Of a stretch of 35,820 bases of DNA, positions 1 through 35,820 are shown in pieces (position 1 is the first letter of the stretch; the number at the start of each line of letters is the position of its first letter). The notes beneath the pieces were generated by a model that was not told the origin of the DNA, ran no database searches, and was given only the letters and a program-made list of their open reading frames with translations. The DNA is from Prevotella sp. GTDB taxonomy: Bacteria; Bacteroidota; Bacteroidia; Bacteroidales; Bacteroidaceae. The stretch covers positions 1 through 35,820 of the forward strand of contig JAFRQC010000015.1 of assembly GCA_017428805.1 (NCBI GenBank). The letters are read 5' to 3'. Both the position numbers and the translations under genes were made by a program.

Positions 1-988
1 GCCTGACAACTGCCGTCCTGTGGGCAGCCAGGTGCTGTTCTATGCCAATTCCCGCCAGCGCACCTTCGCCACAGCCAAGTATTTCTCTGCCGGATTCCTG
101 CCGTTTGCCAATGTGGAGATCCAGCACAAGTACTACGAGGACAAGATGGACCCTGTGTTCACCCCGCAGTTTACGAAGATGAACGAGCAGTACCGCCAGC
201 AGGTCATGGCCGAGATCCATGCGATGCACGGCGGGCCTCAGGCGTGGATGCAGAGTGTACAGCCCACGCTGACGCTGATGGAGGAGGTAATCGATATGGC
301 GCATTCTCCGGCTGCCGGAAACGACACGACGCACTTCTGGTACGGCGACACGCAGTTCATACTGAAGAAGGGTGACGAGCCGAGGATGAAGGGCGGTTAC
401 ACGCTGGCCAACAGCGTGGCCGACGCGATGGTGCTGCAGTGCTATGAGAGTGAGACGATGGCGGCCTTCGGTCATGAGCTGACTGAGGAACAGTGGCGCG
501 GGATCTGCGGTGTGAAGGAGGTGTACGACGGTCTGCTCTTCACCACCCACAGCGCAGCCGTCAATCTGGCCTATCCGCTGGTGAGCCGTATCCGTGAGGA
601 ACTGCACCATGAGGGGCGTAAGTTCACGTTCCTCTGCGGTCACGACTCGAACCTCGCCAGCATCGGTGCTGCCCTTCGTCTGCATTATCCTGAGACGGAG
701 CAAGCCCTGGAGCTGCGCACACCCATCGGCTCGAAGCTCGTGTTTGAGAAGTGGAGCGACGGCACGGAGGAGTTTGTTGCCCTGAACCTGGTCTATCAGA
801 ACCTCAGTCAGTTGCAGAACCGCACGCTGCTCTCCCCGGAAGTGCCCCCGATGGTGATGCCCGTGGCGATAGACGGCCTGAATCCCAATGCCGACGGTCT
901 TTACCGGCTGGACGATCTCGATGCCCGCATGGCTGAGGCAATGGCCGAATATGAAGCCATAGAAGACGAGCCTACAGCCGCAGAATAA
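1..988 (+). CDS. Histidine acid phosphatase family protein, 5' end outside window
   Basis: This is the C-terminal 328 residues or so of a histidine phosphatase of clade 2 (acid phosphatase / inositol polyphosphate phosphatase type). The frame is open from base 2, so the GTG at 20 is not a real start and the N-terminal RHG catalytic motif lies outside the window. Visible family features are SRQRTFATAKYF near the left edge, matching the substrate-pocket helix region, and FLCGHDSNLASIGAAL around bases 627-675, whose HD is the usual proton-donor motif. The family removes phosphate from phosphomonoesters such as inositol phosphates, normally outside the cytoplasm; the exact substrate cannot be told. 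The gene ends in a hairpin shared with the convergent amylase operon. The family call is firm, the substrate open. Confidence 0.82.
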   Translation, partial: PDNCRPVGSQVLFYANSRQRTFATAKYFSAGFLPFANVEIQHKYYEDKMDPVFTPQFTKMNEQYRQQVMAEIHAMHGGPQAWMQSVQPTLTLMEEVIDMAHSPAAGNDTTHFWYGDTQFILKKGDEPRMKGGYTLANSVADAMVLQCYESETMAAFGHELTEEQWRGICGVKEVYDGLLFTTHSAAVNLAYPLVSRIREELHHEGRKFTFLCGHDSNLASIGAALRLHYPETEQALELRTPIGSKLVFEKWSDGTEEFVALNLVYQNLSQLQNRTLLSPEVPPMVMPVAIDGLNPNADGLYRLDDLDARMAEAMAEYEAIEDEPTAAE

Positions 989-1015
989 AGAAACCCGCCG
1001 ATTGGCGGGTTTTCT

Positions 1016-1020
<5 letters not shown>
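984..1020. terminator. Bidirectional intrinsic terminator between convergent genes
   Basis: A perfect 9-bp stem AAACCCGCC (991-999) / GGCGGGTTT (1004-1012) with loop GATT is extended by flanking AATAAAG (984-990) and CTTTATT (1014-1020). It is A-rich on the left and T-rich on the right, so it can end transcription in both directions. The stop codons of both convergent genes (986-988 and 1016-1018) lie inside the structure. Confidence 0.85.
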
Positions 1021-3106
<2,086 letters not shown>

Positions 3107-3135
3107 AATGTGTCGTTGTTTGAGAATTTGAGAAA

Positions 3136-3163
3136 GGCGAGCCACCCTTTCGGGCAGCCCGCC
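3136..3163 (-). terminator. Predicted terminator/attenuator between SusE/F-like gene and amylase
   Basis: On the minus strand a 12-bp stem (3152-3163 with 3136-3147, three G-U pairs) closes on the tetraloop GAAA and is followed by TTTCTC. It lies between the stop of the upstream surface lipoprotein (3194) and the amylase start (3106). The U-tract is short, so partial read-through is likely, giving less enzyme mRNA than surface-protein mRNA. Confidence 0.6.
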
Positions 3164-3193
3164 TCGGATGGTCAGGGTAAAGGTCGAGTATAA

Positions 3194-5086
3194 TTACTCA
3201 ACAGGTGTTACCACTGCATAGGACTTGGTCTCGCAGAGCGGGAAGAACTGGATGAAGTATTTACCAGCCTTCTCGATAGCCAGATTGCTTCCATCCTGTG
3301 TCAGGTTTTCTAACGTACCGCCCCAGTTGATGTCCCAAGCGTCGTTGGCACGGAACTTGTACTGGTCGGCAGCCAACTCGATAGTACCTTCAAAGGCACG
3401 TGTCTCAGGATTATAGGTCAGATCGGTGTCTGTATCCCAACCGCCAGCCTGAGCAGGACCGATGAGGCCGATGCCCGTGATAGGCGTGAGCTGGTAGGTC
3501 ATATCAGCGAGGTTCACGTCAGCCTTATAGAAGCCGGGTTCTGCCAGCACGTTGCCAGATCCACCGTCGTCGATGAGCGTTCCGGAGAGGCCATCGTCGT
3601 TGATGGTGCCTGTGCCGTAGTTACCTTCGTCCCAAGAGTTGAATGCTCCGGTGAACTTGAAGGCACCCTTGCCGTCACTCCAGTCTGCATCCTGGGCGTA
3701 GAAGAAGCCTGTGTAGGTTCCGTTGCCGTCGGGGCAGTAGAGCGGCTGTGCATCAGCACCCCAGTTGTTGTTCACACCAGCCTCGTAGATGTACTCTGCG
3801 AAGTTCAGCGGCGTGATGGTGTAAGTCATCTCGGACATATTGATCTGGATTCGGATGAACTTAGCCGTGCCGTCAACCTTGAACGAACCGTCGTCAGACA
3901 GAGAAGTACGACGAGACAGTGAACCGCTCAGGCCATTCTCACCATTACCGGATGTCGTACCAAAGAGCTTAGACCAGTCGCCATCGTTAGTAATGGCATC
4001 ACAAGCCTCGTCATCACCGATAGCGAACCAGATGTCGCCACCTGTGCCCTCAAGGACGTATGTGAAGATAGGATCGTCAGCCACGCTGGCACTGCTATGA
4101 GAGAACTTCTGGCTCTTTGAAGCAGCCGAACCAGCCCAGTCCTCAGGACCGCCAACCAGATAATAAGCGTCAGCGATATTGATAGGCTCAATGGTGTAGC
4201 TGTATTCCATCATGTTCAGAGTGATCTTGAGCTTCTTGGCACCAGTCACGTGGAAGGAGTGGTCGCCACCCAGGTTGTAGCGGTAGTCCATCGTTCCAGA
4301 GAGATCCTCGCTGGCACCCTTCGTACCGAACAGCTTGGTCCAGTCGCCGCCGTCGATTGCCTCGAGAGCAGCATCGTCGCCAATAGCGAACCAGCAGTCG
4401 TCGCCGCCAGAATCAACGATAATGGTGAAGATAGGATCCTCATAGACATCAGCACCGCTGTGGTTGAACTGCTGCGAACGGGCACCCTCGGTAGTCCAGC
4501 CTGCGCCAGCACCGATGACATAGTAAGCAGGAGAAATCTGTACCTTGTTCAGCGGAGTGAACTTAACGGTGCTCTGGCAATAGTAGTTCTCACCGGGCTT
4601 ACCGACGCAAGCCTCTGATGTACCGTCGGTAACGGTATAGAGCATCGTGCGGATATACAAGTCGGTCGTAGCCGGGTTGCGGGTAATCTCGCTGAAGTAG
4701 GCTTCCTGCAAGGCTGATGCAGATACAGAAATCTGATCTTCTCCGTCGAGGCTGTTGGCATCGAGGATGATGGAATTAGCGAAGTCGGCATCCTTAGAGA
4801 ACTCCACTTCTGCCTTCAGGAACGAATTGGCCGGCATAGCACCTTCCTTTACGGAAGCAAGACCAATGGGAATAGCCTTGACGATACCGTCTTCACTGAT
4901 GTAATCAGCGAGGTTGATGGTCGAGGGCGTATTGTTGTTAACAGAGACATCGCTCGTCTGGAGCAGGCTCTCTTGCGGATTGGTCTGCGGGACGAAGATC
5001 GTCTCGAAATCCTGATTACAGGATGCGAGCGCCGTGCTGAGCAGAGCCATGATATATAAACTTACTTTTTTCATCTTCTTATTCAT
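3194..5086 (-). CDS. SusE/SusF-like outer-membrane starch-binding lipoprotein with four C-terminal modules
   Basis: A 630-residue surface glycan-binding lipoprotein. The N-terminus has a lipobox, LASC, with Cys23 as lipid anchor (a start at Met5, 5074, is also possible). Residues about 24-185 match the SusE N-terminal domain (DYISEDGIVKAIPIGLAS...). Four binding-type modules follow at about 187-302, 307-427, 430-536 and 538-626. The first two are clear duplicates, sharing DPIFT...WFAIGDD...GDW(T/S)KLFGT; each has conserved Trp and Tyr suited to stacking on glucose rings. SusE/SusF proteins bind starch at the cell surface beside the SusCD transporter and have no catalysis. It lies 34 nt downstream of the smaller SusE-like gene. 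The family is clear; SusE or SusF cannot be separated by sequence alone. Confidence 0.85.
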   Translation of the reverse strand: MNKKMKKVSLYIMALLSTALASCNQDFETIFVPQTNPQESLLQTSDVSVNNNTPSTINLADYISEDGIVKAIPIGLASVKEGAMPANSFLKAEVEFSKDADFANSIILDANSLDGEDQISVSASALQEAYFSEITRNPATTDLYIRTMLYTVTDGTSEACVGKPGENYYCQSTVKFTPLNKVQISPAYYVIGAGAGWTTEGARSQQFNHSGADVYEDPIFTIIVDSGGDDCWFAIGDDAALEAIDGGDWTKLFGTKGASEDLSGTMDYRYNLGGDHSFHVTGAKKLKITLNMMEYSYTIEPINIADAYYLVGGPEDWAGSAASKSQKFSHSSASVADDPIFTYVLEGTGGDIWFAIGDDEACDAITNDGDWSKLFGTTSGNGENGLSGSLSRRTSLSDDGSFKVDGTAKFIRIQINMSEMTYTITPLNFAEYIYEAGVNNNWGADAQPLYCPDGNGTYTGFFYAQDADWSDGKGAFKFTGAFNSWDEGNYGTGTINDDGLSGTLIDDGGSGNVLAEPGFYKADVNLADMTYQLTPITGIGLIGPAQAGGWDTDTDLTYNPETRAFEGTIELAADQYKFRANDAWDINWGGTLENLTQDGSNLAIEKAGKYFIQFFPLCETKSYAVVTPVE

Positions 5087-5120
5087 TTGATTAAACGATC
5101 ATTTTACTGCGGATGAATTA

Positions 5121-6020
5121 CTATAGAAGCTCAAACTTGACGGTGTTGTTGTTCTTATCGACGGTGAGTTTCATTGTGCCGCCAGGGAAGCCATTGATGG
5201 TCCATGAACCCTTACCGGTCATACCCTTGCCAGAATATACACCATTGGTCAGTGTAATCTCCGTAGCCTCGTCCTCAACCTTGAATCCATAAGAGTCGCC
5301 ACCGTCCCAGCCTGTCAGCTTAGAATAGAAGCGGAAGGTCAGATCGCCCTCAGGCATATCCACTTCGCCCTCAAAGACGTTGCTGCCGATTTCGGTCTCC
5401 ATGATGAACCAGCCACCGTCAACGAGTGTCTGCTTGTTGCCGGGTGAAGGCTCAGGCCAGCCACAGCAGGAACCGATGACCCACAGCGTACCCTTGCTCG
5501 GGATCATGCAGTAAGCAGCCATGTGATTGAAAGAAACAGTGTTGGAAAGGATTTCCGTTCCTTCAACCACCTTTGACTGGGTGTTCTGGATGTCGGCTTT
5601 CACACGCATGATCACCTCGCGGAAGCCCATATCTACATAGTCGTCTTCAGTTTTGAAGCCGTCGAGCTTACAGATGACCTTGGCAATCTCCTCGCCGCTG
5701 AGGTTAGCACTGGTGGTTGTGAAGCCTGTCTCCAGGAATTCACCCCAGTTGTCACTGCCGTTCTGGCGAAGACCTACCTGTACTTTATAGTTTACTACAG
5801 TATTCACGCCATAGTTGGGCTGCGACCAGGTGAGGTTCACCGTGTTATCCGGTGACAGCTGGATGTACTGGTCTGCCATGGCCGATGTATTCACCACAAA
5901 TTCAGATGCGGTGTGGTTCGGGCCGAGTTGGGGGTTGTCGTCGCGGTCAGATTTGCAGGCTGTGAACAGCAGGGCGACAGCGGCAAACAACACACTACTC
6001 TTGAAATATCTTGTTTTCAT
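5121..6020 (-). CDS. SusE-like surface glycan-binding lipoprotein
   Basis: A 299-residue lipoprotein starting at 6020 (MKTRYFKSS...); a longer reading would begin at TTG inside an AT-rich repeat. The lipobox is FTAC with Cys22. Residues about 30-165 form a SusE-type Ig-like domain (VNLTWSQPNYGVNTVVNYKVQVG is characteristic). Residues about 170-299 form one SusE/F-type binding module (TLWVIGSCCGWPEPSPG...TFRFYSKLTGWDGGDSYGF) with several Trp. It probably binds alpha-glucan at the outer membrane. It sits between susD and the four-module lipoprotein in the starch operon. Its translation start is preceded by an AT-rich tandem repeat instead of a recognisable ribosome site. Confidence 0.82.
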   Translation of the reverse strand: MKTRYFKSSVLFAAVALLFTACKSDRDDNPQLGPNHTASEFVVNTSAMADQYIQLSPDNTVNLTWSQPNYGVNTVVNYKVQVGLRQNGSDNWGEFLETGFTTTSANLSGEEIAKVICKLDGFKTEDDYVDMGFREVIMRVKADIQNTQSKVVEGTEILSNTVSFNHMAAYCMIPSKGTLWVIGSCCGWPEPSPGNKQTLVDGGWFIMETEIGSNVFEGEVDMPEGDLTFRFYSKLTGWDGGDSYGFKVEDEATEITLTNGVYSGKGMTGKGSWTINGFPGGTMKLTVDKNNNTVKFELL

Positions 6021-6054
6021 AATTATCAATTTTCAATTATTAATTATCAATTAA
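6021..6054 (-). repeat. AT-rich tandem repeat in translation-initiation region
   Basis: In transcript sense this is a run of ATTGATAATT / ATTGAAAATTGATAATT-type units filling the whole gap between the susD stop and the next start codon. A repeat of the same family and same sense orientation lies before the second susD (19649-19690). Confidence 0.8.
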
Positions 6055-7620
6055 TCAATAGCCAGGATTCTGTGTGAGGTTCGGGTTCGAAATCACGTCG
6101 CTTGATGCCAGGGGGAACAGGTTGTACTTGCTGTCCACACTGTGAGGTGTACCAACGTTGCTGTTCATACCCTTGTGTGACCAGAGATAGTCACCCGTGG
6201 TCAGGAGACCGAAGCGAACGAGGTCAGAGCGGCGATGGCACTCCCAAGCCAGCTCACGGGCACGTTCGTTGATGATGTCAGACTTAGAGGGACTGGCGAT
6301 GGGTGCAACACCTGCACGTTCGCGGATGGCATTGAACTTGGAGATACCGTCGCAGCTTACACCACCAACAACTTCACACTCTGCGAGCATCAGATAGACA
6401 TCACCCAGACGGAAGACGGGGAAGTCGGTGTCGGGGAATGAGTTGGCATCAGCCATCACACTGCCGTCGGCCTTCAGGTTGGTGAACTTCGTGAAGGCAT
6501 AGCCACTGAAGAAGTCGCTGATGTCTTTAATCTCCTTCGACTGGCCGTCGGTGAAGAATGTGGCACGCTGGTCACCGTCTTCGAACTTGTCAACAAACTG
6601 CGGTGTGACGCGAAGACCACCCCAACCGTTGCCACCAAGACCGTAGTCGGCATAGTTCATGTTACCACCCACCTGGCCGTTGATGATATAAGTTGTACCA
6701 CCGTAAGCCTGCGTGTTGATGTGATCCTGATAGACGCTGAAGATAATCTCGTGACCTACGCCCAGCATCTGGTCGTTGTCGGCGCAGAAGAGCTTCCAGT
6801 AGTCGTTGGCAGACTCCAGCTTGTAACCCAGGTCGATAATCTTCTGGCAGTACTCGGCGCACTTCTGATAGTTGGGTGTGCCGGTATAGACAGCAGCGTT
6901 CAGGTAGAGCTTGGCGAGGATCATGTAGCACAGGCCCTTACCGGCGCGGTACTTCTCGGGATCAGAGGGCAGAAGCTGTGCTGTCTCCTCCATATCATTC
7001 GCCAGCCAATTGAAGAGGTCGGCACGGGTGATCTGCTGAGGGTTGCCACCACCTACTTCAGAGTTCTCGTCGGTGAAAGGTACATTACCGAACAGATCGA
7101 TAGCGTGGAGATAGGCCAGTCCGCGAATGGCACGAGCCTCAGCGCGGTACTGCTGCATAACGGCGTCGTTGCTGCCAGCCTGATCAATTCTGCGGATCAC
7201 CTCATTGCAGAGAGAAATCTCATAGAATACGCGGCTGTAGCAGGCGCTGACGAACACGTCAGAGGATGTCCACTGCAGTCCGTGCAGGTCTTTCAGCGTC
7301 TGGTCGTTCCAGCCGATCACTGCCTCATCAGTAGGCAATACCTGCAGGTTATACAGGGCGCGCAGATACTGACCGAAGCCACCGTCGATACCCTCAATAT
7401 CAGGGGAACCGCTATCGCCATCAGGAGAGCTTACTGAGAGAGCCGAGTAACATTTTGCCAACAACTGGTTGTATGCCTGAGTGCTTGTAAGCACATTCTC
7501 CGGCGTGTCGAGGTTGGGGTCGATGGGGGTCACCTTCAGGTCACCCGTACATGCTATCAGCGACACGGCTGTGGCAAAGGCAAAACTATAAATTCCGTTT
7601 TTCTTTATGTTGAATTTCAT
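6055..7620 (-). CDS. susD: SusD-like (RagB/SusD family) nutrient-binding outer-membrane lipoprotein
   Basis: A 521-residue SusD homologue, within the usual 500-600 range. The signal peptide ends in a lipobox, SLIAC, with Cys24 as anchor. The mature start TGDLKVTPIDPNLDTPENVLTS, the YRAEARAIRGLAYLHAIDLFGNVPF segment (TPR-like helices) and the C-terminal ERARELAWECHRRSDLVRFG are standard family signatures. SusD caps the SusC barrel, binds oligosaccharide and opens like a lid to feed it into the pore. It is 20 nt downstream of susC. Gene context with an amylase and SusE/F-like proteins points to starch or another alpha-glucan. Confidence 0.93.
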   Translation of the reverse strand: MKFNIKKNGIYSFAFATAVSLIACTGDLKVTPIDPNLDTPENVLTSTQAYNQLLAKCYSALSVSSPDGDSGSPDIEGIDGGFGQYLRALYNLQVLPTDEAVIGWNDQTLKDLHGLQWTSSDVFVSACYSRVFYEISLCNEVIRRIDQAGSNDAVMQQYRAEARAIRGLAYLHAIDLFGNVPFTDENSEVGGGNPQQITRADLFNWLANDMEETAQLLPSDPEKYRAGKGLCYMILAKLYLNAAVYTGTPNYQKCAEYCQKIIDLGYKLESANDYWKLFCADNDQMLGVGHEIIFSVYQDHINTQAYGGTTYIINGQVGGNMNYADYGLGGNGWGGLRVTPQFVDKFEDGDQRATFFTDGQSKEIKDISDFFSGYAFTKFTNLKADGSVMADANSFPDTDFPVFRLGDVYLMLAECEVVGGVSCDGISKFNAIRERAGVAPIASPSKSDIINERARELAWECHRRSDLVRFGLLTTGDYLWSHKGMNSNVGTPHSVDSKYNLFPLASSDVISNPNLTQNPGY

Positions 7621-7639
7621 ATTCTTGTCCTCCTATTAA

Positions 7640-10585
7640 TTAAAAGTTAAAGCTAGCACCTAAGATGAAGTTGCGTGAACGGGGGTACATGTTGTTGTCG
7701 ATACCATTGGCCACTTCAGGATCCACACCCTTGTACTTGGTGATGGTGAAGACATTCTGTGCGGTGAAGTTCACGCGGACCCAAGATGCAATGTTGTAAG
7801 CCAGTGTCACCTTGTCGAGCTTCAGGAACGAAGCGTTCTGCACATAGTAGTCACTCTTGTACTGAGCCTGTTGGAAGTTAGTCTCAGGTGCAGTTGACAC
7901 ACGGTTACAGATGAAGTTGTTGGTCCACATATCGGCCTTCATCTCCGTGTTGGAGGCTACGTTGTTGTAAACGTAGTTGCCCAGGCTTGCACGGAATGCG
8001 GCAGAGAGGGTCCACTTCTTGTAATTCAGCTCGGTGTTGAAGCCGATGTTCACGTCAGCATCGGGCTTGTAGTAAACGTAACGGTCGTCGTCAGTGATCT
8101 GGCCGTCGTGGTTACGGTCTACATAGACACCCTCCAGCGGCTGGCCTGCCTCGTCGTAAACCTGCTGTAATACGTAGAAGGAGTTGATGGGGTTACCCAC
8201 TTTCTGGATCTGGATGTTATTACCTACACCACCCGAGATACCTCCAGTCTCAACGCCTGGATAGCTGGGATCGTCGCTGGCGGTCAGTTTGGTAATCTCA
8301 TTCTTGTTGTAAGATACGTTTACACCGAGTTCCCAACGCAGGTCTTTCTTCTCGAAAGGTACCACGTTCAAGGCCACCTCGATACCTTTGTTCTCCATAT
8401 CACCTACGTTCATCAGCAGGTAGTTGGTCAGGTTGGTACCAGCAGCCACAGGCACTCTGTTCAGCAAGTCGTTGGTCTTGCGCTTGTAAACGTCGATGCT
8501 ACCGTTGATGCGGTTGCGCATGAAACCGAAGTCCAAACCGATGTTATAGGTAGTGGTCTCCTCCCACTTGATCTGGGCTGCATAGCCCTTCGGAGTGATA
8601 GGAATAATCTCATTATTGCCGAACCAGTAGTATGAACCATGCTGGTTGGTGTGATAAGTGGCGATAGAGGGATAGTCACCCTGATTGATGTTCTGCTGAC
8701 CAGTGATACCCCAACCCAGACGGAGCTTCAGGTTCGAGAGCCAGTCAACATTTCTCAGGAAGGGCTCTTCATTGACGCGCCATGCAAGGGCTGCAGAGGG
8801 GAATACACCCCACTTGTTGTTCTGGAAACGCGAAGTACCGTCATCACGAATGGTGAAGGTGAGAAGGTAACGGTCCATGAACGTGTAGTTCAGACGGCCA
8901 TAGAATGAGATGAGATAGCTCTCAGTCTTGAAGAGCGTGGGATCACCATACAAACGTGTGTGATGTCCGTCATTTGATTCTTTCTCGCTTGTCGTCTCAT
9001 TGTAGAAGTGCTGCCAGCTGTAACCGGCGAGGACGTCGAAGCGGCTGTAGATCTCCTTCAGTTCCCTGGCGTATGCGAGGTAGAACTCCAAGGTTTTGTC
9101 ATTACGCTTCTGCGTGTATTTCTCCCAAAGGCCAGTACCATTCTCCACCTTGTTGTGATAAGAGATCTCACTGCCCTCGTCGGTGACATTCCAACCAGAG
9201 GTGGTGGAGTAGTCGATACCAATGTTCAGGTTGGCGCGAAGGCCGTCGAGGAACTTGAACTTGTAGTCGAACTGGGCGTTACCGATGAAACGACGAATGT
9301 AAGAGCTCTTGTGCTGCTCGTCGAGCATGGCAACGGGGTTCAGCGTTGACATGGTGTTGGGGGCGCCATTGCTCTCCCATTTGTGGTCAACGGGCTTCAG
9401 AGGATTATACTGTACAGCTGCACCGATAGCACCCTCGTCAGCGAACTTGTTATGTGTGAACACGCCTTTGGCATTCAGATTGATGGTCAGACGGTCGTTG
9501 AGCAGTGTCGGGGTCAGGTTGAAACCGACAGTACCACGGGACATGCCGGTGGTCTTCAGTGTACCGTCGTTGTTCAGGAAACCTGCACTGACACGGTAAG
9601 GCATCTTGAAGACCTGCTCCTTAGAGACATAGCCGCCCGTCACACTGGCGTTGATTTCCTCAGCAAAAGCATTGCGGTAGATCTCGTCCTGCCATTTCGT
9701 GTTGGCATTGCCTAAAGCAGCCATGGCATCGGCGTTATCACCGTAGTTGGCCACAAAGAATTCGCGGAAGGCATCTGCGCTGAGCACGTCAACCTTCTTG
9801 GCAACGGTCTTGAATGTACCGCTCATGTCAACATTGATACGGGGCTTCGCACCAGCCTTACCCTTCTTGGTGGTGATCAGGATCACACCGTTAGAAGCGC
9901 GGCTACCGTAGATAGCGGTGGCAGAAGCATCTTTCAGGATAGAGAAGCTCTCGATGTCGTTCGGGTTGATGGTGTTCAACAAGTCACCACCGGAGATTTC
10001 TGTCGAGCTGATAGGCAGACCGTCGATGACGATCAACGGGTCGTTAGAAGCTGACAGAGACGAACCACCACGGATACGGATCTTAGCACCGGCACCGGGG
10101 GCACCACTGTTGGTCGTGACCTGTACACCAGGGGTCTTACCCTGCAACAGATCTGCCGGAGAAGTGGCAAGACCTTTGTTCAACTGGTCTGCCTCTACTG
10201 ACGTTACGGAACCCGTTGCATCGCTCTTACGGACGGAACCGTAACCGATGACCACGACGTCCTGCAGAACAGTCTCGTCGTCAACGAGCGTAACCTCTAC
10301 ACTGGGTGCTGCCTTCACAGTAGCGTTCTGATAACCAACATAAGAGATGGTGATGTTTGCACCCTGATTAGCTTTCAGGACAAAATTACCGTCGAAGTCG
10401 GTAACGGTGGCCGTCTGTGTACCGTCCACACGAACCGTTGCGCCGATAATAGCTTCGCCTGTAGCATCTTTCACATGGCCTTTAACCTCAATCTGAGCAA
10501 AGGCACTCACGGATAGGAACAGCCCTAAAATGAGGCCGAGCATCCTAAGCGGAAATTGAATGTTTACCTGCTTCATCATTTGCAT
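7640..10585 (-). CDS. susC: SusC-like TonB-dependent outer-membrane transporter
   Basis: A 981-residue SusC-family receptor and first gene of the starch operon. It has a signal peptide ending near residue 30 (VSAFAQ), a carboxypeptidase-regulatory-like domain at about 32-110 (KGHVKDATGEAIIGATVRVDGTQ), and a plug beginning VVVIGYGSVRKSDATGSV. A 22-strand barrel follows and ends in FILGASFNF with terminal Phe as expected. It imports malto-oligosaccharides through the outer membrane using TonB energy, together with the SusD lid. Starts at 10585, 10579 or 10576 are all possible (MQMMKQ). Transcription probably starts near 10618 from a TAACTTTG box, and a LacI-type operator lies farther upstream. 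Confidence 0.93.
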   Translation of the reverse strand: MQMMKQVNIQFPLRMLGLILGLFLSVSAFAQIEVKGHVKDATGEAIIGATVRVDGTQTATVTDFDGNFVLKANQGANITISYVGYQNATVKAAPSVEVTLVDDETVLQDVVVIGYGSVRKSDATGSVTSVEADQLNKGLATSPADLLQGKTPGVQVTTNSGAPGAGAKIRIRGGSSLSASNDPLIVIDGLPISSTEISGGDLLNTINPNDIESFSILKDASATAIYGSRASNGVILITTKKGKAGAKPRINVDMSGTFKTVAKKVDVLSADAFREFFVANYGDNADAMAALGNANTKWQDEIYRNAFAEEINASVTGGYVSKEQVFKMPYRVSAGFLNNDGTLKTTGMSRGTVGFNLTPTLLNDRLTINLNAKGVFTHNKFADEGAIGAAVQYNPLKPVDHKWESNGAPNTMSTLNPVAMLDEQHKSSYIRRFIGNAQFDYKFKFLDGLRANLNIGIDYSTTSGWNVTDEGSEISYHNKVENGTGLWEKYTQKRNDKTLEFYLAYARELKEIYSRFDVLAGYSWQHFYNETTSEKESNDGHHTRLYGDPTLFKTESYLISFYGRLNYTFMDRYLLTFTIRDDGTSRFQNNKWGVFPSAALAWRVNEEPFLRNVDWLSNLKLRLGWGITGQQNINQGDYPSIATYHTNQHGSYYWFGNNEIIPITPKGYAAQIKWEETTTYNIGLDFGFMRNRINGSIDVYKRKTNDLLNRVPVAAGTNLTNYLLMNVGDMENKGIEVALNVVPFEKKDLRWELGVNVSYNKNEITKLTASDDPSYPGVETGGISGGVGNNIQIQKVGNPINSFYVLQQVYDEAGQPLEGVYVDRNHDGQITDDDRYVYYKPDADVNIGFNTELNYKKWTLSAAFRASLGNYVYNNVASNTEMKADMWTNNFICNRVSTAPETNFQQAQYKSDYYVQNASFLKLDKVTLAYNIASWVRVNFTAQNVFTITKYKGVDPEVANGIDNNMYPRSRNFILGASFNF

Positions 10586-10625
10586 TAATTAGAGTTATCG
10601 ATTCTGTTGTATAGTTATTCTGGTG

Positions 10626-10633
10626 CAAAGTTA
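10626..10633 (-). promoter_or_regulatory. Bacteroidetes -7 box for the starch susC operon
   Basis: The minus strand reads TAACTTTG followed by CA, matching TAnnTTTG. It predicts a transcription start near 10618 and a leader of about 33 nt. I see no good -33 TTTG at the expected distance, as fits a promoter needing an activator. Confidence 0.65.
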
Positions 10634-10685
10634 CGTTACTTTTTGATACGTTGTACTTTTTTTGCATAAAAAGATATTATTCTGC

Positions 10686-10703
10686 CATGCAAACGTTTGC
10701 ATG
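10686..10703. promoter_or_regulatory. LacI-family operator, perfect 18-bp palindrome
   Basis: CATGCAAACGTTTGCATG is a perfect palindrome with the central CG typical of LacI/GalR sites. Its centre is about 65 bp from the -7 box of susC and about 67 bp from the -7 box of the lacI gene. That upstream position suits activation of one or both promoters better than simple blocking. Confidence 0.82.
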
Positions 10704-10757
10704 CGCGATTATATATAATAATAATAAGGTATATGTAATTATTCATAAACTTTTTCG

Positions 10758-10765
10758 TAACTTTG
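10758..10765 (+). promoter_or_regulatory. Bacteroidetes -7 box for the lacI-transporter operon
   Basis: TAACTTTG followed by CATC matches TAnnTTTG and is identical to the divergent susC box. The predicted start near 10772 leaves a 15-nt leader before ATG 10787. No clear -33 element is seen. Confidence 0.65.
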
Positions 10766-10786
10766 CATCGGAATAGTTAGAAACCG

Positions 10787-11812
10787 ATGGAAGAGAAAGC
10801 ACCAATGACAATGAAGGACATAGCCCGGGAGTTCGGAATTTCCGTGGCTACGGTGTCGCGTGCCCTGAAGGATTCGCCCCGTATCAGCGAAGAGCGTCGG
10901 AAAGCTATTCAGCAGTATGCCCGTGAGCATAATTTCTATCCGAATGCCATCGGCGAAGCCTTACGCCACAGCCGTGTAATGCCGCAGAGAGTTATTGGTG
11001 TCATCGTGCCGGAGTTCACGCATTATTATTTCTCTTCGATCCTGACTGGTATTGAGGAGGCTGCAGCCGCCCGTGGTTACCGGATCATGGTGGCCCTGAG
11101 TGGGGAACAGCATGAACGTGAGGTACGGATCTGTGAGAACTTCCATCGTTATAAGGTTTGTGGTATCATCGTGTCGCAGGCAAAGGACACCAAGAACTAC
11201 GAACACTATCAGAGGCTGATTGATGCGGGTATTCCCATCGTGTTCTATGACCGTATCTGTACGGGCGTGAATGCCAGTCGTGTGGTGGTCGATGACTATA
11301 TGGGTGCCTATAATGCCGTGACCCATCTGATAGAGACGGGATGTAAGCGGATAGCCTTTTATGGCGGACCCATGCAGCTTGAGATTTCGAAGAACCGTTT
11401 CAATGGTTATAAGGATGCCTTGCTGAAACACGGACTGAAGGTGGATGAGGAGATCATCCGTGTCTGTGACAATCGTGAGGATGCCGAGGTGTTGACGCCG
11501 GAGATTCTGGCTTTGGAACAGCGGCCTGACGGTTTCTTTGCCGTGAATGATGATACGGCCATCGGCATTCTCTATACGGCAAAGCACTCTGGTTACAAGG
11601 TGCCTGAGGATATCAGCATCTGCGGATTTACCAACGGACAGCGTGCCGTGGCCTGTGATCCGATGTTGACAACAGTTGAACAACGGGGCCATCGGGTAGG
11701 TGAGGAGGCTGCGGAGATCCTGATGGACAAAGTGGAAGGTCTTATCCCCATTGATAAGGTCGAGAAGCGCGTCGTCCGCACCCGCCTCATCATCCGCGGC
11801 ACAACGAGATAA
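10787..11812 (+). CDS. LacI/GalR-family transcriptional regulator
   Basis: This 341-residue DNA-binding regulator is of normal length. The helix-turn-helix is at residues 8-27 (TMKDIAREFGISVATVSRAL), followed by the hinge (NAIGEALRHSRVMPQRVIGVIVPE) and a periplasmic-binding-protein-like sensor domain. The ATG at 10787 is used; Met7 is also possible. It is divergent from the starch operon and directly upstream of a sugar transporter, with a perfect LacI-type palindrome between. The most likely role is sensing a maltose-type sugar and controlling both operons. The sensor ligand is not evident from sequence. Confidence 0.92.
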   Translation: MEEKAPMTMKDIAREFGISVATVSRALKDSPRISEERRKAIQQYAREHNFYPNAIGEALRHSRVMPQRVIGVIVPEFTHYYFSSILTGIEEAAAARGYRIMVALSGEQHEREVRICENFHRYKVCGIIVSQAKDTKNYEHYQRLIDAGIPIVFYDRICTGVNASRVVVDDYMGAYNAVTHLIETGCKRIAFYGGPMQLEISKNRFNGYKDALLKHGLKVDEEIIRVCDNREDAEVLTPEILALEQRPDGFFAVNDDTAIGILYTAKHSGYKVPEDISICGFTNGQRAVACDPMLTTVEQRGHRVGEEAAEILMDKVEGLIPIDKVEKRVVRTRLIIRGTTR

Positions 11813-11843
11813 TGAAGAATTAAGAGTTTAGAATGAAGAGAAT

Positions 11844-13148
11844 ATGAAACAGAAACCTGATCTTAGTTTTTGGAAATTGTGGAATCTGAGTTTCGGATTC
11901 TTCGGCGTGCAGATTGCCTACGCCTTGCAGAGTGCCAACATCTCGCGTATCTTCGCCACACTCGGCGCAGACCCGCACAACCTGAGTTATTTCTGGATTC
12001 TTCCGCCATTGATGGGTATCCTTGTGCAACCGATTGTCGGAACACTGTCGGATAAGACATGGACGCGCTTTGGCCGTCGTATTCCTTATCTGTTTGTAGG
12101 AGCCGCCGTCGCAGTGTTGGTAATGTGTCTGTTGCCAAATGCAGGCTCCTTGGGCCTGACGGTCAGTGCCGCCATGATGTTCGGACTGGTTGCCCTGATG
12201 TTCCTCGACACCAGTATCAATATGGCGATGCAGCCGTTTAAGATGCTCGTGGGCGACATGGTGAACGAAAAACAGAAGGCCAAGGCCTACTCCATCCAGT
12301 CGTTCCTCTGCAATGCAGGTTCGGTGCTGGGTTTTGTGTTTCCTTTCATCTTTACATTTATCGGTATCAGTAATGTGGCAGAGAAAGGTGTAGTGCCCGA
12401 CAGCGTCATCTGGTCGTTCTATATCGGTGCCGCCATCCTGATTCTTTGTGTCATCTATACCACCTCGAAGGTGAAAGAGTGGAATCCAAAGGATTATGTA
12501 GAATATAATCCTACATCTGAGAACTCCGAAAGCTCTGAGGATTCCGGAAACTGGATCACCCTACTGAAGAATGCACCTTCGACATTCTGGAAGGTGGGAC
12601 TCGTGCAGTTCTTCTGCTGGGCAGCCATGCTCTATATGTGGAACTATACGACCGGTGCCATTGCCGAGGTGGTGTGGAATACGACCGATCCTTCCAGTGA
12701 GGCCTTCCAGGAGGCAGGCAACTGGGTGGGTATCCTCTTTGCCGTTCAGGCCGTGGGCTCTGTAGTATGGGCCGCCCTGCTGCCACAGTTCAAGAATACG
12801 AAACTGGCTTATTCCGTCAGTCTGGTGATTGGTGGTATCGGCTTTGCACTCGTACCGTTCATCAGCAACCAGTATCTGCAGTTCATCCCGTTCCTGATGA
12901 TCGGTTGTGCTTGGGCTGCAATGCTTGCCATGCCGTTCACATTTGTCACGAATGCCCTGCAGGGTTATGGACACATGGGTGCTTACCTCGGACTCTTCAA
13001 CGGTACCATCTGTATTCCACAGATTGTGGCCGCCCTCTTAGGAGGTGTCATCCTGACGTTGGTAGGTGGCCATCAGTCAACGATGATGATCGTCGCTGGT
13101 GTCAGCTTCCTCATTGGTTCCGTCTGCGTCGCAGGAATTAAGAAGTAA
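11844..13148 (+). CDS. MFS sugar transporter (SLC45/GPH-like), probable inner-membrane maltose/maltodextrin symporter
   Basis: A 434-residue inner-membrane carrier with about twelve hydrophobic segments. The N-terminus LSFWKLWNLSFGFFGVQIAYALQSANISRIF and the loop SDKTWTRFGRRIPYL (MFS motif A region) are typical of the SLC45-type sugar:proton symporters found beside starch loci in Bacteroidota. A longer hydrophilic loop (about 205-230) separates the two halves. It starts 31 nt after the lacI stop and is likely co-transcribed with it and with the SusR-like gene 15 nt downstream. It would move oligosaccharides released in the periplasm into the cytoplasm. Substrate is inferred from context only. 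Confidence 0.85.
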   Translation: MKQKPDLSFWKLWNLSFGFFGVQIAYALQSANISRIFATLGADPHNLSYFWILPPLMGILVQPIVGTLSDKTWTRFGRRIPYLFVGAAVAVLVMCLLPNAGSLGLTVSAAMMFGLVALMFLDTSINMAMQPFKMLVGDMVNEKQKAKAYSIQSFLCNAGSVLGFVFPFIFTFIGISNVAEKGVVPDSVIWSFYIGAAILILCVIYTTSKVKEWNPKDYVEYNPTSENSESSEDSGNWITLLKNAPSTFWKVGLVQFFCWAAMLYMWNYTTGAIAEVVWNTTDPSSEAFQEAGNWVGILFAVQAVGSVVWAALLPQFKNTKLAYSVSLVIGGIGFALVPFISNQYLQFIPFLMIGCAWAAMLAMPFTFVTNALQGYGHMGAYLGLFNGTICIPQIVAALLGGVILTLVGGHQSTMMIVAGVSFLIGSVCVAGIKK

Positions 13149-13156
13149 TTATATTT

Positions 13157-13270
13157 TCGAGGAATGAGGAAGGAAGAAAGAGGAAGAAGATTACTTTGGT
13201 GGCGGAGGGTGATACTGCTTCTCTTCGCCATGCATATCTCCTTCCTCGTTCCTCCTTCCTCGTTCCTCGA
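13157..13270. repeat. Palindromic heptamer-repeat element spanning a start codon (arms 35 bp, spacer 44 nt)
   Basis: The left arm 13157-13191 and right arm 13236-13270 are reverse complements apart from three mismatches (13175, 13179 and 13187) and one G-U pair at 13165. The right arm is built of 7-nt units TTCCTCG, TTCCTCC, TTCCTCG, TTCCTCG. The start codon ATG 13164 of the SusR-like gene lies in the left arm, and the right arm encodes FLVPPSSFL of its signal peptide. In mRNA the arms would form a long hairpin hiding the start. Confidence 0.88.
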
Positions 13271-16184
13271 TATCGATACCCACGCTGCTAACTTCCTGAC
13301 GGAGCGGTACAACCTCACCTCTCTGGACCTGAGCAATGGTCTTCCCCATAATCATGTCAACGACATCTTCAAGGACTCCAGCGGTTTTCTTTGGATCTCG
13401 ACGTATGGCGGTGGTTTAGTCCGCTACGACGGTTATGGGGTCATGGAGCCCAGGCTTGACCTGAATAGTAAGTCTTGCCGCAGTATTGCCGAGGACGACT
13501 TCCACAGGCTCTGGGTAGCTTTCGACGAGGGTATCAATATCATCGACCTGAAAACGATGAGAGCCGTTGTACCTGACCATCCGGGTCTGCGAGAGTTGCT
13601 GACTTTTCCTTCCATGAAGTGCTATCGTGATGCAATGGGGCACATTTGGGTAGTCAATGACCGTCAGGTCTCTCTCATCACATTCGATGCTCAGGGACAG
13701 CCTGATCATATTTACAACTATCCCCACCCTTGGAGGATGCTCGACATTGCCATCTGTGATGTCGATGGAAACGGCAAACCGTGGATTGGTATCGACGGTG
13801 GGCTTTATCGGTTGGTGGAAAAAGGCGGGAAGCTGGTACGGGAGGAAATATCCGCATTGCTGAAACCCCTTCAGGAACATTACATCACTGACATTCTGAA
13901 ACGTAACAATGTTGTCTGGATCACTACCAATCAGGGATTATTCCGTTATGACCCCTATCTGCAAAAGTTGGCTGAGTACCATCATTCCACTGCTCCAGGA
14001 TCCTTGTCCCATGTGTTTCTGTCGAGTTTGGCAGTCACTTCCGACAATCGCTTGTTGGTTGGCTCTCTGTGTGGTGTCAATATCTACGATGATCAGACGG
14101 ACAGTTTCACGGCTTGGACTACGGAGAGCCCTGTTCCGCTGAAGAGCGACTTCGTTCATTGCATCCGTGTCTATCAAGGTCATATCTGGATTGGTACAGA
14201 GTCAGGCGGTATTGCCTGTCTGGCACCGCAACGCCTGCTGCTGCGAAACTCTGTTCATACAAGTGATCCTCGTTCCCTCTCTCCCAACCCCGTGAATGCC
14301 ATGTTGGTTGAGCCTGATGGACGGTTATGGGTGGGAACGGTGGAAGGAGGCCTGAACCTTCGTGAGAAAGGTACTGCCGACTTTGTCCATTACACAACAG
14401 CCAATTCTGGCCTGTCCCATAATAGTGTGTCGGCGCTTGCTGCCGATCATCACGGCAAGCTCTGGATAGGTACGTGGGGAGGAGGAGTCTGCCTGACAGA
14501 TAGGCAGGGAGTCCATCACATCTCCCGTCTGGAACTTCAGGGAGAATATCAGTGGCGTACGGGTTTTGTAGGTGCGCTGGCTGTTGATTCTATTAACGAC
14601 GGCCTGTGGATAGGCAGTAATGCTGGATTGTATTTCTATGATTTCAAGTCGCATGTGATAGAGGAACCGTTTGAGGGATGCCGCAGTCTGACGGGAAATA
14701 TCGGCGCCATCGTCGATTATGATGGTTTACTGTGGATGGGCTGTATGCAGGGCTTGATCAAGGTGGATCTCAACTCTGGACGCCAGGGGCACAGACCCTT
14801 TAAGCATGAACTGATCTCCCACAAGCTGGACGATCCCAATTCACGTATCGTAGATAAGATATCCTCCTTCTGTCTGGCGCATGATGGTACGCTTTGGCTG
14901 GGTAGCAACGGCTATGGACTTTATAGGAGGAAAGGAGACAGGAGTCAGGAGTCAGGAGTCAGGAGAGAAGATGTCTTTGAGGCTTTGACCACAGAAGACG
15001 GTCTGGCCTTCGGTGGTGTCAAGGGTATCGTTGAGGATGTTAACGGACGCTTATGGGTGACGACCCAGAATGGTCTGTCGGTCTATGATCCGAAGACGCA
15101 TGTCTTCTCTAACTATTTCGAGAGCGAAGGTCTGGTCAATCATCATTTCTATTGGAATTCTGCGGCTCGAGATGCCTCGGGTGTCATCTATCTCGGCAGT
15201 GAGGGAGGACTGATAGAAGTGTTGGGTGAGAATACGGAGGCTAAGGCTAATGGCCAGCTTGTGTTTACCCATCTCATCGTGGATAATCAGGATGTCACCG
15301 CCGGCAGTGAATATTTGTCGGAAGACATCTCGATAGCCACATCCATTCAGTTGCGTGAGGGTAACCGTTCATTCTCCATCGCCTTCTCAGCCTTGGATTA
15401 TGGAAACGAGGCGCAGGCCATGTTCAGTTACAGGATGAAAGGCCTTGAGGACGAATGGACGCCGCTCAAACTGGGAGAGCACTCCGTACGCTATAGTGCT
15501 TTGCCTGCCGGTCATTATATCTTCGAGGTGAAATATGTGTCATCTTTGTCAGCCGACCAGTCGGAAATAGCTTCCATCGAGGTGAACGTCAGTCCTGCTT
15601 TTTGGAATAGCTGGTGGTTCCGTTCTTTGCTGGGCATTTTCTTCGTAGTTCTCGTACTTTATATATATAATAGGTGGGTGGCACGTCTGAAACGGTTGGA
15701 GGCCGAACAGCTGCTTAATCCAATCCGCCGTGTATTGGAGGAGTCGGAAGATCCTGCGCAGTTGCAGACCCGTATCCAGAACATCCTCGACAACCAGCAA
15801 CGTTACAAACACAGTGTGACGAAGAGTGTGGAGGCAGACAAGGAGGAGGTGCTCAAACGCACGAAGCCGTTTATGGAGCGCGTGATGGAGATTATGGAAG
15901 CCAACTATATGAATTCTGAGTTTGGCGTGCAGGAGTTCTGTGATGCTCTTGGCATGAGTCGTACGGTGGCCAGCAAACACCTGAATGCGGAGGTGGGTGT
16001 GCCAGCCGGACAGTTTATCCGTAATTATCGTCTGAACATGGCCAAGGAACTGCTCTCTGCGAAGACCGGAAACCGCAATATTACCGAAGTCGCCTATAAG
16101 GTGGGGTTCAACGATCCGAAATACTTCACGCGTTGTTTTGCTAAGATGTTTGGTATGAGTCCAAGTGCCTTTATAGGGGAATAA
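13164..16184 (+). CDS. SusR-like one-component membrane regulator (propeller / Y_Y_Y / TM / AraC HTH, no kinase)
   Basis: A 1006-residue sensor-regulator. After a signal segment (about 1-35, encoded by a palindromic repeat) come the periplasmic two-component-regulator propeller blades (from about 50 to 680; motifs such as GFLWISTYGGGLVRYDG and GRLWVGTVEGGLN), a Y_Y_Y-type domain (about 690-795) and a single membrane helix near 818-836. A short coiled linker and a C-terminal AraC double HTH (about 903-1006; NITEVAYKVGFNDPKYFTRCF) complete it. No HisKA, ATPase or receiver domain is present, so it is built like SusR of B. thetaiotaomicron and not like hybrid two-component systems. It should sense an oligosaccharide in the periplasm and activate the adjoining locus. 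An SQESGVR repeat interrupts the propeller at residues 591-601. Confidence 0.9.
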   Translation: MRKEERGRRLLWWRRVILLLFAMHISFLVPPSSFLDIDTHAANFLTERYNLTSLDLSNGLPHNHVNDIFKDSSGFLWISTYGGGLVRYDGYGVMEPRLDLNSKSCRSIAEDDFHRLWVAFDEGINIIDLKTMRAVVPDHPGLRELLTFPSMKCYRDAMGHIWVVNDRQVSLITFDAQGQPDHIYNYPHPWRMLDIAICDVDGNGKPWIGIDGGLYRLVEKGGKLVREEISALLKPLQEHYITDILKRNNVVWITTNQGLFRYDPYLQKLAEYHHSTAPGSLSHVFLSSLAVTSDNRLLVGSLCGVNIYDDQTDSFTAWTTESPVPLKSDFVHCIRVYQGHIWIGTESGGIACLAPQRLLLRNSVHTSDPRSLSPNPVNAMLVEPDGRLWVGTVEGGLNLREKGTADFVHYTTANSGLSHNSVSALAADHHGKLWIGTWGGGVCLTDRQGVHHISRLELQGEYQWRTGFVGALAVDSINDGLWIGSNAGLYFYDFKSHVIEEPFEGCRSLTGNIGAIVDYDGLLWMGCMQGLIKVDLNSGRQGHRPFKHELISHKLDDPNSRIVDKISSFCLAHDGTLWLGSNGYGLYRRKGDRSQESGVRREDVFEALTTEDGLAFGGVKGIVEDVNGRLWVTTQNGLSVYDPKTHVFSNYFESEGLVNHHFYWNSAARDASGVIYLGSEGGLIEVLGENTEAKANGQLVFTHLIVDNQDVTAGSEYLSEDISIATSIQLREGNRSFSIAFSALDYGNEAQAMFSYRMKGLEDEWTPLKLGEHSVRYSALPAGHYIFEVKYVSSLSADQSEIASIEVNVSPAFWNSWWFRSLLGIFFVVLVLYIYNRWVARLKRLEAEQLLNPIRRVLEESEDPAQLQTRIQNILDNQQRYKHSVTKSVEADKEEVLKRTKPFMERVMEIMEANYMNSEFGVQEFCDALGMSRTVASKHLNAEVGVPAGQFIRNYRLNMAKELLSAKTGNRNITEVAYKVGFNDPKYFTRCFAKMFGMSPSAFIGE
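14933..14967 (+). repeat. In-frame heptamer array (AGGAGTC x3 plus two variant units)
   Basis: Units AGGAGAC, AGGAGTC x3, AGGAGAG. They encode GDRSQESGVRRE in a loop between propeller blades of the SusR-like regulator. Orientation relative to the coding strand is the same as in the two other copies in this window. Confidence 0.9.
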
Positions 16185-16196
16185 GTGGATAAAACG
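16183..16196 (-). promoter_or_regulatory. Inverted copy of the candidate AraC-type site
   Basis: AAGTGGATAAAACG is the exact reverse complement of CGTTTTATCCACTT at 16260-16273. It overlaps the stop codon of the SusR-like gene. It may be a distal operator for looping, or part of a nested stem enclosing the terminator. Confidence 0.5.
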
Positions 16197-16205
16197 TGCT
16201 TAAAT

Positions 16206-16233
16206 AGGGTGAAAATAGACAAATTTTCACCCT
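16206..16233 (+). terminator. Intrinsic terminator after the SusR-like gene
   Basis: A perfect 10-bp stem AGGGTGAAAA (16206-16215) / TTTTCACCCT (16224-16233) with an 8-nt loop, followed by TTATT. It separates the lacI-transporter-regulator operon from the downstream susC operon. Confidence 0.75.
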
Positions 16234-16238
16234 TTATT

Positions 16239-16273
16239 CGTTTTGTCCACCTAATAAATCGTTTTATCCACTT
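16239..16273 (+). promoter_or_regulatory. Direct repeat, candidate binding site of the SusR-like AraC domain
   Basis: CGTTTTGTCCACCT (16239-16252) and CGTTTTATCCACTT (16260-16273) agree at 12 of 14 positions, with a repeat period of 21 bp (two helical turns), the usual geometry of AraC-family sites. The second copy abuts the putative -33 element (TTG 16272-16274) of the second susC promoter, as in AraC-type activation. Confidence 0.7.
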
Positions 16274-16292
16274 GATTTATGTCAAAGCGTGT

Positions 16293-16300
16293 TACTTTTG
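16293..16300 (+). promoter_or_regulatory. Bacteroidetes promoter of the second susC operon
   Basis: TACTTTTG matches TAnnTTTG. TTG at 16272-16274 lies 18 nt upstream and can serve as the -33 element. The predicted start near 16307 gives a leader of about 45 nt. Confidence 0.7.
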
Positions 16301-16351
16301 CGAAAAATTTCATTCATTAAATCAATTTTGTAAATTTAAAACCAAAAGCAA

Positions 16352-19300
16352 ATGAGAAAACAAGTACTATTCTCTGTGATGCTAATGTTAGGCGTTTTGG
16401 GAGGTCTTTCCTTCTGTCCAGCGACCGCAAAAGCATCAGTGCAGCAAGACCAGACCATCAAAGTGAATGGCCAGGTCGTTGATCAAAGTGGAGAGCCGCT
16501 CATTGGCGCAACCGTCCGCGTGAGGGGTGTGCAGAGTGGTGTTGTGACCGACTTCGACGGTAACTTCGAGTTGAATGCTCCTGGTAACGGCACCCTTGTG
16601 GTGAGCTATGTGGGTTACAAGGATCGCGAGATTGCCATACGTGGGCGCGCGAACCTTAATACTATTGAGCTTGAGTCAGACGCTATGATGCTTGACCAGG
16701 TTGTCGTCGTGGGTTATGGTGTTCAGAAGAAGGCCGACCTGACGGGTTCTGTGTCTATCGTGAATGCCGATGAACTGAAGCGCGTATCCAACTCAAACAT
16801 CTCTACCATGCTTGAAGGTAAGGTGGCAGGTGTGTCTATTACATCTGACGGTCAGCCCGGTGCAGACCCGACGGTGCGTATCCGTGGTATCGGTACCTTG
16901 AACGGTAACCAGGCTCCCCTTTATGTGATTGATGGCGTGCCTATGGGTACTTCTATCCGCGACTTCTCTCCGAACGATATCGAGACCATCCAGGTGCTGA
17001 AGGATGCTTCTGCCGGTGCTATCTATGGTTCTCGTGCTGCTAACGGTGTGGTAATCATCACGACTAAGGGTGGACAGAAGGATCAGCCGCTGAAGGTTGA
17101 CTATAAGGGCTACGTCGGTATGGACGTTGTCTCGAACACCCACTACGACCTGATGAATGCCGATCAGTATAGTAACTATCTCGGCATTGCCGCAGCCAAC
17201 TCGAACACGCCCCTTCCTGGCGGCTACAGCATGGACGGCGACGGTGTCTATCGCTTCCGTGACAATACGAATACTGACTGGTTCAAAGAGGCTTTCAAGA
17301 CGGGTATCCGTCAGAACCACAACGTGAATCTGAGCGGTGGTGGTGCACACAATACTTATAATATTGGTCTTGACTACTACGACCAGAAGGGTACCATCGA
17401 GGGATCGGGTCCTGACTTCAGGCGTTATACAGCCCGTGTGAACAACACGATGGACACGAAGTTCGTAAAGTTCCGCACCAGCCTCGTCTATTCGCACTCT
17501 GACCAGAACGTGATGTCAATCGGCAATGATGACCGTTACATCCAGGGTCTCTATGGTAACTTGGGTAATGTGCTCCGTGGTGTGCTTACCATGCAACCTA
17601 CTATCAAGGCTTATGACGAGTCGACATGGGTGCTCGACGATATGGTAGGTTCGGCCAGTGGCTGGAAATACGATGCCTATGGCTACGGCGTGTATTACGA
17701 CACCGTTCACGGTGACATCTCTGCCATGAACCCGCTTCTGGTGAACAATCTGCTATCGAATAAGACTATCGTAGACCGCTTCGTGGGAACGGGTTCTGCC
17801 GACGTTGACCTGCTGGAGATGGTGGGTGTGGAGAGCAAGAACCACTCACTGACCTATAAAATCAACCTCTCTTACAGCACGACCAGTGCCACAGACCGTG
17901 ACTGGATCCCCGCCTGGATTCAGAGTAACCGTGTATATCTGGCCAAGGAGAACGAGCGCCTGACCAAGGCTCACCGTAAATACACCGACGCCCTGATCGA
18001 GAATACGCTGACTTGGGACGGTACTATGGGTCTGCACCATGCTAACCTCGTGGTCGGTCAGACCTACGAGGAGGAGAATACCTCTACGATGAGTGCCACC
18101 GGCATCAACCTCTCACAGCCTTACTTCCTGCAGCTGCAGAACGCCAGCGACTGGAATGCCAACAGCTTTGAGGCCAAGCATACGCTGGCTTCTTATCTCG
18201 CCCGTCTGAACTACGACTTCGACGGGAAGTACCTGCTCTCTGCCATCGTCCGTCGTGACGGCAGTTCTCGTCTGACGCCAGACAAGCGCTGGGATACCTT
18301 CACTTCATTCTCGTTGGGCTGGCGCTTCGACAAGGAGAAGTTCTATCCCATCGACCGCAACATCGTGAACATGTTCAAGCTCCGCGCCAGCTATGGTGAA
18401 CTTGGTAATGAGGCTTCTGTGGCAGACTATGCTATCCAGGCTACGATGCTGCGTAACAACATGACTTATAGCTTCGGCAACCAGCCCATTACAGGTTCCG
18501 CCATCTCGACCTTCGTCAACGAGGATCTGACATGGGAGAAGAGAAAGACCTATAACATCGGTCTCGACCTGGCTTTCTTCAACAACCGTATCGAGTTCAC
18601 CGCTGAGTGGTACAAGAACAAGTCACAGGATCTGCTCTATGCAGTACCCGTGCCTGCCAGTGCAGGTGTGAGCAATACCACGGTGACCATGAACGCCGCC
18701 TCGCTGGAGAACAGTGGTTTCGAGTTCTCGGTGACCTATCGTAACAACGACCACAAGCTGAAGCACCAGATCAGTGCCAACCTCAGCACCCTGAAGAACG
18801 AGGTGACATCACTCGGATTCGGTGAAGAGAGATACATATCTGGCGCCTATATCACTGAGGTAGGCCAAGAGGTAGGACGCTTCTATGGCTGGAACTATCT
18901 GGGTATCATCCGCACACAGGAACAGCTGGATAAAATAAATGAAGAAGCACGTCTTGTTCACAATGCGTTTGAGCAGCAGAAAGCCGCTGCTGATCCCAGC
19001 TATGTCCCTAATATCAAGGATGAACCCGGAACCTGGTCATATCAGGATGGTGCAAATGTCGGTGACTGTTATTATGCCGACATGAACGGCGACGGACAGG
19101 TGAACGGCGACGACCAGACGGTGCTCGGCAGTGGACTGCCCGCTGTGAACTTCGGTCTGAGCGCACACCTGGAGTACGGCATCTTCGACCTGAGCATCTC
19201 CACCTTTGGTGCCTTCGGCTACCATGTGACAGACTTCCTCTACAACACGCTGAACTCCAGCTACGGCTATGGCAACAAGGATGTGGCCATTCTTGATGCC

Positions 19301-19642
19301 AATAAGTGGGACGGCTCGACTTATGTGAGCAGCATCCCCCGCACTTATCTTTCGAATAGTGCTACACTGGCTTGGAACGACCTGTTTAGCAGCCGTCAGA
19401 TTCAGAACGCTTCCTATTGGAAGATTGCTAACGTAGAACTGGGCTGCAACCTGCCTAACAAGTGGTTCGGCAACTACGTATCGGGTGTCCGCGTCTATGT
19501 TGCGGCACAGAACCTTCTCACCATCTCTGGCTATAAGGGTTACAACGTGGACTTCGCCGGTGGTACGTTCTCTCCTGGCTACAACTACTGTTCTTATCCT
19601 ACACCGCGTAGCTTCATGGCTGGTCTGAACTTCACCTTTTAA
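16352..19642 (+). CDS. SusC-like TonB-dependent outer-membrane transporter (second locus)
   Basis: A 1096-residue SusC-family receptor, the first gene of the putative arabinan locus. It has a signal peptide to about residue 28 (ATAKASVQQ), a carboxypeptidase-regulatory-like domain at about 38-110 (NGQVVDQSGEPLIGATVRVRGVQ), a plug from VVVVGYGVQKKADLTGSVS, and a barrel ending RSFMAGLNFTF with terminal Phe. It would import oligosaccharides energised by TonB with the SusD-like partner 54 nt downstream. It is only distantly similar to the starch SusC in this window, so a different substrate is expected. Two GH43 genes downstream suggest arabino-oligosaccharides. Confidence 0.93.
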   Translation: MRKQVLFSVMLMLGVLGGLSFCPATAKASVQQDQTIKVNGQVVDQSGEPLIGATVRVRGVQSGVVTDFDGNFELNAPGNGTLVVSYVGYKDREIAIRGRANLNTIELESDAMMLDQVVVVGYGVQKKADLTGSVSIVNADELKRVSNSNISTMLEGKVAGVSITSDGQPGADPTVRIRGIGTLNGNQAPLYVIDGVPMGTSIRDFSPNDIETIQVLKDASAGAIYGSRAANGVVIITTKGGQKDQPLKVDYKGYVGMDVVSNTHYDLMNADQYSNYLGIAAANSNTPLPGGYSMDGDGVYRFRDNTNTDWFKEAFKTGIRQNHNVNLSGGGAHNTYNIGLDYYDQKGTIEGSGPDFRRYTARVNNTMDTKFVKFRTSLVYSHSDQNVMSIGNDDRYIQGLYGNLGNVLRGVLTMQPTIKAYDESTWVLDDMVGSASGWKYDAYGYGVYYDTVHGDISAMNPLLVNNLLSNKTIVDRFVGTGSADVDLLEMVGVESKNHSLTYKINLSYSTTSATDRDWIPAWIQSNRVYLAKENERLTKAHRKYTDALIENTLTWDGTMGLHHANLVVGQTYEEENTSTMSATGINLSQPYFLQLQNASDWNANSFEAKHTLASYLARLNYDFDGKYLLSAIVRRDGSSRLTPDKRWDTFTSFSLGWRFDKEKFYPIDRNIVNMFKLRASYGELGNEASVADYAIQATMLRNNMTYSFGNQPITGSAISTFVNEDLTWEKRKTYNIGLDLAFFNNRIEFTAEWYKNKSQDLLYAVPVPASAGVSNTTVTMNAASLENSGFEFSVTYRNNDHKLKHQISANLSTLKNEVTSLGFGEERYISGAYITEVGQEVGRFYGWNYLGIIRTQEQLDKINEEARLVHNAFEQQKAAADPSYVPNIKDEPGTWSYQDGANVGDCYYADMNGDGQVNGDDQTVLGSGLPAVNFGLSAHLEYGIFDLSISTFGAFGYHVTDFLYNTLNSSYGYGNKDVAILDANKWDGSTYVSSIPRTYLSNSATLAWNDLFSSRQIQNASYWKIANVELGCNLPNKWFGNYVSGVRVYVAAQNLLTISGYKGYNVDFAGGTFSPGYNYCSYPTPRSFMAGLNFTF

Positions 19643-19648
19643 GGGGAG

Positions 19649-19690
19649 TTGAAAGTCGAAAATTGAAAGTTGATAATTGAAAATTGAAAT
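19649..19690 (+). repeat. AT-rich tandem repeat before second susD
   Basis: Units of the type TTGAAAGT, TTGAAAAT and TTGATAAT fill the susC-susD gap in sense orientation, ending seven bases before ATG 19697. They are C-poor and A-rich and belong to the same family as 6021-6054. Confidence 0.8.
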
Positions 19691-19696
19691 AAAGAT

Positions 19697-21460
19697 ATGA
19701 AACTACATAAAATTTCCTTCGCCCTTCTGTTAGGCCTCGGCACACTCACGTCGTGCGAGAGTAAGTTGGACGTGATGAATCCCAACCAGCAGACGACGGA
19801 CATCTTCGGTCAGGATGTCTCTGACCTGGATGAAAGTGTGATTGCCTGCTACAACCATATCCGTATGGAAGGCACTTTCGCCCGTGTTGGCTATATGCTC
19901 GATGTGTGCCGCGGTGATGAGGTGTGGAACTCCTCACAGGTGTGGTATATGCCTTACGACGATCTGAACGTCGCCTTTACTGACGAGATTGGCCAGTGGC
20001 CTTGGCGCGATTGGTACTATACCATTAAGGTTTGTAACTTCATCACCTCAAAGCTCGAGGACGATGCCAGTCTCACTGACACGTACAAGCGCATTAAGGG
20101 TCAGGCATTGTTCATCCGCGGCCTTTCGTACTACGTTCTCGCCGGATATTATCAGAACCCGATGCTCATCACCGATTACAGCGTGTATGAGACACTCACG
20201 GGTCTCTACGTTCCCAACAGCTCTTACGACGAGGTGTGGGATCAGGTAGAGAAGGACTTCCGTGAGGCCATGGATATGTTGCCTTCGCGCGACATCGGTG
20301 GTCAGTGGGCTCAGGGCCGTGCCACCTGCGGTGCTGCTGCCGGCTTCTATGCCCGCGCTCTGATGATGCGTCATAAGTACAGCGAGGCACTCACCGTGCT
20401 GAAGGATATCATCAATGGCAGGTATGGTACTTATCGGCTGATGGCCAACTATGGTGACAACTTCCGTGAGGGCTCAAAGTATGAGAACAACGAGGAGAGC
20501 CTCTTCGAGGTACAGTTCCTGGACTATGGCTCACAGGGTGTTGACGATGAGTGGACACCAGTGAACACCAGCCCGAACGCCACGCAGGGTTCGGCCATCG
20601 AGAGTAACTTTGGCCCTGGCGACTGCGGTGGATGGGCAGACCTCTCTGCATCACCCTGGCTCTACAACCTGTTCAAGGCTGAGCGCACCACCAGCGGCTC
20701 GCTCGATCCACGCCTCTACTGGACTATTGGCACCTACGAGCCCGAATGGGACGGCTTTGAATATGGCAACAAGATCTACACCATCAAGCAGACAGACGAG
20801 TGGACAAACGCAGATATTCCTGTAGTGACCAACAATAACTTCGGTGGTCTGCCCGTTGCCAAGCACACCAACCTCCGCACCGGTCTTTACGATAAGGTGG
20901 TGACAGGTCTGCACGACGGTATCAACCTGCGCATTATGCGCTATTCTGACGTGCTGCTCCGTGCCGCAGAGTGCGAGAACGAGATCAGCGGACCCACCCA
21001 GCAGGCTATCGACTGGATCAACCAGGTGCGTCAGCGTGCCGGTCTGGCCGACCTGAAGCTGTCTGACTTCAATTCTGCCGACAAGCTCTTCGAGCAGATC
21101 GCCAATGTGGAGCGTCCGAAGGAGTTCGGCTGTGAGTTCGGTCGCGGCTTCGACCTTATCCGCTGGGGATTCTTCTATGACAGCGGCCGCCTGCAGCAGC
21201 TCAAGGAACACGGTGCTGTGAACTTCTGGACGAAGGCCAACTATGGCAACGGTTCTATCGACTTCACCCCGAAGGATCCTGTGGATTACAGCTCATGCAG
21301 CAAGAGCTCTTTCGACAACTGGATTTCCGGGCATGAGTTCTTCCCCATCTATCAGGGTACGCTCAACGACAACCCCAACCTTGTGGGTAACTCCGCTAAC
21401 ACCAGCGAGAGCAACGCAAGCAAGCTCTACGGTACGGTACACCCTGTCGTGAACCTCTGA
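19697..21460 (+). CDS. SusD-like (RagB/SusD family) outer-membrane lipoprotein (second locus)
   Basis: A 587-residue SusD homologue. The signal peptide is short, with lipobox LTSC and Cys20 as anchor. Family signatures are RIKGQALFIRGLSYYVLAGYYQNPML in the N-terminal helical half and NVERPKEFGCEFGRGFDLIRWGFF near the C-terminus, with ISGHEFFPIYQGTLNDNPNL as the usual closing segment. It forms the lid on the SusC-like barrel encoded just upstream and should bind the oligosaccharide cargo. It is followed after 53 nt by a large surface lipoprotein. The family is certain; arabinan as ligand is inferred from the GH43 genes. Confidence 0.93.
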   Translation: MKLHKISFALLLGLGTLTSCESKLDVMNPNQQTTDIFGQDVSDLDESVIACYNHIRMEGTFARVGYMLDVCRGDEVWNSSQVWYMPYDDLNVAFTDEIGQWPWRDWYYTIKVCNFITSKLEDDASLTDTYKRIKGQALFIRGLSYYVLAGYYQNPMLITDYSVYETLTGLYVPNSSYDEVWDQVEKDFREAMDMLPSRDIGGQWAQGRATCGAAAGFYARALMMRHKYSEALTVLKDIINGRYGTYRLMANYGDNFREGSKYENNEESLFEVQFLDYGSQGVDDEWTPVNTSPNATQGSAIESNFGPGDCGGWADLSASPWLYNLFKAERTTSGSLDPRLYWTIGTYEPEWDGFEYGNKIYTIKQTDEWTNADIPVVTNNNFGGLPVAKHTNLRTGLYDKVVTGLHDGINLRIMRYSDVLLRAAECENEISGPTQQAIDWINQVRQRAGLADLKLSDFNSADKLFEQIANVERPKEFGCEFGRGFDLIRWGFFYDSGRLQQLKEHGAVNFWTKANYGNGSIDFTPKDPVDYSSCSKSSFDNWISGHEFFPIYQGTLNDNPNLVGNSANTSESNASKLYGTVHPVVNL

Positions 21461-21513
21461 GTCGTTGAAATATTATAGAATGATGAAATTCAAAAATTAA
21501 AGAATAATAGGTT

Positions 21514-23445
21514 ATGAAATATCTCAATCAAATAGCAACCGCTTTCTGTGTAGCAGCTCTTGGTCTGATGACTCTGACGAGTTGTGAAGGAGGCGACCTG
21601 TACAGCATTGACTCGCCTGAATGGCTTTCAAGCAGGGCTGACTCCATTGCCGCTGCCAAGGCAGCCAGTCAGGGAGAAGAAGAGGAAATCGAAGGTATGC
21701 ACGAGGATGTCTATACTGTCGGTGCACCTGATTTCAGCACTGGCTGGTGGGCAGTATTCTCCAAGTACTATCAGATTCCTGAAGGTGGAAAATGGATTGC
21801 ACAGTTCAACCTGAGCATTAATCCCGCTGCCACCAACACCTATAAGAACTACGCACTCATCATCACCAACGATGAGGATCGCGGTGCTGCCAACTATAAG
21901 GAGTACGGTGCTATCCGCTACGATAATCAGCCGACTGGAAACTCGGAGTGGGGTGACTATATCGACCGCAGCCTTGTGTCGAGTGACCTGACGTTTGAGA
22001 CCGATACTGATCCAGGCGTTGAAAAACTCGGTGGCAAGGTGACGCTGACTATAGATCGCACAGAGGGTGGACTCATCGTCACGATGACCAATGGTACTGT
22101 GACAAAGACCTATACTCAGAAGTCCGCATTGGCTAACCTCAATGCCGACCAGAGTAACACGACCATCCGTGCCTTCCTCGTACCGGAGGGCTCTTGCATC
22201 AACTTCCTCGGTTCTACCATCGAGCCTATCGGAGGCTATACCTCTAAGGAAGACAAGCTGCCGTTGTCAATGGTGCTCAATGGCGTGCCCAAGAAGGTGC
22301 TCCAGGGTGTCACGTTCGAAGAGGCATTTGCCAACGTGACGGCTACGGTACAGTTCGAGCAGGGCGTGTCGAAGGATGTGAAGTTCGAAGAACTGTCATT
22401 CGAGGTCATTCCCGATATGAATAATCTGGGCCAGAAGACGCTTGTGGCTGCATACGCCAAGACCTTCAAGGGCGAGGCTTCCACACCCGTCATCGGCTAT
22501 GCACAGTTCGACATTGTCGATAAGATGTACACTTCTATCGGTGCTACCGACAACTCTACAGCCTTCTGGGGTGCTCACTCAGACAACATCAAGGTGAACC
22601 CGGGCGAGACCTTCGTCAGCAGATTCACCAACTACACCAGTGGACAGAACAACTGGAACAACTTTGTCGTAGTGCTCTGCAAGGCAAACAATGACGAGTA
22701 TGCTGTGGTCCGAGCCGACAACTACGGCTGGGGTGCTGGCTATGAGAATAACCCGAACCTGACGACCAGCGGTGGTCAGAGCGACTGGGGTGCATGGCTC
22801 GCTGCCATGGATGGTGCCAAGGTTACCACCTATGTCACCAACAACGGCGACGGTTCTGCAGATGTTGTGGCTATTATGGAGGGTAACGACGGTGTCGTCT
22901 ATCAGCAGATGTATCAGGGCATCGCCGTTGACAATCCTAATGACTTCTTCTTCCGCTTCACGGTGGATGGCAGCCATATCGAGTTCGACGATGTCGTTGG
23001 TGCCGAGGATAACTCCACCGCATTCTGGGGTGCTCACTCCGTAGACATCGAAGTGCCCATCAACCAGACGGTATCCACACGTATCAAGAACTTCACCAAC
23101 CTGCAGAACAACTGGAACAACTTCTGTGTAGTTCTGACCAGCGACCGTACTACAGAGTACGCTGTGGTTCGTGCCGACAACTACGGTTGGGGTGCAAGCT
23201 ATGAAAATAACCCGAACCTGACGACCAGCGGTGGCCAGAGTGACTGGGGTGCATGGCTCCAGGCAATGGATGAGGCAAAGTGCTACGTAGCTGTCACCAA
23301 TCATGGCGACTCTGCCGACGTGAGGGTTGTCATGGAGGGTAACGATGGTAACACCTATTATCAGGATTACCTCGGTATCAGTCCTATCGATGGCAATCTG
23401 TTCTTCCGCTTCACGGTCGACGGCAGCCATCTCATATTTGAATAA
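21514..23445 (+). CDS. Surface lipoprotein with three related binding-type modules (putative SGBP)
   Basis: I do not recognise a named family. This is a 643-residue lipoprotein (lipobox LTSC, Cys24) directly after susD, the usual place of a surface glycan-binding protein. Residues about 67-240 form a first module (DFSTGWWAVFSKYYQIPEGG...). An Ig-like domain spans about 245-345. Two near-identical modules start near 347 and 500 with a 153-residue period, each carrying STAFWGAHS, NNWNNF, AVVRADNYGWGA and NPNLTTSGGQSDWGAWL. Module one looks like a diverged relative (NTYKNYALIITND, NSEWGDYI). The repeated Trp/Tyr residues suggest carbohydrate stacking. Parts of the last two modules are almost identical in DNA, which points to recent duplication or gene conversion. 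No catalytic residues are evident. Confidence 0.78.
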   Translation: MKYLNQIATAFCVAALGLMTLTSCEGGDLYSIDSPEWLSSRADSIAAAKAASQGEEEEIEGMHEDVYTVGAPDFSTGWWAVFSKYYQIPEGGKWIAQFNLSINPAATNTYKNYALIITNDEDRGAANYKEYGAIRYDNQPTGNSEWGDYIDRSLVSSDLTFETDTDPGVEKLGGKVTLTIDRTEGGLIVTMTNGTVTKTYTQKSALANLNADQSNTTIRAFLVPEGSCINFLGSTIEPIGGYTSKEDKLPLSMVLNGVPKKVLQGVTFEEAFANVTATVQFEQGVSKDVKFEELSFEVIPDMNNLGQKTLVAAYAKTFKGEASTPVIGYAQFDIVDKMYTSIGATDNSTAFWGAHSDNIKVNPGETFVSRFTNYTSGQNNWNNFVVVLCKANNDEYAVVRADNYGWGAGYENNPNLTTSGGQSDWGAWLAAMDGAKVTTYVTNNGDGSADVVAIMEGNDGVVYQQMYQGIAVDNPNDFFFRFTVDGSHIEFDDVVGAEDNSTAFWGAHSVDIEVPINQTVSTRIKNFTNLQNNWNNFCVVLTSDRTTEYAVVRADNYGWGASYENNPNLTTSGGQSDWGAWLQAMDEAKCYVAVTNHGDSADVRVVMEGNDGNTYYQDYLGISPIDGNLFFRFTVDGSHLIFE

Positions 23446-23483
23446 GTTTTGATTACATTTTCCACATGATTGGTTAATCAACC

Positions 23484-23526
23484 AAGGGGGGCGGACTGAG
23501 TGAAGCCCGCTCCCCTTCCTTTTTTC
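23484..23526 (+). terminator. Predicted terminator between surface-protein genes and GH43 genes
   Basis: The stem AAGGGG (23484-23489) + GCGG (23491-23494) pairs with CCGC (23507-23510) + CCCCTT (23512-23517), with one G/T mismatch. It is followed by TTTTTTCTT. The GH43 genes behind it have no promoter that I can see, so they probably depend on read-through. Confidence 0.7.
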
Positions 23527-23546
23527 TTATTTTAATGACAATCGTT

Positions 23547-24620
23547 ATGAAAGCGAAAACAATATTGTGGTCGCTGTTAGCCCTTATTGTGCCTATGACG
23601 GCAGCAGGGCAGCCGCACCGCTTCCAACAAAAAGACTTCCAGACCGACACACCGATGGTCCACGACCCCGTGATGGCCTACGAAGACAGCACCTGGCATA
23701 TCTTTGCCACGGGCATGGGTATCCAGCACATGACCTCCAAGGACCGCAAGACCTGGACGGTGAAGACGGCTCCCGTCATGTCCGTCATCCCCCAGTGGAC
23801 CCACGACTCCGTTCCCGGCTTCACCCATCACGTCTGGGCGCCGGATGTCATCAAATGGCACGACCGCTGGTGGCTCGCCTATAGCTGTTCCACTTTCGGA
23901 CGCAACGGTTCTGCCATCGGACTCCTCTCCACCCGTTCCTTGACCTTTGGCCTCTGGGATGACATGGGCTGCATCGTCACGTCCCGTGAAGGCCGCGACA
24001 ACTGGAACGCCATCGACCCCAACTTCGTCATCGACGATCAGGATCAGCCCTGGCTCGTGTGGGGTTCTTTCTGGGACGGCATCCAGCTGGCCCGCCTCGA
24101 TACGACGATGCATATAGCCAAGGAGTCAGGAGTCAGGAGTCAGGAGTCAGTAAGGCCACGCACCATCGCCCGTCGGTTTAATATGAGTACCTCTGATGGC
24201 AAGAAGGCCCTCTCCGTGAATCCCAATCCCCCGAAGAACCCCACGTCCGACTTCGCAGGTCCTAACGCCATCGAGGCGCCGTTCATCTTCAAGCACGATG
24301 GCTGGTATTACCTCTTCGTCTCTTGGGACTACTGCTGTCAGGGCTCCAAGAGCAACTACCGTGTGGCCGTAGGTCGTAGCCGTAGTGTCGAGGGACCTTA
24401 TCTCGATCCTGACGGCATCGACATGCGCGACGGTGGTGGCATGATCTTCCTTGAGGGTGACAAGAAGGCTTTCGAGGCAGCTGGCCACTGTGCCGCCTAT
24501 ACCTTCGACGGACAGGACATCTTCATCTGTCATGGTTATAGCATCGCCCATCAGGGGGCCTCGATCCTCATCCAGCGTCCTATCCTTTGGACGTCAGACG
24601 GCTGGCCAACACTGAAATAA
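23547..24620 (+). CDS. GH43 endo-1,5-alpha-L-arabinanase-like enzyme
   Basis: A 357-residue secreted glycosidase, started at 23547 (MKAKTILW...) because the upstream ATG (23535) only adds MTIV. The signal peptide ends near residue 21 (AAG/QP). GH43 catalytic residues are visible: base Asp40 in HDPVMAYED, pKa-tuning Asp157 in NAIDPNFVID, and acid Glu243 in AIEAPFIF. The segment WDYCCQGSKSNYRVAVGRS matches the FDFCC...VGRS signature of endo-arabinanases, which cut the alpha-1,5-arabinan backbone. The total length is close to the normal single-domain form. An ESGVRSQES stretch from a heptamer repeat is inserted around residues 193-201 in a loop before RTIARR. It follows a terminator and precedes a second GH43 by about 30 nt. 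Confidence 0.88.
   Translation: MKAKTILWSLLALIVPMTAAGQPHRFQQKDFQTDTPMVHDPVMAYEDSTWHIFATGMGIQHMTSKDRKTWTVKTAPVMSVIPQWTHDSVPGFTHHVWAPDVIKWHDRWWLAYSCSTFGRNGSAIGLLSTRSLTFGLWDDMGCIVTSREGRDNWNAIDPNFVIDDQDQPWLVWGSFWDGIQLARLDTTMHIAKESGVRSQESVRPRTIARRFNMSTSDGKKALSVNPNPPKNPTSDFAGPNAIEAPFIFKHDGWYYLFVSWDYCCQGSKSNYRVAVGRSRSVEGPYLDPDGIDMRDGGGMIFLEGDKKAFEAAGHCAAYTFDGQDIFICHGYSIAHQGASILIQRPILWTSDGWPTLK
24121..24148 (+). repeat. In-frame heptamer array (AGGAGTC x4)
   Basis: Four exact AGGAGTC units encode ESGVRSQES in the endo-arabinanase-like GH43, in a loop before RTIARR. This is the third coding copy of the array in the window, again with AGGAGTC on the coding strand. Confidence 0.92.
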
Positions 24621-24733
24621 AGGTGAAAAGGTGAAAGAGTAATAAATAAGGAATGATGATGAAAGATATAAGAGTAAAGACAAAGGGCTTGGTGATAGGT
24701 GTTTCACTTTTTCACCTTTTCACCTTTTCACCT
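24621..24733. repeat. Palindromic 8-nt repeat element spanning a start codon
   Basis: The left arm AGGTGAAAAGGTGAAA (24621-24636) is perfectly complementary to 24710-24725 and again to 24718-24733, and with one mismatch to 24702-24717. The right arm is a CACCTTTT array. The start codon 24653 lies in the spacer, and the right arm encodes LFHLFTFSP, the hydrophobic core of the signal peptide of the next gene. Confidence 0.82.
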
Positions 24734-26794
24734 ATGGCGAACGCCCAGCAGCGTTCGTGGACGGCTGACAATGGTAATGGCACCTATACCAATCCGCTCT
24801 TTTACGATGAGTTCTCCGACCCCGACATCCTGCGGGTGGGCGACGACTACTACCTCGCTGGCACGACGATGCACACCGTGCCAGGACTGGTGATCCTGCA
24901 CTCTAAGGACCTCGTGAACTGGGAAAACCTCAGTTACTGTTTTGACCGCTTTGACTTTGACGACGATGCCTTCTCGCTGAAGAACCACAAGGAAATCTAT
25001 GGTCAGGGAGTGTGGGCACCTGCCATCCGCTATGCCAACGGTCAGTTCTATGTGTTTACCAACATCAATGGCAAGGGCCTGCAGTGCTATACCTCGAAGG
25101 ACATCCGCGGGCCGTGGAAACACCATAACATGCAGGGGCGCATCTACGACCTCTCCGTGCTATTCGACGACGATGGCAAGATCTATGCCATTCATGGTTA
25201 TGGCGAGGTGAAGTGTACGGAACTGAAGGCCGACATGAGCGGACCCATCGAGGAGACGGAGCGCACTATTATCCCCGAGGGCAACGCCGTGGGCGAGGGT
25301 CATCACATGTATAAGATTAACGGGATGTACTATCTCATCTCTACCGACTACAAACCCAACGGCCGCACACTCTGCTCGCGCTCGAAGAGCATCTGGGGAC
25401 CTTACGAGACCATCACCATCACAGCCGACGAGACCTTCGGCTACCATGCCGCCTCGCTGACACAGGTGCCACAGGGAGAACAGTACCGTATCGGGCACGA
25501 CGGCACGAAGTTCGGCATCCCCGAGGTTGACAAGGACGCCACCGCCTGCACGAACATCCACCAGGGAGGCATCGTGGAAGACCAGAGCGGACAGTGGTGG
25601 GCACTGCTGATGATGGACTTCCACTCCATCGGACGCACCGTCACCCTCGCTCCAATCACATGGAAGGACGGCTGGCCCATGCTGGGACTAGAAGGTAACC
25701 TGGGGCGTGCACCTCGTACGTGGTTCAAACCGAATGTTTCGAGGAGTGAGGAGAGCGAAGTGAGGAGTGAGATTACTCCACACGCTCCTTATGTGCGTTC
25801 TGAGAACTTCAACGGCAAAGCGCTGGGCCGTGTCTGGCAGTGGAACCACAATCCCGACGACACGAAATGGAGCCTGAAGAAAGGCCGCCTGCGCCTGCAG
25901 TCGATGCCTGCCGAACAGCTGATGTGGGCCCGCAATACGCTCACCCAGCGTGTCATCGGCCCCCAGAGCATCGCCACCGTCGAACTCTATACCAAAGGCA
26001 TGAAGGACGGCGACGTGGCAGGACTGGGTAATATCAACGTGCCCTGTTCGTGGATCGGCATCGTGAAGGAAGGCAAGCAGCTGACATTGCGCCGCTTCGA
26101 GCAGGCGGATAACGATACCATCGACGTGCCTGTCGCCATCACTGATGGTAAACTCTACCTTCGCATGGTGGGCGACTATGATCACGACCGTGCCTACTAT
26201 GAGTTCTCGCTCGACGGCAAGACCTATCAGCAGGTGGGCGACGAGATGAAACTCTCATACCAGTTGATCTCCTTCCAAGGTTCTCGCCATGCCCTCTTCG
26301 CCTTCAATAAGAACGGGAAGAACGGTGGCTATGCCGAGTTTGACAATTTCACCGTGGAGGAGCCGATGGCCGACCGCAGCCAGAATATCCCCTACAACAA
26401 GACATTCCGCATCATCAACCTCGCAACGGGCAAGCCCGCCATCGCCTTGGAGCATGGACTGCTCTATGATACAGACAAGGCAGACAAGTCTAAACAGACC
26501 CGCTTCCGTATCATAGACAAGGGGCAGGGTAAGGTTATCCTACAGTGCGAGGATGGACGTTACGTCTTCTGTGCAGGCTATGGCATTGCTGGTGATGTGC
26601 GTTTGACGAAGGACGAGTCGAAGGCGGAGGTGTTCCTCTGGCAAGACTACCTGAACCATGAGTTCATGCTGATGTCCATGCGCACACATAAATACATAGG
26701 AAAGAGTCCCACCACGGGCAGTCCCTATTCGATGGACTTCCCTGGTGCCGATCCCGCTCGTCGCAACGGCTCCGTTTTCCGCTGGGAAGAATAA
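24653..26794 (+). CDS. GH43 (subfamily 12-like) exo-glycosidase, probable alpha-L-arabinofuranosidase, with beta-sandwich and C-terminal domain
   Basis: A 713-residue secreted enzyme. The signal peptide ends near ANAQQ (residue 33). The GH43 catalytic domain (about 40-355) shows base Asp56 in SDPDIL, pKa modulator Asp166 in GRIYDLSVLF, and acid Glu215 in GEGHHMYKINGMYYL. A jelly-roll domain typical of GH43_12-type exo-enzymes (about 380-575, ENFNGKALGRVWQWNHNPDD) follows, then a C-terminal region of about 130 residues (FRIINLATGKPAIALEHG...) that looks like a beta-trefoil. A degenerate heptamer repeat encoding RSEESEVRSE joins the first two domains. It would trim arabinose from arabinan or side chains left by the neighbouring endo-enzyme. 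Xylosidase activity is an alternative. The start is at the first of three consecutive ATG codons. Confidence 0.83.
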   Translation: MMMKDIRVKTKGLVIGVSLFHLFTFSPMANAQQRSWTADNGNGTYTNPLFYDEFSDPDILRVGDDYYLAGTTMHTVPGLVILHSKDLVNWENLSYCFDRFDFDDDAFSLKNHKEIYGQGVWAPAIRYANGQFYVFTNINGKGLQCYTSKDIRGPWKHHNMQGRIYDLSVLFDDDGKIYAIHGYGEVKCTELKADMSGPIEETERTIIPEGNAVGEGHHMYKINGMYYLISTDYKPNGRTLCSRSKSIWGPYETITITADETFGYHAASLTQVPQGEQYRIGHDGTKFGIPEVDKDATACTNIHQGGIVEDQSGQWWALLMMDFHSIGRTVTLAPITWKDGWPMLGLEGNLGRAPRTWFKPNVSRSEESEVRSEITPHAPYVRSENFNGKALGRVWQWNHNPDDTKWSLKKGRLRLQSMPAEQLMWARNTLTQRVIGPQSIATVELYTKGMKDGDVAGLGNINVPCSWIGIVKEGKQLTLRRFEQADNDTIDVPVAITDGKLYLRMVGDYDHDRAYYEFSLDGKTYQQVGDEMKLSYQLISFQGSRHALFAFNKNGKNGGYAEFDNFTVEEPMADRSQNIPYNKTFRIINLATGKPAIALEHGLLYDTDKADKSKQTRFRIIDKGQGKVILQCEDGRYVFCAGYGIAGDVRLTKDESKAEVFLWQDYLNHEFMLMSMRTHKYIGKSPTTGSPYSMDFPGADPARRNGSVFRWEE
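25741..25771 (+). repeat. Degenerate heptamer array in interdomain linker
   Basis: Units GAGGAGT, GAGGAGA, GCGAAGT, GAGGAGT encode RSEESEVRSE exactly between the catalytic and jelly-roll domains of the GH43_12-like enzyme. Confidence 0.8.
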
Positions 26795-26880
26795 ATAGCC
26801 TGATTTTGTGCCGAGACCTCCCTTATTCTTTGGAAACACCTGTATATAAAGGGACTTTCGCACGGGAGGTGTTGTTACAT

Positions 26881-26979
26881 GACCTCCCATAGATCTCCCA
26901 TAGACCTCCCTTCACTCCTCCCTTTGTCCTTAGGCAGGGGAGTTCAGACGGGAGGTCTATGGGAGGTTTGAGGGAGGTC
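26881..26979. repeat. Palindromic 11-nt repeat element (arms 30 bp, spacer 39 nt)
   Basis: The left arm 26881-26910 and right arm 26950-26979 are inverted copies differing at 4 of 30 positions, including a perfect 16-bp core GGGAGGTCTATGGGAG (26950-26965) against 26895-26910. Each arm consists of nearly three 11-nt units of GGGAGGTCTAT type. A competing 13-bp inverted pair AGACGGGAGGTCT (26946-26958) / AGACCTCCCGTCT (26988-27000) overlaps it. Confidence 0.88.
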
Positions 26980-27142
26980 TCCAGAGAAGACCTCCCGTCT
27001 TGAAACCCCGATAAACAAAGGCATTTCCAAAGAAAACGGGAGGTCTGAGGTTTTTTCTACGATGCACCTCTTATTTCAGGCAATCACTAGTTCTTTTTCC
27101 CCTGTTTCTAGTACGCTGGGAGTTTACCCTATCTAAACTCGG

Positions 27143-27182
27143 ACTTTCCTTAGGGGAAACTCCCACTTTCCTTAGGGGAAAC
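27143..27182. repeat. Tandem pair of 18-bp hairpin-forming repeats, 22-bp period
   Basis: ACTTTCCTTAGGGGAAAC occurs at 27143-27160 and 27165-27182. Each copy can itself fold (TTTCC/GGAAA). Confidence 0.9.
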
Positions 27183-27215
27183 CTCTGAATTCTCGAGAGA
27201 ATTTCAGAAAAACAT

Positions 27216-27281
27216 GCCACCTTTCTCATAGAAACCAGGCACCTTTCTTGGACTTTGGACTAACCTTTCTTGGCAAAACCC
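27216..27281. repeat. Degenerate 22-bp tandem repeat, three units
   Basis: The core ACCTTTCT recurs at 27219, 27241 and 27263, exactly 22 bp apart. The rest of each unit is more diverged. Confidence 0.7.
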
Positions 27282-27297
27282 CGCTTGTTGTTCGGAG

Positions 27298-27385
27298 CAC
27301 GAAGCCTTCATAATCGCAACACGAACCTTTCATAACGGCAACACGAAGCCTTGATGATCACAGAAACAAGGCTTTATAATCAGCG
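27298..27385. repeat. 22-bp tandem repeat, four units
   Basis: Units CACGAAGCCTTCATAATC..., CACGAACCTTTCATAACG..., CACGAAGCCTTGATGATC... and AAACAAGGCTTTATAATC... start at 27298, 27320, 27342 and 27364. There are no unique spacers between them. Confidence 0.82.
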
Positions 27386-27558
27386 GAATGTATAAAACAA
27401 AAACTGTAAGGAATGGCTACTCAAATCATTGAGGGCACAAAGTTGGTGGTAGACTTTGGGTGCAAAGGTACAAATAAAAGTTAAAACAGAGGCTATTCCC
27501 ATCTTAAAAAAACGAAAAAGTGATGGCCTGTAGCGTCACAACTTATCAAGAAAAGTTG

Positions 27559-27566
27559 TATCTTTG
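27559..27566 (+). promoter_or_regulatory. Bacteroidetes -7 box for the efflux operon
   Basis: TATCTTTG followed by CATC matches TAnnTTTG. The predicted start near 27573 gives a leader of about 45 nt, which contains a small GGGG/CCCC hairpin (27584-27597) followed by a T-run. Confidence 0.65.
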
Positions 27567-27618
27567 CATCCGCCAAAAGAAAAGGGGTGTGTTCCCCGTC
27601 ACTTTTTTATTTTGTTGA

Positions 27619-28923
27619 ATGACATTAAGAACAGCAATGGTGCTCTTAATGGTTGTAACCGCCGGGGAGGTGGTGAAGGCTCAAACGGAGCACAGGATGA
27701 CAGTTGACGAATTGTTTCAACTTGTGGAAAGCAACAGCAAGACTCTTCAACAGGAGAAGATAAGCGTAGAATTTGCTCGGAAAGGAATTGAGGCGGCTCG
27801 CACGGCGCGGCTGCCCGAAGTGAATGCATCGGCATCGGTGTCGCTGAACGGCGACGTGGTGGTGATGGATCGTGACTTTACCAATGCCCATGGGTTCTCA
27901 GCTCCGCGCTGGGGCAACTCGCTGGCGTTGGAGGCTCAGCAGGTGGTGTATGCTGGTGGTGCCATTGATGCAAACATCGAACTGGCCTCATTGCAGCACA
28001 GGCAAACGCAGGTGGACGAACAGCAGCAGCGACAACAGCAACGGTTTCTGGCATTGGGACAGTATCTGGAAATCTTCAAGCTGAGGAATCGTGAACAGGT
28101 GGTGCGCCAGAACATCGACCTGACACAGCGACTGATAGACGACATCGAGGCGAAGCACGAGCAGGGCATGGCGCTCAGGAACGACGTGACTCGCTATGAA
28201 CTGCAGATGGAGACGCTGCGGCTGCAGTTGAAGAAGCTTCATGACCAGCGCGGCATCCTGAATCATCAGTTGTGCAATCAGTTGGGTATCGAGGGCGAAA
28301 TCATCCCTGACGAGCATCTTATCAATAATAAGTATGGTCAGGATGGCGAGTCGTCGTGGCAGACGACGGCACTCACCTCGGCTCCCAGCATCCAGCAAGC
28401 AGAGATTGGTCAGCAGATAGCCCGTCAGGAACTCCGGCTGGCCAAGAGCGAGATGCTGCCGAAGGTGGCTGTGGTGGCTGCCGACAACTTCAGCGGTCCG
28501 TTTACCTACGACCTGCCGCCTATCGACAAGAACATCAACTTCTGGTATGTGGGCGTGGGTGTGAAATATCCCATCAGTTCGCTGTTCAAGCAGAACAAGA
28601 AGGTGGAGCAGGCCAAGGTTCGCACCCTCCAGGCGGAGCAGAACCACGCGGTGACCGCCGAGCAACTGAACAATCAGGTGCAGCAGGCCTACACCTACTA
28701 TCAACAGGCTTACGTGGAGTTGGAGACGCAGCAGAAGAGCGTGGAACTGGCTCAGCAGAACTATCAGGTGGTGAACGAACGCTATCTGTCGCAACTGGCT
28801 CTGATTACAGACATGATTGATGCGTCGAACATCAAACTGAATGCTGAACTGAACGAGGTGGATGCACGTATCGGCATCATCTTCGCATATTATTGTTTGC
28901 AGTATATCGCAGGAACACTTTAA
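27619..28923 (+). CDS. TolC-like outer-membrane efflux protein
   Basis: A 434-residue outer-membrane factor. The signal peptide runs to about residue 22 (VVKAQTEH). The mature part begins with the family hallmark MTVDELFQLVESNSKTLQQEKISVEFARKGIEAARTARLPEVNASAS and continues with long helices that form the periplasmic tunnel; a second repeat follows from about residue 255. Its length is normal for the family. It would form the trimeric exit duct for the adaptor and MFS pump encoded next. It starts a three-gene operon with gaps of 13 nt and a 1-nt overlap. Substrate is unknown; drugs, bile acids or fatty acids are typical for such systems. Confidence 0.9.
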   Translation: MTLRTAMVLLMVVTAGEVVKAQTEHRMTVDELFQLVESNSKTLQQEKISVEFARKGIEAARTARLPEVNASASVSLNGDVVVMDRDFTNAHGFSAPRWGNSLALEAQQVVYAGGAIDANIELASLQHRQTQVDEQQQRQQQRFLALGQYLEIFKLRNREQVVRQNIDLTQRLIDDIEAKHEQGMALRNDVTRYELQMETLRLQLKKLHDQRGILNHQLCNQLGIEGEIIPDEHLINNKYGQDGESSWQTTALTSAPSIQQAEIGQQIARQELRLAKSEMLPKVAVVAADNFSGPFTYDLPPIDKNINFWYVGVGVKYPISSLFKQNKKVEQAKVRTLQAEQNHAVTAEQLNNQVQQAYTYYQQAYVELETQQKSVELAQQNYQVVNERYLSQLALITDMIDASNIKLNAELNEVDARIGIIFAYYCLQYIAGTL

Positions 28924-28936
28924 AAGAATTAGGAAT

Positions 28937-29974
28937 ATGAACAACAAGAAACAGATAAAGAGGATATATAATGTAGTGATTATCGCAGCCCTTGTGGTGG
29001 TTATAGGATGGATAATGAGCCAGTTCGTTCACTGGGGCAACGTGGAATATACCGATGATGCGCAGGTGTGGCGACACATCACGCCCATCAATGCCCGTGT
29101 GGGCGGATTCATCAAGGAGGTACGCTTCGACGACTACCAGCACGTGAGGAAAGGCGACACGCTGGTCATTATCGAGGATGCCGAGTTCTGTTTGGCATTG
29201 GCTCAGGCCGAGGCAGGATGGCGCAGCAGCAGGAGCGGCTCGTCGGCAGTCACGGCAGGCATGAGCACCACCCGAAGCAATGTGCGTGCTGCATCGGCAG
29301 GTATCGACGAAGCCCGTGTACAGATGGAAAATGCCGAGAAGGACTATCTGCGCTTTGAGCAACTGTTGGCCAAGGAGGCCGTCACCCGCCAGCAGTACGA
29401 CAATGCCAAGACGCAGTACGAGGCCGCCCGTGCCCGCTATGAGGCTGCCCGCAGCCGTCAGCAGGCCACTACGCAGGTGCTGGGCGAACAGCAGCAGCGC
29501 CTGGGACAGTCTGCGGCAGGCGAGTCGGTGGCTGAGGCACAGGTGAACCTGGCGCGTCTGAACCTTTCATATACCGTCATCGTGGCCACCTGCGACGGCG
29601 TGATGGGTCGCAAGGACATCAACGTGGGCCAACTCGTACAGCCTGGTCAGCAACTGGCCCGCATCGTCGATGACCATCAGGTGTGGGTGGTGGCCAACTA
29701 CCGCGAGACGCAGATGAAGCACATCTCCGTTGGCAACAAGGTGGAACTGAAAGCCGATGCTGTGCCTGGTGTCGTCTTTCAGGGTGAGGTACAGTCGATA
29801 GCGGCTGGCACTGGCAGTGCCTTCTCGCCTATCCCAGTGGATAACGCCACCGGCAACTTCGTCAAGGTAGAGCAGCGTGTGCCAGTGCGCATTGTGCTGA
29901 CTGGCGACAACAAACCTGAGGATGTGGTCTGTCTGCTGGCAGGCCTGAATGTGGAAACGGAGGTGAAGTACTGA
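28937..29974 (+). CDS. EmrA/HlyD-type membrane fusion protein
   Basis: A 345-residue periplasmic adaptor. The start is set at 28937 (MNNKKQIKRI), 13 nt after the tolC-like stop; an earlier in-frame ATG lies inside the upstream gene. One N-terminal membrane helix (about 12-30) anchors it in the inner membrane. It continues with a first lipoyl half (INARVGGFIKEVRFDDYQHVRKGDTLVIIEDAEF), a coiled-coil hairpin (about 90-200, rich in Ala, Gln and Arg), the second lipoyl half (LSYTVIVATCDGVMGRKDINVGQLVQPGQ) and a beta-barrel. This is the usual EmrA pattern. It links the MFS pump to the TolC-like channel. Confidence 0.92.
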   Translation: MNNKKQIKRIYNVVIIAALVVVIGWIMSQFVHWGNVEYTDDAQVWRHITPINARVGGFIKEVRFDDYQHVRKGDTLVIIEDAEFCLALAQAEAGWRSSRSGSSAVTAGMSTTRSNVRAASAGIDEARVQMENAEKDYLRFEQLLAKEAVTRQQYDNAKTQYEAARARYEAARSRQQATTQVLGEQQQRLGQSAAGESVAEAQVNLARLNLSYTVIVATCDGVMGRKDINVGQLVQPGQQLARIVDDHQVWVVANYRETQMKHISVGNKVELKADAVPGVVFQGEVQSIAAGTGSAFSPIPVDNATGNFVKVEQRVPVRIVLTGDNKPEDVVCLLAGLNVETEVKY

Positions 29975-31554
29975 TGGCGTGGAATCCGAATCAGAAGTTC
30001 GCGATGCCGATGTTCAATCCCTGGGTGCCCGAGCGGGTTCGCCCATGGATTTATCTGCTCTTCGCGCTCTTCTTCCAACTTTCAGGCGGCGTCTATTTCG
30101 CCAGCCTGCAGCAGATGGTGGGCGCCACGGGCCTGCTGCGTGAGGACATCCAACTGGTGGCAATGTTCGGCGTGGTGGGAGTAAATATGCCCTTCCCGTT
30201 CCTGTTCCGCTACAAACTGCGCTTCACCAACCAGCAACTGCTCATCAATGCTGCTTTGGTTATTGCTGCGTGCAATCTGCTGTGTATGTGGCTTGTCGAC
30301 GGCGACTTTGGCGAGTGGCGGTTACCGCTGCTCTGCGCCGTCAGCTACATCGCCGGCTACTTCAAGCTTTGCGGCACATTTGAATGTTTCAGCAACGTCC
30401 GCCTATGGCTCTCGCCCAAGCAGGACTTCGGCATCTTCCTACCCACCATCTATATCATCATCCTGCTGGCCATGCCGCTGAGCAACTGGATAGACCTGCG
30501 GCTCATCATGGCCTTCGACTCGTGGCAGATGATGCACTGGCTGACGGTAGGACTGATGCTCGTCATCGTGCTTGTCATTTACGCCTGCACCCACGGATGG
30601 CGCATGATGCCCCATCAGGTGCCACTCATCTCGCTCGACTGGCTGGGCTGCTTTCTCGTGTCGGCCTGTATGCTTCAGGTCATCTGGCTCTACACATACG
30701 GTGAGCACTATAACTGGACTGACAGTAGCCTGTGGTGTACGGTGCTCTGTATGTTGACTGTTACTGTTCTCGTCACCATCGGCCGACTGACGCATATCCG
30801 CCATCCGTATCTCGAACCCTCGATGTTCCATCATACACGGCTTTATCCCATACTGGGCATGTTCTTCGTGGCAGAACTGATGAACGCTACGCCCCACGCC
30901 CTGCAGAACACGCTGACGGGCGGCGTACTGCATTGGGGATTCACCACCACACAGCAGTTCTATCTCTTCGAGATGCTGGGCTATGCCTGCGGCAGTGCCT
31001 TCACCGTGCTGTGGGGCAAGGGCTGTCCCAATTGGGGCTGGATCCCGCGACTGGGCTTCAAGTACACCCGCCTGCTCACCATAGGCTTTGCCTGTCTGCT
31101 GATGTATCAGGTACTGATGTACTTCTACGTGTCGCCCGGGCTCAACATCGAGCGTATGTGCCTACCCACCTTCCTGCGCACCTTCGGCTATGGAATCTTT
31201 TTCGCCACGATGACGCTCTACCTGAAAGACCTCATCGAGTTCCCCACGTTCTTCCATGCCCTTACCGTCTCAGGTTTCATCCGCAATGGCGTGGCCGAGT
31301 CGATGTGTTCAGGCACGTACAGCTACGGACTTCGCCATCAGATTGCCGACACCCTGAATCGAGGTCTCCACACCGACTATCAGAGCATCCTGATGGTAGC
31401 TCTCAAGGAGATGTTCGGCCTCATGTGCCTCGTCGGCACTCTCGTCCTACTACTCATGCTGCTCTACGACGTCCAGCCCGTGCGCTCAACCATGAGCCGT
31501 ATGCCGAAACTGAGGAATCTCGGTACTATCATTGTTAGGCAGCTGAAAGGTTAA
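29974..31554 (+). CDS. EmrB-like MFS efflux pump (DHA2-type, divergent)
   Basis: A 526-residue inner-membrane protein with about 14 hydrophobic segments, the size and topology of DHA2 (EmrB) pumps. Its ATG shares one base with the TGA of the adaptor gene (TGATG), indicating translational coupling. Classical MFS motif A and the antiporter motif C are not obvious, so it is a divergent member of the kind common in Bacteroidota EmrAB loci. With the adaptor and the TolC-like protein it should export a compound in one step across both membranes. Tandem Trp/Tyr-rich loops are evident but not diagnostic. Substrate cannot be read from sequence. Confidence 0.83.
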   Translation: MAWNPNQKFAMPMFNPWVPERVRPWIYLLFALFFQLSGGVYFASLQQMVGATGLLREDIQLVAMFGVVGVNMPFPFLFRYKLRFTNQQLLINAALVIAACNLLCMWLVDGDFGEWRLPLLCAVSYIAGYFKLCGTFECFSNVRLWLSPKQDFGIFLPTIYIIILLAMPLSNWIDLRLIMAFDSWQMMHWLTVGLMLVIVLVIYACTHGWRMMPHQVPLISLDWLGCFLVSACMLQVIWLYTYGEHYNWTDSSLWCTVLCMLTVTVLVTIGRLTHIRHPYLEPSMFHHTRLYPILGMFFVAELMNATPHALQNTLTGGVLHWGFTTTQQFYLFEMLGYACGSAFTVLWGKGCPNWGWIPRLGFKYTRLLTIGFACLLMYQVLMYFYVSPGLNIERMCLPTFLRTFGYGIFFATMTLYLKDLIEFPTFFHALTVSGFIRNGVAESMCSGTYSYGLRHQIADTLNRGLHTDYQSILMVALKEMFGLMCLVGTLVLLLMLLYDVQPVRSTMSRMPKLRNLGTIIVRQLKG

Positions 31555-31638
31555 CGAATGTTACAAAAAGCACTTTTTACGTCTTAAAAAATCGAAAAAA
31601 TAACATATTGTAACGATTGCCGTATCGACTTTTTTTGC

Positions 31639-31646
31639 TAATTTTG
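31639..31646 (+). promoter_or_regulatory. Bacteroidetes promoter for the 103-residue gene
   Basis: TAATTTTG matches TAnnTTTG, and TTG at 31617-31619 is 19 nt upstream as -33 element. A direct repeat TTGTAACG occurs at 31608-31615 and 31644-31651. The leader is about 85 nt and contains short tandem repeats (31667-31684). Confidence 0.7.
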
Positions 31647-31666
31647 TAACGTGAAAACGGTTGTAG

Positions 31667-31684
31667 AGTTGATAAGTTGATAAG
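31667..31684 (+). repeat. 8-nt tandem repeat in leader
   Basis: AGTTGATA twice followed by AG, then ACTTACATACTCC...AACTTACAAACT, all upstream of ATG 31737. These resemble the other dispersed repeats in transcript leaders of this window. Confidence 0.65.
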
Positions 31685-31736
31685 ACTTACATACTCCAAG
31701 ACTCATTAACTTACAAACTAATAAAATAAAAGAATT

Positions 31737-32048
31737 ATGCCAAAGACAGTAGAAATTCAGATTGAGAAGGCTCACGGTCTCGTGGAAGGCTTGCGCCGTC
31801 ATGTCAGGGAAATGGGTGAGCGTGGTGTCACCAACGATGAGATTAACGCATTAGAACAGGCCGTTAAGGAATTGGAGGTCGCCAATGCCGAGGTGGATAG
31901 TCTGCGTGAACAACTTACTCCAAAGGTAAAGGATATGAAAATCGCGATGGATCGCGTAAAGGAAGCCTATACCGAAAGGAAAAAGACTCTGAAAGGCTAC
32001 TACCCCCAGGAGCGCTGGATGGACTACGGCGTGCCCGACAAGCGCTGA
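31737..32048 (+). CDS. Small conserved-type coiled-coil protein, function unknown
   Basis: A 103-residue cytoplasmic protein with no signal peptide or membrane segment. Residues about 5-90 are predicted to be almost all helix with heptad-like spacing (EINALEQAVKELEVANAEVDSLREQLTPKVKDMKIAMDRVKEAYTERKKTLKGYY), followed by the short tail PQERWMDYGVPDKR. It has its own strong-looking promoter and terminator and so is a single-gene transcript. I do not recognise a named family; similar short proteins may be widespread in Bacteroidota. A structural or chromatin-associated role would be speculation. Confidence 0.75.
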   Translation: MPKTVEIQIEKAHGLVEGLRRHVREMGERGVTNDEINALEQAVKELEVANAEVDSLREQLTPKVKDMKIAMDRVKEAYTERKKTLKGYYPQERWMDYGVPDKR

Positions 32049-32067
32049 AATTCTTACAAAATGCAAT

Positions 32068-32100
32068 AAGGGAGCAGCACGTAATCGTTACTGCTCCCTT
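32068..32100 (+). terminator. Intrinsic terminator
   Basis: A perfect 10-bp stem AAGGGAGCAG (32068-32077) / CTGCTCCCTT (32091-32100) with a 13-nt loop, followed by TATC. It ends the 103-residue gene. The next gene starts only 27 nt beyond it and shows no clear promoter of its own. Confidence 0.75.
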
Positions 32101-32126
32101 TATCAAATAAGTTCAAAAGAGAAGAT

Positions 32127-32759
32127 ATGGCAAAGAAAAGGCGACAAAAGCCGATAATTGACCCGTCACTGTCGATTAAGGCTATCACGAAAAGCAGTGT
32201 ATGGGGCATCTGTGAGAACGATGTAATCCGGATGTGGAAAGAAGCCATCAGAGATGAAGAGGTCAAAAAGAACGTCAACCGATATCTGGATATTTTCAAG
32301 AGTGCCTTCCTCATTGAGGAGATCAAGGAGGATGTTACGCTTATGAGAAATAGTTATGAGCAACGTGGTTACAAGTTGGCTCAAATCATCTTTGATGAGA
32401 AGATGTTGTTCACATGGGCTATCAAAAAGAAATCCATTATGCACGTTACTGACCTGACATATGAGAACATTCGCTACATTTCGAATACTAAGCTGATAGA
32501 GGTGCTGAGCCATAATTTTGGCAGCAGCTGGGATTCTCTGTCACATTCCATTCAAAACATCATCCTCAGTAATTTCGATGTTACTACTGTTACCCTTCCC
32601 AAAGAACGTCTTCATAAGAAGGGTGGCTTTTATGAGAAAAAAGTAAAAGACGGTTTTGAGGTGTTTGAGTTGGAAAAAGGCGGATGGGTTGAAGCCATCT
32701 TTACAAAAAAGAAGTCAGAACAGGAGGATTCCGATATACACTGCGGGAACGTGGTATAA
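32127..32759 (+). CDS. Hypothetical protein, AT-rich gene
   Basis: A 210-residue basic, cytoplasmic protein beginning MAKKRRQKPIIDPSLS. I recognise no family. It is rich in Lys, Ile and Glu and mostly helical in appearance up to about residue 150; the C-terminal part (KGGFYEKKVKDGFEVFELEKGGWVEAIFTKKK) looks like a short beta structure. Base composition is visibly more AT-rich than in the flanking operons, which hints at recent acquisition. No signal peptide or membrane segment is seen. It lies behind a terminator without an evident promoter, so expression is uncertain. The frame is intact from ATG to TAA. Confidence 0.6.
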   Translation: MAKKRRQKPIIDPSLSIKAITKSSVWGICENDVIRMWKEAIRDEEVKKNVNRYLDIFKSAFLIEEIKEDVTLMRNSYEQRGYKLAQIIFDEKMLFTWAIKKKSIMHVTDLTYENIRYISNTKLIEVLSHNFGSSWDSLSHSIQNIILSNFDVTTVTLPKERLHKKGGFYEKKVKDGFEVFELEKGGWVEAIFTKKKSEQEDSDIHCGNVV

Positions 32760-32835
32760 TTGATGATTATCAGCTTAATAAGACAGCCTCCCATATAACA
32801 TAGAAGAACCGTCACCCTGTTGCTATGGGTATGAC

Positions 32836-33087
32836 TTACAAAGTCATTGCCACAGCAGTCATCTTTTCACTCAGATCCTGTAAAGCCTCGCGGAACTGAC
32901 GGCGCTCCTCGTCTGTAAAAGAGGCAATCTTTCCGTTAACCTTATTGCCATTCACCTTCTGCATGAGCCAACCGCGTGACTTGCCAAAGTATTTCTGGGC
33001 GATATAACTGAATGACAAGGCTTCGGGGAGATCCCTTAACTTGGCACGGAAGATCATTTCGTCAGCTTCAGCGATAATCTTACGCAT
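32836..33087 (-). CDS. DUF5053-like small protein, possibly N-terminally truncated
   Basis: An 83-residue protein whose core ALSFSYIAQKYFGKSRGWLMQKVNGNKVNGKIASFTDEERRQFREALQDLSEKM matches, from memory, the DUF5053 pattern (helix-turn-helix-like SYIA.KYFGK...W..Q..NGN.VNGK.A.FT.EE). The core is probably DNA-binding, but the family is uncharacterised. Relatives usually carry 30-40 more N-terminal residues. Here the frame stays open for only 16 codons upstream of ATG 33087 before a stop (QKEYEQGINEFDDG precedes the Met), so either Met1 or a decayed longer form is the truth. A divergent -7 box (TACTTTTG, 33187-33194 on the minus strand) could transcribe it. Confidence 0.65.
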   Translation of the reverse strand: MRKIIAEADEMIFRAKLRDLPEALSFSYIAQKYFGKSRGWLMQKVNGNKVNGKIASFTDEERRQFREALQDLSEKMTAVAMTL

Positions 33088-33186
33088 GCCGTCGTCAAAC
33101 TCGTTTATTCCCTGCTCGTATTCCTTTTGCGGTCAAGTTCGAAGTTACAATCGTTTACTTAACCTTAATAATTCTCAAAAGTTGTA

Positions 33187-33194
33187 CAAAAGTA
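33187..33194 (-). promoter_or_regulatory. Possible -7 box for the DUF5053-like gene
   Basis: The minus strand reads TACTTTTG, matching TAnnTTTG. It would give a leader of about 90 nt. No -33 element is evident. Confidence 0.4.
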
Positions 33195-33226
33195 CGAAGA
33201 AATCTCAAGATATCAGATGAAAGTAT

Positions 33227-33234
33227 TATCTTTG
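33227..33234 (+). promoter_or_regulatory. Bacteroidetes -7 box upstream of the 166-residue gene
   Basis: TATCTTTG followed by CAAC matches TAnnTTTG. The predicted start is near 33241, with a leader of about 30 nt before ATG 33272. The MEMO/AMMECR1 gene 10 nt after this gene is probably on the same transcript. Confidence 0.6.
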
Positions 33235-33271
33235 CAACAAACTATAAGTTATTAGCATTACAGAATGAATT

Positions 33272-33772
33272 ATGGATAGCTTCGTTGATGCATTATTGAG
33301 CGGCAAAACCGACAGGATACCTGACGAATATGACTGGTTTGCACCGCTTATTGGAGACTGGGACTGTGACTACCACGATGAACCCGAAGAGGGCCGCAAT
33401 CGGCACGTCAAGGGAGAATGGCTCTTCCGAAGGATTTTGGAGGGCACGGGCGTACAGGATATATTCATTTTCCCGTCGAGGGCAACGAAGGAGACTGACC
33501 CGCAACCCGATGGTGAATATGGCTCGTCGTTCAGGATGTTCAACAAGGTTGAGCGGTGTTACGACGTTGTTTATACCTGCGACCACGCGATGAAAAGGCT
33601 CTGCTTCACCAAGCAGGGCGACAAACTCGTTGGCAAAGTGCTGTCTGAGGAAAATGCCTTCTGGATCTTCTCCGACATCACAGCAGACAGCTTCCATTGG
33701 GAGAACGTGAGGATGAAGGACAACGGGGAGCGTTTTTTAGAGTGCGAAATATTCGGGAAGAGGATAAGGTAG
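33272..33772 (+). CDS. Hypothetical protein, lipocalin-like small beta-barrel
   Basis: A 166-residue cytoplasmic protein without signal peptide. After a short helix (MDSFVDALLSGKTDRIPDEYDWFAPLIGDWDCDY) it alternates short beta strands (GEWLFRRILEGTGVQDIFIFPSR, EYGSSFRMFNKVERCYDVVYTC, KLVGKVLSEENAFWIFSDITADSFHWENVRM, RFLECEIFGKRIR), a pattern like DUF1579/nitrobindin-type lipocalin folds. The GDWDCDY start is typical of such proteins. Ligand and function are unknown. It ends 9 nt before the MEMO-AMMECR1 gene, so the two are probably co-transcribed, but a functional link is only a guess. Confidence 0.65.
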   Translation: MDSFVDALLSGKTDRIPDEYDWFAPLIGDWDCDYHDEPEEGRNRHVKGEWLFRRILEGTGVQDIFIFPSRATKETDPQPDGEYGSSFRMFNKVERCYDVVYTCDHAMKRLCFTKQGDKLVGKVLSEENAFWIFSDITADSFHWENVRMKDNGERFLECEIFGKRIR

Positions 33773-33781
33773 CAGCGCGTT

Positions 33782-35350
33782 ATGATTGTAAGTATCGTTT
33801 TAGCAATTATACTGATGATGAATTCGTGTAACGGACAGACAAGGGAACCCGTCGTGAGGCCTGCCACCCAGGCGAACAGGTTCTATGATGGCAATGCCCA
33901 GAGGCTCAGTCAGGAGGTGGACAGTTTCCTGGCACTTCACAGAGGGAGTGCGGACCGTCGTCGTGTGGCAGCACTTATTGTGCCACACGCTGGTTACTAT
34001 TATTCGGGCAATGTGGCGGCATCGGCCTATATGGCACTCAACCCGAAGCAGCCGTATAAGCGGATATTCCTGCTCGGCCCCAGTCACCACGAATGGCTTG
34101 ACGGGGCTTCGGTGAACACAGAGGCAGACTATTATGCTACGCCCTTGGGTAACGTGAAAGTGGATCGTGAGACGGCAAAGAAGTTGACCACAGATTACGC
34201 AGATTGCACAGATTCTTTTTCGACCACGAATTTCACGAATTACACGAATTTTGATCCAGCAAAAGATTCCGAGAGGGTGTTCTTCTATAGGCCGGAGGCA
34301 CATGATAGGGAGCATTGCCTGGAGGTACAGTTGCCTTTCCTGCAACGAAGACTCGGTGACGTGCCGCCCATTGTGCCGATTATTATTTCTACGAACGACT
34401 TCCAGAAGCTGTCAAGGATGGCGGAAGCGCTCAAGCCGTATTTCACGGACGAGAACCTCTTTGTGATCAGCAGCGACTTCTCGCACTATCCGACGTATGA
34501 GGATGCCTATGAGGCGGATGGCAAGACGGGGAAGGCGATCGAGAGTGGCGACGTGGGGCAATTTATTGCGGCCATCGAGGAGAACGCCCGAAGCGGTAAA
34601 CGGAATCTGGCGACGAGTGCCTGCGGGGAGTTTGCCATCATCACGCTGATGCTGATGCTCGATAGCAACTATGAGGTGAAGCACCTGATGTACCAGAACT
34701 CTGGCGACATCGGCGATACGGATCACAGCCGTGTGGTGGGCTATCATTCGTTCGCCATCCTGCACAATGGAAATGATGGCATCGGAAGAACATGGACGAA
34801 CACGGATTTTGTGTTATCCGACAATGATAAAAAGAAGTTGAAAGAAATAGCTCTCAATAGCATTAAGGATTCTTTGGATGGCAAGTCCGTGTCAGTCAGT
34901 GTTAGTCCGATGCAAGAATATCCGATGCTCAGCAAGAAGTGTGGAGCCTTCGTGTCGTTGCATAAGCATGGACATCTTCGTGGTTGTATCGGACACTTCG
35001 GCGAGGATACGCCTCTGTATGAGATCGTGGCAGAGATGGCCCGTGCCGCTGCCTTTGAGGATCCGAGGTTTATGCCCGTCAGCCGTGAGGAACTGGACGC
35101 TATCGACATCGAGATCTCCGTGCTCACTCCCATGCGCCGCATCCAGAGCCTCGACGAGTTTGAACTGCATCGTCACGGCATCTATATCCGCAAGGGTTAT
35201 CGCAGCGGTACGTTCCTGCCGCAGGTGGCTGACGAGGTGAACTGGACGAAGGAAGAGTTCGTGGGACATTGCTCTCAGGACAAGGCGGGACTTGGCTGGA
35301 ACGGCTGGAAGGACGCAGAACTGTACGTTTACGAAGCAATAGTTTTCTAA
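33782..35350 (+). CDS. Fused MEMO1-family (AmrB) and AMMECR1-family (AmrA) protein of the AmmeMemoRadiSam system, lipoprotein-like N-terminus
   Basis: A 522-residue fusion. The MEMO part (about 23-335) keeps the dioxygenase-like residues VPHAGYYYSG (His69), LLGPSHHE, SSDFSHYPTYEDAYEAD and SACGEFAI. The AMMECR1 part (about 345-522) has the hallmark HLRGCIGHFGEDTPLYEIVAEMARAAAFEDPRF and IEISVLTPM. The start is fixed by a stop codon immediately upstream. The first 16 residues are hydrophobic and end in NSC, which resembles a lipobox, although no basic residue precedes it. A 9-nt repeat array inserts TTDYADCTDSFSTTNFTNYTNF at about residues 136-158 in the MEMO domain. The molecular function of the system is unknown; MEMO proteins resemble non-haem dioxygenases. 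The radical SAM partner follows. Confidence 0.9.
   Translation: MIVSIVLAIILMMNSCNGQTREPVVRPATQANRFYDGNAQRLSQEVDSFLALHRGSADRRRVAALIVPHAGYYYSGNVAASAYMALNPKQPYKRIFLLGPSHHEWLDGASVNTEADYYATPLGNVKVDRETAKKLTTDYADCTDSFSTTNFTNYTNFDPAKDSERVFFYRPEAHDREHCLEVQLPFLQRRLGDVPPIVPIIISTNDFQKLSRMAEALKPYFTDENLFVISSDFSHYPTYEDAYEADGKTGKAIESGDVGQFIAAIEENARSGKRNLATSACGEFAIITLMLMLDSNYEVKHLMYQNSGDIGDTDHSRVVGYHSFAILHNGNDGIGRTWTNTDFVLSDNDKKKLKEIALNSIKDSLDGKSVSVSVSPMQEYPMLSKKCGAFVSLHKHGHLRGCIGHFGEDTPLYEIVAEMARAAAFEDPRFMPVSREELDAIDIEISVLTPMRRIQSLDEFELHRHGIYIRKGYRSGTFLPQVADEVNWTKEEFVGHCSQDKAGLGWNGWKDAELYVYEAIVF
34191..34251 (+). repeat. Two 9-nt tandem arrays read in frame inside the MEMO domain
   Basis: CAGATTACG, CAGATTGCA, CAGATTCTT (34191-34217) and CACGAATTT, CACGAATTA, CACGAATTT (34225-34251). 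Being multiples of three, the units encode TDY/ADC and TNF/TNY triplets. The second array shares its unit with the palindrome downstream at 35351-35447. Confidence 0.92.
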
Positions 35351-35447
35351 ACAACGAATTACACGAATTTCACGAATTATTATATGCGAAAAGATATATA
35401 TGAAAAGGATGCGCAGCCAAATTCGTGAAATTCGTGTAATTCGTTGT
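35351..35447. repeat. Perfect 28-bp inverted repeat made of 9-nt units (spacer 41 nt)
   Basis: The left arm 35351-35378 (ACAACGAATT, ACACGAATTTC, ACGAATT) is the exact reverse complement of 35420-35447. The spacer is 35379-35419. It fills the gap between the MEMO-AMMECR1 stop and the radical SAM start (35465), ending 17 nt before the ATG. Confidence 0.95.
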
Positions 35448-35464
35448 CTTAAAAATATCTGTAG

Positions 35465-35820
35465 ATGATAGAAAGTCGGTATTATCAACATTTGGAAGGT
35501 GGAGGAGTGGAGTGTACGCTCTGTCCGCATCACTGTCACATCGCTGAGGGCAAGACGGGTGTATGTCGCAGTAGGCGGAATTATGATGGCGTACTTGTGA
35601 GTGAGGTCTATGGTAAGCCTTGTGCCTTGGCTGTCGATCCTGTGGAGAAGAAACCGCTCTATCATTTCCATCCTGGTACCACCTGTCTCTCCATTGCCTG
35701 CACAGGTTGTAACTTCCGCTGTCTGAACTGTCAGAACCACGATATCTCTCAGGCTTCGCCAGAGCAGGTGGACCATTATAACCTCTCTCCTGAAGAAGTG
35801 GTCTCGCTCTGTCTGAAGCA
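35465..35820 (+). CDS. amrS: AmmeMemoRadiSam system radical SAM enzyme, 3' end outside window
   Basis: The first 118 residues of a radical SAM protein, starting at ATG 35465 (MIESRYYQHLEGGG). The N-terminal cysteine-rich segment VECTLCPHHCHIAEGKTGVC and the [4Fe-4S]/SAM-binding motif CTGCNFRCLNCQN (Cys-x3-Cys-x2-Cys at about 84-91) match AmrS, the radical SAM member always found with MEMO and AMMECR1 genes. No signal peptide is present, so it is cytoplasmic. It presumably generates a 5'-deoxyadenosyl radical; its substrate is unknown. It is 114 nt downstream of the fusion gene, across a large inverted repeat that could modulate its expression. Confidence 0.92.
   Translation, partial: MIESRYYQHLEGGGVECTLCPHHCHIAEGKTGVCRSRRNYDGVLVSEVYGKPCALAVDPVEKKPLYHFHPGTTCLSIACTGCNFRCLNCQNHDISQASPEQVDHYNLSPEEVVSLCLK

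Follow-up and report, generated by a model that had tools for sequence, protein, structure and literature searches.

A Dispersed Palindrome at the Start of a SusR-Like Regulator Gene in Prevotella and Related Repeats That Write Putative Signal Peptides

The Palindrome and the Regulator Gene

The window analysed here is the whole 35,820-nt stretch of contig JAFRQC010000015.1 from a Prevotella sp. assembly (GCA_017428805.1). On its plus strand an MFS transporter gene (11844..13148; ORF list and Pfam) is followed by the gene of a 1006-aa regulator (13164..16184; ORF list and Pfam), which is SusR-like by its Reg_prop, Y_Y_Y and AraC-type HTH (HTH_18) domains, and a palindrome of 114 bp (13157..13270) begins 8 nt beyond the stop codon of the transporter gene. 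An inverted-repeat search reproduced exactly the geometry given in the original prediction: a purine-rich left arm of CGAGGAA-type heptamers (13157..13191, plus strand) and a pyrimidine-rich right arm (13236..13270, plus strand), each of 35 nt and 89% complementary to one another, enclose a spacer of 44 nt (13192..13235), and by reading, the arms form 31 Watson-Crick pairs and one U-G pair with three mismatches. The element thus has terminal inverted repeats, as would a MITE. The heptamer pair pattern matches seven times in the window, compared to 0.49 expected, and six of these seven matches lie within the element.

A single reading frame runs through the palindrome, giving roughly MRKEERGRR from the left arm, LLWWRRVILLLFAMH from the spacer and ISFLVPPSSFL(D) from the right arm, and then continues as DIDTHAA. 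Sequence and ORF reading agree with the predicted start at the ATG of the left arm (13164..13166), where orthologous loci L087, L088 and L101 also have an in-frame ATG at the same end, and the predicted FLVPPSSFL of the right arm was recovered as well, with ISFLVPPSSFLD in frame of this ATG. Two alternative starts, GTG at codon 16 and ATG at codon 23, are both situated in the element's own spacer, and from the element to the LTERYN residues of the mature domain the frame has no ATG, GTG or TTG codon, which bears out the earlier remark that Met23 in the spacer is the sole other methionine. By inspection, the N-terminus has the features of a Sec-type signal peptide, with a basic n-region (MRKEERGRRLLWWRR), a hydrophobic core (VILLLFAMHISFLV) and small residues at the cleavage site (DTHA-A). 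Its last part (IDTHAA, 13271..13289, plus strand, the cleavage position being placed by eye) is outside the element. Judging from the sequence, the element would supply the start together with the n- and h-regions, and the HAA-type end before the mature part looks to be the gene's own; HAA, HAG or SAG residues resembling this end are found in the orthologues L088, L089, L100, and L101.

A second element of the same kind is present at 24619..24727 on the plus strand, in which arms at 24619-24640 and 24706-24727 (inverted-repeat search) are made of the octamer AAAGGTGA. Its right arm encodes SLFHLFTF and so writes the signal-peptide core of the next gene, a GH43 beta-xylosidase-like gene (24653..26794, plus strand; ORF list and Pfam). 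The first 40 residues of this gene, used as query, matched 49 proteins, comprising 38 of GH43, 10 of TolC type (E 3.5e-4 to 1.1) and a single other whose E value of 4.6 is not significant. A hairpin of nonamers of the ACGAATTTC type (35351..35447, unstranded; inverted-repeat search) directly follows ORF 33782-35350 and is also contained in a putative minus-strand ORF. The window further holds a 109-nt inverted repeat with GGGAGGT/ACCTCCC motifs at 26814-27046 (72% complementary, 15 nt apart), a repeat resembling which is present in the nearest genome, G001 (L035:2318-2416), and inverted repeats at 27117-27165 and 27506-27616, both 5′ of ORF 27619, with 2 nt between the second and the ATG of this ORF.

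A Dispersed Family of Hairpins with Tandem-Repeat Arms

A 301-base query region gave 46 matches in G001, one of them being the orthologous site at 94%, and the remainder are arm matches spread over many contigs. In 778 kb of G001, 53 inverted repeats with tandem arms were counted against none in one first-order Markov resample, a density that is not a genome average since the bulk regions of G001 and of a second species, G032, are contigs chosen for holding at least one match. The 53 hairpins range from 47 to 190 bp, and their units comprise 7-mers of the CGAGGAA, GAGTGTG, AATGAGG, AGAGGTA, TAAATGA and GTTTATAG types, the 8-mers AAAGGTGA, GGGGGTAC and AAATGGGA, a 9-mer of the ACGGATTAC type and the 10-mer GGACTGACTC. 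A first classification assigned 21 of them to intergenic positions, 18 to positions over a 5′ end, 12 to the interior and 2 to the 3′ end of genes, and a second rule gave 32 intergenic, 13 internal and 8 N-terminal hairpins; those of period 9 are outside genes in 17 of 18 cases. No element with tandem arms was found in 200 kb each of G025 and G017, two genomes of the same genus. An order-wide search for the heptamer TTCACTA, a unit found in G032, returned 13 of 198 genomes, so that this unit is not general. In other families of the order, copies of TTCACTR cluster into arrays, in some of which the step is 42 nt (G216:C1:352990-353295, G163:C4:26435-26516, and G099:C264:12318-12420). A different palindrome, TCAGACC...GGAGGGG, occurs on its own in G001 (L033:8997-9093 and L044:4680-4788), and several CGAGGAA elements have sequence like it in their spacers, which indicates that the repeats are nested.

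Copies Inside Genes

Nine copies of the CGAGGAA family in G001 are read in frame as part of stop-to-stop ORFs with lengths of 393-1033 aa; eight of the nine read SR(N/K)EEGG, and PPSSF-type residues are common at their end. Taking the various unit families together, internal copies are carried by genes for a RimO/MiaB-type enzyme, PrmC, Dxs, an RsmF-like methyltransferase and a U32 peptidase, all assigned by Pfam, and by a further gene of G001 which we take to encode a P-type ATPase from its DKTGT motif. The ATPase gene has two in-frame palindromes of two unit families (L065:8607-8735 and L065:9212-9345), and both insertions are confined to G001 among 30 aligned homologues (from 33 matched genomes, three of them without the locus), lying in loops of variable length. 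In a homologue from genome G019 (L109), the stretch that was matched contains one TAA codon in frame. Likewise, the insertion in the RimO-type gene is present in 1 of 26 aligned proteins, that of G001, the alignment drawing on 30 loci (52 genomes matched) of which four had no ORF bearing the search motif. Other repeat-like peptides were seen by eye in the same RimO-type loop at L215, L228, and L230. The RimO-type and ATPase loops were examined for an empty site with target duplication and are too variable to offer a clean one.

Copies at Gene Starts

The position of the arms relative to genes depends on the unit. A triple heptamer of TTCACTR matched G032 187 times at no more than one mismatch, vs. 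2 for the reversed pattern. Thirty loci were merged into 21 sites, the first 21 in listing order, and the pyrimidine arm coincided with the N-terminus of a gene on the same strand in 11 of these 21, compared to 6.5% expected when positions within these loci are drawn at random (p = 1.8e-8), and in none on the opposite strand. Ten of the 11 N-terminal sites have the look of signal peptides of the LFTIHCSLFT type, the exception being L212, and a further site, L213, looks like a signal peptide by eye and was left uncounted, its ORF being cut by the contig end. In G001, whole-genome searches with two units drew their loci from the first 30 of 51 and the first 30 of 32 matches, which merged into 25 and 20 tested sites, 19 and 14 of them on contigs other than the nine used in bulk. 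On these other contigs, arms of the TCATTT type stand at a same-strand N-terminus in 8/14 sites (6.8% expected, p = 9.6e-7) and arms of the TTTCACC type in 6/19 (6.0% expected, p = 6.6e-4); for all sites tested the counts are 12/20 and 8/25. Signal-peptide cores coded by arms in G001 include SFIIYHLSFSVAC, SLFHLFTFSPLAAQ, and SLFHLFTLSPLFAQ. These figures supersede earlier counts of 8/20 for G032 and, for G001, of 4/6 for the TCATTTAT type and 3/8 for TTTCACC, because the G032 contigs had partly been picked via N-terminal hits and the G001 units had been picked after examples were seen.

The unit of the regulator's own palindrome shows no such preference: the CGAGGAA arm (TTCCTC type) has no N-terminal bias in G001, with 2 of 19 sites (p = 0.26) and one on the opposite strand, and copies of this unit are mostly internal. 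Intact palindromes of all units in G001 are not enriched at N-termini either (8/53 vs. 7.06 expected), and a general enrichment of this kind was dropped; internal positions are depleted among them, with 13/53 compared to 72% at random placement. The proteins that carry such N-termini are diverse, ten hand-chosen carriers of G032 falling into ten Pfam families (PPIC-type rotamase, BatD, FKBP, papain-like peptidase, M28, SusD, OEP/TolC, PD40, DUF4835, and GH28). A profile built from six N-termini gave many weak hits, and its two strong hits are the model's own rows or near-identical to them; the weaker hits in G032 led to the TTCACTA repeat.

The Regulator Site in Related Genomes

Comparison of orthologous SusR-like genes, for which the original prediction had called, covered 14 of 17 loci (L097, L102, and L103 were left out), and 6 of the 14 have a palindrome and 8 a plain signal peptide. 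Together with the many dispersed copies, this speaks for the predicted capture of a repeat as an export signal; its being recent is doubtful, as the element occupies the regulator site in several species and its arms there have diverged or been exchanged. The order of MFS gene and regulator, read from the upstream DNA, is kept in L087, L088, L089, L090, L092, L094, L100, and L101, among which L090 and L094 have a plain signal peptide. The arms of L087 and L088 are of CGAGGAA type and pair at 32/35 and 33/35 positions, respectively. L101 (90% in the best segment) combines a spacer like that of the window with GAGTG-type heptamers in both arms, and its remnant CGAGGGATGAGG unit still contains the ATG. 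L100 (81%) has TGAATAG arms around a spacer weakly similar to the window's, and would start with GTG or TTG because no in-frame ATG precedes the hydrophobic stretch. L092 has AGAGGTG arms and a different spacer, and L089 a weaker palindrome. A further reading of 17 of 18 loci (L022, which starts at residue 369, being left out) yielded L012, a more distant orthologue in G032 with a 15-nt palindrome of GAAGAATTAAG-type repeats at the regulator site. In genome G019 (L010/L092), the left arm seems also to give the last codons and stop of the upstream MFS gene.

With the spacer ends of L101, L100, L092, and L031 set by hand, similarity to the window's spacer exceeds that of shuffled sequences for L101 (z = 7.1), for L031, which is another gene of G001 (z = 7.0), and for L100 (z = 4.3), and is absent for L092 (z = 0.6); the spacer of L100 beats all 300 shuffles when compared with the window, but not with L087 or L088. 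A spacer like the window's is thus found in L087, L088, L101 and L031, and more weakly in L100. At the protein level, the N-terminus of the regulator is kept in P0003-P0007, which were found by searching with that N-terminus itself and of which P0006 stands for 127 member sequences. A protein search with residues 1-42 matched five proteins in all, each with Pfam domains of the SusR-like regulator type, and therefore does not show sharing across families.

Same Genes Written in Different Units

In six gene pairs, the signal peptides of both G001 and G032 are written by arms of different units. Three of the pairs, namely BatD, an FKBP-type lipoprotein and the L071/L179 gene, come from orthologue comparison, and the other three, an M28 peptidase, DUF4835 and an EHSKYIQAVDEY protein, were matched by eye. 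In BatD and the FKBP-type gene, only a short distance separates the stop codon of the preceding gene from the repeats in both species. A DUF4831 pair shows a comparable pattern below the tandem threshold, with an imperfect copy in G032, and the L177 gene is repeat-written in G032 with a plain signal peptide in G001. The orthologue comparison left 37 pairs after filters. In the small sample of 11 exported pairs, 3 have repeats in both genomes, 1 in G032 only, 0 in G001 only and 7 in neither (Fisher p = 0.024), and among the 26 other pairs the co-occurrence gives p = 0.41.

Element codons, compared over three species pairs, have dN of 0.037-0.063 and dS of 0.23-0.51, and their dN/dS of 0.09-0.27 is based on 10-13 differences; in the rest of the gene (codons 45-380) dN/dS is lower, at 0.01-0.04. 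These sequence comparisons suggest that the element-coded peptide is under some constraint, weaker than that on the mature protein.

Origin and Turnover of the Element

We consider it probable that the element is a dispersed and presumably non-autonomous palindrome of rumen Prevotella-type bacteria, a copy of which became the start codon, n-region and h-region of the regulator. The best reading is that selfish palindromes were tolerated and then used as start codons and n/h-regions of signal peptides, with units that change. Such an element would consist of two arms of tandem 7-mers around a short spacer, and its copies would persist where the encoded peptide does no harm, namely in intergenic DNA, in loops that belong to cytosolic enzymes, and where exported genes begin. 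Its purine-rich arm would supply codons for R, K, E, and G and sometimes an ATG or GTG, and its pyrimidine-rich arm codons for L, F, S, P, I, and H; inverting a palindrome leaves the purine arm ahead of the pyrimidine arm, and so a copy at the beginning of a gene provides both an n-region and a hydrophobic region regardless of its orientation. At the SusR-like regulator, a copy would have replaced the start codon, n-region and h-region, and the gene's own cleavage end would have been retained. The arm-coded peptide would then direct export of the protein, and the palindrome would be mobile.

Copies are dispersed, they lie in frame within genes and at N-termini, and orthologous sites have different units around a similar spacer. 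How one unit came to stand in place of another may be answered in several ways. Possibly, although this can be offered only tentatively, the palindromes are self-rewriting mobile signal-peptide cassettes, in which both arms are replaced in concert and in place, for example by hairpin-templated copying, and the genes are inherited vertically; if so, a species would write many signal peptides of its secretome in its own repeat units. A likewise tentative alternative is that each species acquired its own insertion, the junctions before exported genes being tolerant hot spots, and no unit was ever rewritten in place. The unrelated spacers and units of L092 and L089 are consistent with this, as are the several different repeat-like insertions seen by eye in the RimO-type loop, but the window, L088 and L101 share a similar spacer, frame and right junction despite their different arms, with L100 as a weaker case. 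It is rather unlikely that L101 acquired its GAGTGTG arms through gene conversion, with a paralogous copy of the same spacer as donor. L031 in G001 could represent such a donor, having the same spacer type and GAGTG-type arms, and yet the L101 spacer does not score higher against L031 (19.5) than against the window (21), and L100 would be left unexplained.

The original prediction had also proposed that a hairpin in the mRNA buries the start codon and so controls translation. For the window, the burial is supported by folding of the leader RNA, which has a minimum free energy of -68.3 kcal/mol and an ATG with a predicted unpaired probability of 0.0001-0.0016; the corresponding probability in L101 is 0.04-0.12, and pairing of the arms is retained in L087 and L088. 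From these values one could picture a control device in which pairing between the left arm and the coding right arm conceals the start codon and adjusts how much of the regulator is made, but we regard it as improbable. Burial is not general, the ATG of L092 (unpaired probability 0.77-0.85) and of several G032 copies lying in the loop, so that translational control is not supported by the orthologues; moreover, such hairpins also occur within genes and in non-coding DNA, and a left arm is recognisable, with the settings used, in only 5 of 17 N-terminal loci of G032. The ATG of the element-free L094 is itself partly paired (unpaired probability 0.05-0.40). A known structured RNA family was rejected, since no Rfam 15 family matched at the gathering score, the 21 matches at E values up to 1 being mostly to microRNA hairpin models. 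Finally, a chance palindrome or an assembly artefact, which might come to mind as the named relatives are metagenome-assembled records, is extremely improbable given the element in the separate records L087 and L088, its N-terminus in P0003-P0007 including the 127 sequences of P0006, and the absence of hairpins from the shuffled sequence.

Comparison with Known Systems

Among the top-ranked matches in the open-licence literature, no description of such elements or of repeat-written signal peptides in Prevotella was recognised. The capture of tolerated palindromes would mean that selfish DNA has a way of providing genes with export signals. The orthologous sites, with their different repeat units, also form a natural series for the study of how two arms change in concert. 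Predicted start codons and signal peptides of rumen Prevotella genomes may derive from repeats, and hence N-terminal similarity need not mean homology of the proteins, as is exemplified by the GH43 and TolC-type proteins sharing one repeat-type N-terminus.

Several known elements resemble the palindrome in part. REP elements with GTAG or CGTC tags are likewise small dispersed bacterial palindromes, but they measure 20-40 bp and have tagged ends, and the portion of the source available to us does not describe tandem heptamer arms or coding of signal peptides (PMC3733652). PARCELs are, similarly, protein-coding palindromic DNA linked to membrane-targeted proteins; in the excerpted account they are tandem protein motifs of 25 residues, with no hairpin over a start codon and signal peptide (PMC2996958). 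The BrickBuilt MITE of Porphyromonas gingivalis also combines tandem and inverted repeats and also belongs to Bacteroidales, whereas its unit has 23 nt, and the extracts of its description place it always between genes and give it no coding use (PMC4596501). An identity with BrickBuilt was set aside, the units found here being of 7 and 8 nt and many of them lying in genes. In its behaviour, the element resembles descriptions of the Rickettsia palindromic elements (RPEs), small dispersed palindromes of about 150 bp that, according to partial texts of the two sources, lie in frame in many unrelated genes and encode a conserved peptide (PMC10969869, PMC3733652). The Prevotella-type element is, like these, a small dispersed palindrome found in frame in unrelated genes and missing from their homologues. 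Unlike RPEs as these excerpts portray them, it has arms of tandem 7- or 8-mers whose unit varies between copies and species, its hosts are Bacteroidales, and many of its copies write signal peptides and start codons, a use that does not appear in those descriptions of RPEs.
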